From Spirosoma rigui (lineage in GTDB: Bacteria > Bacteroidota > Bacteroidia > Cytophagales > Spirosomataceae), in contig NZ_CP020105.1 in assembly GCF_002067135.1 (NCBI RefSeq), positions 1,488,001 through 1,552,000 of the forward strand: a stretch of DNA of 64,000 nucleotides, written 5' to 3'. Below the pieces are notes generated by a model. That model was not told where the DNA came from. It searched no databases and was given only the letters and a program-made list of their open reading frames with translations. A program made the position numbers and the translations under genes. This document shows positions 1 through 64,000 of this stretch, in pieces (within the stretch, counting starts at the first letter, position 1; every line of letters begins with the position of its first letter).

Positions 1-291
1 GTAGCCGCTTTCCCGATGGTTGTGGGTGATCCGTTTTTCTTCCGGAACCAGGTACCACTGATCGTCAGTGAGTGGGGTGGCTTCGGCTTCGCTAACTATG
101 GCGGGCCGACCGACGCTGACGACCGCACAGACCGTATCCGGCTATTCAAACAGGAACTCCGAAAACGCGGAATTGCGGGCGACGTGTACACACAAGCGAC
201 AAACATTGAGGAAGAACGAAACGGGCTGATCGATTTCCATAGTGGGGAATTGATGGTGCCCGCCGGATTGCTGGCTTCACCCCGGAAATAA
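1..291 (+). CDS. Glycoside hydrolase family 2 enzyme, C-terminal fragment (5' end outside window)
   Basis: The frame is open from the first base, so this is the 3' end of a longer gene; 96 residues are visible. The motif VSEWGG near residue 22 looks like the strand carrying the nucleophile glutamate of GH2 beta-galactosidases and beta-glucuronidases. The following YTQATNIEEERNGLIDF resembles the Y-T-Q-x-T-D-x-E-x-E-x-N-G-L signature at the end of the GH2 TIM barrel. The protein then stops shortly after, so there is no long accessory domain. The substrate cannot be judged from the fragment. The intergenic space to the next gene contains no clear terminator. Confidence 0.7.
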   Translation, partial: VAAFPMVVGDPFFFRNQVPLIVSEWGGFGFANYGGPTDADDRTDRIRLFKQELRKRGIAGDVYTQATNIEEERNGLIDFHSGELMVPAGLLASPRK

Positions 292-443
292 AGCCCGCCC
301 AGTTGGGCACGCTACCGTTGGCGCCTATTTGTCTATTTTGTATGTCTATTTAATAGATTATAAAAACCAATTGGGAAGTCCCTGGTTAGAAATCATACCT
401 ATGGGATCGGTTACGGCCCCAATCGTTTTACTTACTCAGTGTT

Positions 444-1601
444 ATGAAAGCAGCAGTCTTCCACAAAGTCGGGGACATTCGTTACGAAACGAAGGAGGAT
501 CCGAAAATCGAAGAGTCGCGGGATGTGATCCTGCGCGTTACTTCAACGGCCATCTGCGGCTCAGACCTTCACATTTATGACGGTTTTCTGCCCCAGTTGC
601 GCAATGAGGTCTTAGGCCATGAATTCATGGGTATTGTCGAAGAGGTTGGTTCCGGTGTGAACAATCTTAAAAAAGGTGACCGCGTAGTGGTGCCTTTTAC
701 CATCGCCTGCGGCAACTGTTACTTTTGTCAGCACAACCTGCAGATGCACTGTGAGAACTCGAATCCTGAGTATTACGGACCTGACGGCGGACTGTTAAGC
801 GAGAAAGGGGGCGGCCTCTTCGGGTATTCCGACCTGTATGGCGGTTACGACGGCGGTCAGGCCGAGTACGTACGGGTACCCTACGGCGACTATAGCCTGC
901 GCCACGTGCCCGAGACGCTGAAAGATGAGCAGGTGTTATTCCTGTCTGATATCTTCCCGACTGGCTGGAGTTCCATCGAGTGGGGCGAATTGAAAGGGGG
1001 CGAAACCGTCGCTATTTTCGGCTCGGGACCGGTGGGGCTGATGGCCCAGAAATCGGCCTGGATTCAGGGTGCCGGCCGTGTCATTGCCATTGATCCGGTT
1101 AACTACCGGCTCGAACGGGCCCGGCGTGTGAACAACGTAGAAACGCTGAACCCGCACGATGTTGACGTAGTCGAAGCCATTCGGAGCATGACCGAAGGCC
1201 GGGGCGCTGATTTATGCGTCGATGCGGTAGGGATGGAAGCCGAACGGTCGGTGCTGGATAAGGCTAAGGCCGTAATCAACTTCGAGAAAGGGACCACTAG
1301 TGTACTGGAGCAATGTTTCCAGGCCGTGCGCCGGGGTGGTATTGTATCCGTCGTGGGTGTATACGGTGCGCCAACCGATAACTACCCAATTGGTCGCATA
1401 TTCGACAAAGGACTTACCGTTCGCTATGGCCAGTCGCAGGTTCACAAGAATATCGATCATTTGCTTGATCTGGTTGTGCAGGGTAAAGTCGTACTCGACG
1501 ATATTGTGTCGCACGTGTTGCCGCTGGCCGAAATCTCCCGGGCCTACGATATTTTCAAAAAGAAGGAAGATGACTGCACCAAGGTCATTCTCAAGCCTTA
1601 A
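444..1601 (+). CDS. Zinc-dependent alcohol dehydrogenase, formaldehyde dehydrogenase-like
   Basis: A 385-residue medium-chain dehydrogenase. Catalytic-zinc candidates are Cys38 (ICGSD), His59/Glu60 (LGHEF) and Asp169. Aspartate as third ligand is typical of the glutathione-independent formaldehyde dehydrogenase branch. Structural-zinc cysteines lie at 89, 92, 95 and 103. The NAD(P)-binding glycine motif GSGPVG is at 193-198. A Gly/Tyr-rich insertion at about 107-140 also fits that branch. It probably oxidises small alcohols or aldehydes in the cytoplasm with NAD. It is followed by an SDR-family gene on the same strand, but a large hairpin separates them, so co-transcription is uncertain. The exact substrate cannot be assigned. 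Confidence 0.85.
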   Translation: MKAAVFHKVGDIRYETKEDPKIEESRDVILRVTSTAICGSDLHIYDGFLPQLRNEVLGHEFMGIVEEVGSGVNNLKKGDRVVVPFTIACGNCYFCQHNLQMHCENSNPEYYGPDGGLLSEKGGGLFGYSDLYGGYDGGQAEYVRVPYGDYSLRHVPETLKDEQVLFLSDIFPTGWSSIEWGELKGGETVAIFGSGPVGLMAQKSAWIQGAGRVIAIDPVNYRLERARRVNNVETLNPHDVDVVEAIRSMTEGRGADLCVDAVGMEAERSVLDKAKAVINFEKGTTSVLEQCFQAVRRGGIVSVVGVYGAPTDNYPIGRIFDKGLTVRYGQSQVHKNIDHLLDLVVQGKVVLDDIVSHVLPLAEISRAYDIFKKKEDDCTKVILKP

Positions 1602-1621
1602 TCAAGTCTAATCAAATCAGG

Positions 1622-1675
1622 CGACTCGTGTTTCCTGGCTGGCATACAGTCGTGCCGGCCGGGAAACACGAGTCG
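1622..1675 (+). terminator. Long hairpin between the dehydrogenase and SDR genes
   Basis: Arms 1622-1639 and 1658-1675 pair over 18 bases with one G-T wobble, and the pairing continues inward to a loop of about 8 bases. No T-run follows the stem, so it is not a textbook intrinsic terminator. It ends 12 bases before the preferred SDR start and could be a terminator, an mRNA processing site or a translational control element. It also argues against the GTG at 1628 as a start, since that codon lies inside the stem. Confidence 0.6.
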
Positions 1676-1687
1676 TACAGTCAACGT

Positions 1688-2737
1688 ATGGAAACGCAAC
1701 AAAACGGAAAAACAGTCCTGATTACGGGCGCATCGAGTGGTATTGGCCGGGAACTTACCCGCCTGTTTGCCAAAGATGGTTATGACCTGGTCCTTATTGG
1801 TCGCAATGAGGAAATGCTGCAACAGCATGCCTACAACGTTAAAAACCAGTACGGCACCACGGCTACTATCATCAATAAAGACCTGTCGGACCCGAACGCG
1901 CCGGAGGAGATCTACGCGGAAACAACCGGCAAGGGTATTCAGGTCGACGTGTTGGTTAACGATGCCGGCTTTGGTGAATACGGCCAGTTTGCCACCGAAA
2001 CCGACTTGCAGAAAGAACTGGCGGTGGTGCAGGTGAATGCCGTAGCACTCATGCACCTGACCAAGCTGTACCTGAAAGATATGGTCGCCCGGAACGACGG
2101 CAAAATTTTGATGCTGGGTTCTGAAGTGTCGGTCTTCCCGAACCCGATGATGGCGGTTTACGGCGCTACCAAAGCGTTCATTAAGTCGTTCTCGGAAGGT
2201 ATTCGGAATGAATTGAAAGACACAAACATCACGGTGACCGTACTAATGCCGGGCGCTACGAACACCAACTTCTTCAACGCAGCCGGTGCCGCCCACATCA
2301 AAGGAGCTGATCCGCAGAAAACAGCCGACCCGGCTGCCGTAGCTAGAGAAGGTTATGACGCACTCATGGCCGGCAAAGACCACGTAGTAGCCGGCTGGAT
2401 GAACAAAGCGCGGGTTGCGCTGGCCCACGTGCTGCCCGATCCGCTGCTGGCTGCGGGTGTACGCCGGGACATGACTCCCAAAGAAGAAGCAGACCAGCAG
2501 CAGCAGAAGCAGTTGATTGCCATTGCGGTAACCGTAGGCGTCGTATTGGGCGGGCTCTGGCTGCTATCACGTAATCGGTCATCGCTGGTGCCCATCAGCC
2601 CCTACGATAAAGTACGCTACAAGTACAAAGCCTACAAAGCTAAAAAGTCGGCGGAGCACGCCGTGTCGTCGGTTGGCGACACGATCAAAGGAGCTTATCA
2701 AAACGTGAAAGCAACGGCCGAATCGGCTTTAGCGTAA
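1688..2737 (+). CDS. SDR-family oxidoreductase with C-terminal membrane anchor
   Basis: A 349-residue classical short-chain dehydrogenase. The cofactor motif TGASSGIG is at 13-20, NDAG is at 91-94, and the catalytic Ser145, Tyr158 and Lys162 (YGATK) are present. After the roughly 255-residue enzyme domain comes a Gln-rich hinge, a hydrophobic segment at about 275-294, and a basic, Tyr/Lys-rich tail of about 55 residues. Ordinary SDRs stop near 250 residues, so the tail probably fixes the enzyme to the cytoplasmic membrane. I chose the ATG at 1688 over the upstream in-frame GTG because the GTG sits in a hairpin and the fold begins right after 1688. The substrate is unknown. Confidence 0.85.
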   Translation: METQQNGKTVLITGASSGIGRELTRLFAKDGYDLVLIGRNEEMLQQHAYNVKNQYGTTATIINKDLSDPNAPEEIYAETTGKGIQVDVLVNDAGFGEYGQFATETDLQKELAVVQVNAVALMHLTKLYLKDMVARNDGKILMLGSEVSVFPNPMMAVYGATKAFIKSFSEGIRNELKDTNITVTVLMPGATNTNFFNAAGAAHIKGADPQKTADPAAVAREGYDALMAGKDHVVAGWMNKARVALAHVLPDPLLAAGVRRDMTPKEEADQQQQKQLIAIAVTVGVVLGGLWLLSRNRSSLVPISPYDKVRYKYKAYKAKKSAEHAVSSVGDTIKGAYQNVKATAESALA

Positions 2738-2756
2738 CGCGGACAGGGTGTCCGCG
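2738..2756. repeat. Small GCGGAC palindrome directly after the SDR stop
   Basis: Eight-base arms CGCGGACA and TGTCCGCG enclose a GGG loop, beginning at the base after the TAA stop. A close relative of this palindrome occurs at 41298-41314 after nuoM, so it is probably a dispersed intergenic element. Confidence 0.5.
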
Positions 2757-2766
2757 TAAAATGTAG

Positions 2767-2859
2767 TAGCCCTGCCCGTAACTGAAGGTCCTGGTAGTGT
2801 CGGAGGATACAGAACCAACTCCCCGCCACTATCAGGACCTTCAGTCACGGGCAGGGCTA
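2767..2859. terminator. Large bidirectional hairpin between convergent genes
   Basis: Arms 2767-2799 and 2827-2859 (33 bases each) are complementary except for one wobble and one mismatch, with a 27-base loop. The hairpin lies between the SDR gene and the convergent patatin gene, where a two-way terminator is expected. The stem is much longer than needed for termination, so it may instead be a decayed mobile palindrome. Confidence 0.7.
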
Positions 2860-2867
2860 GGTGTTTT

Positions 2868-4901
2868 TCAACGGCTTGTACCAACCCGGCCGAAGGCGGC
2901 TTTCAGGCGAACCAGTTCGCGGTTGCGCAGGCTGATCGAGTCCTGGGCCTGTTTACTCAGGCTGCGGGCCACACTGTCCGATAAAAACCAGCCCAGCGGA
3001 TACGAAGCATTGTAAGCCAGTCGGAGGGTGAGGTAATTCGTTTTAGGATTGGCAAACCGATCCATGAACGAGTTGAACATATTGTCGCGGGTGACGGACC
3101 CGTTGTCCCAGGCGTTAAAAAAGCCGAGCAGTGGTATCCTGACTACCTGCAACATGGACCGTTTGCGGGAGAATTGCCCGACAGTGTTGCTGTTCTGGAT
3201 GAAGATGATGTACGGAATGATCGTAACCCGGTCGGTCGTGTCCAGCCGCCGAATGGACGGGACGAGGTTGTTGAGCAGCTGGATGCAGGTTTCGACGCCC
3301 GAATTGTCGAAGTAGCCGCCATCGACAACGTGACCGCCGTAGCGACGCGCCCGCCCCGTCCGGTCGACGGTATCTTTCTGGATCAACCCCCCGTTGGTGA
3401 GCACCGGAAACCGGCTGCACAGCGACGCGGCCGTTTTCAGGGGTACGTCGGCACCGAGCACGTCGATCGTGGAGACCACATCCTTAAAATAGCGCGGATC
3501 GAGTTGCAGGTTCGACGTAATGATTTTCTGACCTGACTCGGCCAGGGTGCCGTTGAGCAGCAGCGACGGCAGGTCGTAATTGTATCCGGTGGCTGTCTGA
3601 TACAGTTGCGTCAATGACTGATCGAGGGTAGCCAGGCCGAGGTTGTCGTGATACGAGTCGGCCCAGGAATCTTCGAGCCATTTAGCTCGCTCCAGCCCGG
3701 GAATGGCCAGCGGAACAACCCGCTGAATAGACTCCGGAAAAAGCAGCGCGGCCGAAACTCCACTCAGGTAGTCGTCGCGGATTACTTTCCTGAACTGATC
3801 GAACCGGCCAATGCGTTGCTGCTGCGGCACATCGCGTAGGAAGGCCGTGTAAAAAACAGCCCCGACGCCCCCACCCGACACGCCACTCAGGGCATAGATG
3901 TGCTGGCTGAAACCGGGAATGATGGAGTCGAGCCGGATGAGCGTCTCGGCGGTCCAGTTCAGCGCGCGTGTACCGCCCCCTTCGGCTGCAATCAGTACGA
4001 GTGGAATGGTGTCGCCATCGGTTGGCCGGCGGTTTTTCACCCACTGGGCAAAATGCGCGTCGATGGTTGGCCGCTGGCTGATGGGCGGCACGGCACTATC
4101 GGTAGCGCGCCGAACGGCGGTGTTGTCATTCCAGGCGCTGATGATAATGAGGTACGCACCAACGATAAGCACGATGGGCCGGTAGCGATAATCATTGAAG
4201 TAGACAATGAGGCTACCCCAGAACGTGAGCAGCGACAGGCCGAAGATCAGGACGGCCGTTGGTCGCAGCCTGCGGGCTATTTCCCACGCCACCGGCAGAC
4301 AAAACAACAACAGCAGGAAGCCAGTCAGGACAAAGCCGCCTTTGAGCATGAGCCGCCCGAGCGGATGCCGCCACAACTCCCGGATATCCTGCCCGAAGCT
4401 GGTATACCGATTCGAGAAATTCCAGTTCGGGGGCAGTCTGAAGACCGGAACCCGCTGTTCAACGCGTCGGAATAGCGCCAGCATAAGACCGCTTTCGAGC
4501 AGGAGCAGGTAGGAGTGCAGGTGGGCGGGTTGCCAGAAGGCGAACGTCAGGATCAGCGAAGGAATCATGCCACCGAGTTTGGGCAGCCACCGTAGCAGCC
4601 GGTCGCTCTCCTGGTTGAGCCGGATACCCACGGGCGAGATGTGCAGGATCATGCGGGTGCTGCCGTACACGACCCAGCTCCAGACAAACGTACTGAGGAG
4701 GATGTACAGAAACAGCCGGCTGGTGATGCCCGTGTAGATCACGGCATTGATCATGTCGGCCGCCTGATCGGGTACGGTCAGGACGTAGAACCCAACCAGT
4801 AGCGCGACAATGACGATGAAGGCATTACGCTGCGTCTGATAAAAGGCAATGACATAATTGCGAACCTGTTGCCAGAAGGTATGCGGGGTTGATGGTTGCA
4901 C
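2868..4901 (-). CDS. Patatin-like phospholipase with N-terminal multi-pass membrane domain
   Basis: A 677-residue protein. Residues 1-260 contain about six or seven hydrophobic segments (near 26-43, 63-80, 128-145, 189-206, 216-234 and 241-256). A patatin domain starts near residue 300. It has the oxyanion motif GGGTR at 308-312, the nucleophile elbow GVSGG with Ser342, and an Asp-Gly-Gly (VVDGGYFDNSG) as the second half of the Ser-Asp dyad. The predicted role is lipid acyl hydrolysis at the inner membrane. It is a single gene with a convergent upstream neighbour and a divergent downstream one. The exact lipid substrate is not deducible. Confidence 0.82.
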   Translation of the reverse strand: MQPSTPHTFWQQVRNYVIAFYQTQRNAFIVIVALLVGFYVLTVPDQAADMINAVIYTGITSRLFLYILLSTFVWSWVVYGSTRMILHISPVGIRLNQESDRLLRWLPKLGGMIPSLILTFAFWQPAHLHSYLLLLESGLMLALFRRVEQRVPVFRLPPNWNFSNRYTSFGQDIRELWRHPLGRLMLKGGFVLTGFLLLLFCLPVAWEIARRLRPTAVLIFGLSLLTFWGSLIVYFNDYRYRPIVLIVGAYLIIISAWNDNTAVRRATDSAVPPISQRPTIDAHFAQWVKNRRPTDGDTIPLVLIAAEGGGTRALNWTAETLIRLDSIIPGFSQHIYALSGVSGGGVGAVFYTAFLRDVPQQQRIGRFDQFRKVIRDDYLSGVSAALLFPESIQRVVPLAIPGLERAKWLEDSWADSYHDNLGLATLDQSLTQLYQTATGYNYDLPSLLLNGTLAESGQKIITSNLQLDPRYFKDVVSTIDVLGADVPLKTAASLCSRFPVLTNGGLIQKDTVDRTGRARRYGGHVVDGGYFDNSGVETCIQLLNNLVPSIRRLDTTDRVTIIPYIIFIQNSNTVGQFSRKRSMLQVVRIPLLGFFNAWDNGSVTRDNMFNSFMDRFANPKTNYLTLRLAYNASYPLGWFLSDSVARSLSKQAQDSISLRNRELVRLKAAFGRVGTSR

Positions 4902-5003
4902 GAAAAAGCTGGACTAGCGTTGTGGGGCAAGATAAGGGTTCTGTCGATGATCACCACGGGCTGATGGCTGGAATTACCGACAAAAAAACGAGTAAACTAC
5001 GTA

Positions 5004-5031
5004 TTGCGTATAGTATCCGGTTGTACCTTTC
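5004..5031 (+). promoter_or_regulatory. Putative Bacteroidota-type promoter upstream of cydA
   Basis: TTG at 5004-5006 is followed after 17 bases by TACCTTTC at 5024-5031, one base off the TAnnTTTG -7 consensus. It lies about 85 bases before the cydA start. It is weak by itself but correctly placed. Confidence 0.35.
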
Positions 5032-5115
5032 GGGCGGTAGCTGCTTCGCTGAAACGTACCGGATTCTGGGTTCGGTGCGGGGCTTCGGCGACCCGTCCCG
5101 GTTACCGCTACGGTC

Positions 5116-6507
5116 ATGGATACTGACACTGGTGCTTCCTCTGGTGTTGAACTGCTCTCCCGCATTCAGTTCGCGTTTACCATCGCTTTTCACTACATCT
5201 ACCCGCCCCTGAGTATTGGTCTCGGCGTTTGCCTGGTGGTAATGGAAGGTCTCTATCTTAAAACAAAAAATAAGGTCTATGAAGAATTGACCAGGTTCTG
5301 GATCAAGATCTTCGCGCTCATCTTCGGGATCGGCGTGGCTACGGGCATCGTCATGGAGTTTGAGTTCGGTACCAACTGGGCCACTTATTCGCGCTACGTT
5401 GGTGATATCTTCGGCTCGGCCCTGGCAGCCGAGGGTATCTTCGCGTTCGCGCTGGAATCGGCTTTTCTGGGTATTCTACTCTTCGGCTGGAACCGGGTCA
5501 GCCCCCGGGTTCACTTTATGGCGACGGTGCTGGTAGCGCTGGGTTCCATTTTCTCGGCGCTCTGGATCGTGGTGGCCAACTCCTGGCAGCAGACACCATC
5601 GGGCTACCGTATTGAGGGAACGGGTATGCAGGCGCGGGCCATTGTCACCGACTTCTGGGCGATGGTTTTTAATCCCTCGTCGGTTGAGCGATACTCACAC
5701 GTTCTGATCGGGTCGTTTCTGGCTGGGTCTTTTCTGGTATTGAGCGTTAGCGCGTGGTACGTGCTGAAACGAAAACACGTCGTTCACGCGCAAACGGCTT
5801 TCCGAATTGCGCTGTGGGTCGCGGCTGTGTCGTCGCTGGCGCAGTTGTTCACCGGCCACCAGTCGGCGGAGGTCGTAACGAAATACCAGCCGGCGAAGCT
5901 GGCAGCTATGGAAGGACACTTCGAGAAATCGGGCCCCGCCGATATGTACCTGATGGGCTGGGTCAACGCGAAGGAGCAGCAGACGACCGGCCTTAAAATT
6001 CCCGGTGGCCTGTCGTTTCTGGTGCATCAGGATTTCCAGAAGCCCATTCCCGGCCTCAACAGTTTCAAGCCTACCAATCGACCCACCGCTGTCAATTTCG
6101 TGTTTCAGACCTATCACCTGATGGTGGCCATCGGGATGACGCTCATTGCCCTGACGATGTTTGCCCTGTGGATGCTTTACAAAAAGCGGCTGTTCGAGAC
6201 GCGCTGGCTCATGGGCGTTTTCGTGGGTGCGGTCCTGTTGCCGCAGATCGCTAACCAGGTGGGCTGGTACACCGCCGAAGTGGGTCGGCAGCCGTGGGTC
6301 GTGTACGGGCTGCTACGTACCTCCGATGCGTTGTCGCAGGCCGTAAAAGCCGAGCACGTACTGGCTTCGCTGGTGCTGTTTACGTTTATTTATGTGATGC
6401 TGTTCGCCCTGTTTCTTTACCTGCTGAACAAGAAAATCCAGCACGGTCCCAATGTTCAATCCGAGCAGGGTGAATCGTCATCCCGCATGAACCCGGTACT
6501 TAACTGA
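5116..6507 (+). CDS. cydA: Cytochrome bd ubiquinol oxidase subunit I
   Basis: A 463-residue, nine-helix membrane protein matching CydA. Heme ligand candidates are His26 (FHYIYPP) for the high-spin heme and His195 (SHVLIG) for heme b558. The conserved Glu106 and Glu114 in the proton/heme pocket are present. The GRQPW-x-V-Y-G motif that follows the quinol loop is present. The quinol loop is of the short type, because the protein is well under the roughly 520 residues of Escherichia coli CydA. It oxidises quinol and reduces oxygen with high affinity. It is followed by cydB after 83 bases containing a hairpin. No cydX-like short ORF or cydCD transporter is seen nearby. Confidence 0.96.
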
Positions 6508-6509
6508 TC

Positions 6510-6571
6510 GGATGAATCAGCGATTGAGCGCATTACCCACGTTGCCTGTTCACGCGCTCAATCACCCATCC
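6510..6571. repeat. Hairpin between cydA and cydB
   Basis: A perfect 10-base pair of arms (6522-6531 and 6554-6563) is extended outwards by a GGATG/CATCC pair. The right arm resembles the right arm of the hairpin after lptD (37468-37486), suggesting a dispersed intergenic element rather than a cyd-specific regulator. Confidence 0.5.
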
Positions 6572-6590
6572 TCATAAATTCCTTTATATT

Positions 6591-7625
6591 ATGGATACCG
6601 TACTTGGAATTGACCTGCCTACCTGGTGGTTTTTGCTGATTGGGGCGCTCATCAGCGGTTATGGCATTTTAGATGGTTTCGATCTGGGAGCCGGGGCGTT
6701 GCACCTGTTCTTCCAGAAAGAGCAGAGCCGACGCATTGCGCTCAACGCCATCGGCCCCGTATGGGATGGTAACGAGGTCTGGCTCGTGATTGGTGCGGGA
6801 TCGCTGTTTGCCGCTTTCCCAATGGTCTACGGTACCATCCTGTCGGTGCTGTACCTGCCGTTCATGCTGTTTCTGATCGCCATTATTTTCCGGGCTATTT
6901 CCATCGAGTTTCGGAGCAAGGAAGAAATGCTGTGGTGGCGTCGAATGTGGGATGTGAGCTACTCACTGTCCAGCATCACCATTTCACTGCTGCTGGGCCT
7001 GATTTTGGGAAATCTGATTCAGGGCTTACCCCTCAACGAGAAACACGAGTTCGTGGGGCGGCTGCGGGACTTCTTCAATCCCTACGCCATCCTGATTGCC
7101 ATAACGGTGCTGTCGCTGTTCATGCTCCACGGGGCTATGTACCTCATCATGAAAACCGAGGATCGTCTTTATGCCAAATTGACCATCATCGCCAACAATA
7201 CCAGCAAGTTTTTCATTTTATGCTTTATGGCTACGTCGCTGGCCACGCTTATCTACGTGCCGCACATGACCGCTATTTTCAAAGCATACCCAATCCTGTT
7301 CGCGCTGCCGGTGGCGGCCGTGCTGATCGTGCTCAACATCCGGCGCAGCATCGAGAAACGGCAGTATCGGCGGGGGTTTGTTTCGTCGGCGGTCACGACG
7401 GCGCTGCTGCTGGTGTTGTTTGCCATGGGTCTGTACCCTAACCTCGTGCTGTCCAACGTAGACCCGCGCGGACACATCAGTATTTACGAGGCTGCGTCGT
7501 CGGATGGATCACTGCGGACGATGCTGCTGTTTGCGGCTGTGGGTATGCCGCTGGTGGCGACGTACACGGTGTTTATGTTCTGGACGTTCCGGGGAAAAGT
7601 GAAACTCGAAGACCACAGTTATTAG
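6591..7625 (+). CDS. cydB: Cytochrome bd ubiquinol oxidase subunit II
   Basis: A 344-residue multi-pass protein. The CydB signatures GYGILDGFDLGAG near the N-terminus and GPVWDGNEVWLV in the next loop are present. About eight to nine hydrophobic segments follow. CydB packs against CydA to form the bd oxidase in the cytoplasmic membrane. It lies just downstream of cydA on the same strand, so a cydAB transcript is expected. The next gene (cbpA) starts 49 bases downstream and might be on the same message. Confidence 0.96.
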   Translation: MDTVLGIDLPTWWFLLIGALISGYGILDGFDLGAGALHLFFQKEQSRRIALNAIGPVWDGNEVWLVIGAGSLFAAFPMVYGTILSVLYLPFMLFLIAIIFRAISIEFRSKEEMLWWRRMWDVSYSLSSITISLLLGLILGNLIQGLPLNEKHEFVGRLRDFFNPYAILIAITVLSLFMLHGAMYLIMKTEDRLYAKLTIIANNTSKFFILCFMATSLATLIYVPHMTAIFKAYPILFALPVAAVLIVLNIRRSIEKRQYRRGFVSSAVTTALLLVLFAMGLYPNLVLSNVDPRGHISIYEAASSDGSLRTMLLFAAVGMPLVATYTVFMFWTFRGKVKLEDHSY

Positions 7626-7674
7626 TTTTTAGGGTAGATAAATAACCCACACGACATCATTCAACGCGATCAAC

Positions 7675-8592
7675 ATGGATTTTATCGATTATTACGCCGT
7701 TCTGGGTATTCCCAAAACGGCCTCGGACGACGAGATAAAAAAGGCATACCGGAAGCTGGCCCGGAAGCACCATCCCGACCTGAATCCGAACGATGAGGCC
7801 GCCAACAAGAAATTTCAGCAGATAAACGAGGCCAACGAGATTCTGAGCGATCCCGAGAAACGGAAGAAATACGACCAGTACGGGAAAGACTGGCAACACG
7901 CCGAACAGTTCGAGCAGGCACGTCGGCAACAGCAGCAGCAACGCCAGTCCTACGCGCAGGGTGGGGCGACTGGCGCGGGCGATTTTGATTTTTCGGACGG
8001 GTTTGGCGGTGCCGATTTCTCCGACTTCCTCTCGTCCATGTTCGGGCAGGAGGGTGGCTTCCAGGGCGGCCGCCGGCAAAGCGCGTTCCGGGGCCAGGAC
8101 TACCAGGCCGAACTTCACCTCAACCTGCGCGATGCCTATGTAACCCACAAGCAGACGCTCACCGTCGATGGTAAAAACATCCGGATTACGGTACCCGCCG
8201 GTATCGAGAACGGGCAGAAGATAAAGCTGGCGGGCTATGGCGCGCCGGGGGTGAACAACGGCCCCGCCGGCGACCTGTATATTACATTCGTCATTGCCGA
8301 CGATAGCCGGTTCAAGCGGATGGGTAATGATTTGTATGTCGATGAGGAAATTGACCTCTACACGGCGATGCTGGGGGGCGATCGGATCGTAGAAACGATG
8401 GACGGGAAGGTAAAGCTGACCGTCAAGCCCGAAACCCAGAGCGGAACGAAGGTCCGGTTAAAGGGCAAAGGGTTTCCGGTTTACAAGCAGGACGGCGCGT
8501 TTGGTGATCTGTACATCACCTGGCAGGTGAAACTGCCAACCAACCTGACCGAGGAACAAAAAGAGCTGTTTCGCAAACTATCGACCCTCTAA
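7675..8592 (+). CDS. cbpA: DnaJ-family co-chaperone CbpA
   Basis: A 305-residue type B J-protein. The J domain fills residues 1-70 with the HPD tripeptide at 33-35, which stimulates DnaK ATPase. A Gln-rich stretch (about 80-95) and a Gly/Phe/Asp-rich linker follow, then the two beta-barrel client-binding domains from about 140. There is no zinc-finger CxxCxGxG region, so it is CbpA-like rather than DnaJ itself. The next gene encodes the CbpM modulator 11 bases downstream, supporting the call. Confidence 0.93.
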
Positions 8593-8603
8593 CCTACTGA
8601 CTC

Positions 8604-8897
8604 ATGCAAACACAACACTTAGTTCTTGTCCGCGACTTTTGCGTCTACCATAATGTTGAAATTACGTTTGTCGAAACCCTGGCCAGCCAGGAGCTGATCG
8701 AAATAACAACGATCGAGGAAACGCACTACGTTGACAACGGCCAGTTGCCGCAGCTCGAAAAGTTCGTTCGTCTGCACCGCGACCTGTCCATTCACCCCGA
8801 CGATCTGGACGTAGTGTCTGATCTGCTCGATAAAATGGAAAGCCTGCAGAGCGAAGTTCTTTCCCTGCAGAACCGGCTACGTTTCTACGAGCGGTAG
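8604..8897 (+). CDS. cbpM: Chaperone modulator CbpM
   Basis: A 97-residue protein in the MerR-like CbpM family. An N-terminal half with a VETLASQELIE helix is followed by a DNGQLPQLEKFVRLHRDL segment and a heptad-like C-terminal helix. In Escherichia coli CbpM binds the J domain of CbpA and blocks its DnaK and DNA interactions; a similar role is inferred here. It starts 11 bases after cbpA and is surely co-transcribed. Confidence 0.88.
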   Translation: MQTQHLVLVRDFCVYHNVEITFVETLASQELIEITTIEETHYVDNGQLPQLEKFVRLHRDLSIHPDDLDVVSDLLDKMESLQSEVLSLQNRLRFYER

Positions 8898-8934
8898 GGG
8901 GTAGAAGCGGGGAACCGGGCTCGAACCCCTGACA

Positions 8935-9621
8935 TCACATCACTTTCTCGCCCCGGCGCAGGGCGTTTACCAGGTTGTGGGCCCGGCGCGTCGGTTCGGG
9001 AACGCGATAGCCGCCGTCGCACTGTAAGGTGAGGGCAATGGCCGTTTCAAGATCGATAAGGTGGCCGGGCGATACGTAGACCGGGCTCACCTTGTTCTTC
9101 GTGCGCAGCGCAGCCCCGATGACGTCCCTGTAATGCGTCATGGGCGACCAGTTGCCGCGTTCGGGCGCGGGCTCTTCGTACTTACCCACCAACACCGACT
9201 TCCCGCAACCGAAGGTAGGCCGGTTCAGAAACAGCCCCGCGTGCGACGCGATGCCGATTCGGCGGGGGTGGGCCGTGCCATGACCGTCGAACATGACCAC
9301 GTCCGGCTCGATCGTGAGCTTCGACCAGGCTTCAAGCAGCGACGGTATTTCCCGAAACGACAGCAGGCCTGGAATGTAGGGGAATGGTGCCGTACTGACC
9401 ACGCCCGCTTCCTCAATGGTTTCCATCGTTGCCAGGTCGATCACGGCTATGCCCGCGTAAACGGCTTCCTCAAACTTATTGAAGGAAATATCGCAGCCCG
9501 CAATGGTTTTGGGTGTGCTCGTCAGCGGCTCAATCCGGATCTGGCTGCGTAGCTGATTTTGCAGGGCAACGGCTTCGGTAGGCGAGAGGTTCCAGTCGTG
9601 AAGGGCTTGGTAGTTGGCCAT
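8935..9621 (-). CDS. nfi: Endonuclease V (deoxyinosine repair)
   Basis: A 228-residue protein with the Nfi signatures: IAGCDISFN (first metal-binding Asp), PYIPGLLSFRE (wedge region), VVMFDGHGTAHPRRIGIASH (second metal-site Asp), and YVSPGHLID near the C-terminus. The enzyme nicks DNA near deoxyinosine made by adenine deamination. It is a single gene, convergent with cbpM with only 37 bases between stops. Confidence 0.93.
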   Translation of the reverse strand: MANYQALHDWNLSPTEAVALQNQLRSQIRIEPLTSTPKTIAGCDISFNKFEEAVYAGIAVIDLATMETIEEAGVVSTAPFPYIPGLLSFREIPSLLEAWSKLTIEPDVVMFDGHGTAHPRRIGIASHAGLFLNRPTFGCGKSVLVGKYEEPAPERGNWSPMTHYRDVIGAALRTKNKVSPVYVSPGHLIDLETAIALTLQCDGGYRVPEPTRRAHNLVNALRRGEKVM

Positions 9622-9775
9622 AACGTAGTTGAGTTGAGGGTCTAACTCCGCACACCGGTGCGTTGTTCCTGTTCACAGGTGCCGATGGTCTAATTGAGTT
9701 CCTGGTTAAGGTGCTCGGGGTATTTTAACGGCTCCGTACGCTTTGTACCCAACAGACGAATCCCCTGGTTTTCCC

Positions 9776-11131
9776 ATGACGCCCCCCGACCTGTACGCCC
9801 TCACGAACGATCGCATCCAATTGGCCCCTGCTACGTTTTCAGGGCAGTTTCGACACCTCGGTCCGGGCTTTATCCTGTCGGCGGCCATTGTCGGGTCGGG
9901 GGAGCTGATTGCAACAACGGCATTAGGGGCCAAAGCGGGCTTCGTGGCCTTCTGGGTCATTCTGATTAGTTGTTTTGTGAAAGTGGCGCTCCAACTCGAA
10001 TTCGGTAAAAACGCCATTTACACGGGCCTGCCCACCATGCAGTCGCTCAACCGCCTGCCGGGTTTGCGGCTGGGGCACGGCCACTGGACCATCTGGCTCT
10101 GGTTGAGTTTGCAGATACTGAAAGTCCTGCAGGTGGGCGGTATTGTTGGGGGCGTGGCGCTGGTGCTCAACATGTCGTTTCCGGCCGTGTCTACCTCCGT
10201 TTGGGCCGTGTTGGCAGCGGCTTCGGCGGGGCTACTCATCTACGGCGGTCAGTATGACTGGGTTGAACGGGGATCGCTGGTTATGATCCTGCTTTTTACC
10301 GGTCTTATTCTTCTGTCGCTGCTTTTGCTGCAGCGGACAAACTATGCCATCAGCGGAACTGAACTGGCCGGGGGCTTGACCTTTTCGTTACCAAAAGCGA
10401 CGGTCGGCGTAGCTATTGCCGCTTTCGGCATCACCGGCGTTGGGGGCGACGAAATCATGTATTACAATTACTGGTGTATCGAAAAAGGCTACGCGGCTTA
10501 TACCGGTCTGGACGACGGCACGGCCGTATGGGCCGAACGGGCGAAGGGATGGATTCGGGTAATGACGCTCGACGCTTTGTGCGCGATGGTCGTTTATACC
10601 ACCGTAACGGCCGCTTTCTACCTGCTGGGTGCATCGCTGCTGCACGCAGCCGGCCGTATCCCCGAAGGCTACGCTATGGTTGAAACGCTCTCGCGTTTGT
10701 TCACTGTTACGCTCGGGCCGGGGGCAAAAGGACTGTTTCTGGTGGGTGCGTTCTTCGTGTTATACTCCACACTATTTACCGCAACGGCGAGCTGGTCGCG
10801 CATTTTTGCCGATGCCTTCGGGCAGCTGGGCTGGGTTCGGTTTGATGATCCGGTGGTGCGGAAAAAGACACTGGCGGCCCTGTCGTGGGGGTTCCCGGCG
10901 CTATGGTGCGTGCTGTTTCTGGTAATAAAGCTACCCGTGCTGATGGTGCTGCTGGGCGGTGCGGCTACGTCGGTACTGCTGCTGGTTGTGATCTGGGCCG
11001 CGCTGCAGTTTCGGTACCGGCAGCTACCCGCCCGCCTGAAACCTACCATTGGCTATGACCTGTGGCTCTGGCTGAGTATCGTAGCGATCCTGGGCGTGAG
11101 CGTCTACGGGGTGTGGCAGTTGGCAGCCTGA
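9776..11131 (+). CDS. Nramp-family transporter with non-canonical metal site
   Basis: About 451 residues and about eleven hydrophobic segments. The first helix GPGFILSAAIVGSGELI aligns with Nramp TM1, but the canonical DPGN metal motif is replaced by GSGE (40-43). In the sixth helix the MPH motif is replaced by a GVGGDE segment. The fold therefore looks Nramp-like while both halves of the transition-metal site are altered. Known divergent Nramp relatives carry Mg2+ or Al3+, so the substrate may not be Mn2+ or Fe2+. I chose the ATG at 9776; the upstream in-frame TTG at 9743 is weaker. Confidence 0.8.
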   Translation: MTPPDLYALTNDRIQLAPATFSGQFRHLGPGFILSAAIVGSGELIATTALGAKAGFVAFWVILISCFVKVALQLEFGKNAIYTGLPTMQSLNRLPGLRLGHGHWTIWLWLSLQILKVLQVGGIVGGVALVLNMSFPAVSTSVWAVLAAASAGLLIYGGQYDWVERGSLVMILLFTGLILLSLLLLQRTNYAISGTELAGGLTFSLPKATVGVAIAAFGITGVGGDEIMYYNYWCIEKGYAAYTGLDDGTAVWAERAKGWIRVMTLDALCAMVVYTTVTAAFYLLGASLLHAAGRIPEGYAMVETLSRLFTVTLGPGAKGLFLVGAFFVLYSTLFTATASWSRIFADAFGQLGWVRFDDPVVRKKTLAALSWGFPALWCVLFLVIKLPVLMVLLGGAATSVLLLVVIWAALQFRYRQLPARLKPTIGYDLWLWLSIVAILGVSVYGVWQLAA

Positions 11132-11135
11132 CGGG

Positions 11136-11759
11136 CTAGTCTACAATTTTGACCCGAATCTGGTGTGGAGCGGGCTGGTTACCACCGAAGTAAAGTCCGG
11201 TTTTGTAAGCGAACGTTTTGTTGTGCGTGAACGGAATAGGTTGACCGCCCATGATCTGATACATCTTCTTGTTGTAGTCGATTTTGATGGTCAGTTTGGT
11301 CGGCGTATTCAGGGCCGTTTCGGCTATTTTGAAATCGATGCGCTTGGCGTCGACATACACATACGCGCCGAGGTCGATGCGGCCCCGCTGCGGGTTCCAC
11401 CGCCAGCCCACGCGCGCGCCGTCAATCTGGTGTGGGGGGGTACCAACGGTAATGTCCTGATTCTTCGAACCAACGAATCCGAGACCAATCACTTTATTCC
11501 AGTCCTGTTCATCGACCTTGCCTACGTCGTAGATGCAGGAGCTATCGAAGGTAACCGTGGCCGATACCTCGCCGGGGCTGAAGAGGATACCAACTTTGCG
11601 TTTGGGCAACGACTCATGGTCACCTGCTTCGATCACAACCCAATCGGGGTTCGAGACCAGAAAATCCGGTACGCAGGCACTCGTCAACAAGCTAATTCCC
11701 AGAATAATACTTTTCGCCTGGATGGCTTTATTACGGAGGAGTGTTAGCAGGGATAGCAT
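11136..11759 (-). CDS. Lipoprotein with DUF1349-like beta-sandwich
   Basis: A 207-residue predicted lipoprotein: a hydrophobic start, then the lipobox LTSAC with Cys29. The remainder is rich in beta-strand patterns typical of concanavalin-like jelly rolls (WNKVIGLGFVGS, IDLGAYVYVD, KLTIKIDYN, GLYFGGNQPAPHQIRVK). This resembles DUF1349 or similar carbohydrate-associated sandwich domains, but I cannot assign a catalytic activity. It is convergent with the Nramp-like gene with four bases between stops. Confidence 0.6.
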   Translation of the reverse strand: MLSLLTLLRNKAIQAKSIILGISLLTSACVPDFLVSNPDWVVIEAGDHESLPKRKVGILFSPGEVSATVTFDSSCIYDVGKVDEQDWNKVIGLGFVGSKNQDITVGTPPHQIDGARVGWRWNPQRGRIDLGAYVYVDAKRIDFKIAETALNTPTKLTIKIDYNKKMYQIMGGQPIPFTHNKTFAYKTGLYFGGNQPAPHQIRVKIVD

Positions 11760-11971
11760 GTGTGTTGACCGGTAATAAGGTATATGTCTACAAATAACGC
11801 TGTAAATCAGTCTTTTTGTTGTCCCGTTGGCTCAAAAATGATTAGTAACTACGGCAGCCGACGGCCCGAGAGGAAGATCATCCGCTGAGTTGACTGCTGT
11901 ATTTATGCTGGCTCAACCCTGAATTATTACTATTCACGACCCCTGGCCAAACACCGTGTTCAACCTTTTTG

Positions 11972-11979
11972 TACCTTTC
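11972..11979 (+). promoter_or_regulatory. Possible -7 element (TACCTTTC)
   Basis: TACCTTTC, one base from TAnnTTTG, about 30 bases before the start of the membrane gene at 12009. The same preceding TTG and core are found upstream of cydA. No good -33 TTG was seen at the usual spacing. Confidence 0.3.
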
Positions 11980-12008
11980 TGCATCATTCCTCTAACACGC
12001 TTTTTTTC

Positions 12009-13256
12009 ATGCAGCCGGCTATACCTTCCTCCTTCCAGCCAACCCGCGAAACATCGGCTATTTCGGTAACGAACTGGCGCTTAGGTATCCCCGTGTACGT
12101 ATACGCCGTGGTGTTCTCGTCGTTCTGCGTCATCATGGGGTTGCTCTGGGACATTATGTGGCACATGAGCATCGGTCGCGATGGGCTGTTTGCGCCCCCC
12201 CACCTGGTCATCTACATTGGGGCTGTCGTCTCCGGCCTGTTCTCTGCCTACCAGATACTGAACCTTACTCTGACCAGGAACCACCCGGACCGGGCTATAT
12301 CGGTGCCGTTCTGGGGTGTTTTCTACGCTCCGCTGGGGGCTATGTTCTGTGTCTGGGGCGCGCTGGCTATGCTTACGTCGGCTCCGTTCGATGACTGGTG
12401 GCACAACACCTACGGCCTCGACGTTCAGATTCTGACCCCGCCCCACACCATTCTGGCTATTGGTATCATGACCGTGCAGTTTGGGGCAATCGTGGGCGTG
12501 CTGGCGCTGCAGAACAAGTACCGGAACGTAGTGATTTCGCCGGATTCCATTGATGGCCGACGGGTAACCCGCCTGAAATGGCTATTTGCCATTGCAGCAG
12601 GGCTGCTGCTGACGATGCTGTTTTCGCTGTTTGCCGAGTCGATGGGCCGTCACAGAACGCATACGTCGTCGTACTACATTACGGCGTCCATCATTCTGCC
12701 GTTTTACCTGCTGGCTGTTGGACGGGCGTCGCTGCTCCGCTGGCCCATCACCACCATTGCGCTGCTGTTCATGCTGTTTATGCTCGCGCCGAGCTGGGTG
12801 CTGCAGTTTTTCCCGGCAACGCCCCGCCTGGGGCCGGTGATGAACCCAATTACTACGTACCAGCCGTTCCTTTTCCCGCCCCTGCTGGTCATTCCGGCGG
12901 TTGCGCTGGACTGGCTGATGCACCGGTTCGACAATCCGCTGGCGGGGCGTAAGCTGAACGACTGGGTGCTGGCTGGCCTGCTGGCCGTTGTCTTGATGGG
13001 TATCCTGCTGGTGGTCCAGTGGCCGTTTGGTGAGTTTCTGCTGAAATCACCCTACGCCCGAAACGGCTTTTTTCTGTCGTATTCGTGGGCGTATGACAAC
13101 TCACCGGACTGGAAATATCGCTTTGATTATGGCCCCTGGAATCTGGAGCCAGCGGCAAAATTTGCCATTGGGTTCGGTAAGGCGCTCGTGTTTGCTACGC
13201 TATCGGCGCGGCTTGGTTTGCTGTGGGGAAACTGGATGAAACGCATCGCCCGCTAA
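12009..13256 (+). CDS. Unassigned multi-pass membrane protein with duplicated D..WH..PPH module
   Basis: A 415-residue protein with about nine or ten hydrophobic segments. I do not recognise a named family. It contains two similar modules: D48-x2-W51-H52-x3-G56-x-D58...PPH(63-65)-x4-IG, and D128-x2-W131-H132-x3-G136-x-D138...PPH(144-146)-x4-IG. The conserved Trp-His and Pro-Pro-His pairs at membrane edges are the kind of residues that bind copper or heme, but this is inference. Another His pair, GRHRTH, lies near residue 215. It is 13 bases upstream of a His-rich exported protein gene, so the two probably form an operon. Confidence 0.8.
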   Translation: MQPAIPSSFQPTRETSAISVTNWRLGIPVYVYAVVFSSFCVIMGLLWDIMWHMSIGRDGLFAPPHLVIYIGAVVSGLFSAYQILNLTLTRNHPDRAISVPFWGVFYAPLGAMFCVWGALAMLTSAPFDDWWHNTYGLDVQILTPPHTILAIGIMTVQFGAIVGVLALQNKYRNVVISPDSIDGRRVTRLKWLFAIAAGLLLTMLFSLFAESMGRHRTHTSSYYITASIILPFYLLAVGRASLLRWPITTIALLFMLFMLAPSWVLQFFPATPRLGPVMNPITTYQPFLFPPLLVIPAVALDWLMHRFDNPLAGRKLNDWVLAGLLAVVLMGILLVVQWPFGEFLLKSPYARNGFFLSYSWAYDNSPDWKYRFDYGPWNLEPAAKFAIGFGKALVFATLSARLGLLWGNWMKRIAR

Positions 13257-13269
13257 GAAAATAGCCCAC

Positions 13270-14952
13270 ATGAACGTCATGAACAAGTCAGGAATTATGC
13301 GGGCCATGTGGCTCCGGCTGCTTTATACGCTCCTTTTCTTCATTACCCTGTCGATCACCGCCGATGCCCACGTGGGTAGTTCGGGCGTTATTGTGCAGCG
13401 GAAAACGGGTAAATACCAGGTGCTCGTTCGTGTGCAGCCACCCGATGTTGTACCGGGCACGGCAAAGGTGACGGTTTTTGTTGAACAGGGGCGCGTAAGC
13501 CGGATTGGCGGTCGCCCTATCTACTTTGATTCGGGCGATAAAGGGGCACCCACGCACGACGAACTAGCACGTGTTGAGGGCAGCCGCTACGAAGGCGATC
13601 TGTGGCTGATGGAGTCAGGCTCATCCAGTGTGGAACTGGAACTGGACGGCCCCGACGGCAAGGCGAAGGTAGTAGTGCCGGTCATGTCCGTTGCTACCGC
13701 CGTGCGGACCATGCCCGAAGGAACGGGCATTGGCCTGGCGTTGATGGGTTTGCTGCTGGTGGTGATGATGATTACGATCATTGGGGCCAGCAATGCCGAA
13801 GGGGTGATGGTACCCGGCCAGACACCCCCTCCCGGCCTCAAACGCAGACGGGCCGTTGGTATGGGCGTGGGTGCTGTGGTTCTGGCACTGCTGCTGGCGG
13901 GGTGGCGGTCGTGGTGGACCAGCTCGGCCGAGTCCTACAAGAATGAGCAGCTGTACCGGCCGCTTCCGATCAGGGCGAGTGTAACGCCCGCAGCCAGTGG
14001 GCCGCAACTCACCATCCGGCTTGACACAACGGGATTCAGCAAAAACGGGCAGAACAGCCGCCAGATCAGCTTTGTCATACCCGATCACGGCAAGCTGATG
14101 CACACGTTCATGGTGCGCCTGCCGGGGCTCGATGCCTTTGCTCACCTCCACCCCGACCGGCGTGATACGCTAACCTACAGGGCAGCCCTGCCTCCGCTAC
14201 CGGGAGGGAAGTACCTGCTCTATTCGGACATAGTATACCGCTCCGGCTACGCCGAAACCTTAACCGATACCGTCGATATTCCGGGCAAGACCGTAGCGGC
14301 TTACGTCCCGCTCGATACGGACGATAGCTGGCTGGTGGCAACGCCTATGGGGGTGAAAGCCGGGGCCGAGAACGTACCGCATCTGGATAACGATATGGTC
14401 GTGTGCGGAAAGCCGGGGGCCAGTACCAGACTGGCCGATGGATCGTCGATGATCTGGATGGATAAGCCAACTACGGTACTGGAGTCAGGGAAGCTGTATA
14501 ACCTTAAATTTGCCGTCGCTGATGCCGCCGGCAAGGCGGTTGCGCTGGAACCTTATCTCGGTATGGGCGGTCATGCCGTGATTCTACGCTCGGACGGGTC
14601 AGTTTATATTCACCTGCACCCGGTGGGAACGTACTCAATGGCGGCCGAAGGGTCGCTGACAGGTCGCCTGGCCGATACCGCCCGGACGTTCCATTACCCG
14701 AGCGCTACCCAGTTTCGGGACAGTATCGACCGCTACGTATCCCGGCTCAAAACACTGCCCGAAGCGGAAAAGAACAAGTTGCTTACGGCTGGTATGCCCG
14801 CTATGAATCATACAATGGCGGTGAATAACATGGTCGCGTTTCCTTATTCATTTCCCCGAGCCGGGCACTACCGCCTGTGGGTACAGGTCAAACGCAACGG
14901 CCAGGTGCTAACGGGCGTTTTCGACACGCAGGTGAATGATCCGCTGCTATGA
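13270..14952 (+). CDS. Unassigned exported membrane-anchored protein with HLHP repeats
   Basis: A 560-residue protein. A signal peptide is predicted to be cut after Ala33, leaving His34 as first residue (HVGSSG), as in CopC and other His-brace proteins. A beta-sandwich-like stretch follows, then two membrane segments (about 155-178 and 196-216), then a large periplasmic part. That part has two related units, one with MHTF...AFAHLHP and one with GHAVIL...YIHLHP. Near the C-terminus GMPAMNHTM is a Met/His cluster. These features suggest copper or another soft metal, but no known family is certain. It is probably co-transcribed with the upstream membrane gene. Confidence 0.78.
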   Translation: MNVMNKSGIMRAMWLRLLYTLLFFITLSITADAHVGSSGVIVQRKTGKYQVLVRVQPPDVVPGTAKVTVFVEQGRVSRIGGRPIYFDSGDKGAPTHDELARVEGSRYEGDLWLMESGSSSVELELDGPDGKAKVVVPVMSVATAVRTMPEGTGIGLALMGLLLVVMMITIIGASNAEGVMVPGQTPPPGLKRRRAVGMGVGAVVLALLLAGWRSWWTSSAESYKNEQLYRPLPIRASVTPAASGPQLTIRLDTTGFSKNGQNSRQISFVIPDHGKLMHTFMVRLPGLDAFAHLHPDRRDTLTYRAALPPLPGGKYLLYSDIVYRSGYAETLTDTVDIPGKTVAAYVPLDTDDSWLVATPMGVKAGAENVPHLDNDMVVCGKPGASTRLADGSSMIWMDKPTTVLESGKLYNLKFAVADAAGKAVALEPYLGMGGHAVILRSDGSVYIHLHPVGTYSMAAEGSLTGRLADTARTFHYPSATQFRDSIDRYVSRLKTLPEAEKNKLLTAGMPAMNHTMAVNNMVAFPYSFPRAGHYRLWVQVKRNGQVLTGVFDTQVNDPLL

Positions 14953-15218
14953 TTGAGTTGAACGAGGGGGCTATTGTCAGGATGGGCTCCTTGTATTAAA
15001 GCGGGTGAAAACACATGCCCGGTTCACCGCTGCTATTTATAGGGAAGGCATCGCTACTGCTCGTCGCCAGTTGATGAGTTATTTGGGTTAAAGCCCCGCT
15101 ATCATTAAGAATTTAACCTGCGTTAGGTACGTATTTTGTTTATAAACAGGTATCAATCAGGGTAATAAAAAGCACAGATGCGTAAGACCGCGAATAGTAT
15201 TTAGACTTTTAACCTGAT

Positions 15219-15344
15219 ATGAAGCGGAAGATCTTACTTGGCTTATTAGTCGTTATGGCTATAACGGTGGGTCTGGTCATCGCAGAGTACTTTATTCTGG
15301 GTAGATCAGGCACTAAAACCGTACAGGTTCAGAAAGTCAAGTAG
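15219..15344 (+). CDS. Small single-helix membrane peptide, 41 residues
   Basis: ATG at 15219 opens a 41-codon frame: a basic start MKRK, a hydrophobic stretch of about 20 residues (about 5-24), and a polar basic tail (TVQVQKVK). A strong intrinsic terminator starts 12 bases after the TAG stop, which supports a real short transcript. No homologue is recognised. It could also be a holin- or toxin-like peptide, but there is no antitoxin partner or antisense RNA evidence. Confidence 0.5.
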   Translation: MKRKILLGLLVVMAITVGLVIAEYFILGRSGTKTVQVQKVK

Positions 15345-15355
15345 TTGAAAAATAC

Positions 15356-15398
15356 AAAATGCCAGCGATAACGCCTGGCGTTATTGCTGGCATTTTTT
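15356..15398 (+). terminator. Intrinsic terminator after the 41-residue peptide gene
   Basis: Arms 15356-15375 and 15377-15397 form a near-perfect GC-containing stem (one wobble) with a tight turn, followed by a run of six T at 15393-15398. A textbook rho-independent terminator on the plus strand. Confidence 0.85.
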
Positions 15399-15586
15399 CA
15401 AGCACTTCGTATACCAGATGTGGTTGTTACAGAAGGCGATGCTAGTCTGAATGGGCCTGCTCAATTTCCAGTGTTCGAAGCTGGACAGGCCATCCTCAAT
15501 GCATGTTTTCGATTGACCTGACCGTCGCTTTTTTGCAACAGATGTATACAGTGGCAAAAATTTAGTCAGACTAAGCAAAGCACTTC

Positions 15587-15958
15587 CTATTTACCAGAAG
15601 ATACAAACCTGGCATCAAAAGAACCCGATGCATGATTACCCTTTAGTATCACTTGATACTCTGTTCCCTTCTGGTTCATTAAATGAACAGAACTGGCTTC
15701 AGAGGATTCAATTTTCTTGCTGAACACACGCTTGGAAGCTGATTTTATAGAAGCCTCCAGGTCTCCAGTGGTTTCCTTGAATTGGTAAGACAGATAGGTA
15801 TCATTACTAGGGACACGGAGTGCGAAAACTTGTTCACCCGTCAGGTCCTTGAACTCGCCTTGGGCAACCTGAGAATTGGACGTGCCTTGCCAGTTGTTGG
15901 TATAAGAACACGAACTGAAAAATGAACTGACAGCAATGCATAGTACGAACCGGATCAT
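15587..15958 (-). CDS. Small lipoprotein of unknown function
   Basis: 123 residues with a short signal and lipobox FFSSC (Cys17). A mixed polar domain follows with strand-like stretches (QVFALRV, YLSYQFKE, YQVILKGNHASGSFDARF). No family is recognised. Codon use looks more AT-rich than in the surrounding core genes, and it stands alone between gene-poor stretches, so recent acquisition or low expression is possible. Confidence 0.6.
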   Translation of the reverse strand: MIRFVLCIAVSSFFSSCSYTNNWQGTSNSQVAQGEFKDLTGEQVFALRVPSNDTYLSYQFKETTGDLEASIKSASKRVFSKKIESSEASSVHLMNQKGTEYQVILKGNHASGSFDARFVSSGK

Positions 15959-16770
15959 TGTAATGGCTTTTAAAGTTGATCAAATAGTGATTCTGTTTAG
16001 TAGTTAGTAGATGAATAGCTGTCTCTTTTGGTTGCACCAGGTCGATACAAATTATTTTTATACGTCAGTAAGTCCGGTAACAGGCGATACGTTACGAGGC
16101 AGAGGATCCCAGTACGATCTCTTTCACAAGTAAGGGCTGTGGATGATGTAATGCGTTGATAGATAGTATAGTTGTGGGCTTTCGCTAAGCGATCACGCGA
16201 TTCAAGCTTCGCTGGTATAGTTGGTGCCCTCGAGGTACCTCAAATCGTTTCGCCCGTTGATCAACTCCCGGTTGATCAACGGGCGAAATCTCAGCAATTG
16301 CCATCCGGCTAAGGGATCTGATTGTAACAACTGCCCCTTCGTGAGCCGTTCAGAGGCAGGAAGAGGGCAGCGGAAAACGCTTACATCATGCCCACGATGA
16401 AACTCGATACGAGCAAATGATGGATTGGTTATTGAGTCGCTTCAGCAACTGGATGCTGTGATATGACCAGCGACGACCGAGCCAGTAATTGGTAACTCAA
16501 TCAACGACTTCAGGTCGCAGTAAACCATCCCCGGAGCCGGTAAGTAGCGGCTAATGTGATGTGTGTGATAGCCAGGATCTTCAATCCGAAAAAGTATATA
16601 CGTCTTACGCCCGTTGAACAATGCAGAATGGTAAGTACTCTGTCAGGGCCTGATCAGTTTTGTGTTATACTGATCGACTTTTGCAACAGCCACCGCACTT
16701 ATGTGAAGAAGTTATTTCGCAAGTGAACGAAGTAATTATAAGACAAGGCCTTATTAAAGAGCAAAATAGG
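15959..16770. other. Gene-poor AT-richer stretch, 812 bases
   Basis: No convincing coding frame on either strand. It contains the perfect hairpin at 16248-16288, described separately. The rest shows no repeat, tRNA or transposase remnant that I can identify. Confidence 0.6.
16248..16288. repeat. Perfect 18-base hairpin in an ORF-free region
   Basis: Arms 16248-16265 and 16271-16288 are exact inverse complements around the five-base loop TCCCG. They contain GTTGATCAAC. There is no T-run on either side, so a terminator is unlikely; an operator or a mobile palindrome is possible. Confidence 0.6.
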
Positions 16771-17202
16771 CTATTGTATTAAGCTTGTAGAATAGCCTTC
16801 CAGTATAATCACTTTACTTCTTGCAGGTGGTATATTTTTGAATTTGCTTCCACGATCAAAAATCGACAAAAGATATCGCTTTTGTGTTTTCAAATCGTCA
16901 ATGATCAACTCCGCTCCATGCTCCCCAGCTAAGTATACGTTAGCTCTGTCAATAGTCTGCGTCAGTAGTTTCTGTTGCGTTTCTCTATCTAAAATAAACT
17001 CATATTGTAGATGTCTACCCTGAAATACCCTGGCTCGAATGCTGCCATGAGGCTCAAGTTTGATAACGACTTTCCCATTCAGGGTTTGTACCACAGTGGA
17101 GCGATCAACACCAGAAGCTTCTTTATAAGATGCCAATAAGAGAAGTGCGAATAAGCCGATCGATGTAAAAAATGCTTTGGTACTAACGTTAGGCTCGTTC
17201 AT
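16771..17202 (-). CDS. Hypothetical exported or membrane-anchored protein
   Basis: 143 residues. A hydrophobic segment at about 10-25 (FFTSIGLFALLLLAS) is followed by a polar domain with HGAELIIDDLKTQKRYLL and a C-terminal hydrophobic strand. No lipobox cysteine and no family recognised. Codon use is AT-richer than the core genes nearby. The start ATG at 17202 is the only good one. Confidence 0.55.
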   Translation of the reverse strand: MNEPNVSTKAFFTSIGLFALLLLASYKEASGVDRSTVVQTLNGKVVIKLEPHGSIRARVFQGRHLQYEFILDRETQQKLLTQTIDRANVYLAGEHGAELIIDDLKTQKRYLLSIFDRGSKFKNIPPARSKVIILEGYSTSLIQ

Positions 17203-17613
17203 CGCCGACGAGATTTAAGTGTATTAATGTCCAGGCGGAAAGATAAACAAATCGACTGTTAAAACTATATTTCTAGTTAATGGGTTTGTACATGAAAGCA
17301 TAGTAAGCAATGTACTCCTTGGGTTGCAAACCTGATCGTTCAGTCAAGTCACTATAAATGTTGTCAGGGACTCTACTCTTTTCCGTTGATTAGCTGGATT
17401 TAACTCCGATCAAGTTAAGGCGATACGTAAGCATTTGTGGGGACGGAGCTATTCATTTAGCTGCGTACGGTACAAATTTGTGAACAGCAAAGACCTTCAG
17501 TATAAAAAAACCGACAAAAAGCGTTCATGTACGTAGCATCACGTAGCCGCAACTTGTCTATACCAACCGAGCCTTAAAGCAGTAGGGAAAGGGGGTTTCT
17601 GCGTTTAGTGGGC
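17203..17613. other. Intergenic stretch of about 410 bases between divergent genes
   Basis: Lies between the starts of a minus-strand hypothetical gene and a plus-strand Tat-exported gene, so it should hold both promoters. I see no clear TAnnTTTG element, hairpin or coding frame in it. Confidence 0.5.
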
Positions 17614-18573
17614 ATGTCTCACTCATCAGTCACTCGTCGCCAGTTACTGGCAACTCTGGCGGCCACTGCGGGCGCGTCGGTTCTTCCTAATGCAACCCAG
17701 GCGGCCGTGACCGCGCCGAGCCATGCGCCACAGGCCAGCCAGCCATTTACGATCTGTCTGAACATGAGCACTATCCGGGGCCAGAAACTGGGCTTCGCGA
17801 AAGAGTTGGAAACAGCCTCGAAAGGAGGGTTTCGATCGGTCGAGATCTGGATCGACTCCATCCAGGAATACCTGAAAACGCACTCAACTGCCGACGTTCG
17901 CAAACTACTTGGCGACCTGGGTATAACGGTAGAGAACGCCATTGGTTTCGCGCCCTGGATTATCGACGATGACGCAGCCCGTCAGAAAGGAACCGATCAA
18001 CTCAAGCGCGAAATGGAAATGCTGGCTGAGGTAGGCTGTATGCGTGTGGCCACTCCACCCATTGGAGCGCAAACAGCCAAAGACCCGATCATCGATCTGC
18101 GCAAAGCCGCCGAGCGATACCGGGCTATTCTCGACATCAGCGACCAGACCAAAGTTATCCCGCAACTGGAACTGTGGGGCTTCTCCAAAAACCTCAACAA
18201 ACTGAGCGAGGTTATGTACGTAGCCACCGAAAGCGGCCATCCGTCGGCGCGGCTGCTGCTGGACATCTACCACCTCTATAAAGGCGGTACATCGCAGGCC
18301 AGCCTGCCACTCGTGGGCAAACCCGCCATTGAAGTCTTCCACGTCAACGATTATCCATCGACGTTATCCCGCGAGGTGATTGTCGACGCCGACCGGGTGT
18401 TTCCGGGCGATGGCGTAGCGCCCATCCGCGAGACACTCCGGATGATCAAACGCACCGACAAACCTATCGTGCTGTCGCTGGAGGTATTTAACAAGAACTA
18501 CTACGCTCAGGATGCCCTCACCGTAACCAAAACTGCCTTCGCTAAAATGCAGGCGATGGTAAAAGGGGTGTAA
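17614..18573 (+). CDS. Tat-exported sugar phosphate isomerase/epimerase-like TIM barrel
   Basis: 319 residues from the ATG at 17614; a GTG two codons upstream is an alternative. A twin-arginine signal VTRRQLLATLAATAGA opens the protein. The rest matches the xylose isomerase-like TIM barrel (AP endonuclease 2 superfamily): FRSVEIWIDS, LELWGF, LLLDIYHLYKGG, VFHVNDYPS, VLSLEVFN. The Glu, Asp/His and Glu residues at strand ends are those that bind a divalent metal in this family. It probably works in the periplasm on a sugar or cyclitol derivative; the substrate is unknown. It is a single gene. Confidence 0.85.
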   Translation: MSHSSVTRRQLLATLAATAGASVLPNATQAAVTAPSHAPQASQPFTICLNMSTIRGQKLGFAKELETASKGGFRSVEIWIDSIQEYLKTHSTADVRKLLGDLGITVENAIGFAPWIIDDDAARQKGTDQLKREMEMLAEVGCMRVATPPIGAQTAKDPIIDLRKAAERYRAILDISDQTKVIPQLELWGFSKNLNKLSEVMYVATESGHPSARLLLDIYHLYKGGTSQASLPLVGKPAIEVFHVNDYPSTLSREVIVDADRVFPGDGVAPIRETLRMIKRTDKPIVLSLEVFNKNYYAQDALTVTKTAFAKMQAMVKGV

Positions 18574-18590
18574 GAGCAGAATACCAAACG

Positions 18591-19730
18591 TTATTCTTTA
18601 TCAGCCCGGCGGTCGGCGCGGATTTCCGGAATTGTGTCGGAATCAATCAGGCCCATCGAGGCTGCGTGTTCGGCAGCGGCTACGGTGTCTTCCACCAGCA
18701 ACATGGGTACGTGATGACTCTCGGCCGTCCGGATCAGTTCCCGGATGGATGCATCGCGGGTTTCGGGCGTCACATCACGGATGTAGATCGCCTTGATCCG
18801 ACCGGGGTTATCCCGCACCACCTGCGTATAAATCTCGGGGTCCTGCTGCCCACTGTCGCCGATGAGTACAAAGGGTAGTTGCGGATTTACGTCCAGCACT
18901 TTCCGGATCATAGACAGCTTGTGGGTGTGGTGCGAATCGGACGACAGCAGCGACGGGTCGAAGCCCAGATCCCGGAGCAGAATAGGGCCTTTTGGAATAC
19001 CCTGAATCCGGAAAAAATCAATCAGCAGATCATATAGGTTCCAGGGGCTGCTCGATACGTAGTAAATCGGGTTGAACAGCGTTGTAACCGGCCCGCTTTG
19101 GAGCGCCCGGTAAAAAGCGGCCACGCCCGCAAAGGGCAGCCGGGTATAGGCGTTGCCCAGAAACGTAAGCCGGGCCGTCTGGAGCAAACTCGTAGCTCCG
19201 GTCACCAGCACGGTATCGTCGATATCAGAGATAACCCCGAACTGGCTGAATAGGGGTGATATCATCATGTAGCCATCTTTCTCAACCGGCTCCCCCGTTG
19301 CAGGTTGTACGATGCCGTCGAGCGCGTATCGGACCGGAAACCAGACCCGGCCTGGATTGTCGGAGAGCACGTCGTTGGGCGGATTGATAGTTACTTCAAA
19401 GTAGCCTTCCTCGTCGGTTGTGGTGGTGTGCGATTGCCCGAACGCTTCAACCCGTACCGTGATGCCCGGCACTTCGTCACTTTCGAAGCGCTGGTACGTA
19501 GCCAGCAGGTTTTGCCAGAACCGGTCGTTGTCGGATGGCGTGCTCAGGTCGCGCTCGCGCAGAACCCGGCCTTTGAGCCAGACGGCCGAGGGTGACCCAA
19601 AACCGCGGTAATACACAATTTTGTAGGGTTTGTTGGCGTCGAGTCGCCCGAACAACCGGTTTTTAAGTCGGTCAAATTGGACTTCAGCGCCAGCCGCGCT
19701 GTTCAACAAAAACTCTTTCCAGGTGCTCAT
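18591..19730 (-). CDS. App1-family phosphatase (DUF2183)
   Basis: 379 residues. The catalytic HAD-like motif SDIDDTVL is present, followed by YYVSSSPWNLYDLL and FVLIGDSGQQDPEIY, all marks of the App1/DUF2183 phosphatidate phosphatase family. The N-terminal 130 residues form a beta-rich domain with VTVRVEAFGQSH. In yeast App1 removes phosphate from phosphatidate; bacterial substrates are not established. Its start codon overlaps the stop of the upstream TIGR04282 gene (ATGA), implying translational coupling. Confidence 0.85.
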   Translation of the reverse strand: MSTWKEFLLNSAAGAEVQFDRLKNRLFGRLDANKPYKIVYYRGFGSPSAVWLKGRVLRERDLSTPSDNDRFWQNLLATYQRFESDEVPGITVRVEAFGQSHTTTTDEEGYFEVTINPPNDVLSDNPGRVWFPVRYALDGIVQPATGEPVEKDGYMMISPLFSQFGVISDIDDTVLVTGATSLLQTARLTFLGNAYTRLPFAGVAAFYRALQSGPVTTLFNPIYYVSSSPWNLYDLLIDFFRIQGIPKGPILLRDLGFDPSLLSSDSHHTHKLSMIRKVLDVNPQLPFVLIGDSGQQDPEIYTQVVRDNPGRIKAIYIRDVTPETRDASIRELIRTAESHHVPMLLVEDTVAAAEHAASMGLIDSDTIPEIRADRRADKE

Positions 19731-20311
19731 TTTAGTGCGTTTTCATAATCGGCCCATTCATCGATGTCGGTCAGTTCGTCCAGCTGGCAAACCGTTAGCC
19801 CGTTTACCCGAATCGCTTGTTCGGTTTGCTGGCGCAGGTCAGGCTGGCTCCACGGCATACCGTCGAACAGGGCGGGGTGAAGTTTTTTCATGGCGAGCAG
19901 GTAATACCCCCCATCCGTGGCCGGGCCAATAACGACATCGGCTTCGTCCAGGGAGGCAAATGCGGTTTCGATATGGCGGGCGGTAATCGACAGGCAGTCA
20001 CTGCCAATGATCGCGACGCGGTCGGCCCCGTGTTCAAACTGCTCCCGAAAGGACTCCTGCATCCGTTGCCCCAGGTTGCCATCTACCTGAAGCCGTTTTT
20101 CGCAGCCGTTCCAGCCATCGTCCTCATTAATAAAATCACCGTAATACACCACCCGGCGGCAGCGCAGCTGCTGCGTAATTGCCTGCGTATGCCGAAGCAG
20201 ATGCTGGTAAACCGCCACCGCCCGTTCGTTGCCAACAGTGCGGGCAATCCGGGTTTTGACCGTGCCGGGAATAGGGTTTTTAACGAAGATGATGAGCGTA
20301 CTTTCGGCCAT
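19727..20311 (-). CDS. TIGR04282-family glycosyltransferase-like protein (DUF2064)
   Basis: About 194 residues from the ATG at 20311. The GT-A nucleotide-binding start LIIFVKNPIPGTVKTRIA, the IIGSDCLSI segment and GPATDGGYYLLAMK are diagnostic of the DUF2064/TIGR04282 family. Members are often beside arsenosugar genes (arsS), which are not seen here. A longer reading from 20350 would cover a likely promoter, so the shorter start is preferred. The gene overlaps the App1 gene by four bases. It may transfer a sugar or nucleotide to an unknown acceptor. Confidence 0.85.
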   Translation of the reverse strand: MAESTLIIFVKNPIPGTVKTRIARTVGNERAVAVYQHLLRHTQAITQQLRCRRVVYYGDFINEDDGWNGCEKRLQVDGNLGQRMQESFREQFEHGADRVAIIGSDCLSITARHIETAFASLDEADVVIGPATDGGYYLLAMKKLHPALFDGMPWSQPDLRQQTEQAIRVNGLTVCQLDELTDIDEWADYENALK

Positions 20312-20326
20312 ACGGGGGTTTGTCGG

Positions 20327-20334
20327 TAACTTTG
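20327..20334 (+). promoter_or_regulatory. -7 element TAACTTTG for the RidA gene
   Basis: An exact TAnnTTTG match, about 60 bases before the RidA start and just outside the preferred start of the divergent TIGR04282 gene. No clean -33 TTG is visible at the standard spacing. Confidence 0.4.
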
Positions 20335-20395
20335 CGGAGGCATTTTTCATCGGGTAACGTATTTCGTCGCCCGGAGACTACCAAAATCAGAATCA

Positions 20396-20779
20396 ATGAA
20401 CAAGCAAATTGTTTACACCGAACAGGCTCCTGCGCCCATTGGGCCCTATAGCCAGGCCGTGAAAGTGAACCCATCTACGACGGGCGGTATGGTATTCGTA
20501 TCGGGTCAGGTGGCCATCGACCTGGCCTCGCAGGGTGATATAAAGGCGGAAACGCACGGTGTCATGAAAAATATCGGCGCTATTCTGGAAGCGGCCGGTA
20601 TGGACTATACCAACATTGTCAAGGCCAGCATCTTTGTCAAGGACATGAACAACTTCGCGGCTATAAACGAAGTATACGGTCAGTTTTTCACGAACGAGCC
20701 CCCCGCCCGTGAAACCGTTGAGGTGGCTCGTCTGCCCAAAGATGTCAACGTTGAAATTTCAGTAATCGCTGTTCACTAA
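20396..20779 (+). CDS. RidA-family enamine/imine deaminase
   Basis: 127 residues. Characteristic YjgF/RidA pieces: APAPIGPYSQAVKV at the start, VFVSGQVAID, and NEPPARETVEVARLPKDVNVEISVIA with the conserved Arg that binds the substrate carboxylate. It hydrolyses reactive 2-aminoacrylate and related imines from PLP enzymes. It is a cytosolic homotrimer in known relatives. A purine/pyrimidine-rich hairpin separates it from gltX. Confidence 0.93.
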   Translation: MNKQIVYTEQAPAPIGPYSQAVKVNPSTTGGMVFVSGQVAIDLASQGDIKAETHGVMKNIGAILEAAGMDYTNIVKASIFVKDMNNFAAINEVYGQFFTNEPPARETVEVARLPKDVNVEISVIAVH

Positions 20780-20781
20780 AG

Positions 20782-20873
20782 AAAAAGCAGGAGAGGGAGG
20801 AGAGAAGATAGAAGGGAGTGCAACACGGTTTCCTTCTCTCCCTTTCTTCCCTCCCCCCTCTGTTCTCCCCTTT
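20782..20873. repeat. Purine-rich/pyrimidine-rich hairpin before gltX
   Basis: The left part is almost pure A/G and the right part almost pure C/T, giving an imperfect long stem that ends three bases before the gltX ATG. The same design occurs between dnaN and the MFS gene (58713-58786). It may terminate RidA transcription while leaving gltX with a pyrimidine-rich leader. Confidence 0.5.
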
Positions 20874-20875
20874 TT

Positions 20876-22408
20876 ATGTCAAGACCCGTTCGCGTTCGGT
20901 TCGCGCCCAGCCCCACCGGCCCGCTCCACATTGGTGGCGTGCGTACTGCACTCTATAATTACCTGTTTGCCCGCAAAATGGGCGGCAAAATGCTCCTGCG
21001 GATCGAAGATACCGACCAGAACCGCTTTGTGCCGGGGGCCGAGGAATATATTATCGAAGCGCTCAAGTGGGCCGGTATCGAAATCGATGAGGGGCAGAGC
21101 GTAGGTGGACCCCACGCGCCCTACCGCCAGTCGGAGCGCCGGGCTATCTACCAGCAGGAGGCCCAGCGCCTTGTCGACGAAGGCAAAGCATATTATGCCT
21201 TCGATACGGCCGAGGAACTGGACGCCATGCGGCAGCGACTCGAAGCAGCCAACGCGCCGGCGGCTCAGTACAACTCCATTACCCGGATGCAGATGCGCAA
21301 CTCGCTGACCATGAGAGCCGACGAGGTGAAGGCGCGCATGGATGCCGGCGATCCGTTTGTGATCCGGCTGAAGACGCCCCGTAAGGAAGAAGTACGGCTG
21401 AACGATCTGATCCGTGGCTGGGTGAATGTTCATTCGTCGGCCATCGACGATAAAGTCCTGCTGAAATCGGATGGATTGCCAACCTACCACCTGGCCAACA
21501 TCGTAGACGATCACATGATGGAGATCACCCACGTCATTCGGGGTGAGGAGTGGCTGCCGTCGGCACCGCTGCACGTATTGCTCTACCGCTACCTGGGCTG
21601 GGAAGATACCATGCCCCAGTTTGCGCACCTGCCGTTGTTGCTGAAGCCCGAAGGCAATGGGAAGCTTAGCAAGCGCGACGCCGATCTGGGTGGATTCCCT
21701 ATTTTCCCGCTCCAGTGGACAGACCCCGTTACGGGTGTTGTGGCCAAAGGCTTCCGCGAAGACGGCTACCTGCCCGAAGCTACCATTAACTTCCTCGCCT
21801 TGCTGGGCTGGAATCCCGGTACCGAGCAGGAACTATTCACGATGGACGAGCTGATTGCCAGTTTTGACCTGACCCAGGTACACAAAGCCGGCGCCCGCTT
21901 CGACATTCAGAAAGCGCAGTGGTTCAACCACCAGTACATTCGCCTGCGGCCCGATGCCGAGCTGGCACCCGCCGTTCAGCAGTCGGCCGAGGCCGCTGGT
22001 TTTGAGTGCCCGCCCGCCAAAGCGGAGAAAATTGTGGCTTTGCTGAAAGGCCGGGTCAACTTCGCCCACGAGATCTTTACCGAAGCCGCTACGATCTTCA
22101 ATGCGCCAACGTCCTTTGACGAAGCCATTGCAACGGCCAAGTGGAACGACGATGCGGTGAAGGCGGTAACGGCTTTCCGCGATGCGTTGCAGGCCTACGA
22201 TGGCCCGTTTATGGCCGATGATATCAAGCATACGCTGGGCGATGCCATGACGCAGGCGGGTATCAAACAGGGCAAGATCATGCAGGCCATGCGTCTGGCG
22301 CTGACCGGGACCGGCGCTGGTCCCGACCTGATGCTGTCGATGGAGATTATTGGGAAAGAAGCCACGATTCAGCGACTCGAAACCGCGCTGACAACGTTGG
22401 CGAAATAA
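20876..22408 (+). CDS. gltX: Glutamyl-tRNA synthetase
   Basis: A 510-residue class I synthetase. The HIGH-like signature PSPTGPLHIGG lies near residue 11 and the KMSKS-like KLSKRD near 260. A C-terminal helical anticodon-binding half follows. It charges tRNA-Glu with glutamate in the cytoplasm. Length and order match bacterial GltX. The start at 20876 sits right at the signature's usual offset. Confidence 0.97.
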   Translation: MSRPVRVRFAPSPTGPLHIGGVRTALYNYLFARKMGGKMLLRIEDTDQNRFVPGAEEYIIEALKWAGIEIDEGQSVGGPHAPYRQSERRAIYQQEAQRLVDEGKAYYAFDTAEELDAMRQRLEAANAPAAQYNSITRMQMRNSLTMRADEVKARMDAGDPFVIRLKTPRKEEVRLNDLIRGWVNVHSSAIDDKVLLKSDGLPTYHLANIVDDHMMEITHVIRGEEWLPSAPLHVLLYRYLGWEDTMPQFAHLPLLLKPEGNGKLSKRDADLGGFPIFPLQWTDPVTGVVAKGFREDGYLPEATINFLALLGWNPGTEQELFTMDELIASFDLTQVHKAGARFDIQKAQWFNHQYIRLRPDAELAPAVQQSAEAAGFECPPAKAEKIVALLKGRVNFAHEIFTEAATIFNAPTSFDEAIATAKWNDDAVKAVTAFRDALQAYDGPFMADDIKHTLGDAMTQAGIKQGKIMQAMRLALTGTGAGPDLMLSMEIIGKEATIQRLETALTTLAK

Positions 22409-22411
22409 GCT

Positions 22412-22485
22412 TTTTTGTCATTCCGACGAAGGAGGAATCTTAACGGTTAGGATAACGCACGACTCCTTCGTCGGGATGACAAAAA
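22412..22485. terminator. Hairpin after gltX, REP-like
   Basis: Arms 22412-22434 and 22463-22485 pair over 23 bases with one wobble and are flanked by T and A runs, so it can terminate in both directions. From memory, palindromes with GTCATTCCGACGAAGGAG are common between genes in Cytophagales; I could not verify this. Confidence 0.75.
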
Positions 22486-22713
22486 TTCACGCCATAACAG
22501 ACTCTTCGTCAGGAATGTGACGAAACATGTTACTGGCTGGAGTTGTTACAAGCCACAGGTGATCTGGACGAAACAGTTCGCTGCTACTTAAGCCGACGCT
22601 GACGTATTACTTAAAAGTATACAGCGCATCATGCTGATTAAAAAGCAAAATCGCGGTTAACTCTGGATATATCATGCGTTCTATATCCTACATCCTATAT
22701 CTATCAGTAGCCC

Positions 22714-23019
22714 ATGGCGAAGAAGAAAACAAACTCCGACGAAAACGAAAAACCCCGCGTTCATAAAGAACTCGAAGGATTCGATATTCAAATCAACTCG
22801 TTTGGCGAAATCACGACCAGTTTCGATATCGACAAAATCAACCAGTTTCTGAACAAGACGGTTGATGACAAAAAACTGCGTCATCGCACGGATCTTAATC
22901 TGAAAGGCGATGCTGCACCGGACGACACTCTCGCCGACGATGCGGACGCCAAAGACGAGGAGGACGATGAACTGAACCTGGACGATGATATTGACCTGGA
23001 CGAAAAACCAAAACGGTAA
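22714..23019 (+). CDS. Conserved small acidic hypothetical protein
   Basis: 101 residues. A basic start (MAKKK), a short ordered part with LEGFDIQINSFGEITTSFDIDKINQFLN, and a very acidic C-terminal third (DEEDDELNLDDD). No known domain. The pattern of a short folded segment plus an acidic tail resembles small proteins kept across Cytophagales, but this is an impression. It is transcribed alone, ending in a good terminator. Confidence 0.7.
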   Translation: MAKKKTNSDENEKPRVHKELEGFDIQINSFGEITTSFDIDKINQFLNKTVDDKKLRHRTDLNLKGDAAPDDTLADDADAKDEEDDELNLDDDIDLDEKPKR

Positions 23020-23037
23020 GTAGCGGGACCGTTCCCC

Positions 23038-23075
23038 AAGCCCAACCTGTCAAAACGGCCGGTTGGGCTTTTTTT
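23038..23075 (+). terminator. Intrinsic terminator
   Basis: Stem AAGCCCAACC (23038-23047) with GGTTGGGCTT (23061-23070), then a T-run to 23075. It ends the small acidic protein gene. Confidence 0.88.
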
Positions 23076-23165
23076 GTGCCGTTTGTCCGAAAAAGGCGCG
23101 GCCTGAATCAGCATATTCTGTAGTTTCGACGCAAATAAACAGCTAGTAAAACCCGAGACTCAATC

Positions 23166-23942
23166 ATGTATTCTCACGAAATTGACTACAAAATCATTGG
23201 CGAAGACATTCAGATCGTCGAAATCGAACTTGACCCTAACGAAACCGTCATTGCCGAAGCAGGCTCCATGCTGTACATGGAAGATGGTATCCAGTTTGAA
23301 ACCAAAATGGGCGACGGCTCCCAGCCCGATCAGGGGTTTCTGGGGAAGCTATTACAGGCCGGCTCACGGGTGATCATGGGTGAATCGCTGTTCATGACCC
23401 ACTTCACCAACCGGGGTAGCGGCAAGCGCAAGGTAACGTTCTCGGCACCGTATCCCGGTACTGTCATGCCCATCAATCTGTCGGGTATTTACGGCAACAC
23501 CCTGATCGTGCAGAAAGATGCATTCCTGTGTGCAGCCCTCGGCACGAAAATGAGCATTCATTTCAACCAGAAAATGGGCGCGGGCTTCTTCGGGGGTGAA
23601 GGTTTCATTCTGCAGAAGATCCAGGGCGACGGTATGGCCTTTATTCACGCCGGTGGGGTAGTCATAGAGCGGACGCTGAACAACGAAATGATCCGGGTTG
23701 ATACGGGTTGTGTCGTTGGTTTCGAGCCCAGCGTCAACTTCGACATTCAGCGGGCCGGCGGGCTGCGGAGTATGGTATTCGGGGGCGAAGGCCTGTTCCT
23801 GGCTACGCTGCGCGGATCGGGCAAGGTATGGATTCAGAGCATGCCGATCTCCAAACTCGTTCAGCGGCTGTCGCCGGGTGGTGGCCAGGCCAACAAAGAA
23901 AGTGGCTCTGTACTAGGCCAACTGGGTGGGCTGCTAGACTAA
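23166..23942 (+). CDS. AIM24/TIGR00266-family protein
   Basis: 258 residues of the AIM24 beta-helical family: [28 protein letters not shown], GYxG-like segments and the Gly-rich [19 protein letters not shown]. The function in bacteria is not established; the yeast namesake is mitochondrial. No signal peptide, so cytoplasmic. It precedes a small conserved protein by 94 bases with its own -7 element. Confidence 0.88.
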
Positions 23943-23982
23943 GTTTACGGCCGGACGTAGCAGATTTGACCCGGAGATCGGA

Positions 23983-23990
23983 TACTTTTG
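23983..23990 (+). promoter_or_regulatory. -7 element TACTTTTG
   Basis: An exact TAnnTTTG match about 46 bases before the small gene at 24037. A TTTG lies 14 bases upstream, shorter than the usual spacing. Confidence 0.4.
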
Positions 23991-24036
23991 TCTGAAATTT
24001 TGTTAACCGATAGAATCAGCTAAAACGCAGACATAG

Positions 24037-24333
24037 ATGAGTATGGAGATCATTTGCACAAACGACAAATTTCCGGCACCAGTGCTGGCCTTTTACGCGG
24101 AGTTTGGCATTCAGACCCCCAAGCAGGACCAGCTCTATACCGTTCGGCAGGTGAAACGCCACACAACGGGCGAAACCGGGGTGCTGCTCAACGAAATTCA
24201 AAACCCCGACGTGCCGGTGAAACATCCGGTCATGGGCGAAGTCTGGTTTGAGCCAACGTTCAACATCAACCGCTTTGCTACACTGATGGGCCAACCGGTT
24301 CGTCAGGAAGAACTGGAAGATGTAAACGTGTAA
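24037..24333 (+). CDS. Conserved hypothetical protein, 98 residues
   Basis: Contains EIICTNDKFPAPVLAFYAEFGIQTPKQ-type and NPDVPVKHPVMGEVWF segments with a compact mixed alpha/beta look. It has no signal or membrane segment. No family with a known role is recognised. The start may be either of two close Mets (M1 or M3). It ends in a strong terminator, so it is an independent small gene. Confidence 0.75.
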   Translation: MSMEIICTNDKFPAPVLAFYAEFGIQTPKQDQLYTVRQVKRHTTGETGVLLNEIQNPDVPVKHPVMGEVWFEPTFNINRFATLMGQPVRQEELEDVNV

Positions 24334-24369
24334 GCCAATTTATGCCGGCCAGTCCACATGGCCGACGCT

Positions 24370-24404
24370 AAAAAGTCACTCCAAATGATTGGAGTGACTT
24401 TTTT
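24370..24404 (+). terminator. Intrinsic terminator
   Basis: Perfect 15-base stem (24370-24384 with 24389-24403), loop ATGA, then T-rich sequence. A strong terminator after the 98-residue protein gene. Confidence 0.92.
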
Positions 24405-24455
24405 CTTTTCATACATTTCTAAAATATGAACAATCAAACATAATATTGAAAACGT

Positions 24456-25217
24456 ATGAAAAACAGCCGTACAATCATCAGTTTGTTGGTCATGCTGACA
24501 GCGTCCACGGCTTGGGCGCAGGACACGACGAGCCGGTCGGTAACCGGCCTCCGGTTCAGCCTGGAAGCGGGCTTACAGGAGAACAAAAGTCTGACTATCA
24601 TCCAGCAGCAGCTCAGACAGGCTAACGTCGACGCCAGCGCTATCGGTAACGTAGCGGGCAACATTGTACTCTCATTCGTACGAGACAAGCCTAGGCACGT
24701 TTCTGAAACGCGGTTTCTGGGTACGCTGCCCCTTACGGATGGGGTTTCTGCCGGCGCGCCTGTTCGGCGGGCGAGCTTTTACGGACTGGGCTTTGGCTTT
24801 TCGGATATGTACAAACTTGTCGACACGCGCCGGTTCCTGGTAGGCCCCCTGCTGGGTTTCGACTTCATGTGGTATCGTCTGTCGCTCTTGCCTCTGGACC
24901 GTGACAACCTGTCGTTGGCTAACATTGCCAACAACCCGGCTGCTTACAGTACGGTAACCTTCCGGCAGGGGTCGTACATTAATATGCACGTTGCGGTAGC
25001 TGCCGATTACCGGGTGTACTGGTTGAAGAAACTATACAATGAGTTCCGATTTGGTGCTCGTCTGGGCTACCAGCTGCCTGTTCTCCGCAATGGGCCGTGG
25101 CGATTCAACGACGGCAGTCTGGGTGATCTTTCGGCATTCCGGGCAACAATGCCTTATCTGCAACTGGGAATTACGCTGTTGCCGAAGTCAGCCAAAGAAC
25201 GGAGAAGGGGCTTCTAG
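24456..25217 (+). CDS. Outer-membrane beta-barrel-like protein
   Basis: 253 residues. A signal peptide ends at AWAQ (about residue 21). The mature part has alternating hydrophobic strands (GLRFSLEAGLQ, RRASFYGLGFGFS, LVGPLLGFDFMWYRLS, VAADYRVYWLK, NEFRFGARLGYQL) and ends in YLQLGITLLP plus a polar tail. The strand pattern fits a small outer-membrane barrel of the porin-like superfamily. The substrate is unknown. It is convergent with the YitT gene, sharing stop-codon bases. Confidence 0.65.
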   Translation: MKNSRTIISLLVMLTASTAWAQDTTSRSVTGLRFSLEAGLQENKSLTIIQQQLRQANVDASAIGNVAGNIVLSFVRDKPRHVSETRFLGTLPLTDGVSAGAPVRRASFYGLGFGFSDMYKLVDTRRFLVGPLLGFDFMWYRLSLLPLDRDNLSLANIANNPAAYSTVTFRQGSYINMHVAVAADYRVYWLKKLYNEFRFGARLGYQLPVLRNGPWRFNDGSLGDLSAFRATMPYLQLGITLLPKSAKERRRGF

Positions 25218-26083
25218 TGCAGCGGCAGGCTCTTTACTTTACCACCTGATACGTCGTTGATACCGTGCTGGGTGACAAAGGCGTCGGGGTCGATCTCGTT
25301 GATGATCGCTTTCAACCGACCAATTTCGAGTCGTGTGATAACGGTGTAAAGCACATCGTGGGCCTGAATGCGGGCTCCCTGTTTGCCATACCCCTGCTGA
25401 CCGGCAATGACGGTGACGCCCCAGCCCATATCGGTCAGGCGAACCTGAATGGCGGGGTGTTTGGGCGATACGATCATAACGGCGGTGTATTCTTCCAGGC
25501 CGTGCACCAAAAAATCAATCATTTTGGACGCTGCGAAGTAGGTAATGATTGAATACAGAGCCAGCTCGAGGGTCAGGAAAAAGGCAGCCGCGCCGAAAAT
25601 GAACACGTTAAGGAGTAGGATGACATCACTTACTTTCAGCAGGTTGCTACTCCGGCTGATTAGCAGGGCGGCAATCTCGGTTCCATCCAGAACAGCCCCG
25701 CCCCGCATGGCAAGACCGATACCAAGGCCGAGAAAAAAGCCGCCGAAAATGGCTGTCAGCAGTAAGTCGGGGGTAACATCGGGGTAGGGAACGAAGACAA
25801 TGCACAGCGACAGGCCGGCAATGGCCACGGCGCTTTTTAGGGCAAACTGGCCACCAATCTGTCGGTAACCCAGGATAATGAATGGCAGGTTGATGGCGGG
25901 TATCAGCGCGGCCAGGGGCAAGCCGAACAGATCGGCCATGAGCATGGACACCCCCGTTACGCCCCCGTCGATAAAGTGGCTGGAGAGCAGGAACCCCTTC
26001 AGGCCCATGCCCGCGCTGAGGATACCAACAGTGATCAGTACAAAGTTTTTTACGGGTTGAAACCAGGCTGGACGTTGAGACAT
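25214..26083 (-). CDS. YitT-family membrane protein (DUF161 plus DUF2179)
   Basis: 289 residues from the ATG at 26083; the longer frame to 26119 adds a poor N-terminus. Five to six hydrophobic segments (VLITVGILSAGMGLKGFLL, FIDGGVTGVSMLM, GLGIGLAMRGGAVLDGTEI) fit DUF161. A C-terminal DUF2179 domain follows (YTAVMIVSPKHP, VITRLEIGRLKAIINEIDPDAFV). It is a probable membrane transporter of unknown substrate. It is divergent from gldD. Confidence 0.9.
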   Translation of the reverse strand: MSQRPAWFQPVKNFVLITVGILSAGMGLKGFLLSSHFIDGGVTGVSMLMADLFGLPLAALIPAINLPFIILGYRQIGGQFALKSAVAIAGLSLCIVFVPYPDVTPDLLLTAIFGGFFLGLGIGLAMRGGAVLDGTEIAALLISRSSNLLKVSDVILLLNVFIFGAAAFFLTLELALYSIITYFAASKMIDFLVHGLEEYTAVMIVSPKHPAIQVRLTDMGWGVTVIAGQQGYGKQGARIQAHDVLYTVITRLEIGRLKAIINEIDPDAFVTQHGINDVSGGKVKSLPLH

Positions 26084-26150
26084 ACTAAATGGTTTGGTGG
26101 TTAGACTAAGAGAGCACAAAGAATCGTTTACGTAACGTCACGCCTTTTTT

Positions 26151-26744
26151 ATGAAACTAGTCCATTGTGCATTTGTTGGTTGTATTGCCTTATTGATGAG
26201 TGCCTGCGGCAGCCGTACGGCCGACAATTATGTGCCGAAGCCGAAAGCGTATCCGCGCTTCGATTTGCCCGCACCTGACTACACCCTGCTTCCGCCTACC
26301 CATCCTTATCAGTTCGAGTACAACAAAGCCGCCCGGATTCTTCCCGATACGTTTGCCCGCGCCGAACCCCACTGGATTTTTATCAACTACCCCGCTTTTC
26401 ACGCCAGCGTTCAGATTACCTACAAGCCAATCAGGAACGACGTGAACCGGTTACGGTCCATGCTCGAAGACTCGTACAAGCTGGCGGCCCGGCATAATAT
26501 CAAGGCTTACGCCATTGAACAGCGGACAATTAAGCTGAAGTCGGGGCTGGAAGCCAGTCTGATCGATTTGTCGGGTGAGGTGCCGAGTCAGGTTCAGTTT
26601 GTGACAACGGATTCAACGAACCATTTCCTGCGGGGCGCACTGTACTTTAACACGGCTACACAAAACGATTCGCTGCAGCCTGTTATTCAGTACATCCGTA
26701 AAGATGTTCTACATTTACTCAATACCCTGACCTGGCGTAAGTAA
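26151..26744 (+). CDS. gldD: Gliding motility lipoprotein GldD
   Basis: 197 residues with signal and lipobox LMSAC (Cys19). The mature part matches GldD: KPKAYPRFDLPAPDY, PYQFEYNKAARILPD, WIFINYPAFHASVQITYK and the D-x-Y-K-x-A-x-x-H-x-I-K helix. GldD is a lipoprotein required for gliding in Flavobacterium and linked to the type IX secretion/gliding apparatus. It stands alone here, divergent from a YitT gene and not next to other gld genes. Confidence 0.9.
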   Translation: MKLVHCAFVGCIALLMSACGSRTADNYVPKPKAYPRFDLPAPDYTLLPPTHPYQFEYNKAARILPDTFARAEPHWIFINYPAFHASVQITYKPIRNDVNRLRSMLEDSYKLAARHNIKAYAIEQRTIKLKSGLEASLIDLSGEVPSQVQFVTTDSTNHFLRGALYFNTATQNDSLQPVIQYIRKDVLHLLNTLTWRK

Positions 26745-26800
26745 GCTGGTCAGCGAACGGCACTCACCTATCACCTATACGAACAGCAAAGTCTGTCCTG

Positions 26801-26831
26801 TTGTTAACCAGTAACGCTGTGAATAGCTTTG
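26801..26831 (+). promoter_or_regulatory. Bacteroidota promoter close to the cytochrome c start
   Basis: TTG at 26801-26803, a 20-base spacer, then TAGCTTTG at 26824-26831, an exact TAnnTTTG match. The ATG begins five bases later, so transcription would start at or near the start codon, suggesting a leaderless message. Confidence 0.55.
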
Positions 26832-26835
26832 CTCC

Positions 26836-27261
26836 ATGAAAAAAAGTATTTATTTCCTGCTATGCTTGTCTGTTTCGGCGGGTTATGCCCAAAGTCAGAA
26901 GCCAGTTGCCAAACCTACGTCAAAATCGGCTGTGGCAACTGCCAAGCTGCCCGGCCAGGCGCTGTATGAACAGCATTGCCTCGTCTGCCACCAGGCCGAT
27001 GGTTCCGGCGTTCCCGGCCTGAATCCACCGCTGAAAGGTGCCAGTTGGGTGCAGGGCGACAAAACCCGGCTCATTAACGTATTGTTGAAAGGACTACAAG
27101 GCCAGGAGATTGACGAGGAGATGTATGACAACGCCATGCCTGCTCACGATTTTTTGGACGATACCCAGATCGCCGGTGTGCTGACCTACATCCGGAGCAA
27201 CTTTGGTAATAAAGCCGACGCCGTTACGGCCGACGAGGTAAAGAAAGTGCGGGGTAAATAG
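26836..27261 (+). CDS. Periplasmic class I cytochrome c
   Basis: 141 residues. A signal peptide ends near AGYAQ. The heme-binding CLVCH is at 48-52 and the axial Met is probably Met101 (AMPAHDF). A single heme domain of the small electron-carrier type. The partner is unknown; the bd oxidase in this window is a quinol oxidase and would not use it. It is preceded by a promoter very near its ATG. Confidence 0.92.
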   Translation: MKKSIYFLLCLSVSAGYAQSQKPVAKPTSKSAVATAKLPGQALYEQHCLVCHQADGSGVPGLNPPLKGASWVQGDKTRLINVLLKGLQGQEIDEEMYDNAMPAHDFLDDTQIAGVLTYIRSNFGNKADAVTADEVKKVRGK

Positions 27262-27320
27262 TAACTGATTTGGTTTCAAGGCCCTCCGCAAACTGACCGC
27301 TTCATTCACTTAGCCAGATT

Positions 27321-28220
27321 ATGCACATCGGTTTACTCGGTTGCGGCCGCTGGGGAAAGCTTATCCTGACGACACTGACCGGGCTCGGGATACGGGTAAC
27401 TGTATACGACACCGATCCGGACACGCGTCGGCTGGCCGTGCCGTTGGGCGCTGCTGCCAGTGGGGCGTCGGTGGCGGACCTGGCAAATACCGACGGACTG
27501 ATCGTGGCGACCCCCGCGTCTACGCACCGGGCCGTACTGGAGCAGATTGCGTATCTGGGCAAACCGATATTTGTTGAAAAACCGCTGGCTACTTCCTACG
27601 CCGACGCGCTGTCCATTGCCCGTCTAGCGATGCCACCTACCTTTCTGATGCACATCTGGCGGTATCACCCGGGCATTCGGCTGATGGGCGAGTTAAGTCA
27701 GTCGGGTGTGCTGGGGGAGGTGCTGCTCCTGAAAACAAGCCGGACGAACTGGACCAGTCCCCGTACCGATACGGATAGCCTGCGCACGCTGGCTCCGCAT
27801 GACCTGACCATCTTGCTGCAGATACTGGGTTATCTACCCAATCCTACCGCGGCTGTGGCCGAACGGCATGGCGGTGTTATACGCGGACTGACGGCCTTTC
27901 TGGGGCTAGCTCCGGCCTGTGTCATAGATATATCGACCCGGTATGCCGATAAACGCCGGGAGGTTCGGGTGCACGGGACAAAGGGCGTAGCGGTGCTCGC
28001 TGGTGAAAAAGCGGATTGTATCGACGTCTGGTTCGGCGACGACCAGACGCCGGTTGCCGACTGGCGGCATGAACGCTTGCCCTTCGATACAACCCCCCCG
28101 CTACAGCTTGAGCTGATGGCTTTTCTTGAGTACCTTCAGGGCGGTAAGGCTCCCCTTAGCCCGCTGGCAGAAGGCGTTGACATTATTCGTCTGCTGGACG
28201 CGATTGAGGAGCTGACTTAA
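27321..28220 (+). CDS. Gfo/Idh/MocA-family oxidoreductase
   Basis: 299 residues. The N-terminal Rossmann motif GLLGCGRWGKL binds NAD(P). VEKPLATSYADAL is the family's EKP signature, and the C-terminal alpha/beta domain carries LAPHDLTILLQILG. Such enzymes oxidise or reduce sugar derivatives. It is followed by a glycosyltransferase and a dTDP-sugar-epimerase-like gene, suggesting a small surface-sugar cluster. The substrate cannot be read from sequence. Confidence 0.88.
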   Translation: MHIGLLGCGRWGKLILTTLTGLGIRVTVYDTDPDTRRLAVPLGAAASGASVADLANTDGLIVATPASTHRAVLEQIAYLGKPIFVEKPLATSYADALSIARLAMPPTFLMHIWRYHPGIRLMGELSQSGVLGEVLLLKTSRTNWTSPRTDTDSLRTLAPHDLTILLQILGYLPNPTAAVAERHGGVIRGLTAFLGLAPACVIDISTRYADKRREVRVHGTKGVAVLAGEKADCIDVWFGDDQTPVADWRHERLPFDTTPPLQLELMAFLEYLQGGKAPLSPLAEGVDIIRLLDAIEELT

Positions 28221-28245
28221 TCACTGTTTCCTTCCGCCCATATTT

Positions 28246-29136
28246 ATGCCCGTTCCCGTTCAGGCTACGATTATTCTCCCCACTACCGCCGACCGGGGAG
28301 TGCTACTGCCACTTTGTGTATCCAGTATTCAGCAACAGACCCTGCAGGCTTTTGAGGTATTCATCATCGGCGATGGAGTCGATGAGCCCACCCGGGTTAT
28401 CATCAATGAACTGGTGAGGCAGGACAACCGTATTCGCTTCTTCGATCATCCGAAGCATGCCCGCCGGGGTGAGGTATATCGACACCAGGCATTGCAGGAA
28501 GCCCGGGGCGAATTTGTCGCCTACATCTGCGATCGGGATTTGTGGTTACCCAAACACCTTGAAACACTCGCTCATTACCTGCAGCATGCTACGTTGGTCA
28601 CGACCTATTACTATTACGTCCGTCGCGACCAGCAATTAGTGCTCCCGTATCTCTATACGTCACCAACTGAAACCGCCAGGGGTATTCTGTCGGCGGCTGG
28701 CCATCGGCTCGATTTTTACCACCGCTTGCCCTACGGCTGGCGAACGACACCCGTCCACCGTCCCACCGATCGATACATGTGGGAGCAGATGCTGGCGCAG
28801 GCAGACTGCCAGGTTGCAGTAGCCTGGCAGCCCACACTATTGTACTTCAAACGTAATGATCATCCAGGCTGGCCAACGGTACAACGGTATGCCGAACTGG
28901 CCCGATGGGCCGCGTTGTTGCAAACCCCGTCGGCATTGCAGCCAGCGATGGATAACGCCTTGATGAACGTTATTTACGAGCGGAACCGGTACAAGGAAAG
29001 CTGGCTGTTGCTCCGTGGCAAACGGGTAGCCGAACTACCCGGCCTGTTCAAAAATAAGCTCCGGCGCTGGTTGCGGTTACCAGGAGATCAGCCAGCGGAG
29101 GAAAGCTGGTTGCCCGCTCTGATAAAATTGGATTAA
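28246..29136 (+). CDS. Family 2-like glycosyltransferase
   Basis: 296 residues. The GT-A start QATIILPTTADRG, CVSSIQQQTLQAFEVFIIGDG and a DxD-type ICDRD at about 93 fit GT2. The C-terminal 100 residues are helical and basic (RRWLRLPG). It probably transfers a sugar onto a glycan or lipid on the cytoplasmic side. Its last 89 bases overlap the opposite-strand epimerase gene. Confidence 0.85.
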   Translation: MPVPVQATIILPTTADRGVLLPLCVSSIQQQTLQAFEVFIIGDGVDEPTRVIINELVRQDNRIRFFDHPKHARRGEVYRHQALQEARGEFVAYICDRDLWLPKHLETLAHYLQHATLVTTYYYYVRRDQQLVLPYLYTSPTETARGILSAAGHRLDFYHRLPYGWRTTPVHRPTDRYMWEQMLAQADCQVAVAWQPTLLYFKRNDHPGWPTVQRYAELARWAALLQTPSALQPAMDNALMNVIYERNRYKESWLLLRGKRVAELPGLFKNKLRRWLRLPGDQPAEESWLPALIKLD

Positions 29137-29626
29137 TGATGCCCCAGGGGATTCCCAGTTCCGGATCATCCCAGCGACAACCGAAATTATCGTCGTGGGC
29201 GTAGTCCTTATATGACTCGGAAACGGCCTGTAAATGCATGGACGGTTCGTAGAAATACCAGCCGTGTAGCAGGCCGGTAGGAAAAATGACTGCCTTAAGA
29301 TCGGTGCCGAACAGTTCGTAAAGACTATGTTGCTGATACGTTGGTGAATCGGGACGAACGTCGTACAACCCGACCAGGCAATGTCCATCGATCAGGCAAA
29401 AATATTCATCGTGCCGCTGATGAATGTGCAGACCTCGCAATACGTGCGCTGCCGAACGAACCATACTCCACTGCGTTGGTTCGATGGCGGCCCGCCAGTG
29501 GGTAGCAAACGTTTCGGTAAAAGACCCGCGCTGGTCGCGCTCTTCGTTCATTACTTTCAGGTCAACGCCGTGGAGCGTGATCCCGGCTATTAATTGGGAG
29601 GTGTGGGAAACGGGTGGGATTTGCAT
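29048..29626 (-). CDS. dTDP-4-dehydrorhamnose 3,5-epimerase-like cupin (RmlC family)
   Basis: 192 residues. The RmlC fold is shown by RGSFTETFATHW, the active-site-like RGLHIHQRHDEYFCLIDG, VGLYDVRPDSPTYQQH, and FPTGLLHGWYFYEPSMHL. The conserved His pair and Tyr needed for epimerisation seem present, so it is probably active on a dTDP-sugar; WxcM-like isomerase is an alternative. No rmlABD genes are in the window. Confidence 0.85.
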   Translation of the reverse strand: MQIPPVSHTSQLIAGITLHGVDLKVMNEERDQRGSFTETFATHWRAAIEPTQWSMVRSAAHVLRGLHIHQRHDEYFCLIDGHCLVGLYDVRPDSPTYQQHSLYELFGTDLKAVIFPTGLLHGWYFYEPSMHLQAVSESYKDYAHDDNFGCRWDDPELGIPWGIINPILSERATSFPPLADLLVTATSAGAYF

Positions 29627-30052
29627 AGACAGAAAATAGGGGGGTGGATAGGTACTGGTAAACTAAAACGCGCAATTCATTTTATAAAGACCCGCAGGTG
29701 GGCTGCGGTATATATAGATCGTCCTGTTACATACGTACCAGAGCCACAAAGAAAGTCGGCAGGTGGCGGCTCCGCCCCGATACTGGTCTTTTTTGGAAAA
29801 CGTCGAGAAGGTATACTTAACGAGACAAAATCAGAGTAGCTATTCGTTTTCGCGCCATTGTGCTACAGTCAGCACAGCAAGAGCGTCTTAAATAATGTTT
29901 AATCTATAGTAATAACTGGTTGATTATCTGCTTGAAGCGATTTGGGCAAACATAGTAAAAAGCAATTATATAGTCTTATTTATTTCGGCCGATACTAAAA
30001 GAAAAACGCTACAGCGCTCTGGTTTCTGCGGCTGTAGCGCCGGATGGGCAGG
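29627..30052. other. Intergenic stretch of about 425 bases
   Basis: AT-richer sequence between the divergent side of the epimerase gene and the 3' end of the carboxylase gene. It contains the minus-strand terminator at 29996-30039. No believable gene was found. Confidence 0.55.
29996..30039 (-). terminator. Intrinsic terminator of the carboxylase gene (minus strand)
   Basis: Stem CGCTACAGC (30007-30015) with GCTGTAGCG (30031-30039). On the minus strand it is followed by TTTTTCTTTT. Clear rho-independent form. Confidence 0.85.
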
Positions 30053-31663
30053 CTAGGTTTGAATGATACCGACCGAGAACGGTTTCGTGATGGGGGCATG
30101 GTTGGCTGCGGCAATTCCTTCGGAAAGGGTTTGTCGGGTTTGCAGCGGATCAATGATGGCATCGACCCACAACCGGGCAGCAGCGTAGTAGGGCGACAGC
30201 TGAGCGTTGTACTGATCCGTAATTTTATCCAGCTGGGCTTTTTCCTCGTCGGGCGTCATGGGCTGCCCTTTGGCTTTCTGAGCGGCTACCTGAATCTGAA
30301 GCAATGTTTTGGCAGCCGATGCACCGCTCATAACGGCCATCTGCGCCGTAGGCCAGGCCAGCATCAGGCGGGGGTCATAGGCTTTGCCGCACATGGCGTA
30401 GTTGCCCGCGCCGTAGCTGTTACCAATGACAACTGTAAACTTCGGTACCACTGAGTTGGCCATGGCGCTGACCATCTTGGCGCCGTCTTTTATGATTCCG
30501 CCCTGCTCGGCCCGGCTTCCGACCATAAAGCCTGATACGTCCTGCAAAAATACCAGCGGGATACGTTTCTGATTACAGTTCATAATAAAGCGGGCAGCTT
30601 TGTCGGCGGCATCCCCGTAAATGACCCCGCCCATCTGCATCTCTGTTGGCTGGCCCGCCTTTCCTTTGGCTTTTACCACTTTTCGCTGGTTGGCAACGAT
30701 ACCAACCGCCCAGCCATCGACCCGGGCGTAGCCGCACAGCAGCGACTGACCGTATCCCGGCTTATACTCGTCAAAATCCGAGGCATCGACAATGCGCTCG
30801 ATAATTTCCCGCATATCATACGGTTTAACGCGATCAGCAGGCAGAATGTAGTAGATGTCGGCGGGGTTTTTGACGGGCAGCACGGGGGTAGCCCGGTCAA
30901 AACCCGCAGTTTCGGAGCGGCCGGTTTTGTCGAGAATGCGTTTAATCGCATCCAGACAGCTCTTGTCATCCGGGTAGCGGTTATCGATCACGCCCGAAAT
31001 ATCGGTGTGCGTAACGGCCCCGCCCAGCGTTTCCGCATCGACATCTTCGCCGATCGATGCTTTAACCAGATACGGTCCCGCCAGAAATATGGACCCGGTA
31101 CCTTCTACAATCAACGCTTCGTCTGACATGATGGGTAGGTAAGCACCTCCGGCTACGCAACTACCCATGACGGCCGCTACCTGCAAAACACCCATGGCTG
31201 AGAGGTGCGCATTGTTCCGGAAGGTGCGGCCGAAATGATCCTTGTCGGCGAAAACTTCATCCTGCAACGGCAGGTAAACACCCGCACTGTCGACCAGGTA
31301 GATGATAGGAAGTCGGTTCTCCATCGCAATTTCCTGCGCCCGGAGGTTCTTTTTTGCCGTGATCGGAAACCAGGCACCGGCTTTCACCGTCGCGTCATTG
31401 GCCACAATGACACACTGTCGCCCCGATACGTAACCAATAACCACAACCACTCCCCCGGACGGACACCCACCGTGCTCAGTATACATGCCTTCGGCGGTGA
31501 ACAGGCCGATCTCAACCATCGGCTTGTCGGCATCGGTGAGGTAATGGATGCGCTCGCGGGCGGTTAGCTTCCCTTTTTTGTGTTGATCATCTATTTTCTT
31601 TTGTCCGCCACCAAGCCGGGTTTTCAGGGTGCGTTGAGCGAGTTCGTCGAGGAGAGTTTGCAT
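30053..31663 (-). CDS. Acyl-CoA carboxylase carboxyltransferase subunit (methylcrotonyl/propionyl type)
   Basis: 536 residues matching biotin-dependent carboxyltransferase beta subunits. Two crotonase-like halves carry the oxyanion loops, with VMGSCVAGGAYLPIMSDEA in the first and VVIGNSYGAGNYAMCGKAYDP in the second. LVDSAGVYLPLQDEVF is most like methylcrotonyl-CoA carboxylase beta rather than propionyl-CoA carboxylase. The partner biotin carboxylase/biotin carrier subunit is not adjacent. It probably acts in leucine or branched acyl-CoA breakdown, in line with the branched-chain-type E1 at 46.8-49.2 kb, though not linked to it. Confidence 0.9.
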   Translation of the reverse strand: MQTLLDELAQRTLKTRLGGGQKKIDDQHKKGKLTARERIHYLTDADKPMVEIGLFTAEGMYTEHGGCPSGGVVVVIGYVSGRQCVIVANDATVKAGAWFPITAKKNLRAQEIAMENRLPIIYLVDSAGVYLPLQDEVFADKDHFGRTFRNNAHLSAMGVLQVAAVMGSCVAGGAYLPIMSDEALIVEGTGSIFLAGPYLVKASIGEDVDAETLGGAVTHTDISGVIDNRYPDDKSCLDAIKRILDKTGRSETAGFDRATPVLPVKNPADIYYILPADRVKPYDMREIIERIVDASDFDEYKPGYGQSLLCGYARVDGWAVGIVANQRKVVKAKGKAGQPTEMQMGGVIYGDAADKAARFIMNCNQKRIPLVFLQDVSGFMVGSRAEQGGIIKDGAKMVSAMANSVVPKFTVVIGNSYGAGNYAMCGKAYDPRLMLAWPTAQMAVMSGASAAKTLLQIQVAAQKAKGQPMTPDEEKAQLDKITDQYNAQLSPYYAAARLWVDAIIDPLQTRQTLSEGIAAANHAPITKPFSVGIIQT

Positions 31664-31880
31664 GAATGAAGAAGAAGTGAAGGGCTATAGGTACGTAGAA
31701 AACCCTAAAGTAAGGGAGTTGTTGTTCTTCCGAAACGGGAGCAACAAAACAATCAGGAATCGAGAAGGCTTTCGTAGAGGCCAATTAATTAAGCATGTTT
31801 GGCCTTTAGCGAATTTGACAAAATTAATTGCCGAAGAAAGGAGTGAACGCCCGATGAAGTCTCCGTCGGCTACGTAAAAT

Positions 31881-31937
31881 CAGTACAGGCGTGTTCATGT
31901 CATTTGGCGAACGAATGACATGAACACGCCTGTACTG
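31881..31937. terminator. Perfect 24-base hairpin downstream of the MlaD-like gene
   Basis: Arms 31881-31904 and 31914-31937 are exact complements with a nine-base loop. On the minus strand it lies 17 bases after the MlaD-like stop and is followed by ATTTT. Unusually long for a terminator. Confidence 0.75.
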
Positions 31938-31954
31938 GCGGGTTTTTGTAAGAG

Positions 31955-32950
31955 CTACTTCAACGAATCGGTCCGGCTGGTCATACCCGTTGAACTGACA
32001 GGGGGTGTTGCTGTGGTGGACGTCGGTTTGTCTTTTTTGCCGAAAAGCGAGAAATGCACGTAGCGCTTTGGATTTTCGCGCAGGTCAGTCAGAAGTTTTT
32101 CGAGGCTGGCCGTTGTAGCGTTCACGTTGCGATAGAGTGCTTCGTCCGATGCCAGTTTGCCCAGCGATCCCTGTCCCTTGTTGATAGCGCCCAGAATCTG
32201 CTGCAGATTGTCGACCGTTTTGTTGACGCTACCGAGGGTTTGTTTCAGTTGAAGGCCCTGTAGCGAGTCGGCAAACGTATCGGCCTTAGCCAGAATAGGC
32301 TTCAGCTGTTTTTCGGTTTCGACCAGTGAACTTGACAATCGGTTCACGTTGTCGAGGGTAGCCCGCAAGCCCGCGCGGTTTTCGTTGACGGCCAGGTCGA
32401 GGGTGCGTACTCCCGCGTTGGCTGAACGCAGTGTCTGGTTGAGCACAATACCCGTCTGATCAAACTGCCCCACTACCTTGTTAAGCTGGTAAGTCAGCGA
32501 GTCGACATTTTCCAGTACCGGGATGGTTTTCTCTTTGATGAGCGCGGAGAGCCCCGTTTCTTTGGCGGCAATAAGACGACCACCGTTTTCCAGATCGGGA
32601 GCGCCTAACTTGATTCCCAGCCGGATCAGTTTACCACCCAGCAATCCATCGTCGGCCAGAACAGCCCGCGAACCCTGGGTTACCCGAATGCCGTTTTTTA
32701 CTTCGATGGTAACAAGGAGTTTGTTACCCTGATCCTGCAGAATCTTGATATCCTTGATCTGACCAACCGTCAGGCCGTTTATCTGCACCGGGTTGGATGC
32801 CGTTAGCCCATCGATGTTATCATAAATGATGGTGTACTTGTTGTTGGACGAAAAGAAATCGGAGCCTTTCAGGAAGTTAAACCCGAAAAAAAGCATCAAT
32901 AACGTTATGACGGCTAGTAAGCCAACTTTTACTTCCTGCGAAATTTTCAT
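31955..32950 (-). CDS. MlaD-family (MCE domain) lipid-transport protein
   Basis: 331 residues from the ATG at 32950; a longer frame to 33025 adds an unlikely N-terminus. One membrane anchor VGLLAVITLLMLFFGFNFLKG, then an MCE domain with YDNIDGLTASNPVQINGLTVGQIKDI. A long helical stretch follows (NANRAG, LQQILGAINKGQGSLGKL) and a Thr/Ser-rich tail. MCE proteins carry lipids between membranes with an MlaEF-type ABC transporter; those subunits are not adjacent. It is followed upstream by amiC. Confidence 0.9.
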   Translation of the reverse strand: MKISQEVKVGLLAVITLLMLFFGFNFLKGSDFFSSNNKYTIIYDNIDGLTASNPVQINGLTVGQIKDIKILQDQGNKLLVTIEVKNGIRVTQGSRAVLADDGLLGGKLIRLGIKLGAPDLENGGRLIAAKETGLSALIKEKTIPVLENVDSLTYQLNKVVGQFDQTGIVLNQTLRSANAGVRTLDLAVNENRAGLRATLDNVNRLSSSLVETEKQLKPILAKADTFADSLQGLQLKQTLGSVNKTVDNLQQILGAINKGQGSLGKLASDEALYRNVNATTASLEKLLTDLRENPKRYVHFSLFGKKDKPTSTTATPPVSSTGMTSRTDSLK

Positions 32951-33186
32951 GTGTACGTAAAGTGAACAGGCTGGCGGGCTGTGTCCACCGACTTGGATGA
33001 ACGTATAACCAACTCCGGTGGTCATTTGTGCCGTAATTGGGACAAAATAGACGGCAAGCGGTATACGCCTTCAGGCAGTGCGACCGGGCTATACTCCTGA
33101 TCAATCAGTGTAACGGCTTTGTTTTCAGAGATTTATGCCGTTGAGCGAATTTTGGCAGGTTACCCGTAAGCGGGTCGGTAAACACG

Positions 33187-34137
33187 CTAGTTGGCCGATT
33201 CCACTTCGTCTTTGTACTGAGCAAATGCTTTGTAGATAGCGCCCGCAATTTGCTCCTGCCCATCTTTCGATTTCAGAAAGAGTTCTTCGGCCGGATTGGT
33301 CAGGTAACCGCTCTCGATGAGGATGCTGGGCATGGTCGTTTTCCAGAGCACGATAAAACCGGCCTGCTTCACGCCGTTGCTTTTGCGATCGGCATTGTGC
33401 CGGAAGCTGCGCTCCACTTTCTCGGCAAAATTGATGCTGCTCGTCATGAACGCGTGCTGGTAGTTGGCCAGCATGATCGTAGCCAGGGGTGAGTTGGGAT
33501 TGAATCCCTTGTAAGTCTGTTCGTAGTTTTTTTCCTGCAGAATAACCGCGTTTTCGCGCCGGGCCACATCCAGGTTGCTCTGGGTACGGTGTAAGCCCAA
33601 GGTGTAGGTTTCGGTGCCGTATACGCGGCTGCTCGACGGGCTGGCGTTGCAGTGGATGGAGATGAACAGATCGGCCCGGTTGCGATTGGCAATGGCACCC
33701 CGTTCGTACAGATCGACAAAATGATCGGTAGAGCGGGTGTAAATAACCCGGATGTTGGGGAAATTCGCTTTTATTTTCCGACCCAACTGTAATATTAGGT
33801 CCAGATTAATCGTCTTTTCGTTGGCGTAGCGGCCGTGGGTGCCAGGATCTTTTCCGCCATGACCGGCATCGAGCACAACGGTACGGAGCTGGTTAGAACG
33901 GGTTTCGGACTGGGGCTCTGCATCGGCTTCCGCCTGGGCAGGTGTCGTTTGTCCCGATGCCCCCCGTCGAACCGTATCCTGCGTCAGTTCGGGCAACAGA
34001 TCCATCCGGGCGGGCGCCATTGTCAGGGCCAGCAGCGGGAAGACCGTCAGCAGCAGCGTTGTTACTATTCCGGGAGCCGGAACCAACGACCGACTCGCAG
34101 TTGGTTTAATAAATTTTAACAGGTGAAAACGTTTCAA
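33187..34137 (-). CDS. N-acetylmuramoyl-L-alanine amidase
   Basis: 316 residues. An N-terminal hydrophobic signal/anchor (GIVTTLLLTVFPLLALTMA) is followed by an Amidase_3 domain. Zinc ligands are His in LDAGHGGKDPG, Glu in ANEKTIN and His in SIHCNA, with the catalytic Glu in LIESGYLTNP. It cuts peptide stems from peptidoglycan during cell separation. It is divergent from lptD with only a short space between, and beside an MCE protein, forming an envelope-biogenesis neighbourhood. Confidence 0.94.
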   Translation of the reverse strand: MKRFHLLKFIKPTASRSLVPAPGIVTTLLLTVFPLLALTMAPARMDLLPELTQDTVRRGASGQTTPAQAEADAEPQSETRSNQLRTVVLDAGHGGKDPGTHGRYANEKTINLDLILQLGRKIKANFPNIRVIYTRSTDHFVDLYERGAIANRNRADLFISIHCNASPSSSRVYGTETYTLGLHRTQSNLDVARRENAVILQEKNYEQTYKGFNPNSPLATIMLANYQHAFMTSSINFAEKVERSFRHNADRKSNGVKQAGFIVLWKTTMPSILIESGYLTNPAEELFLKSKDGQEQIAGAIYKAFAQYKDEVESAN

Positions 34138-34159
34138 AGCGATAGCGGGATAACTGTTC

Positions 34160-37100
34160 GTGAATACCTTTGTAAGCCATAGGATTAACGATCTTTTGGC
34201 AAATGTAATTTTTTTGATAAACCTGAAAAAGGTATACTTTATTTTGCGGTCTGCTTCGCTACGTGCTTTTCTGAGTATGGTGTGTATTCTCCTGGCGCTT
34301 CATGCACTGGGCCAGAGTACTACGACACCGCGTCAGCCGGCTAAAGGGGGGATACCCACCACGACCGAACCTTCCCAGCGTGTTTCGGATCAAACGTCGG
34401 GCGCTACTCCGGCTACCCGGGCGGCCGAGAATAACCCGGCTGCTGCTACCACTACTGCTTCGCCCTCGACAACAACCGTCACGGCGCCAGCCTCGCAGAC
34501 AACGGTTCCCGCAGTGAAAAAGACAACCAAACGGACGCCCGGTCTCGTATCGCCCAATGTCGTTCGGCCCGAATCCCGCACAGCCGTAGGAAGTGACTCC
34601 CTGCAGGTAGCCGTCGGTGATACGGCCGTTGGTGACACTACCCAGAGCGAAGACGCTACGTTCCGGACCACTGTTACCTACCAGGCCAAAGACTCAACCA
34701 TCTACGCGGCCGACGGCCAGACTGTTGAACTGTTTGGTGATGCCAGCGTTGTCTACGGCGAAATCTCGCTTAAAGCCGATTATATCAAGATCAACTACCT
34801 TACCAACGAGGTATATGCCAAAGGTCGGTATGATTCGACCGCTAAAAAACTCATTGGGTCGCCTATTTTTCAGGATGGCGAAGGGAAATACGACTCCAAA
34901 GAGATCCGCTACAACTTCAAAACCAAGAAGGGGCGGATTCAGGGCGTTATCACCCAGCAGGGTGAAGGGAACATTCGGGGTAAGACTGTGAAGAAAGACG
35001 CCGAAGACAACCTCTACATCGGCAATGCCATTTACACGACCTGTAACCTGGCAACTCCGCACTTTCACATCAACGCCAGTAAGCTCAAGGTCATTCACAA
35101 TAAGTCGGTGGTGGCGGGCCCGTTTAACCTGGTCATCAATCAAATACCACTTCCTATTGGACTGCCGTTTGGCTTTTTCCCGTTTCCCAAGCGCAAGGAA
35201 ATCGGAGTATCCGGTATTCTGGTGCCGCAGTACGGGGAGGAGCCCAATGGACGCGGCTACTACCTGCGCGATGGAGGCTACTACTGGGCGGTGAGCGAAA
35301 ACCTGGGGCTGCAGTTCAAAGGGCAGATCTACTCGCGGGGGAGCTGGGGCGTGGGTGTATCGTCGGCCTATAACAAACGCTACCGCTTTAGCGGGGCCGT
35401 TGATCTACGGTTCAACCGAAACCGCTCCGGTGACCGCGTCGATCTGAGCCAGGTGCCCCGCAACGATTTTGCCTTTACCTGGTCGCACTCGCCGGTCCCT
35501 CGCGGACGGGGTAGTTTCTCGGCTAACGTAAACATCAGCAGCAACAGCTACAACCAGAACAACTCATTCAGTACCCAGTCGTACATTTCCAACGTAGCGG
35601 GCTCGTCGGTACAGTACAGCCGCACGTTCGGGCAGTATGTGCGGGCGGGAGCCAACGTGCGGGTGAACCAGCAATTCGGTCAGATCGACCGGGTGACCCA
35701 GCAGCGCGTTAACGGAAAAACCGACGTATCGTCTGATTTTAACTTCGGCGTGAACCAGATCTCGCCCTTCGCGCTTAAAGGCGGTACGGGCCGCTGGTAC
35801 GAGAGTTTCCGTGTCGGTCTCGACATCAGCGGATCAATAGGCGTGAGCAATACTGTCCGTAGCCAGGTCGATACGACGGGGTTGGGTTTTCCAGTCATCA
35901 CCAGCCTGCGGCCCATCAGTGCTGTTCAACGGGCGCTGGATAGTACTGCCCGCGCCGAAGCTATCCGCGATGGACGCGTTATCCAGGACCCAAACCTGAT
36001 CCCTTTCAACACGGCCAACCTGCCGCGTATTTGGGAAAACCGAACGGTGCAGGCGCGGTACAGCATTCCCATCTCCCTGCCGAACGTCAAATTGCTCCGG
36101 TACATCAACCTGACGCCGGGTTTCTCGCTACAGGGCGATATTTACACCAAGAAGCTAAACTACACGTACCTGGGCTTCGGCAATCTGTTCGACGTTGATC
36201 CGGTAACGGGGCAGTACGTCACCAACCAGAACGCAGTGCGGGTCGATACGGCCCGTGGGTTCTTCCCGTCCTACAACTTCTCGGTCAACGCGAGTATGAA
36301 CACGCGTTTCTATGGAACGTTCTTCATCCGTGGGAAACGTATCGAGGCCATTCGGCATACGGTGGCCCCGTCAATTTCGTTCAGCTATATTCCGGACTTC
36401 ACGAACCCTGCTTTCGGCCAGTTTCAGATTCTGCCCGCCGTGGGGAGTCTGGCGAACTTGCCGGAATACCGGCGGACCCTCTCGGTGTTCCGGGGACTTG
36501 GGGGAAGCAGCGGTGGCGGAACCAGCACCGAGTCGGCCTTTATTTCGTTCGGTATTGTGAACCAGCTGGAGATGAAAGTCCGCACCCGGAACGATACCAC
36601 GGGGCAGGATTTCAAAAAAGTGCCCCTGTTCGACAACCTGAGCGTTACCGGGAGCTACAACCTGCTCGCGCCAGACTACAAGCTGTCGCCGATTGCGGTA
36701 AGTGCCAACACCCAGATCTTCAAAAACATCAGTTTTAACCTCTCATCGACTTTCGATCCGTACGCGCTCAGACCGTACGGCGGTACGCCCTACTATAGCC
36801 TGCCTACATCGACAACGCCCATTCCTCCTACTAGTTTCTCGCCATCGATACTAGCCATTGCCGGATACGACGGGCGGGAGTACGTGCGGGTGCCACAGGT
36901 GTACGCATTTCAGAAAGGCCAGGGCCTGCTGCGGCTGACGAACGTGCAGGCGTATGTAAGCGCCCGTTTTGCGCCCAAGCAGGCCGACAAGAAGAAAACC
37001 AGTCCGAATGCATCCGATGCGACGTTGAAAGCCATTAACAATAACCCGGAACTGTATGTCGACTTCAATATTCCCTGGTCGTTTAATGCCAGCTATACCT

Positions 37101-37417
37101 TCGGACTGACTAAACTCACGCCCGAAATCTCCCAGGTGATTCAGGCCCTCACGTTAACGGGTGACCTGAGCCTGACGCCGAAGTGGAAAATTACCCTGCA
37201 GACTGGCTACGACTTCAAATTCATGAGCCCCACGCTGACGACTATTGGTATCAACCGCGACCTGCACTGCTGGGAAATGGCCTTCAACTGGACTCCCTAC
37301 GCCGGTAACAACCTGCGGGCGGGTAACTACTCGTTCGACCTGCGGGCGCGATCGTCTATCTTGCAGGAACTCAAACTCTCCCGCCGGCGCAGCTTCTACG
37401 ACCGGGGCGGGTTCTAG
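34160..37417 (+). CDS. lptD: Outer-membrane LPS assembly protein LptD, Bacteroidota type
   Basis: Up to 1085 residues. After a signal peptide ending near ALGQS comes a Thr/Pro/Ala-rich linker of about 100 residues. An OstA/LptA-like domain follows (TVELFGDASVVYGEISLKADYI, then GKYDSKEIRYNFKTKKG). A large barrel carries the conserved pieces GLPFGFFPFPKRKEIGVSG and PNGRGYYLRDGGYYWA. It inserts LPS into the outer leaflet. The start is uncertain: GTG at 34160 adds an odd leader, while TTG at 34244 would give a clean signal peptide and ATG at 34277 a short one. The usual disulfide cysteines of proteobacterial LptD are not obvious. Confidence 0.88.
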   Translation: MNTFVSHRINDLLANVIFLINLKKVYFILRSASLRAFLSMVCILLALHALGQSTTTPRQPAKGGIPTTTEPSQRVSDQTSGATPATRAAENNPAAATTTASPSTTTVTAPASQTTVPAVKKTTKRTPGLVSPNVVRPESRTAVGSDSLQVAVGDTAVGDTTQSEDATFRTTVTYQAKDSTIYAADGQTVELFGDASVVYGEISLKADYIKINYLTNEVYAKGRYDSTAKKLIGSPIFQDGEGKYDSKEIRYNFKTKKGRIQGVITQQGEGNIRGKTVKKDAEDNLYIGNAIYTTCNLATPHFHINASKLKVIHNKSVVAGPFNLVINQIPLPIGLPFGFFPFPKRKEIGVSGILVPQYGEEPNGRGYYLRDGGYYWAVSENLGLQFKGQIYSRGSWGVGVSSAYNKRYRFSGAVDLRFNRNRSGDRVDLSQVPRNDFAFTWSHSPVPRGRGSFSANVNISSNSYNQNNSFSTQSYISNVAGSSVQYSRTFGQYVRAGANVRVNQQFGQIDRVTQQRVNGKTDVSSDFNFGVNQISPFALKGGTGRWYESFRVGLDISGSIGVSNTVRSQVDTTGLGFPVITSLRPISAVQRALDSTARAEAIRDGRVIQDPNLIPFNTANLPRIWENRTVQARYSIPISLPNVKLLRYINLTPGFSLQGDIYTKKLNYTYLGFGNLFDVDPVTGQYVTNQNAVRVDTARGFFPSYNFSVNASMNTRFYGTFFIRGKRIEAIRHTVAPSISFSYIPDFTNPAFGQFQILPAVGSLANLPEYRRTLSVFRGLGGSSGGGTSTESAFISFGIVNQLEMKVRTRNDTTGQDFKKVPLFDNLSVTGSYNLLAPDYKLSPIAVSANTQIFKNISFNLSSTFDPYALRPYGGTPYYSLPTSTTPIPPTSFSPSILAIAGYDGREYVRVPQVYAFQKGQGLLRLTNVQAYVSARFAPKQADKKKTSPNASDATLKAINNNPELYVDFNIPWSFNASYTFGLTKLTPEISQVIQALTLTGDLSLTPKWKITLQTGYDFKFMSPTLTTIGINRDLHCWEMAFNWTPYAGNNLRAGNYSFDLRARSSILQELKLSRRRSFYDRGGF

Positions 37418-37421
37418 TAAA

Positions 37422-37499
37422 GTGATTGATGAATGAATGATTGGCTGAATTTTCACTGAATTACGAAGCGCTCAATCACTCATTCACCAATAAATCACG
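37422..37499. repeat. Imperfect hairpin after lptD
   Basis: GAATGAATGATTGGC on the left and the inverse of GCGCTCAATCACTCATTC (37468-37485) on the right form an imperfect stem. The right arm resembles the cydA-cydB hairpin, suggesting a dispersed element that also ends lptD transcription. Confidence 0.45.
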
Positions 37500-37542
37500 C
37501 ACTAAATCTGTATCTTGCCTGAACTCCTAACCGATAACGATC

Positions 37543-37791
37543 ATGACTGACCGGGACAAGAAACGACTGGATGAACTGGAAGTGAAAACGGCCTACTTAC
37601 TGGCGCGACAGGATGAGCAATCGGCTAAAATGCATCAGATCACGGCGCGATTGGCCTACATCGAAGCCCGGCAGTATCGGTTAATGAAAGAAATTGGTAT
37701 CAAGCCCGAAAACCTCGATACGGCAGAAACCGCCCGGATGGATGCCCAGTCGATCAACCTGCTCGCCATTCCCGAACAACGGTTGAACTAA
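37543..37791 (+). CDS. Small coiled-coil hypothetical protein
   Basis: 82 residues, mostly charged helix with heptad-like spacing (KRLDELEVKTAYLLARQDEQ, ARLAYIEARQYRLMKEIGI). No signal peptide and no recognised domain. It ends 63 bases before gldG on the same strand, so it may be in that transcription unit. The function is unknown. Confidence 0.6.
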   Translation: MTDRDKKRLDELEVKTAYLLARQDEQSAKMHQITARLAYIEARQYRLMKEIGIKPENLDTAETARMDAQSINLLAIPEQRLN

Positions 37792-37854
37792 GGTTGTCAA
37801 ATCTGATCCGGTCGTTGCAAACAGGATCGGTCCGATTGTTCGTTATTGTCTCGT

Positions 37855-39537
37855 ATGAAAGCTGCTTCCCTACGTACCCTTTTTATCATCCTTGCCTTAA
37901 TCGCCGTCAACCTACTGTCGGCGTTCGTGTTCTTCCGGCTTGACCTGACCGAAGAAAAAAGATATACCCTATCACCCGCCACACAGTCGCTGCTGGCTGG
38001 TCTGCCCGACGATATTCACGTTGACGTGTACCTGACGGGCGACCTCCCCCCCGGCTTCAAACGACTCGAAAACGCCGTTCGTGAAACGCTGGATGAGTTT
38101 CAGGCTACGGCTGGCAAGCCCGTTACCTTCCGCTTTATTGATCCGGATGCCATCACCGATGCCGATGCCAAGTCTAAGCTCATCGATCGGTTACAGCAGC
38201 GCGGATTGTTACCTACCAACCTGTTTGCCAAAGAAGGGGGCAAACGGACCGAGAAACTGGTTTTTCCCGGTGCTATCGTCTCGTATAAGGGTAAGGAGGC
38301 TGCGGCCCTGCTGCTGAAGGGTAACAAGACGGCGTCGCCCGAAGAACAGCTGAATCAATCATACGAAGGGGTGGAGTTTCAGCTTGCCTCGGTTATTCGT
38401 AAGCTGACCCAGCAGGAAGGAAATCGTCGGCGGGTGGGTCTGCTCTATGGTCATACGCAGGTACCGCCTTCGCGTTTTGCTGACTTGCTGGCGTCCGTAC
38501 AGGAAAACTATGATCTGTTCTTCATCGATATGTCCAAGCCCGGCCCCATTGCCGGTCTCGATGCTATACTAGTACCCAAGCCCGACCGGCCTTTCTCCGA
38601 CGACGAGGTTTTTAAACTCGATCAGTTTGTTGTGAACGGCGGGCGAGCCTTGTTTTTCGTGGATGGCCAGCGCGTCGACAGCGTCAACAACGAAGGCACC
38701 TATGCCCAACCGCTGGCTCTCAATCTCGATGATCTGTTTTTTCGCTGGGGCGTTCGCGTCAACCGCAACGTTGTCAAAGACCTGTACTGCGCGCCCATTC
38801 CGCTCAACGTCGGGAACATCGGCGACAAGCCTAATATACAACTGGTACCGTGGCGGTTTTACCCGCTGCTGAACAATTTTGGCAACAGTGGCAACCCCAT
38901 TGTGCGGAATCTGGATGCGTTGCTGAGCCGCTTCGTCAGTACACTCGATACCGTACGGGCCACCGGTGGCGACGGGCAGCCCATTCGTAAAACACCATTG
39001 TTACTCACCTCGCCATACACCCAGATGCTGAAGGCCCCGGCGCTGATTTCGTACAATGAAGCCCGGCAGCAACCTGATCCGAAAACCTATACGGGCGGTC
39101 CTCAGCTGGTAGGATGTTTGCTCGAAGGTCGGTTTCAGTCGCTTTTTGCCAATCGAATTCTGCCCGGCGATCCCCGCGCCAATGGCTTTAGGGCGGTGGG
39201 TGAACCGTCGCGGGTGCTGGTCTGCTCGGATGGCGACCTGATCATCAACGACGTCGACTATAAACGTAATGCGCCTTATCCGCTGGGTTTCGACCGTTAC
39301 ACCCGCACGACATTTGCCAACAAAGATTTTGCCCTTAATGCTATCGATTACCTGGTCGACCCGGACGGCGTCATTGCGGCCCGAACGCGTACCGTAACGC
39401 TCAGACCTCTGGACAAGATTCGGGTCGATGCTGGACGTACCGGTTGGCAACTCCTGAACGTACTGGGACCGCTGGCCCTGATCGGGCTGGTAGGGATGGT
39501 GTGGCAGTTTGCCCGCCGGAAACGCTACGGCGCGTGA
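37855..39537 (+). CDS. gldG: Gliding motility ABC-type auxiliary protein GldG
   Basis: 560 residues from the ATG at 37855 (an upstream TTG is poorer). An N-terminal membrane segment precedes FRLDLTEEKRYTLSPATQSLLAGLPDDIHVDVYLTGDLPPGFKRL-type sequence. This is the hallmark of the GldG/ABC_transp_aux family; only part is quoted as a guide (LTEEKRYTLSP). A large soluble part and a C-terminal membrane helix with a basic end follow (LALIGLVGMVWQF). GldG works with GldF and GldA in gliding. GldF is not next to it here. Confidence 0.92.
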   Translation: MKAASLRTLFIILALIAVNLLSAFVFFRLDLTEEKRYTLSPATQSLLAGLPDDIHVDVYLTGDLPPGFKRLENAVRETLDEFQATAGKPVTFRFIDPDAITDADAKSKLIDRLQQRGLLPTNLFAKEGGKRTEKLVFPGAIVSYKGKEAAALLLKGNKTASPEEQLNQSYEGVEFQLASVIRKLTQQEGNRRRVGLLYGHTQVPPSRFADLLASVQENYDLFFIDMSKPGPIAGLDAILVPKPDRPFSDDEVFKLDQFVVNGGRALFFVDGQRVDSVNNEGTYAQPLALNLDDLFFRWGVRVNRNVVKDLYCAPIPLNVGNIGDKPNIQLVPWRFYPLLNNFGNSGNPIVRNLDALLSRFVSTLDTVRATGGDGQPIRKTPLLLTSPYTQMLKAPALISYNEARQQPDPKTYTGGPQLVGCLLEGRFQSLFANRILPGDPRANGFRAVGEPSRVLVCSDGDLIINDVDYKRNAPYPLGFDRYTRTTFANKDFALNAIDYLVDPDGVIAARTRTVTLRPLDKIRVDAGRTGWQLLNVLGPLALIGLVGMVWQFARRKRYGA

Positions 39538-39610
39538 GCTGAAGACAGAGCTAGTTAGCTTTCTTTAGGAGCTACCAATAAGGGTACACCGCAATGCTCG
39601 TCTACTAACC

Positions 39611-41290
39611 TTACTCGACCGCGAATTTCACAACCCACTGTCCAACGGTGGTACCGGTCAGGTTGAAGATGAGGTTGGGAAATAAACCCAGCACCAGGGC
39701 CAGTGCGCCAAGTGGAATCAGCATGAGTTTTTCGCGGGCGGTCAGGTCGGTCAGGTCTGATGTACCAATCAACGTGGTAGGGTCGTGGCGGAACCAGAAC
39801 GGGCCGAAAAACATGCGTTGCAGCGTCCAGAGGAAATACGCTGCCGCCAGGAGAATACCAGTTGCCGCTACGGCCGTGAGCCAGCCCGGCAGCCATTCCG
39901 ACTGGAAACTACCCATCAGTGTGAACAACTCCCCCACAAAACCTGAAAAGCCGGGAAGTCCAAGCGACCCGAAGAAGGCAACCGCTGTCAGCGTAGCGTA
40001 CTGCGGCATGGGTTTCATCAGGCCCCGGTAGGAGTCGATGCGCCGGTCGTGGGTACGGTCGTAGAGAACACCCGTGAGCAGGAATAGCATGGCCGACAGA
40101 ACCCCGTGACTCACCATCTGGTAGACGGCTCCGTTGACACCTTCGGCCGTCAGCGACGCGATACCCAGCAGCACAAAGCCCATGTGCGACACCGACGAAT
40201 AGGCGATCATCTTTTTTAAATCGTTCTGCGCGAGGGCCACCAGACCGCCGTAAACGATGGAAACTGTACCCAGGACGGCCAGCGTGTGTGCGTATTCAGC
40301 GGCCCCGTCGGGAAAGAAATTCCAGACGATTCGAAGGAATCCATACCCACCAATTTTCAGCAATACCCCGGCCAGCACGACCGATACGGGCGTTGGTGCT
40401 TCGACGTGCGCATCGGGTAGCCAGGTATGTACCGGAACAATAGGTAGTTTAATGGCAAACCCAATGAATACGGCCCAGAACGCCAGCATCCGGGCGGGCA
40501 GACCAAGAATAACGGGTTCGGCAGCCGGGTTCAGAAAAGCGTCGGGCAGGTAATTACCGCCGTCGGCGAGGTAGCGCATGTCGAAGGTATGCACCACCAG
40601 CGCGGGGTTGATCTGGCCACTCTGCAAGTGACTCTGAATCATTCGGATTACGTCGTCCGTTGCGTTGGCGGGGTCGGTGATGAAACCGGCTGCCAGGGCG
40701 GTGCTTATCGGGTCCATAACGGAGAGGTACAGGCCGATCATGACCAGCAGGATCAGCAGGGAACCCAGCAGTGTATACAGGAAAAACTTGATGGACGCAT
40801 ACTCCCGGCGGGGCCCGCCCCATAGCCCGATCAGGAAATACATGGGCAGGAGCATGAACTCGAAAAACAGGAAGAACAGAAAGAAGTCGAGGGCCACAAA
40901 GCACCCCATGACCGTGCCGGTCAGGAGCAGGTACAGCGAATAATACGCTTTCGTTCGGTGCGTCATTGTCCAGGACGACACCACACCGACAAGCATAACA
41001 ACGGCCGAGAGGACCACCAGGGGTAAACTCATCCCGTCGACACCAACGAGATAGTCGATAGACGCGATGCCCAGTCGACCGAGCGGTAGTGTGATCCAGT
41101 TGGCCTGTTGAAGCAGCTGGTACCCACTGGCCGACGTATCGAAGGCAGCATAGGCCATACCTGCCAGTCCAACCTCTGCCGCTGTAATAACCAGAGCAAT
41201 CCGGCGAAACCACGTCGTCTGGCTCTCAGGCAGCAGCGCCACCAATAGCGCACCAAGTAACGGAAGAAAAATCAGTAACGAAAGGATCAT
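39611..41290 (-). CDS. nuoM: NADH-quinone oxidoreductase subunit M
   Basis: 559 residues, about fourteen hydrophobic segments. The antiporter-like signatures are present: FEFMLLPMYFLIGLWGG (with the key Glu), KLPIVPVHTWLPDAHVEAPTPVSV, the VLAGVLLKIGGYG helix and LKKMIAYSSVSHMGFVLLG. It is one of the three proton-pumping subunits of complex I. It is the last gene of the minus-strand nuo block in this window; nuoN, its usual downstream partner, is not present. Confidence 0.96.
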   Translation of the reverse strand: MILSLLIFLPLLGALLVALLPESQTTWFRRIALVITAAEVGLAGMAYAAFDTSASGYQLLQQANWITLPLGRLGIASIDYLVGVDGMSLPLVVLSAVVMLVGVVSSWTMTHRTKAYYSLYLLLTGTVMGCFVALDFFLFFLFFEFMLLPMYFLIGLWGGPRREYASIKFFLYTLLGSLLILLVMIGLYLSVMDPISTALAAGFITDPANATDDVIRMIQSHLQSGQINPALVVHTFDMRYLADGGNYLPDAFLNPAAEPVILGLPARMLAFWAVFIGFAIKLPIVPVHTWLPDAHVEAPTPVSVVLAGVLLKIGGYGFLRIVWNFFPDGAAEYAHTLAVLGTVSIVYGGLVALAQNDLKKMIAYSSVSHMGFVLLGIASLTAEGVNGAVYQMVSHGVLSAMLFLLTGVLYDRTHDRRIDSYRGLMKPMPQYATLTAVAFFGSLGLPGFSGFVGELFTLMGSFQSEWLPGWLTAVAATGILLAAAYFLWTLQRMFFGPFWFRHDPTTLIGTSDLTDLTAREKLMLIPLGALALVLGLFPNLIFNLTGTTVGQWVVKFAVE

Positions 41291-41297
41291 GCGTAAC

Positions 41298-41314
41298 GCG
41301 GACGTCCTGTCCGC
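41298..41314. repeat. GCGGAC palindrome between nuoM and nuoL
   Basis: GCGGAC and GTCCGC arms around a five-base loop, flanked by sequence similar to the element at 2738-2756 in inverse orientation. Probably the same dispersed intergenic element. It lies within the nuo operon, so it need not stop transcription. Confidence 0.45.
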
Positions 41315-41378
41315 TGTATGTCTTATGTATTCTTGAATTAAAATGCGGTTCCCTTGCGGATACGTCCGCCCGAACGCG

Positions 41379-43268
41379 TCATAACAACCACCAAATCATA
41401 ACCAGTAGCCCAACTACGGCAGCTGTGATATACGACTGCACCTTACCGTTCTGCACGGACCGGGTCAACCAGCCCAGCCGCCCCGCCAGCCAGGCCGCGC
41501 CATTCACAAACCCATCGACAACGTATCGATCCAGGCCGTTCGCCAGGTGTGCCATAACGACCACCGAAACACCCGCCCCATTGACTGCTCCATCGACCAT
41601 GCGTTGATCGGTACGCTGGAGTTTAGCCGCGAGTTTTAGAACGGGAGTAATGATCAGGACTTGGTAAAAAGTATCGAGAAAGCCGTACTCCATCGAAAGC
41701 CGCACAAAACCGCGATTGTGGTCAGGCTCGCGTGACCGGAAGCCAAGCCAGCCGCCGAGCAGGACCAGACTAACCGAAACAGGAGCGAGCCAGATCGGTA
41801 CTTCTTCTTCATTGACCGGAAAAAGTTGGAAAAACCAGCTTGCATGGGCACTGATCGGATTGAACGAAAACCAAATGAATACCGACAGGATCGCCAGCAG
41901 TATGACAGGTCCGCGCATAAGCCAGCTTGGCTCGTGAACCTCGGCCAGCGGAACAGCGGTATTTGAATAGTTACCGAAGAAAACCAGACGCCATTGCCGG
42001 GCCATGTAAAAGGCCGTCAGGCCCGATGAGGCCAGCAGCAGGAACGGGATGGTTTGGGGGAGCAGGCCGGATTGCGTATGGCTCCAGGCAAAGGCGCCCC
42101 CTAAAATCGCTTCTTTCGACAAAAAACCCGAGAAAAAGGGCAAGCCCGCCAGTGCTGCTGCGCACAGGGTATAACCTAAAAACGTAGTGGGAAGGGCACG
42201 ACGCAACCCGCCCATTTGCTGCATATCCTGGGTATGAACGGCGTGAATAACCGCCCCCGCGCTAAGAAACAAACCCGCCTTGAAAAACGCGTGGGTCAGC
42301 AGGTGGAACAGCGCGCCATTCACATTCCCCGTTCCCATGCCTGCTACCATCAACCCCAGTTGCGAGACCGTCGAGAAAGCCAGTACTTTTTTGATGTCCG
42401 TTTGAAAAACGGCCGAGTAGCCACCCCAGCCGGTTGTGATGGTGCCAATCAGCGTAATGACGACCAGCGCATCGGGCGAGAGGAGGGGATGAATGCGGGC
42501 GAGCAGGAAAATACCTGCTGCCACCATCGTTGCCGCGTGGAGCAGCGCCGAAACAGGCGTGGGGCCTTCCATGGCATCCGGTAACCAGGTTAGCAGCGGG
42601 AACTGAGCCGATTTACCCACGCAACCCATGAACAGGCACAGGCCAATGGCGGTGGGTACCGGTCCGGCGCCTGCCACATTGATCAGGGCCGACAGATCTA
42701 GCGTATCGAAGTAGTAGTAGGTCAGGAAAATGCCGATTAAAAAACCAACATCTCCCACCCGATTCATCAGGAAGGCCTTTTTAGCGGCCTGACCGGCGGC
42801 CGGGCGTTCGGCATAGAAGCCGATAAGCAGGTACGACGCCAGACCAACCAACTCCCAGAAAGCGTAGAGCACCAGCAGGTTACCAGCCAGTACGATGCCC
42901 AGCATAGCGCCAACAAATAGCTGAAGGTAAGCGAAGTAGCGGGGTAGCTTTTCTTCATCGTGGAGATACGCAATGGAATAGATCTGCACCAGCAGCGCCA
43001 CGAAATGCACCAGTACGAGTAGGAGTACCGTCAGCGCATCCAGCCGGAAAGCGATGCCGAACGATACACCGGATAGGGTAGCCCAATCGGTCTGGAACGT
43101 GATGGGGTCGGTGGGCAGGCTGATCGCAAGCAGGATCGATCCAAGCAGGCCTGTCCCGGTAAGCCCCACTGCCAGACCGCCTGCACTACGTCGGCTCCCC
43201 AGCGTCATCAGCAGGAAACCGGCAAAGGGCAGCAGCAGCAGACCAGTAAGGAGAATTCCGTTGGGCAT
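41379..43268 (-). CDS. nuoL: NADH-quinone oxidoreductase subunit L
   Basis: 629 residues, about sixteen hydrophobic segments. Typical pieces are FVGAMLGIVLAGNLLVLYAFWELVGLASYLLIGFY-type sequence (key Glu in FWELVG), QFPLLTWLPDAMEGPTPVSA, the SALLHAATMVAAG helix and a C-terminal amphipathic/lateral helix region. It is the distal proton-pumping subunit of complex I. It lies upstream of nuoM by 88 bases, with a 2OG oxygenase gene on its other side. Confidence 0.96.
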   Translation of the reverse strand: MPNGILLTGLLLLPFAGFLLMTLGSRRSAGGLAVGLTGTGLLGSILLAISLPTDPITFQTDWATLSGVSFGIAFRLDALTVLLLVLVHFVALLVQIYSIAYLHDEEKLPRYFAYLQLFVGAMLGIVLAGNLLVLYAFWELVGLASYLLIGFYAERPAAGQAAKKAFLMNRVGDVGFLIGIFLTYYYFDTLDLSALINVAGAGPVPTAIGLCLFMGCVGKSAQFPLLTWLPDAMEGPTPVSALLHAATMVAAGIFLLARIHPLLSPDALVVITLIGTITTGWGGYSAVFQTDIKKVLAFSTVSQLGLMVAGMGTGNVNGALFHLLTHAFFKAGLFLSAGAVIHAVHTQDMQQMGGLRRALPTTFLGYTLCAAALAGLPFFSGFLSKEAILGGAFAWSHTQSGLLPQTIPFLLLASSGLTAFYMARQWRLVFFGNYSNTAVPLAEVHEPSWLMRGPVILLAILSVFIWFSFNPISAHASWFFQLFPVNEEEVPIWLAPVSVSLVLLGGWLGFRSREPDHNRGFVRLSMEYGFLDTFYQVLIITPVLKLAAKLQRTDQRMVDGAVNGAGVSVVVMAHLANGLDRYVVDGFVNGAAWLAGRLGWLTRSVQNGKVQSYITAAVVGLLVMIWWLL

Positions 43269-43419
43269 TGGCGGGTGGGTCGTTACGGCCGCAAATATCC
43301 TGATTCATAAATGGGAAACCAACTGCCGTTTGTCTGCCCTTCCTCAGATTTTACCCAGACAATGGGCTATCGGTACGCTTGTCAGGCGTAACCAAGGGCG
43401 TTGTCGACGGTTGTGCGCG

Positions 43420-44064
43420 TTAAATGAGGGGTCCGCCCGTCTTAAGCCAGCCCGTCAGGCTGAGCCGTTCACGGGTGGCAGGGAAAACTTCGTGTTCCAG
43501 CTGGCCGCTATCGAAACAAACGAGTCGACCGCCTAGGGGTAAGGCCATAACCTGTCGTTCGGAACCATCGGCATCGGGCAGGTAGAGCGCCAACTGACCA
43601 CCATCGCTTTCCTGCCAGTCGGTGTTGAGGTAACAGATGACCGAGAGCTTCCGGCGAGAGTCGCTCCGAAACCGGTCCAGGTGACGTTTGTAGAACGTTC
43701 CGGTCGGGTAGCAGGCGTAGTGAAATTCGTAGTCCCGCAAGCCGAGATAACAGGTCTGATTTACGTACTGCACGAATTGACCAATTCGCTGCAGAAAGGC
43801 CTGCTCTTCGGGGGCTGCTGTAGCCTCGTCGAGCCATAGAATCTCATCGCCCCGAATCGCTTTTTCGACTGTTACCTGCTGGTTACCGATAGCCGCTGGC
43901 CGAAATTGTCCTGCTTCGCGCCGGGCGTGCAGACGAGTGGCAAGCGTGGCTACTTCGGCGGGCGACAGAAAGTTGTCCAGAATACCGTAGCCTTCGGTCA
44001 GAATCCCGTCGATAACCGGTTCATAAATAGATTCGGGCGATAAGTCGTTTGATTGATCGTTCAC
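43420..44064 (-). CDS. 2-oxoglutarate/Fe(II) oxygenase, prolyl 4-hydroxylase-like
   Basis: 214 residues. The double-stranded beta-helix iron site is visible: YKRHLDRF gives His-x-Asp, and QLEHEVFPATRERLSLTGW gives the distal His and the 2-oxoglutarate-binding Arg. The sequence FHYACYPTGTFY and LSVICYLNTDWQESDGGQL fit the prolyl hydroxylase-like P4Hc group. It is inserted between nuoK and nuoL in the complex I block on the same strand, so it is probably co-expressed. The target is unknown. Confidence 0.9.
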   Translation of the reverse strand: MNDQSNDLSPESIYEPVIDGILTEGYGILDNFLSPAEVATLATRLHARREAGQFRPAAIGNQQVTVEKAIRGDEILWLDEATAAPEEQAFLQRIGQFVQYVNQTCYLGLRDYEFHYACYPTGTFYKRHLDRFRSDSRRKLSVICYLNTDWQESDGGQLALYLPDADGSERQVMALPLGGRLVCFDSGQLEHEVFPATRERLSLTGWLKTGGPLI

Positions 44065-44098
44065 TGGCTGTATGCGATTATTGACGGGATGGCTACGT

Positions 44099-44410
44099 TT
44101 ATTGCTTCAGCTCATTCAGTTCGTCGAGCTGCGCGGTCTTGAAATGCCGGTAGACCTGTAGCACGATGGCCAGTGCTACCGCCGACTCGGCAGCCGCGAC
44201 GACCATGACGAACAAAGCCAGCATCTGGCCCTGCAACCGATCCGGGTCATACTGGCTAAACGCCACCAGATTTATATTGACGGCATTGAGCATGAGTTCA
44301 ATACCCATCAGAACAACGATAGCGTGTCGTTTAAACAGCACAACGGCCAGGCCAATGCTGAACAGAGCGGCCCCAACGACCAGGAATAAATGACTGTCAA
44401 CGGGCTGCAT
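44099..44410 (-). CDS. nuoK: NADH-quinone oxidoreductase subunit K
   Basis: 103 residues from the ATG at 44410; a longer frame exists but has a nonsense N-terminus. Three hydrophobic segments with the membrane carboxylate motif MGIELMLNAVNINLVAF, containing the conserved Glu of NuoK, and VAAAESAVALAIVL with the second. It overlaps the end of nuoJ by 14 bases, as is common. Confidence 0.95.
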   Translation of the reverse strand: MQPVDSHLFLVVGAALFSIGLAVVLFKRHAIVVLMGIELMLNAVNINLVAFSQYDPDRLQGQMLALFVMVVAAAESAVALAIVLQVYRHFKTAQLDELNELKQ

Positions 44411-44954
44411 GCGAACGGGATTTAGCGGGTGAAGCGGCCAGGTACGTAGCACCAACCAAAGCGGCCAGTAACAGGATACCCACAATTTCGAAAGGAACGA
44501 CGTACTCGGTCATGAGCTGCCTGCCAATGGTCCGGATGGTGCTAGTCCAGCCAACGGGCCGGGTCAGCATAGTGAAGTTGGCCCGCACGACGAGCGTGTA
44601 CAGTACGATAAACAATCCCCCCGCTACCAGCATTGGTAACATCCAGCCCAGTGGCGTACTCGCCCGGTTCAGTGACGTAACCCGATTGGGGGTCTGGCTG
44701 CTGGTGTCGGTCGGCCGTTCGGGTTTGTGGGTGAGCATAACCCCGAAAATCACCAGCACCAGTACACCGCCGACGTAGATCATAATCTGGGCAATGGCCA
44801 GGAAATCGGCGCTGGCCAATACGAACAGAGCTGCCGTGCCCAGCAGGGTAAGCAGCAGGAAAAACGCTGCATACAATACGTTGCGCGTGAGTAGTACTGC
44901 CAGTGCCCCCAGGAGCGTAAGAGCCGCGAAGGCATAAAAGACAAATTGAACCAC
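44397..44954 (-). CDS. nuoJ: NADH-quinone oxidoreductase subunit J
   Basis: 185 residues with five hydrophobic segments. The NuoJ marks are ARNVLYAAFFLLLTLLGTA-like sequence near residue 25 and FLAIAQIMIYVGGVLVLVIFGVML (conserved Tyr in IYVGG). It is a membrane-arm subunit of complex I linking the quinone site to the antiporter-like subunits. It is 53 bases downstream of nuoI on the same strand. Confidence 0.95.
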   Translation of the reverse strand: MVQFVFYAFAALTLLGALAVLLTRNVLYAAFFLLLTLLGTAALFVLASADFLAIAQIMIYVGGVLVLVIFGVMLTHKPERPTDTSSQTPNRVTSLNRASTPLGWMLPMLVAGGLFIVLYTLVVRANFTMLTRPVGWTSTIRTIGRQLMTEYVVPFEIVGILLLAALVGATYLAASPAKSRSHAAR

Positions 44955-45007
44955 TGATTGAGCGTTGATAAAAACGTGTTACTATACCCGTTTAGCGGGT
45001 TGACTGA

Positions 45008-46702
45008 TCAGGAGGATGCCGAGTCGTCGGTTGGTTTCGGCCGCATCGTTGGTCGAAATGCTGGTTTGGGTTTGGGTGGCGTTTCTGCCGAGGCAGTTGC
45101 ATCAGCAACACCGTCTGTATCGGTAGCTGGCCCAGCAGGCTCCGCTGCCTTGGCTGGCTTCATTGTCGGCCGAAAGGCCGGCTTGGGGGCTGGCGTCTTC
45201 GCAACCGGTTCGACTGGTGTGGGTACCTCCGGTTGATTGGTTGATGTTTCTGCCGATTCAACAGGTTTGGCGGTTGCCGCCTGCGCTGGCTTCATCGTCG
45301 GCCGGAAGGCTGGCCTGGGTGGTAGCGGCTCGGCCTGAGTCGATTCTTGCTGTGGCGCAGCCGCTGGTAGCGGTTGTGTCGGTTCACCTCCGGTTACATT
45401 CGCTGGCACCGTCGTTGATGCTGCGGCTGGCCCCGGCTTCATTGTGGGCCGAAACGCTGGTTTTGGTCTCGGGGTCGCCGGTTCGATTGGAGTCGTTTCG
45501 GGGGTTTCGGTTTCAGCCACTTTAGGCGCTGAAACTGGTTTCATCGAAGGCTTAAACGCTGGTTTAGCGGGCACGGGAGCTGCTGGCGTGGGTACTACCG
45601 AAGCATCGGGCTCAGAGTCAGCCGGTTTGGGCGGCTTCATCGTCGGCTGGAAACCCGCTGATTTAGCGGGTGCTGGCGCTGCGGACTCCGGCTTGGGGGA
45701 AGCGGGTGCTGCCGAAGCATCGGGTTCAGAGCCAGCCGGCTTAGGTGGCTTCATGGATGGCCGGAAACCCGCTGGTTTGGCCGGAGCCGGTTTGGGGGCC
45801 GCTTCGGATTGATTCGCTGTGCCGGGGGCAACCGCTTTCGGCGGTGTGGATTCCGGTACCGGTCCATCGGCGGGAGGAGTCGCTATGGGTGGAACGATCG
45901 GTTTCCGGGTTGGTACGAAAACGGGTTTCTTGGCTTTCTCCAGACCACCCTGTGCAATCTGCTGCATTTCGTCCGGCGTAGCGTCGGTCAATGGGTGGGC
46001 AATGGCACCGTCAGTCGAATTTTCGGTTGGGTCGGGTGGTGGTGCTGTCGGTTTTACCGTTGGCCGGAAGACGGGTTTCTTCGGAGCAGCGGGTTCGGCG
46101 GCTTTCTCGCTGGTAACCGCTGCTTTTGCCGCTACCTGAGCGGATTTGGCGGCTTCTTTCTCTAGCAGAAACTGTTCATATAACGCCCGCTTTTCATCGG
46201 CTTCTTCGGGTGTCAGCTCGGCAAACTGGTAGGTTAATTTACCAAGCTCGAACTCGCTGTAGTCGAACTTCTTGTCCATCGTCAGGCACTCCGTCGGGCA
46301 TACGGCAGTGCATAACCCACAGTAGCAGCACTTGGCCATGTCGATGTCGAACTTAGCCGCATACAGTCGGATGGGAGAGCCATCTGATGCCCGGCCTACC
46401 TCTTCCGTAGCTTTAATCGCATCGATGGTGATGCAGTCGACGGGGCATACCTTGGCGCATTTATCACACACGATACAGTCGTCGATTTCGTTGCGAAGCC
46501 GGTACCGGCCATTGTCGGGAATGGGCAACTGCTCGTGCGGGTATTGCAGCGTAACGAGTCCGTTCTGAAGGTCGAAGTAGTTGTCGCTGGCGATACCGTC
46601 GGCCGTTCGGCGATGCGTTGCGTTACGAAGGTGGCGTAGCGTGAGACGTAGCCCCTTCAGCGTCGTTCGAATGCCGGATTGTATATCCTTGAAATATGAC
46701 AT
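45008..46702 (-). CDS. nuoI: NADH-quinone oxidoreductase subunit I with long proline-rich repeat tail
   Basis: 564 residues from the ATG at 46702; ordinary NuoI is about 150-220. Residues 1-185 form normal NuoI, with two ferredoxin clusters, Cys76/79/82/86 (CIVCDKCAKVCP) and Cys125/128/131/135 (CCYCGLCTAVCP). From about 185 onwards the protein is Ala/Pro/Lys/Glu-rich. It carries nine copies of a nine-residue motif such as PAFRPTMKP (variants PVFRPTVKP, PVFVPTRKP, AGFQPTMKP, PAFKPSMKP), spaced about 20-60 residues, up to the C-terminus. No frameshift is needed, and both normal and tail regions are in one open frame. The tail should be disordered and cytoplasmic, at the quinone-arm junction. 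Confidence 0.9.
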   Translation of the reverse strand: MSYFKDIQSGIRTTLKGLRLTLRHLRNATHRRTADGIASDNYFDLQNGLVTLQYPHEQLPIPDNGRYRLRNEIDDCIVCDKCAKVCPVDCITIDAIKATEEVGRASDGSPIRLYAAKFDIDMAKCCYCGLCTAVCPTECLTMDKKFDYSEFELGKLTYQFAELTPEEADEKRALYEQFLLEKEAAKSAQVAAKAAVTSEKAAEPAAPKKPVFRPTVKPTAPPPDPTENSTDGAIAHPLTDATPDEMQQIAQGGLEKAKKPVFVPTRKPIVPPIATPPADGPVPESTPPKAVAPGTANQSEAAPKPAPAKPAGFRPSMKPPKPAGSEPDASAAPASPKPESAAPAPAKSAGFQPTMKPPKPADSEPDASVVPTPAAPVPAKPAFKPSMKPVSAPKVAETETPETTPIEPATPRPKPAFRPTMKPGPAAASTTVPANVTGGEPTQPLPAAAPQQESTQAEPLPPRPAFRPTMKPAQAATAKPVESAETSTNQPEVPTPVEPVAKTPAPKPAFRPTMKPAKAAEPAGPATDTDGVADATASAETPPKPKPAFRPTMRPKPTDDSASS

Positions 46703-46712
46703 GGTAAAGGTA

Positions 46713-46779
46713 AACGGGCGAACGAACGAGCTTGTTGGTGACGTGTTCACTCAGTCGCTCGCGGGTCCGTTCGCTCGTT
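46713..46779. terminator. Imperfect hairpin between the E1 gene and nuoI
   Basis: A left part near 46713-46731 and a right part near 46755-46779 share CGTTCG/CGAACG-type pairing with bulges. It lies in the 79-base gap and may end or attenuate E1 transcription before nuoI. No strong T-run. Confidence 0.4.
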
Positions 46780-46781
46780 TG

Positions 46782-49187
46782 CTATAATGTTGGAAACCGC
46801 GCTGGCTCAGTTTCGCTCATGATGGCGTAAACCGTTTCGACTACGTCGTCAACGCTGGGTTTCGAGAAATAATCCCCGTCGGAGCCGTAGGGCGGCCGGT
46901 GCGCCTTCGCTGACAGCGTTCGGGGTGCCGAGTCCAGATACCGGTAGGCATTCTGAGTCTCGACCACCTGCTGCATCATGTAGGCCGATGCTCCACCCGG
47001 CACATCTTCATCGGCAAACAGCACCCGATTCGTTTTTTTGATGGAATCGACCAGCCTATGGTGCACGTCGAAGGGCAATAGCGTCTGTACGTCAATGACT
47101 TCAATGCTAATGCCGATCTGGGCCAGTTGCCCGGCGGCCTCAACCACGATCCGGCACATGGAGCCGTAGGTGATGACGGTCACATCGGTTCCTTCGCGCA
47201 AAATTTCGGGAACACCCAGCGGCACGCAGAACTCATTGAGGTTGTCAGGCAGCTTCTCTTTCAGCCGGTAGCCGTTCAGCGATTCAATGATCAGGCCTGG
47301 ATCGTCACCTTTGAGTAATGTATTGTAGAAGCCTGCGGCTTGAGTCATGTTACGGGGCACCAGCACATGAATACCCCGCAGGCTGCTGATCATAGTGCCC
47401 ATGGGCGAGCCCGAGTGCCAGATCCCCTCCAGCCGGTGCCCGCGGGTCCGCACAATAAGGGGCGCTTTTTGCCCACCTTTGGTTCTGTAATGCAACGTTG
47501 CCAGATCATCCGTGAGGGTAGCCAAGGCGTAGTAGATATAATCGAAGTACTGAATTTCGACAATGGGGCGGAGTCCGCGCATGGCCATGCCGATCCCCTG
47601 TCCAATAATCGTGGTCTCCCGAATGCCGGTGTCAGTGATGCGAATTTCGCCGTATTTCTCCTGAAGGCCGGCGAAGCCCTGGTTTACGTCGCCAATCTGT
47701 CCTACGTCTTCTCCCAATGCTACCAGGCGGGCATCGCGGGCAAACAGGCTATCGAAGTAATGTTGCATGAGCAGATAGCCATCCAGTACGGGCGCGTCGT
47801 CGGCGTAATGAGCTGGCACGCCCTCAACGAGCATGGGGGACTCCGGCGACTGGCTGTAGAGGTAGGAGCTAAATCGATCTTCGTTCTCGGTGTTCGTCTT
47901 GGTGAGCCAGTGGCGAAGCAGCTGGGGGGCCGTGCCGGTATCGGTACGAAGCAGCCGGATGGCTTTGCGAATGGCCGTTACGGCATCCCGGCGCAGAGGT
48001 GTCGGGGTTTTGCGTAACTCCTCCCGAATAGCCATCAGATCGGCCGATTTGGCATTGTGCCGGGCGGCCTGCTGAAGCAGGTCAACAGCCTCGTCAAAAT
48101 CGCCCTTCATAGATTGCTGATACGCATTCCAGGCACTGATGCGGGCTTTCTTGGCCACTTCTTTGGCGTCCGCTTCGATAGATTCCAGTTCTTCGTTGGT
48201 GGCATACCCATTCTCGAGTATCCACTGCCGGAAGGTGAGGTTGCAGTCGTGCTGGGCTTCCCACGCCAGGCGCTCCTTCGACTTATACCGTTCGTGCGAA
48301 CCCGACGTAGAGTGTCCCTGGGGTTGGGTCAATTCCTGAACGTGTACCAGCACCGGAACGTGTTGGGTGCGGCAAATGTGGGCGGCCTGCTGGTAAGTTT
48401 CCAGCAGGGCTACGTAGTCCCAGCCTTTCACCGTAAAAATCTCGAAGCCTTTGTCGTAGGTATCCCGTTGAAAACCGGCCAGCGCCTTGGAAATACTGCC
48501 TTTGGTGGTCTGGTACTCAACGGGCACCGAGATGCCATATCCATCATCCCAGACCGACATCAGCAGCGGAATTTGCAATACGCCGGCTGCGTTCATGGAC
48601 TCCCAGAACATACCCTGCGACGTTGATGCGTCACCGATGGTGCCGAAGACAATCTCGTTTCCCTGCCGGGAAAAGTTGGTCATACCGTCCAGGGCATGGT
48701 TATTCCGGAAGAGTTTGGACGCGTAAGCAAGGCCAATGGCGCGGGGCAACTGACCAGCGGTAGGCGCAATATCACAGACAGAGTTATAGAGTTCGGTTTG
48801 GTTACGCCACTGCCCCTGGTCATCGAGCCAGCGGGTGGCAAAATGGCCGTTCATGGAACGTCCGGCGGTGTTGGGGTCGGCCGCTAAATCAGTATGTGCG
48901 TAGAGTTGGGCAAAAAATTCGGACCAGCGTAACTCGCCCAGAGCGGCCACGAACGTCTGGTCACGGTAGTAGCCCGACCGGAAATCGCCCCGGTCAAAAG
49001 CACGGGCGGCTGCCAGCTGAGCCAGTTCCTTGCCATCGCCGAAAATGCCGAATTTGGCACGTCCGCCCATTACATCACGCCTACCCAACAAACTCGCCTG
49101 TCGACTTTCGCAGGCCAGCCGGTAGTCAGATAGGATTTTTTCGCGAGATAAGATATCTGTCGCGCGGAGTTGTTCGTTTGCTATCAC
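46782..49187 (-). CDS. Fused alpha/beta E1 component of a 2-oxoacid (branched-chain-type) dehydrogenase
   Basis: 801 residues: an alpha-like half (about 1-370) and a beta-like half (about 440-801), which are separate chains in many bacteria. The alpha half has the thiamine-diphosphate region GTIGDASTSQGMFWESMNAAG and WDDGYGISVP. The beta half has LGEDVGQIGDVNQGFAGLQ, ITDTGIRETTIIGQGIGMAM, and VPRNMTQAAGFYNTLL. It decarboxylates branched or other 2-oxo acids and passes the acyl group to an E2 lipoyl protein, which is not nearby. Placement just upstream of nuoI is unusual. Confidence 0.93.
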   Translation of the reverse strand: MIANEQLRATDILSREKILSDYRLACESRQASLLGRRDVMGGRAKFGIFGDGKELAQLAAARAFDRGDFRSGYYRDQTFVAALGELRWSEFFAQLYAHTDLAADPNTAGRSMNGHFATRWLDDQGQWRNQTELYNSVCDIAPTAGQLPRAIGLAYASKLFRNNHALDGMTNFSRQGNEIVFGTIGDASTSQGMFWESMNAAGVLQIPLLMSVWDDGYGISVPVEYQTTKGSISKALAGFQRDTYDKGFEIFTVKGWDYVALLETYQQAAHICRTQHVPVLVHVQELTQPQGHSTSGSHERYKSKERLAWEAQHDCNLTFRQWILENGYATNEELESIEADAKEVAKKARISAWNAYQQSMKGDFDEAVDLLQQAARHNAKSADLMAIREELRKTPTPLRRDAVTAIRKAIRLLRTDTGTAPQLLRHWLTKTNTENEDRFSSYLYSQSPESPMLVEGVPAHYADDAPVLDGYLLMQHYFDSLFARDARLVALGEDVGQIGDVNQGFAGLQEKYGEIRITDTGIRETTIIGQGIGMAMRGLRPIVEIQYFDYIYYALATLTDDLATLHYRTKGGQKAPLIVRTRGHRLEGIWHSGSPMGTMISSLRGIHVLVPRNMTQAAGFYNTLLKGDDPGLIIESLNGYRLKEKLPDNLNEFCVPLGVPEILREGTDVTVITYGSMCRIVVEAAGQLAQIGISIEVIDVQTLLPFDVHHRLVDSIKKTNRVLFADEDVPGGASAYMMQQVVETQNAYRYLDSAPRTLSAKAHRPPYGSDGDYFSKPSVDDVVETVYAIMSETEPARFPTL

Positions 49188-49429
49188 AGCAGAGCTACGG
49201 GTTGAAAGCGTCCAACATTAATTTATTGATGAAGCAGTAACGAGGAGCTATTTGTGGCCACCACGTGAAAGTAAAAGTAAGGTAAAACAACGCAGCTTTC
49301 AAAAAAACGAAATTCTGTGTTTATTTGTTGACCGGTAAGGAGTTGGAAACTATTTGGCAAACTCTTTGCAGAGGAATACATTTAACAGCATAGCATCATA
49401 ACAACCAAACCATAATTCCGTCTAGTCCA

Positions 49430-49870
49430 ATGAAAACTATTTTTTCACTATTCGTAGCTTTATTTGTGTTCGTCTCAGCTGGCTACGCCCAAAAAGGAGT
49501 CATGAAGTTCGCCAAAGAAACGCATGACTTCGGAAAAATCGAGCAAGGTAAGCCAGTGACGCATGTATTCGAGTTCAAGAACACAGGCTCGGATCCCGTT
49601 GTCATCAACGATGCGCAGGCTTCCTGCGGATGCACCAAGCCAAGCTGGACGCGTGAGCCAATCATGCCGGGCAAGACGGGTAGTGTTTCGGCTACGTTCA
49701 ATGCCGCTGCTGCTGGTCAGTTCACCAAGACGGTAACCGTAACCAGCAATGCTGAAGGTGGTCAGACGGTTTTGTACCTGAAAGGTGAAGTAGTTGCTCA
49801 GGGTGCTGCTGCAACGGCTGAATCGCCAGCGTCGAAAGCGCCAAAGAAAAGCACCAAAACGTCGCGTTAA
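49430..49870 (+). CDS. Exported DUF1573 protein
   Basis: 146 residues. A signal peptide (ending at AGYAQ) precedes a single DUF1573 immunoglobulin-like domain: AKETHDFGKIEQGKPVTHVFEFKN, NDAQASCGCTKPSW, and ATFNAAAAGQFTKTVTVTSNAEGG. A Ser/Lys tail follows. DUF1573 proteins are common in Bacteroidota envelopes, of unknown role. It is a single gene with a strong terminator. Confidence 0.9.
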   Translation: MKTIFSLFVALFVFVSAGYAQKGVMKFAKETHDFGKIEQGKPVTHVFEFKNTGSDPVVINDAQASCGCTKPSWTREPIMPGKTGSVSATFNAAAAGQFTKTVTVTSNAEGGQTVLYLKGEVVAQGAAATAESPASKAPKKSTKTSR

Positions 49871-49894
49871 TCCGCTGACAATAGTCTCCTTATA

Positions 49895-49928
49895 AAAAAG
49901 GCAACCGGTGAAAACCGGTTGCCTTTTT
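49895..49928 (+). terminator. Intrinsic terminator with GAAA loop
   Basis: A perfect 15-base stem (49895-49909 with 49914-49928) including A/T flanks, a GAAA tetraloop, and a T5 run. Textbook form. Confidence 0.93.
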
Positions 49929-50300
49929 GCTTTTATACCCATCCCATCCGGTTTCCCGACCGACTGAACGACCAGGTATCCACTGGTCCGAACGGGGCGC
50001 TTACTTGCCCAGACAGGTTGTACTTTTGGTGCGTCTTCAGACCGTATACATGACACCGCCACAGCATTAATTCCGCCCGCTTCACCCGCCTGGATTCTTC
50101 CCGGTTGCTTATCTCCGCCGACCTATCCGTTTGTCCTGTCCGCTAAAGTCAGCTGCCCTGCTGTTCAGGATAGAATTAGTTCAAAATTCTGCGCATGTTA
50201 TTAGCTATCAGTTGATTGCTATTGCCTGGTAGTGCCGTATCGCACCGGGGGCAGCTTGTGGCTTCCTCCTTCCCTCTGTACATCGTAACACACACGTACC
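49929..50300. other. Intergenic stretch of about 370 bases
   Basis: Lies between the DUF1573 terminator and the SPFH gene. One copy of GTCCTGTCCGCT, related to the GCGGAC palindromes, is present near 50134, without a clear partner arm. No gene is seen. Confidence 0.5.
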
Positions 50301-51206
50301 ATGTTCCTTCTTGTCATTGGTATTTTGGCGCTTGCCGCCGGATTTGCCATCAATACGCCTGCACTGGCGTTTTCGCGCTTTTCGCGCCCCGTTAAAGCCG
50401 TTGGGCTTGTATTGATCCTTATTGGCTTGCTCACATCCAGCGTCCGGCAGATCGACGCGGGCCAGGTTGGCGTTGTGTCACTTTTCGGTAATGTCAGCGA
50501 TCAACCCATCAACGCGGGACTGAGCCTGGTCAATCCGCTGGCCAACGTGACGAAGTTTGACATAAAGACTCAGAATTATACCATGTCGGCTACCCATAAC
50601 GAAGGCCAGCAGGTGGGCGACGATGCCATCCGGGTATTGACCGCCGATGGACTGGAAGTAGTCATTGACCTGACCGTGCTTTACCGGGTCATACCCGCCG
50701 ATGCACCCCGGATTCTGCGGGAAATAGGCCCAGACTATACCGACAAGGTGGTGCGGCCAATCACCCGCACCCGCATTCGTGACAATGCCGTATACTACGA
50801 TGCGGTGGCCCTGTACTCAACCCGTCGCGACGAGTTTCAGGGTCGTATTTATAACACCATTGAAACAGATTTCAAGAAAAGGGGGCTGTTGCTGGAGCAG
50901 CTGCTGATTCGGAATATTGACCTGCCGGCATCAGTTAAGAAAACCATCGAGTCCAAGATCAATGCCGAACAGGATTCGCAGAAAATGCAGTTTGTACTGG
51001 CCAAAGAGCGCCAGGAGGCCGAACGGAAGCGGGTAGAAGCGCAGGGTATTGCCGATTACCAGAAAATCCTGTCGACGGGGTTAAGCGACAAGCAGCTTCA
51101 GTACGAGCAAATCAAGGCCCAGCGGGAACTGGCCGCATCGCCCAATGCGAAAATCGTGATTATGGGGAGCCGGGGTAACGTACCGTTGATTTTGAGCGAT
51201 AAGTAA
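50301..51206 (+). CDS. Prohibitin/SPFH-family membrane protein
   Basis: 301 residues. Two N-terminal hydrophobic segments (about 1-18 and 32-48) are followed by an SPFH domain: VRQIDAGQVGVVSLFGNV, INAGLSLVNPLANV, VTKFDIKTQNYTM, and a long basic/Glu-rich helical part with VLAKERQEAERKRVEAQGIADYQ. SPFH proteins form ring-like scaffolds in the membrane that shelter proteases or other partners. It is a single gene. Confidence 0.93.
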   Translation: MFLLVIGILALAAGFAINTPALAFSRFSRPVKAVGLVLILIGLLTSSVRQIDAGQVGVVSLFGNVSDQPINAGLSLVNPLANVTKFDIKTQNYTMSATHNEGQQVGDDAIRVLTADGLEVVIDLTVLYRVIPADAPRILREIGPDYTDKVVRPITRTRIRDNAVYYDAVALYSTRRDEFQGRIYNTIETDFKKRGLLLEQLLIRNIDLPASVKKTIESKINAEQDSQKMQFVLAKERQEAERKRVEAQGIADYQKILSTGLSDKQLQYEQIKAQRELAASPNAKIVIMGSRGNVPLILSDK

Positions 51207-51273
51207 GCGTAACTTGGGGATTCATTCTGGGTGGTGTCCTGTGTGCGTCTCACCAAGGCGTATGCAGGATACC

Positions 51274-51300
51274 AAGGCCGGTCTCTGACAGACCGGCCTT
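51274..51300 (+). terminator. Hairpin between the SPFH gene and the next lipoprotein
   Basis: AAGGCCGGTCT (51274-51284) pairs with AGACCGGCCTT (51290-51300), loop CTGAC. It is followed by GCCTTGTCT, not a real T-run. Probably a weak terminator. Confidence 0.65.
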
Positions 51301-51315
51301 GCCTTGTCTAACAAC

Positions 51316-51714
51316 ATGAGTATGAAACGGAACCGATTTGTGTGGGTATTGTGCGTAAGTGCGGGTTTGTGGACAGGCTGCTTCAGGCCCATTGTTTACC
51401 TGCAGAACCACCCCAACTACCCGGTCGACGTTTTTTACGCCAACGAACGGCCCGAACGGCCGTTTATACCGCTTCAGGACCTGGAAACGAAGGGTGAGCT
51501 TGCCCTGGCCGACCGACAGACAGCGAACCGACGGATGGTGAGCCGGGGAAACAATATGCAGCAAAAGGAAGTATTGCTGGCCCGCCTGACCATGGAAGCC
51601 AAGAAGCTCGGTGCCGACGCGCTGGTAGATGTGCAGTACAAATACTACACCTCAATAGCCAACGATGGCTACGTAATGACCGGTCTGGCGGTTAAGTATC
51701 GAAAAGAGAATTAA
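51316..51714 (+). CDS. Lipoprotein with YbjQ-like C-terminus
   Basis: 132 residues from the ATG at 51316; the upstream TTG reading has no advantage. A signal peptide ends with the lipobox LWTGC. The mature protein has VYLQNHPNYPVDVFYANERPERPF-like sequence and a C-terminal MEAKKLGADALVDVQYKYY...GYVMTGLAVKYR. The latter resembles the small YbjQ/heavy-metal-associated fold. The function is not assigned. It abuts the DUF4834 gene end to end (convergent). Confidence 0.65.
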   Translation: MSMKRNRFVWVLCVSAGLWTGCFRPIVYLQNHPNYPVDVFYANERPERPFIPLQDLETKGELALADRQTANRRMVSRGNNMQQKEVLLARLTMEAKKLGADALVDVQYKYYTSIANDGYVMTGLAVKYRKEN

Positions 51715-51942
51715 CTACTTAATTTCTTCGTAATCAACGTACTCGCCACCCCGGTAAGCCGAGTCGCTGCTTTTTCCGGGGCGATTTTCTACCCGCACTT
51801 CGCCCTCACGGCGTTTGCGGAATGCCTCGGCCTGGCGTCTTTGTTCCTTCACCAACTGCCGACCAACCAACAGCTGGAAAACAAACCGCCGGATTGGGGG
51901 TACGAACATGATGATGAGGGTAATGATCAGAATATACTTCAT
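51715..51942 (-). CDS. DUF4834-family small membrane protein
   Basis: 75 residues. One hydrophobic helix at the N-terminus (LIITLIIMFVPPIRRFVF), then a basic stretch (EQRRQAEAFRKRREGE) and a short C-terminus. This matches DUF4834, small membrane proteins of Bacteroidota with unknown role. Its stop touches that of the neighbouring lipoprotein gene. Confidence 0.8.
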   Translation of the reverse strand: MKYILIITLIIMFVPPIRRFVFQLLVGRQLVKEQRRQAEAFRKRREGEVRVENRPGKSSDSAYRGGEYVDYEEIK

Positions 51943-52071
51943 CTTGGGCGTCGTTAATAATTAATAAACGATAGGGTAGATCGTTTAGTTTTCTTTCCCG
52001 AACAGACTCGTCACAAAAGCAGCACGAGTAACCAGGAGATGCTGTTCAGGAAAGAAAACCAAACTGGTAGC

Positions 52072-53628
52072 CTACTGTCCGTATAATGCTTTTCCGGCTG
52101 CTTCATACTTATCACCGGGCGACCATTGCGGACGTGTTGCCCGGTTGGCAATCAGTCGGGCAGCGTGCGCGTAGACCTGGCAGAAACGAAGAACGTACCC
52201 ATAATCCAGCGATTCGGGATTATCGATGGCCTGATGGTAGTATTTGCCAATGGCTTCGTCGAACGATTTAAAGCCGGGTGTAAACGTAGGCGCCGGAATG
52301 CCTTTGGCCGCAAAACTAACGTTGTCAGAGCGATCGAAAAGGCCTTGCTCAGGAGCTGGCTCGGCAAATACACCCAGGCCGAATGCTTTGGCAGCTGCTT
52401 CAATTTCGGACTTAGCACCGGTCCGTTCCAAACCCACAACCGAGATGATCGTAGTATCATTATACCCCGCACCATCGGTGTTGAGGTCGAAAACGGTTTG
52501 CTTTAGCGGGACCAACGGGTGTTCGGCATAATAGCTGCTGCCCAGCAGGCCCACTTCTTCACCCGTAAGGGCCAGCACCAGTACCGACCGCTTGGGCCGT
52601 TGCAGCGCGAGCGCTTTGGCGGCTGTCAGAATCGATACGGTTCCGAAGGCATTATCCCGCGCGCCGTTGAAGATGCTGTCTTCGGGCTGGTAAGGAGTTC
52701 CGGATTGCTTACCAACGCCAATGTGGTCGAAGTGGGCCGACAGGACAACGAATTCATCCTTTAGTTTGGGGTCGGTACCTTCGATGATACCGGCTACGTT
52801 GGCCGATGGTGCCGATGACCGAACCCGGCCCGATGTTCGGAGGGTAACGGACAGACCGGCTTCTTTCAATTGCTTGTATTTATTGTTGGCGTTATTGATC
52901 CACAGGTGAGCAACGGGGGCGGTGCCGCTAGTGGTGGTGGGGATACTGACCTGCTCCCGGCTGAAATACTGATTGACGAAACCCCAGGGAATAGATTCAC
53001 TGTACAGCTCAATCAGGGCCGCGGCTCCTTTGTCGGTGGCCAGTTTGCGTTTGCTATTCGATGCTCTGAATATTTCACTCGGTCCTTTGGCGTCTGGCGA
53101 GCCACCCTGCACAATAACGATCCTGCCCTTTACGTCACGTCCTTTGTAGCCGTCGTCACCGTCGGTCAGGCCATAGCCCGCATAAATCGGCTCGCCCGAT
53201 ACGTTGGCCGCGCCCCCGCTCATAACGGCCAGCTCTTTACCCAGCCGCAGCGTATCGGCGCCAACCAGCAGCGTGGCTGAAGTAGCTGCTTTCACCCGTT
53301 CCAGCCTAATGGTTTGCAGATAGCTGGGCTGGCCATCGGTTTGGGCGGCTGGTTTCAGACCCAATGATCGGAACTGTTCCGCGATATACCGGGCGGCAAT
53401 CTGGTTCCCCAACTCCCCCGTCCGGCGTCCCTGCAACTCATCGGATGCCAGGAAGCGCGTTTGGCTCTCGACTTCGGCGCGGGAGATTGAAAATTCAGGG
53501 AACGTAGTAGCCGCCGTCTCGGCATTGGGACGGGGCGGGGCTTTGCGGGCTGCGGGCCGGGGTTGTGCCTGCGTTGTGGTGGCTAGTGCCAGGCCCGTCA
53601 AAAAAGCCAATATGGGTTTCGCTTGCAT
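52072..53628 (-). CDS. Exported M28-family metallopeptidase
   Basis: 518 residues with a signal peptide (ending at TTQAQ). The aminopeptidase-like zinc site is visible: LSAHFDHIG (His and Asp), GARDNAFGT (bridging Asp), ALTGEEVGLLGS (catalytic Glu), FDLNTDGAG (Asp) and KYYHQAIDN (His). A PA insert domain lies between residues about 130 and 240. It removes N-terminal residues from peptides in the periplasm or outside. It is transcribed alone. Confidence 0.92.
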   Translation of the reverse strand: MQAKPILAFLTGLALATTTQAQPRPAARKAPPRPNAETAATTFPEFSISRAEVESQTRFLASDELQGRRTGELGNQIAARYIAEQFRSLGLKPAAQTDGQPSYLQTIRLERVKAATSATLLVGADTLRLGKELAVMSGGAANVSGEPIYAGYGLTDGDDGYKGRDVKGRIVIVQGGSPDAKGPSEIFRASNSKRKLATDKGAAALIELYSESIPWGFVNQYFSREQVSIPTTTSGTAPVAHLWINNANNKYKQLKEAGLSVTLRTSGRVRSSAPSANVAGIIEGTDPKLKDEFVVLSAHFDHIGVGKQSGTPYQPEDSIFNGARDNAFGTVSILTAAKALALQRPKRSVLVLALTGEEVGLLGSSYYAEHPLVPLKQTVFDLNTDGAGYNDTTIISVVGLERTGAKSEIEAAAKAFGLGVFAEPAPEQGLFDRSDNVSFAAKGIPAPTFTPGFKSFDEAIGKYYHQAIDNPESLDYGYVLRFCQVYAHAARLIANRATRPQWSPGDKYEAAGKALYGQ

Positions 53629-53750
53629 ACGAATTAGGTACGATGAGGAGGTGAAAGCGTAAAATTACAAAAAGCGTTGCCCCGCCCTCCGGGAATTATA
53701 TCAATGGTTTTTAGAGGTCGTTCAACCCGGCACCGCGCCGGAAGGTCGGC

Positions 53751-54647
53751 TCAGCGACGTTTGTAGTATTGACGGGCAAAGCGCATGAACGTATCCGCCA
53801 GGCCTTCGCTCATCCCCTGCAACTGAATAGAGTAGAAATCGCGCCGAATGGTGAGCCCGTGCACATCGAGTACGTTGAAGGTACCTGCCTGCAACTCGTT
53901 CTGAACCGCAAACAGCGACACGAAAGCCATGCAGCGTGAATTGGAGAGGTACGATTTAATACTTTCGGTGCTGCCCAGCTGCATTTCGATGGTGAGGTCG
54001 GTAAGCCGCAGTCCGGCCCCCCGCAGCGCATGCTCGACGACTTCGAGCGAACCCGAACCCCGTTCGCGGAGCAGGATCGGAATGGTACTCAACTCGTCGA
54101 GGGTAATTTCATCGCGGCCTGCCAGCGGGTGGTCGGGACGGCAAACCAGAACGAGTTCGTCTTTCACAAACGATGTGTACCGAATGTCGCTGTGGTGAGT
54201 ACGGCCTTCTACCAGCCCCAGGTCGATGTCGTTGTTAAGCAAAGCCTGCTCGATTTGCTGGGTATTTCCGTTCAGCAGCGAGATCGACACTTCGGCCGAC
54301 TGTTCGTGGAAGCGGGCCAGCACGGGTGGGATCACATACTGCGCTACGGTCGTGCTGGCACCCAGTCGGAGGGTTCCTCCCGGTTCGCCCTTGAGCGCAT
54401 TCATGTCGAATTCCAGCTGCCGGTAGGTAGCCATAATGGTTTCGGCATGACGCAGCAAGAGGCTACCGGCCGCTGTCAGGCTTACCTGGTTGCCGCGCCG
54501 GTCGAACAGGGCCGTACCAAACTGGCTTTCTAGCTCCTGAATGTGTTTGGTAACGGCCGGCTGCGTCACAAACAGTTCGGCCGCTGCTTTAGTAAAATTG
54601 AGCCGTTTGGCAACGGTGTAAAAAACGGTCAGTCGGAAGTCGAGCAT
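53751..54647 (-). CDS. LysR-family transcriptional regulator
   Basis: 298 residues. The N-terminal winged helix-turn-helix is FYTVAKRLNFTKAAAELFVTQPAVTKHIQELE-like (first 60 residues), then a substrate-binding domain with LRLGASTTVAQYVIPPVLARF, LDLGLVEGRTHH-like and SISLLNGN pieces. Target genes are not known. The gene is nine bases from the epimerase gene upstream on the same strand, so co-transcription is possible. Confidence 0.92.
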   Translation of the reverse strand: MLDFRLTVFYTVAKRLNFTKAAAELFVTQPAVTKHIQELESQFGTALFDRRGNQVSLTAAGSLLLRHAETIMATYRQLEFDMNALKGEPGGTLRLGASTTVAQYVIPPVLARFHEQSAEVSISLLNGNTQQIEQALLNNDIDLGLVEGRTHHSDIRYTSFVKDELVLVCRPDHPLAGRDEITLDELSTIPILLRERGSGSLEVVEHALRGAGLRLTDLTIEMQLGSTESIKSYLSNSRCMAFVSLFAVQNELQAGTFNVLDVHGLTIRRDFYSIQLQGMSEGLADTFMRFARQYYKRR

Positions 54648-54656
54648 GCTGCAAAC

Positions 54657-56642
54657 TTACTGATGAATCATCGCCTGAACACGTGTTCGGGGACTTATCA
54701 GCTCAGCAGTATGCATAGGCGACACATTCTTGACGCCATTTTTTTGGTCGAGAGTCGAATAGGGGGAATTGTTGCTGATGTACTCGGGAATAAGTTCTTT
54801 CAGAATCCGTACCAGCCCCGCGTCATCGCCAATTGCCAGGAGTTGCTCGAGCCGGTAGATTGCCGGATGCAGCAGTGTGGAGGAAAGGGTTTGCAGGCGT
54901 GCTATTTTGATTTTGGGATGGTGCGTCGGCAACACCGATTCGCGCTCGTTTAGTAACTCTTCGTACAACTTTTCGCCCGGCCGAAGTCCCGTGAACTGGA
55001 GCGCGATGTCCCGGTCGACTTCGTAGCCTGAGAGCCGGATCATTTGCCGGGCCAGGTCGGCGATGCGTACCGGCTTCCCCATGTCGAACACAAACGCTTC
55101 GCCCCCTTTACCTATGGCTGCTGCTTCGAGGACGAGCTGGCAGGCTTCGGGAATGGTCATGAAGTACCGGAAGATGTCCGGGTGCGTAACCGTAACTGGC
55201 CCGCCAGCTTCAATCTGCCGCTTAAACAGCGGGACTACTGATCCGTTGGAGCTCAGCACGTTGCCGAAACGGGTTACAATGAACCGGGTTGTTGTACCGG
55301 ACAGGCTTTGCACATACAGTTCGGCCAACCGCTTGGTAGCTCCCATGACGTTCGTTGGGTTAACCGCCTTGTCGGTCGAGATCATGACAAAGGTGTTAGC
55401 CCCAAATAACACAGCAAGGTCTGCTACTACTTTCGTCCCTATAACATTGGTGTTCACAGCCTCGTATGGGTGTTCTTCCATCAACGGAACGTGTTTATAG
55501 GCTGCTGCGTGAAAGACCAGGTGGGGCCGGTGCGTTTCAAAGAGCCGGTACATTCGGTTTGCGTTGGTCACGTCGCCAATCTGAGCGGTCAGCGTTGTAT
55601 CCAGCAGCGATGTCGTGCAGGTCTGGTTCAACTCAAAGATCAGTTCATACAGGACTGATTCTGCCTGGTCGAGCAGAATAATCTGGCGCGGGCCATAGGC
55701 GAGTAACTGGCGAACCAGCCCGCTGCCAATAGAGCCCGCGGCACCCGTCACCAGCACCACCCGCCCCTGCACCGACCGACCAATGGCGGCATCATCTAAC
55801 CGGATAGCGGGTCGCCCTAGCAGGTCTTCAATGCGGATATCCCGAATCTGGTGCGGACTTAGTTTACCCTTTATCCAGTCGCCCGCCGAGGGAACGAGCT
55901 TCAGGGTGACCTGGTACTGGAGCAGAAAGCGGGCAATCTCATTTCGGCGGGCGGTGGTCAGCCCTTCAATGGCCAGAATAACTTCGGGCTTGTGGGCCGA
56001 CTGGAAAAAGGTGTGTGCGCATTCGTGGGGCGAATACACGCGAATACCCTGAACGGTTTTCTGCACCTTGGCGGGGTTATCGTCAATGAAGCCAACGATG
56101 CGGTAATTCCGCTTGCGGTCGCGCAGCAGGACTTCTTTGGTATAAATACCCATTGCCCCGGCCCCGTAGAGGAGCACCGCCTGCGGATTGCGGGCCGAGC
56201 TGCTGACCAATAACTGGTAGGTCTGCCGGATAGCAAACCGGATGCCAACGAGCAGGACCACGCTAATGAAGTATTCGATGGCCAGGATGGAGGCCGGAAT
56301 GTAAATCGATGGATCGTCGAACAGGTATTTCAACGCCAGCGATCCCGTTACGGCCAGTAGACTACTGTAAGTCACGGCCATAATAACCAGCATGGCATCT
56401 TCGATGCCCGTATGGCGGATGACACCCGCGAAGGGACGTATGATCAGAAACAGCAACCAGCGGCAGGCCAGTAGCCCGGCCAGATGTGGCCAGTGCCAGG
56501 TAGAAAAATCGAGTGCGAAATTAAAACGGAGGGTCCAGGCGCAACAGAAAGCAAAGACGGTGACGGTTAAATCGACAAGTAGTACCAGTAAGCGGGGCGC
56601 AAATCGGTCGATCAGCTTCGCCAGCAGTAAACGAATCATCAT
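54657..56642 (-). CDS. Polysaccharide biosynthesis nucleotide-sugar epimerase/dehydratase (FlaA1/CapD type)
   Basis: 661 residues from the ATG at 56642; the longer frame to 56684 adds a poor extension. Four hydrophobic segments are followed by a CoA-binding-like domain (VLLYGAGAMGIYTKEVLL) and a SDR-type half with VTGAAGSIGSGLVRQLLAYG, STDKAVNPTNVMGATKRLAE. The usual Tyr of the YxxxK pair is Met here, as in WbpM/PglF. It dehydrates or epimerises a UDP-sugar for surface glycans. It is near a LysR gene. Confidence 0.93.
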   Translation of the reverse strand: MMIRLLLAKLIDRFAPRLLVLLVDLTVTVFAFCCAWTLRFNFALDFSTWHWPHLAGLLACRWLLFLIIRPFAGVIRHTGIEDAMLVIMAVTYSSLLAVTGSLALKYLFDDPSIYIPASILAIEYFISVVLLVGIRFAIRQTYQLLVSSSARNPQAVLLYGAGAMGIYTKEVLLRDRKRNYRIVGFIDDNPAKVQKTVQGIRVYSPHECAHTFFQSAHKPEVILAIEGLTTARRNEIARFLLQYQVTLKLVPSAGDWIKGKLSPHQIRDIRIEDLLGRPAIRLDDAAIGRSVQGRVVLVTGAAGSIGSGLVRQLLAYGPRQIILLDQAESVLYELIFELNQTCTTSLLDTTLTAQIGDVTNANRMYRLFETHRPHLVFHAAAYKHVPLMEEHPYEAVNTNVIGTKVVADLAVLFGANTFVMISTDKAVNPTNVMGATKRLAELYVQSLSGTTTRFIVTRFGNVLSSNGSVVPLFKRQIEAGGPVTVTHPDIFRYFMTIPEACQLVLEAAAIGKGGEAFVFDMGKPVRIADLARQMIRLSGYEVDRDIALQFTGLRPGEKLYEELLNERESVLPTHHPKIKIARLQTLSSTLLHPAIYRLEQLLAIGDDAGLVRILKELIPEYISNNSPYSTLDQKNGVKNVSPMHTAELISPRTRVQAMIHQ

Positions 56643-56781
56643 CAGGGTAGTTAAGGTGTGGTAGCATGGGGCAAACGAAGTCACTATGATCCAGGCTATT
56701 GCCTGTGACGATCGTAACTCAACAAATATATTTAATTGGCTACATTATACGGAAGCCTTATAATAAATAGACGTAAAACTA

Positions 56782-56812
56782 CTTAGCCGTCACACGGAAG
56801 TGGACGGCTAAG
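56782..56812 (-). terminator. Hairpin ending the DUF2480 gene
   Basis: CTTAGCCGTC (56782-56791) pairs with GACGGCTAAG (56803-56812). On the minus strand the stem is followed by TAGTTTTAC. A likely terminator for the gene at 56856-57365. Confidence 0.72.
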
Positions 56813-56855
56813 GGGAAAAAGCGGGACGTATCGAAAAATGGCTGCCGGATGGCTC

Positions 56856-57365
56856 TTACCGGGGACGTTTATAAAGCGGGACCGTACTGCAGGGTTCACC
56901 GAACAGCAGGCTTTGCACAACCGGTTTCAGCAGCCGCGTCAATTCAACGTAAGCCGCTACGGGTACTGGCACTTTGGAGCAGCCTTTCACCACCACACGG
57001 GCATCACGATAGTCCTCCGGATTGATGGCGGCAATGGCGTCGAAGTATAGTTTCTCGTCGAGATCGGCCAACGTGCCGTACACAACTGTATGGGCATACG
57101 GCTGAAGGTGCAGCGTGAGGAGCATGTAAGCCCAGGTAGGCACAATAGCGTCTTCGGTGCAGGTGATCGCTACGTTCTTGCCCGTGTACTGGCTCCAGTT
57201 GTGTTCCTTAAGAAACGCCCGGAAGTCTTTCTCCTTAAGAATCAAACCCATAAACAGGTTGTCTTTTAGGTCATAAACAACGCGCTCGCCGGGATGGTAA
57301 TACGTTTCAAGATCGAGCGACACGAGCCCGCTGCCCGCCACCCGGTTGATAATTTCAGTTTCCAT
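56856..57365 (-). CDS. DUF2480-family protein
   Basis: 169 residues from the ATG at 57365. Diagnostic DUF2480 pieces are SLDLETYYHPGERVVYDLKD, LILKEKDFRAFLKEHNWSQYTGKNVAI and VVVKGCSKVPVPVAAYVEL. It is a conserved small protein in Bacteroidota, cytoplasmic, with unknown function. It is divergent from dnaN; the short space between includes the dnaN -7 element. Confidence 0.88.
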   Translation of the reverse strand: METEIINRVAGSGLVSLDLETYYHPGERVVYDLKDNLFMGLILKEKDFRAFLKEHNWSQYTGKNVAITCTEDAIVPTWAYMLLTLHLQPYAHTVVYGTLADLDEKLYFDAIAAINPEDYRDARVVVKGCSKVPVPVAAYVELTRLLKPVVQSLLFGEPCSTVPLYKRPR

Positions 57366-57518
57366 TACGTTCTGAATCACTAAAGTGTTTGACCGGATAA
57401 TGCCCGGTTTCTGCCCGTATAACCAGACCTCGCCTGGTCCTTATCTATACATTATCAAGGGGCTTTAGGTTCTTTGTCCGTCTGTAGAAAAACCGGCCGA
57501 AGCGTCGGTTATTTTTGC

Positions 57519-57526
57519 TACTTTTG
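57519..57526 (+). promoter_or_regulatory. -7 element TACTTTTG for dnaN
   Basis: An exact TAnnTTTG match, 41 bases before the dnaN ATG. No -33 TTG is visible at the normal spacing. It is the clearest candidate among the -7 sites found. Confidence 0.5.
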
Positions 57527-57567
57527 CTTTATATAAAGTGGTTAAACCGATACCTATCGACTAGCTT

Positions 57568-58704
57568 ATGAAATTCATAGTTTCCTCGTCTGTTCTGCTC
57601 AAAAACCTCCAGAATATAAATGGCGTTGTGGCTACCAATCCCATTGTGCCCATTCTCGAAAATTTCCTGTTTCGGATCGAAGACGGGACTCTGACGGTGA
57701 CCGCGTCGGATCTGCAAACGACGATGACGACGCAGATTCCGGTCGAAGCCAGTGAGAACGGAGCCATTGCTATCCCGGCCAAATTGCTGCTGGACACGCT
57801 CCGTAGCCTGCCCGAACAGCCCGTAACCATAAACATCGACACCGAAACCTTCGGTACGGAAATCCTGACCGATAACGGTCGTTATAAGCTCTCGGGCGAA
57901 AACCCCATCGACTTCCCCAAACTGCCAACGGTCAGCAAAACGATGTCGGTAGAAATGACGTCCGATGTGCTGCTCGGTGCAATCAACAACACCGTTTTTG
58001 CTACCAGCACCGACGATCTGCGGCCTGCAATGACGGGGGTGTATCTGCAACTGAGCGACGATAACGCGACGTTCGTGGCGACCGACGGACACCGGCTTAT
58101 CCGGTACCGGCGTACCGACCTGGGCAGTGGCCCATCGTCGGTATCGGCCAGTACGTCGCTCATCATTCCGCGCAAGGCGCTGCAATTGCTCAAGGCGTCC
58201 CTGCCTGAGAATGTATCGGTCGTAGCCGAATTCAGCCAGGCTAACGCGTCGTTTACCTTCGGACCAACGCAGTTGATCTGCCGGCTGATCGACGAGCGAT
58301 TCCCCGATTACGAGAACGCGATCCCAACCAACAACCCGAACGTAATGACCATTGGCCGGACCGATCTGCTCAACTCGCTGAAGCGGATCATGATCTACGC
58401 CAACCGGACAACCCACCAGATTCGGCTGTCGCTGAAAGCTAATTCGCTGACGATCTCGGCTGAAGACCTCGATTACTCCAATGAAGCCAATGAGAAGCTG
58501 CTCTGCGATTATGACGGCGACCCGATGGAGATTGGTTTCAACGCCAAACTAATGGCCGAAGTCCTGAGCAACCTCAGCGCTAAAATGATCACCCTGGAAA
58601 TGTCGGCGCCGAACCGCGCGGGTCTGCTTATTCCCGCCGATAAGGAGGAGAACGAGGATATTCTGATGCTGGTGATGCCGGTCATGTTGAACACATACGC
58701 TTAA
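57568..58704 (+). CDS. dnaN: DNA polymerase III sliding clamp (beta subunit)
   Basis: 378 residues; the usual size and three-domain layout. Signatures include the start KFIVSSSVLLKNLQNINGVV, LSGENPIDFPKLP, FVATDGHRLIRYR and the C-terminal LVMPVMLN that forms part of the client-binding cleft. It forms the ring clamp that keeps the polymerase on DNA. It is not beside dnaA here. A hairpin separates it from the MFS gene. Confidence 0.97.
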   Translation: MKFIVSSSVLLKNLQNINGVVATNPIVPILENFLFRIEDGTLTVTASDLQTTMTTQIPVEASENGAIAIPAKLLLDTLRSLPEQPVTINIDTETFGTEILTDNGRYKLSGENPIDFPKLPTVSKTMSVEMTSDVLLGAINNTVFATSTDDLRPAMTGVYLQLSDDNATFVATDGHRLIRYRRTDLGSGPSSVSASTSLIIPRKALQLLKASLPENVSVVAEFSQANASFTFGPTQLICRLIDERFPDYENAIPTNNPNVMTIGRTDLLNSLKRIMIYANRTTHQIRLSLKANSLTISAEDLDYSNEANEKLLCDYDGDPMEIGFNAKLMAEVLSNLSAKMITLEMSAPNRAGLLIPADKEENEDILMLVMPVMLNTYA

Positions 58705-58712
58705 TGGCGGAG

Positions 58713-58786
58713 AGGAGGGGGAAGGAAGGGGAAACGGATAGAAAAGGAGTCAATGCCTTCGCCGTCGTCCCTTCCTTCCCCCTCCT
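58713..58786 (+). terminator. Purine/pyrimidine hairpin between dnaN and the MFS gene
   Basis: A perfect 18-base stem (58713-58730 with 58769-58786) of purine-rich on one side and pyrimidine-rich on the other, followed by a T6 run, ending 15 bases before the MFS ATG. It resembles the structure before gltX. Confidence 0.7.
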
Positions 58787-58801
58787 TCCTTTTTTCCCTT
58801 C

Positions 58802-60022
58802 ATGAAAAAACGTACCGGTCCTGCGCTTGTCTTTATTTTTATTACGCTCCTGATCGATGTAACGGGATTAGGAATCATCATCCCGGTTTTTCCGAAACTG
58901 ATTGAGCAGTTAATCGACGGTAATCTTAGCCAGGCGGCCAGTTATGGCGGTTGGTTATCGTTCTCGTACGCGCTGATGCAGTTTGTTTTCTCACCCATCC
59001 TGGGTGGTCTTAGCGACCGTTTTGGCCGGCGGCCGGTGTTGCTGTTCTCCTTGTTCGGCTTTGGTCTCGATTACATTCTGCAGGGGTTTGCGCCAACGAT
59101 TGGCTGGTTGTTTGTGGGACGTTTACTGGCGGGCGTTACCGGGGCCAGCTTCACAACGGCCAATGCATACATCGCCGACATCAGCACGCCGGAAAAGCGG
59201 GCGCAGAACTTTGGACTGGTTGGAGCCGCATTTGGGGTTGGCTTCATTCTGGGACCGGCTATGGGTGGCTATCTGGGTCAGTTTGGACCCCGGGTGCCGT
59301 TCTTCGTAGCAGCCGGATTATCCCTGGTCAATTTCCTGTATGGCTTTTTTATTCTTCCAGAATCACTGGCACCCGAAAACCGGCGGCCGTTCGACTGGCG
59401 ACGGGCCAATCCGGTTGGATCGCTGATGAACCTGGGACGCTACCCGGTTATTCTGGGGCTGGTTGCGTCGCTGGTACTGATCTACATCGCCGGTTTTGCC
59501 GTGCAGGGTACCTGGACATTCTACACGATGGAGAAATTCAAATGGGACGAGAAAACCGTGGGCTGGTCGCTAGCGGCTATCGGGTTGGCGTTTGCCATTG
59601 TGCAGGGCGGATTAAGCCGGGTTATCATCCCGAAGCTGGGGCAGCAGCGTTCAGTCTATGTAGGCCTGCTGTTTAGTGCACTTGGCTTTGCGCTGTTCGC
59701 GTTTGCCACCCAGAGCTGGATGATGTTTGCCTTTATGAGTGTATACGCCCTGGGTGGCATTGCAGGCCCTTCTGTGCAGGGCATTATTTCGACGCAGGTA
59801 CCCGCCAACGAGCAAGGTGAAGTACAGGGAGCACTAACCAGCTTGACTAGTACTACGTCCATTATTGGCCCGCTCATCATGACCAACCTGTTCTCCTACT
59901 TCACCGCCACTACGGCGCCGGTCTATTTTCCGGGGGCACCTTACCTGCTGGGAGCGGTACTTACACTTTTCAGCGCTCTGCTGGCCTGGCGCGGTTTTCG
60001 CAAAACCCGGCTGGCTACCTAG
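58802..60022 (+). CDS. Major facilitator superfamily exporter, TCR/Tet-like
   Basis: 406 residues, twelve hydrophobic segments. The MFS motif A loop [18 protein letters not shown] lies after the second helix and GxLxGPxxGG-like [13 protein letters not shown] in the fifth. The pattern is of the tetracycline-resistance (TCR) drug/H+ antiporter group. A drug substrate is not proven. It ends 37 bases before the convergent yceI-like gene. Confidence 0.9.
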
Positions 60023-60059
60023 CGATAGCGGAAACGTCGGGCTACGGAGCAAAAGCCTT

Positions 60060-60617
60060 TTACAACGTAAACACAACGTTGAACTTAAGCACCATGCCGT
60101 CTTCTGTCTTCATGCCCATCAGCGAAGGACGTTCAATATTATGATCGCTCATGTTTACTGGGAATTCGCCAGAGAGGGTTAGTTTGCCGCCCGCATCTTT
60201 GCGCGTCGCCTGCAGCGTAACGGGTTTGGCTACCCCGTGAAAAGTCAGGGTCCCTTTTGCCGTCAATGCACCGTTCTGCCCCGCCTTTATATCGGCGCTC
60301 ACGAACGTCACATTCGGGTATTTAAGCCCTTCAAGAACTTCCATCGCGTGTGAGTCGCGGTTGTTATTGTCGCTGTCAAACGAGGCTACTTTGACTGAAA
60401 CCGCAACCGTTTCAGGCTGTTTTGTCTCATCGTTGTAGATCAGGGCACAGTTAACATCGTGGCTAACTCCGTCCCAGTTGTGGAGCGGATGCCGGGCCGA
60501 GTACGTGACCGTCGACAGGCTCTTGTCGGCCATCAGCTTGCGCTTGGCCATCGGATTCACAAAGGCGCACAGTATCCCGATAGCCAGCAGGCAGCTATAT
60601 TTCATCATGACGTTCAT
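60060..60617 (-). CDS. YceI-family lipid-binding protein
   Basis: 185 residues. A short signal/hydrophobic start is followed by the YceI fold: VTYSARHPLHNWDGVS, KVASFDSDNNNRDSHAMEVLEGLKYPN-like sequence, and LTFHGVAKPVTL. YceI proteins bind isoprenoids in the periplasm. It lies four bases after the b561-like gene on the same strand, in a set with a Rieske gene. Confidence 0.9.
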   Translation of the reverse strand: MNVMMKYSCLLAIGILCAFVNPMAKRKLMADKSLSTVTYSARHPLHNWDGVSHDVNCALIYNDETKQPETVAVSVKVASFDSDNNNRDSHAMEVLEGLKYPNVTFVSADIKAGQNGALTAKGTLTFHGVAKPVTLQATRKDAGGKLTLSGEFPVNMSDHNIERPSLMGMKTEDGMVLKFNVVFTL

Positions 60618-60621
60618 GGGC

Positions 60622-61311
60622 TTAGAAAGTTAAGGCAACCACTGATGCGGCATATGCACCAAACGTTGTGTAGGCAGCCGCCCGGTGGTAAGGCTTGAGT
60701 TCCGGATTGTCCGAAATCATGTGTGCCAGTACGTTGGTAGCAATCATGCCTGTCAGGTGAACGATAGCCAGGTATTTATGCAGCTTAATGGAGGTAAATC
60801 CCTTGCGGGCGCCAATGACCGGCGGGGGCGTTGTAAGCGAAAGCGCCAGCGTTGTTCCGTAGGCGATGTTGATGAACGTAGCCGACCGTTCGTGCCATTT
60901 CTTCGTGTCGGCATATTCCTGCCCTTTCGCATTGTACAGCTTGGCACCGAGCAAACCCTGCGCCACAAAACCGGCCAGGGTAACAAACCCGCCAATCTGG
61001 TGCGTAATGAGCATGGTACGCCGGACGTTCAGTTCCTTTGTTCGGCCTTCCGGCGTCAAGGGAGCTACCTTCAGGACGCGCAATAGCCCTTTGGGACCCC
61101 AGAACGCCCGTTGTGTGAACAGCATCTTGTGCGGCAGCAGCGGCTGCGCTGCATCAGTCGAGTCGGCAAGGCCAGCGAGCAGATCACTGGCCGATGGGTC
61201 GGCTGCAGTAGCGGGCGTACCGGTTGTATCCCGCCGTACCGAAGTAGTATCCTGCGCCCGTAACGATCCCGCCCCAAGCCCGATCAGTAAGGCAAACCAG
61301 ATGAATTTCAT
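60622..61311 (-). CDS. b561-like membrane protein (probable heme b)
   Basis: 229 residues. A signal-like start (ends at LRAQ), then about four helices. Candidate heme-ligand histidines are His104 (THQIGG), His140 (KWHERS), His178, His185 and His197 (KLHKY, VHLTGM, LAHM) and His209. The spacing of paired His on helices fits a cytochrome b561-like electron carrier, but I do not recognise a precise family. It lies between a Rieske lipoprotein gene (11 bases) and yceI (4 bases), so the three should be co-transcribed. Confidence 0.7.
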   Translation of the reverse strand: MKFIWFALLIGLGAGSLRAQDTTSVRRDTTGTPATAADPSASDLLAGLADSTDAAQPLLPHKMLFTQRAFWGPKGLLRVLKVAPLTPEGRTKELNVRRTMLITHQIGGFVTLAGFVAQGLLGAKLYNAKGQEYADTKKWHERSATFINIAYGTTLALSLTTPPPVIGARKGFTSIKLHKYLAIVHLTGMIATNVLAHMISDNPELKPYHRAAAYTTFGAYAASVVALTF

Positions 61312-61322
61312 GGACTGTTGGT

Positions 61323-61844
61323 TTAGGCGGTTACCGTTAAGGTATTACCATCGGCACTGACGGACGTTTTGTAGAGTTTCATCGCTGCCTGTCCGGGTTC
61401 GGCGGGTGCTTTTGTGCTTCCATCAATGGCAAAGACAGAGCCGTGTGCCACACACAGGAAATCATTGGATGTGAGCCGGTAACCAACGCCATCCTGCCCC
61501 TGGTGGGTACACAGGCGCTGAATGGCCACGTATTTCCCCCCCACAGTATTCGCAATCAATACGTCACCTACTTTCACGTATTCGCCCACGGTTTTAAGCT
61601 TTGTAAAATCCGGATTTGTCAAATCAACCGTGAAATTGATCGCTCCTTTCGACGTTTGGCTGTTGCCCGTCAGACCGGTACTGGTGGTCGGTGTGCCGGC
61701 CACTGGTGCTGGATCGTCACTTTTGGAGCAGGATGTCAGCGAAGTTCCCATGCAGTAAAAGGCCATCAGGGCCGCACTGCTCATACCTAGACTGCGCAGG
61801 AATTCACCGCGCTTCATTTGTTCACTCATTGGATTAGCTTTCAT
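61323..61844 (-). CDS. Rieske 2Fe-2S protein, lipoprotein type
   Basis: 173 residues. A signal with lipobox LTSC (Cys39) anchors it to a membrane. The Rieske site is complete: CTH (Cys112, His114) and CVAH (Cys131, His134). The Ser/Thr-rich linker after the lipobox fits. It should carry one-electron transfer in the periplasm, with the following b561-like protein as natural partner. It is not a bc1 subunit, as no petB/petC is near. Confidence 0.9.
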   Translation of the reverse strand: MKANPMSEQMKRGEFLRSLGMSSAALMAFYCMGTSLTSCSKSDDPAPVAGTPTTSTGLTGNSQTSKGAINFTVDLTNPDFTKLKTVGEYVKVGDVLIANTVGGKYVAIQRLCTHQGQDGVGYRLTSNDFLCVAHGSVFAIDGSTKAPAEPGQAAMKLYKTSVSADGNTLTVTA

Positions 61845-61914
61845 TCGTTGCTCGATTAATGTAGTTACACAGGTTGATAATTAGCGAAATAGGCAGGGGT
61901 TGGTAAAGAGACGT

Positions 61915-63558
61915 TCAGAGTTTATAACGTAATGAGAAGAAAGCGCCGGTGCTCAACAGGTCGATTTTGAAGAAGCCAACGCCTTTCAGCGGCACCTTCA
62001 TAAACGGCTCAACCTGCCACGATAGCCGGCGGCTGAACGAGCGCTCGAAACCGCCCGACAGATTTAACTGGCTGAAACCGTTCCAGCCTGTGCTGCCGTG
62101 CCATTCTTTCGGAACGTTATACGTGTGAGCGGGATAAGCGTAGACGTAGTCTTCCCGATTGATGTAATACGTAGTAGCCCCTCCGCTCACAAACCACCGG
62201 TCGGGCAGGCGACCGTCCGACCGGGGCCGGATAACCAGGTCGTAGCGCAGGTTGATCGGAATGTCGAACATCCGGCAGCTCCCGTCGACGCTCAGCGGCC
62301 TTGTTGCTGATGTCCAGGTACTGGGCCACTCATAATCATTCGGGTAAGCCTTGTATATTTTTGTACTGCGTAAAACGCCCGCCTGAATGCTCCAGCGCGG
62401 AGCCAGCCGGTATTCTGCCATAATTCCTACGTTGGTACCGGGCCGCTGGAGTTCCCGTAGTCCGATGCTGCTCAGATCGGGCGACACCAGGAAGCGAACA
62501 CTCAGCCCCCTGGCTGAGGAAGCGGGCTGCGCCAACGCTGGCTGCGCCACTGCCGGTTGCTCAACCCGGGTGGTAGGCAGTACTACGTCCCGGCCCCGGA
62601 AAGGTAACGGACTAGGCCACTGCCCCGGCCGGTTGGTGAGCGCATCGAATGATAGAAGTACCACCGGCGTGGCCACATCCGATACCGGTTGTGCACTGAT
62701 ACCGGGTAACGGCTCATTCGTTTCCGAATTGCTGACTGACCCGGCCGGTGTTCGCTTTGTCGAAACCAGTCGATTGGCCTGTGTACCAAATGATCTGGTT
62801 GGGTATGGTGATGCTGGGGTGTTGGCTGGCAGCACCCTGACCGAAGAATTGGTGCGTGAACGTCTGGTACTACGGTTGGCTAAACCGGTCCGAAGCCGTT
62901 CGCGGGGCGCTGTTGTGCCCGACCGGGCCAGCAAATTGCTTTCTGAACGTATCCGGTCGGGCATACGGGTATCGGCCACGGGAGCCGTAGTAGCAGCGGT
63001 ACCGACAGCATTTATCTCCGCGTCTGAAGCGGGCCGACGGTCATGGCTGGTTGGCGCGGAAATCGCCGTCCGGCTGGTGCCGCGAACCTCGCTGGCCGAC
63101 AACGCTGGTAATTCCTGGTTATTCGGCCGGTTCGGCGAAGCATCAGCCCGCCGGTTGGGGACAGGATTCGCCGATTCGATTGCCTGCCGGGGCCCAACGG
63201 CTTGCTCACCGGGCAGACCGGGCTTCGTCGACGCCGTCGGCTGATCGGAGGTAGCGGGCGTCGTTGTCACCGTGCCCGGTAGCGAACGGACGTTTGTCTG
63301 GTTAACCGGCGGCCTGTTCAGGGACGTAGCCAGTACCTGTTTGTGGTACGCGTTCCAGCTACCGGCCGTCAAGATCAGCAACAGCAATACGGGCATTCCC
63401 CACCGGAGCATATGTTCCCAGGCTGAATAACGATCGTGGTTATCCAGACGGCTTTTCATATCCTGCCAGGCAGCCGGATCGAACGGTATATCGAACTCTT
63501 CCCCCGATTTTCTGAAGAGTCCGTCCAATTGATCATCGGTTGGTTCTTGCATACTCAT
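61915..63558 (-). CDS. Predicted trans-envelope protein: anti-sigma-like N-terminus plus outer-membrane barrel
   Basis: 547 residues. Residues 1-50 are acidic and helical (DDQLDGLFRKSGEEFDIPFD, AAWQDMKSRLD) as in small cytoplasmic anti-sigma segments. One membrane helix follows at about 55-70 (MPVLLLLILTAGSW). Residues about 75-350 are a long disordered Pro/Thr/Arg-rich linker. From about 352 to the end is a beta-barrel-like region with aromatic-ended strands (IMAEYRLAPRWSIQAGVL, FSQLNLSGGFERSFSRRLSW, TGAFFSLRYKL). The gene overlaps the sigma-factor gene by 26 bases. A polypeptide joining cytoplasm to outer membrane is unusual and inferred from topology only. Confidence 0.8.
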   Translation of the reverse strand: MSMQEPTDDQLDGLFRKSGEEFDIPFDPAAWQDMKSRLDNHDRYSAWEHMLRWGMPVLLLLILTAGSWNAYHKQVLATSLNRPPVNQTNVRSLPGTVTTTPATSDQPTASTKPGLPGEQAVGPRQAIESANPVPNRRADASPNRPNNQELPALSASEVRGTSRTAISAPTSHDRRPASDAEINAVGTAATTAPVADTRMPDRIRSESNLLARSGTTAPRERLRTGLANRSTRRSRTNSSVRVLPANTPASPYPTRSFGTQANRLVSTKRTPAGSVSNSETNEPLPGISAQPVSDVATPVVLLSFDALTNRPGQWPSPLPFRGRDVVLPTTRVEQPAVAQPALAQPASSARGLSVRFLVSPDLSSIGLRELQRPGTNVGIMAEYRLAPRWSIQAGVLRSTKIYKAYPNDYEWPSTWTSATRPLSVDGSCRMFDIPINLRYDLVIRPRSDGRLPDRWFVSGGATTYYINREDYVYAYPAHTYNVPKEWHGSTGWNGFSQLNLSGGFERSFSRRLSWQVEPFMKVPLKGVGFFKIDLLSTGAFFSLRYKL

Positions 63559-64000
63559 CGTAGTTTAATTGCTTCAGCAACAGGCGCAGGTTTTCCCGCG
63601 CTCGTGCCAGGTTCGACTTCGACGCCCCAACCGAAATGCCGAGTTGTGCAGCAATTTCGTCGTGCGTAAATCCATCCATAACGTATAAATTAAAGACCAG
63701 CCGGTAGGCCGGTGATAAGTGCTGGATCAAACCCAGCAGTTCTTCGTGTGCAAGCTGACTCTGCGCGTCGGCCGTTTCCGACATAACAGTTTGCTCGGCC
63801 CGTTCTACAGTCTCAAAATGGTGATGACGAACCTCTTGCCGATAGTGATCGAGAGCCGCGTTGATCAGAATCCGCCGGAGCCAGCCTTTGAAGGGCTGGG
63901 TGGTGTCATACTGTTCCAGACGCGTGAAGACTTTCAAAAACCCATCGTTCAGCACTTCCAGCGCGCCCTCGCGCGTGGGTGCATACCGCAAACAAATGCT
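63533..64000 (-). CDS. ECF RNA polymerase sigma factor, partial (N-terminus outside window)
   Basis: The frame is open to the window edge; about 155 residues are visible. The sigma-2 part is YAPTREGALEVLNDGFLKVF and PFKGWLRRILINAALDHYR; the sigma-4 helix-turn-helix is FTHDEIAAQLGISVGASKSNLARAR. It directs RNA polymerase to a specific promoter class. Its 3' end overlaps the gene for the anti-sigma-like barrel protein, the common sigma/anti-sigma arrangement. Confidence 0.9.
   Translation of the reverse strand, partial: SICLRYAPTREGALEVLNDGFLKVFTRLEQYDTTQPFKGWLRRILINAALDHYRQEVRHHHFETVERAEQTVMSETADAQSQLAHEELLGLIQHLSPAYRLVFNLYVMDGFTHDEIAAQLGISVGASKSNLARARENLRLLLKQLNYDEYARTNR

Follow-up and report, generated by a model that had tools for sequence, protein, structure and literature searches.

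Anti-sigma factors that run from the cytoplasm to the outer membrane as one chain have been published for Bacteroides as the Reo and Dma proteins, and the function of this architecture has been described (PMC9308784, PMC13088901, PMC13114119). Dma2 is composed of an anti-sigma N-terminus, one transmembrane (TM) helix, a long disordered tether and a C-terminal beta-barrel, with an ECF sigma gene adjacent to its own, and the dma2 phenotype requires das2 (PMC13088901). Reo, of the pair named EcfO-Reo in PMC13114119, was described as reaching through all five compartments and as a sensor of stress at the outer membrane (PMC9308784, PMC13114119); an oxygen response was reported for the pair (PMC13114119). 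Genetically, loss of a Reo/Dma anti-sigma factor switches on the sigma regulon (PMC9308784, PMC13088901). In Dma3 of B. thetaiotaomicron the sigma domain itself is fused to tether and barrel. The FecI-FecR-FecA system also couples the state of the outer membrane to an ECF sigma factor, with FecR and FecA as separate proteins and FecA a TonB-dependent receptor of 22 strands.

We analyzed a 64,000-nucleotide stretch of the Spirosoma rigui genome (contig NZ_CP020105.1, positions 1,488,001 to 1,552,000; hereafter the window), in which one minus-strand ORF had been predicted to link an anti-sigma-like cytoplasmic segment to an outer-membrane barrel and to control the overlapping ECF sigma gene (Table 1). 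The core of that prediction has good support: the structural model agrees with it, the gene is strictly paired with the sigma gene, and both ends of the protein are homologous to Reo/Dma proteins. The prediction had taken FecIR as the state of the art, however, and overlooked the Bacteroides proteins of the same architecture, so the kind of protein is not new. By sequence comparison the window protein is a member of the Reo/Dma family. Set against the published descriptions of Dma1 and Dma2 (Pardue et al., 2024 PNAS; 2026 J Bacteriol, PMC13088901), it has, by prediction, the same four parts, and likewise an adjacent ECF sigma gene. The Bacteroides members adjoin or regulate NigD-like genes and PULs, whereas the neighbors of the window member are Rieske, His-rich membrane protein, YceI and Lipoprotein_15 genes. 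Vesiculation is an observation on the Dma side. The architecture and sigma pairing of EcfO-Reo (Bacteroides fragilis, Phocaeicola vulgatus; PMC9308784, PMC13114119) are likewise the same, but the barrels have low identity. Unlike Dma3, the window has its sigma and anti-sigma factors in two overlapping genes.

Table 1. Features of the Spirosoma rigui locus, in window numbering (residue numbers refer to the 547-aa protein).
Feature	Position	Strand	Basis
Dma/Reo-type trans-envelope anti-sigma factor (assigned by sequence)	61915..63558	-	547 aa ORF
Putative sigma-binding (anti-sigma) domain, residues 1-50	63409..63558	-	conservation and hhalign to Reo-type N-termini
Predicted single inner-membrane helix, residues 51-72	63343..63408	-	hydropathy in all homologues; model helix 28-80
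Predicted disordered periplasmic linker, residues 81-344	62527..63318	-	pLDDT <50; unconserved sequence
Predicted 8-stranded outer-membrane beta-barrel, residues 351-547	61918..62508	-	model strands, PDB and Pfam matches
ECF sigma gene, cut by the window end	63533..64000	-	Sigma70_r2 and Sigma70_r4_2 above Pfam cut-offs
Sigma/anti-sigma gene overlap, 26 bp	63533..63558	-	ORF coordinates
Rieske [2Fe-2S] secreted protein, directly after the anti-sigma gene in the cluster	61323..61844	-	PF00355 E 2e-6; order conserved
229-aa His-rich membrane protein	60622..61311	-	nearly invariant His in homologues
YceI-family protein, last gene of the cluster	60060..60617	-	PF04264 E 1e-22; gene order

Computation established the predicted domain layout and barrel. 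An AlphaFold2 model of the full chain, built on a 20-sequence alignment, placed helices at residues 8-21 and 28-80, the latter continuing through the membrane helix; confidence in the N-terminal fold was modest (block pLDDT 58-77). The first 50 residues carry 12 Asp/Glu vs. 5 Lys/Arg and contain the signature LDxLFRKxxEEF..P.DPaaW..M...LD. Translation may start at Met1 or Met3, and some homologues begin at the Met3 equivalent. The hydrophobic segment lies at about residues 51-72. The linker has 264 residues with pLDDT <50 almost throughout, lacks Cys, and is made up of P, A, T, R and S at 13, 12, 11, 11 and 11%, respectively. From residue 351 onward the model gives exactly eight strands (351-365, 368-384, 389-404, 423-444, 453-474, 485-507, 512-523, and 534-546) at block pLDDT 73-95, and the chain ends in ...FFSLRYKL. 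The features read earlier from the letters were confirmed: an acidic, helical N-terminus of 50 residues, one membrane helix (then put at about 55-70), a Pro/Thr/Arg linker (then about 275 residues, right to within about ten), and a barrel-like end (then the last 196 residues, now the C-terminal 197, predicted with high confidence). Three outcomes that would have spoken against that prediction did not appear, namely a model without a barrel, homologues with a soluble C-terminal part (those of the genus keep the barrel) and any sign of N-terminal export.

The best PDB matches of the barrel in Foldseek were OmpA, NspA, Ail, and OmpX, with E 1e-8 to 4e-7 and TM-scores by target of 0.65-0.75 for the OmpA/NspA-type barrels. 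In Pfam, OMP_b-brl_2 was matched by 19 of 20 members, at best with E 1.4e-5, the window protein itself reaching only E 0.04. By sequence, no credible solved relative was found; the best E, 0.025, was to low-complexity-like stretches.

A match to the window protein is present in 36/36 genomes of the genus Spirosoma and in 115/150 of the family. All 28 full-length homologues of the genus have the N-terminal motif, the hydrophobic segment, the linker, and the barrel end intact, with a linker of about 234-302 residues. Whether these parts always occur together had been raised as a check on the prediction: within the genus they do, across the class they do not. Mean pairwise identity is 0.80 for residues 1-40, higher than anywhere else in the chain, 0.61 for the TM helix, 0.14 for the linker (81-300), and 0.64 for the barrel, in which several inter-strand segments are also well conserved. 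Conserved ends around an unconserved linker are what a chain with two functional regions and a spacer between them would show. The sigma gene continues for another 111 bp outside the window, and its full product has 192 aa (L002:10533-11111); in 28 of the 28 full-length genus copies that were parsed, its overlap with the anti-sigma gene measures 20 or 26 bp. Presence throughout the genus, the constancy of the parts and the sigma overlap indicate that the architecture is more than chance.

We compared both ends of the protein with the Bacteroidales relatives by hhalign. The N-terminus was matched to Bacteroides ihuae-type Reo N-termini at 96.5% (E 8e-10) and the barrel to the corresponding barrel at 84% (E 8e-6), with 16% identity over the aligned part. 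One such relative from the same class as the window genome (L100 in G240) lies beside a sigma gene and a NigD-like lipoprotein gene, and is 100% identical to a Bacteroides ihuae gene (L107). The sigma factors of all pairs with this anti-sigma domain, Bacteroides Reo-type included, fall into one clade (support 99/97), a wide clade that also holds L159, a sigma factor without this anti-sigma domain. The window sigma belongs to a Cytophagales-type sub-clade separate from the Bacteroidales one, and we therefore claim no orthology with Dma1, Dma2, or Reo. Sigma binding and membrane topology of the window protein are inferred by analogy with these homologues. A Dma3-like single chain of 547 aa was also observed (L103:1405-3048, G337), consisting of ECF sigma regions 2 and 4, a TM helix, a linker, and an OMP_b-brl_2 barrel.

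The anti-sigma gene lies in a cluster with the order Lipoprotein_15 - sigma - Dma - Rieske - 229-aa His-rich membrane protein - YceI, which is kept in 21/21 genus loci and in most neighboring genera of the family. This conserved gene order is new here. The lipoprotein at the cluster head matches PF03640 (E 6e-38), and the Rieske ligands C112, H114, C131, and H134 are conserved. The 229-aa protein matched no Pfam family. Its residues H104, H140, H178, H185, and H209 are nearly invariant among 32 homologues, and these five His suggest that it is possibly a heme protein and a candidate for a new b-type cytochrome. It is 4-helix-like and always found between Rieske and YceI. The output of the cluster may be guessed to be an envelope redox or oxidative-stress module; an envelope redox output is plausible in view of the Rieske and YceI genes and of how EcfO-Reo was reported to respond to oxygen (PMC13114119).

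An ECF-type promoter-like motif, GCAACC-N16-CGTA, precedes the cluster in 39/41 loci, compared with 0.28 expected after shuffling. For S. rigui itself it falls at 65103-65130 in window numbering, just outside the window. In genera without the lipoprotein gene the motif stands directly before the sigma gene, and at three loci checked (L139, L141, and L142) it stands before both the lipoprotein and the sigma genes. It was not seen upstream of three Bacteroidales sigma genes examined. The conservation of the motif speaks strongly for an ECF promoter under autoregulation, as inferred from sequence, and such a promoter for a Dma cluster is new here. A stricter form, ACGCAAC-N16-18-CGTA, occurs 12 times in the window genome vs. 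6 for the reversed control, mostly inside ORFs. The only intergenic sites with a start codon just downstream were the promoter of the operon itself and one before a small lipoprotein gene. In this genome-wide scan the predicted regulon beyond the own operon was thus almost empty, and with so few intergenic sites we claim no broad regulon.

These results carry a group of regulators known from gut Bacteroidales into a distant order of the same taxonomic class, where it is universal in one genus. They also supply the Reo/Dma group with a strictly conserved operon as its probable target and with a clear promoter sequence, both of which it had previously been without. Operon and promoter together make a ready reporter for what Reo/Dma proteins sense.

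We consider it highly probable, taking the explanation as a whole, that the window protein is a Dma/Reo-type anti-sigma factor acting through the envelope to control the co-encoded ECF sigma factor and its own operon. The N-terminal helical domain would hold the sigma factor in the cytoplasm, and one helix would span the inner membrane, leaving the N-terminus on the cytoplasmic side. The disordered linker would serve as a slack tether of sufficient length to bridge the periplasm, and the barrel, folded in the outer membrane, would anchor the chain. When the barrel is disturbed, not assembled, or bound by a ligand (the signal is our guess), a change would reach the inner-membrane end and free the sigma factor. 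This release, also a guess, would most likely occur by loss of the tether or by proteolysis, the latter by analogy with other anti-sigma factors. The earlier prediction had suggested control without an intermediate; a protease, BAM, or an accessory protein might nevertheless be the agent that makes the barrel release sigma. The freed sigma factor would then transcribe its own operon from GCAACC-N16-CGTA, that is, the genes of the Lipoprotein_15 lipoprotein, the sigma and anti-sigma factors, the Rieske protein, the His-rich membrane protein, and YceI.

Within this explanation, one alternative concerns the signal only. The barrel may be a test client of BAM rather than a ligand sensor, such that on overload the unfolded barrel is degraded and the sigma factor freed. 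Two distinct antibacterial toxins induce the homologous pair of Phocaeicola vulgatus, which was taken as an envelope-stress response, and one of them, bacteroidetocin A, inhibits BamA (PMC9308784, PMC13114119); a minimal barrel of eight strands would also suit this role. The authors of the Dma2 work, however, propose that the signal is a surface glycan (PMC13088901), and the conservation of the barrel and of several inter-strand segments would be needless in a mere folding probe. We regard monitoring of assembly as a serious candidate whose probability lies slightly below even.

Two further readings were considered. The protein might be just an outer-membrane barrel of the common sort whose unusual leader is cleaved off on export, in which case the overlap with the sigma gene would reflect operon packing only. 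Such barrel genes are common in the window genome (17 PF13568 matches), but a disposable leader would hardly be the best-conserved stretch of the chain, nor does it look like a signal peptide, as 50 polar, acidic residues precede the hydrophobic segment. The same N-terminal domain also follows a sigma gene in contexts without any barrel. Given the N-terminal conservation and the homology with the Bacteroides Reo N-terminus, we rejected a simple exported barrel and consider it very improbable. The other reading, a FecIR-like system with a FecA-like barrel as transducer joined to FecR in one chain, shares the general logic of an outer-membrane signal, an anti-sigma factor, and an ECF sigma factor. 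The predicted barrel, however, has 8 strands, not 22. Pfam searches gave no match to FecR, secretin/TonB-N, or TonB-receptor domains (FecR and TonB-receptor were checked at E 1), and the conserved cluster lacks a TonB-receptor gene. The window sigma scored 70.3 bits against the Bacteroidetes FecI-like family TIGR02985, below the curated NCBIfam cut-off of 126.4. With these domains absent and that cut-off not reached, a FecIR fusion was rejected and has next to no likelihood, and a Dma/Reo-type anti-sigma factor is the reading we retain.

A class-wide search with the N-terminal 84 columns only showed that the anti-sigma domain precedes differing C-termini, typically beside a sigma factor with the same region-4 signature. 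Barrel C-termini with Pfam support were found in L068, L071, L072, L077, L081, L083, L088-L090, and L092. Other relatives carry PKD repeats and a CHU_C / T9SS type B C-terminus; of 5 scanned for CHU_C, 3 passed the cut-off of that family, and TIGR04131 was matched at E 0.01 in 6 of 8 PKD-type relatives, none shown above its own cut-off. These PKD-CHU_C relatives (L073, L076, L082, L084, L085, L086, L093, and L095, from six or more genomes of the class) have the layout anti-sigma domain, TM helix, linker, and PKD; the predicted structure has two helices, the TM segment, disorder, and two confident beta domains. In a literature search we found no paper on an anti-sigma factor with a type IX secretion signal. 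Short anti-sigma factors of about 240-275 aa have the same N-terminal domain with neither barrel nor CHU_C (L070, L074, L080, L087, L091, and L094).

Judged by sequence, this modularity, with one domain apparently fused to a barrel, encoded next to an independent barrel gene, or joined to PKD and a type IX signal domain, is new here. A broader proposal, that a modular Bacteroidota family plugs one N-terminal domain into different outer-membrane machines (a BAM-made barrel, a separate barrel gene, or PKD with CHU_C type B), each reporting on a different export route, is tentative and in our estimate rather unlikely. If it is true, the PKD-CHU_C version would be an anti-sigma factor that the type IX system handles as a client or that serves to gauge this system. 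Through the relatives with a split barrel or a type IX domain, sensors could be compared with the anti-sigma domain held constant.

Sigma genes paired with PKD-CHU_C or short anti-sigma factors have an upstream motif of their own, GCAACC-N14-15-CGT(T/C)A (L196-L225; G349, G428, and others). In G349 it occurs 8 times vs. 0 in the reversed control, before the sigma gene, an AlgH-like gene, and genes for secreted PKD-like proteins; in G428 it lies ahead of two secreted repeat-like proteins. The window genome has a split version at L181:825-3354 (contig 1667324-1669853), where three separate genes with 4-bp overlaps encode sigma, a 305-aa anti-sigma factor whose long tail is disordered, and a 333-aa barrel; the single chain has here a natural counterpart made of two proteins. 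Two further sigma/anti-sigma pairs of this genome have probable C-terminal barrels, at L180:2182-4432 (565 aa) and L182:1229-3614 (604 aa, where barrel support is weak), and GCAAC-N16-CGTA lies upstream of the L182 sigma gene.
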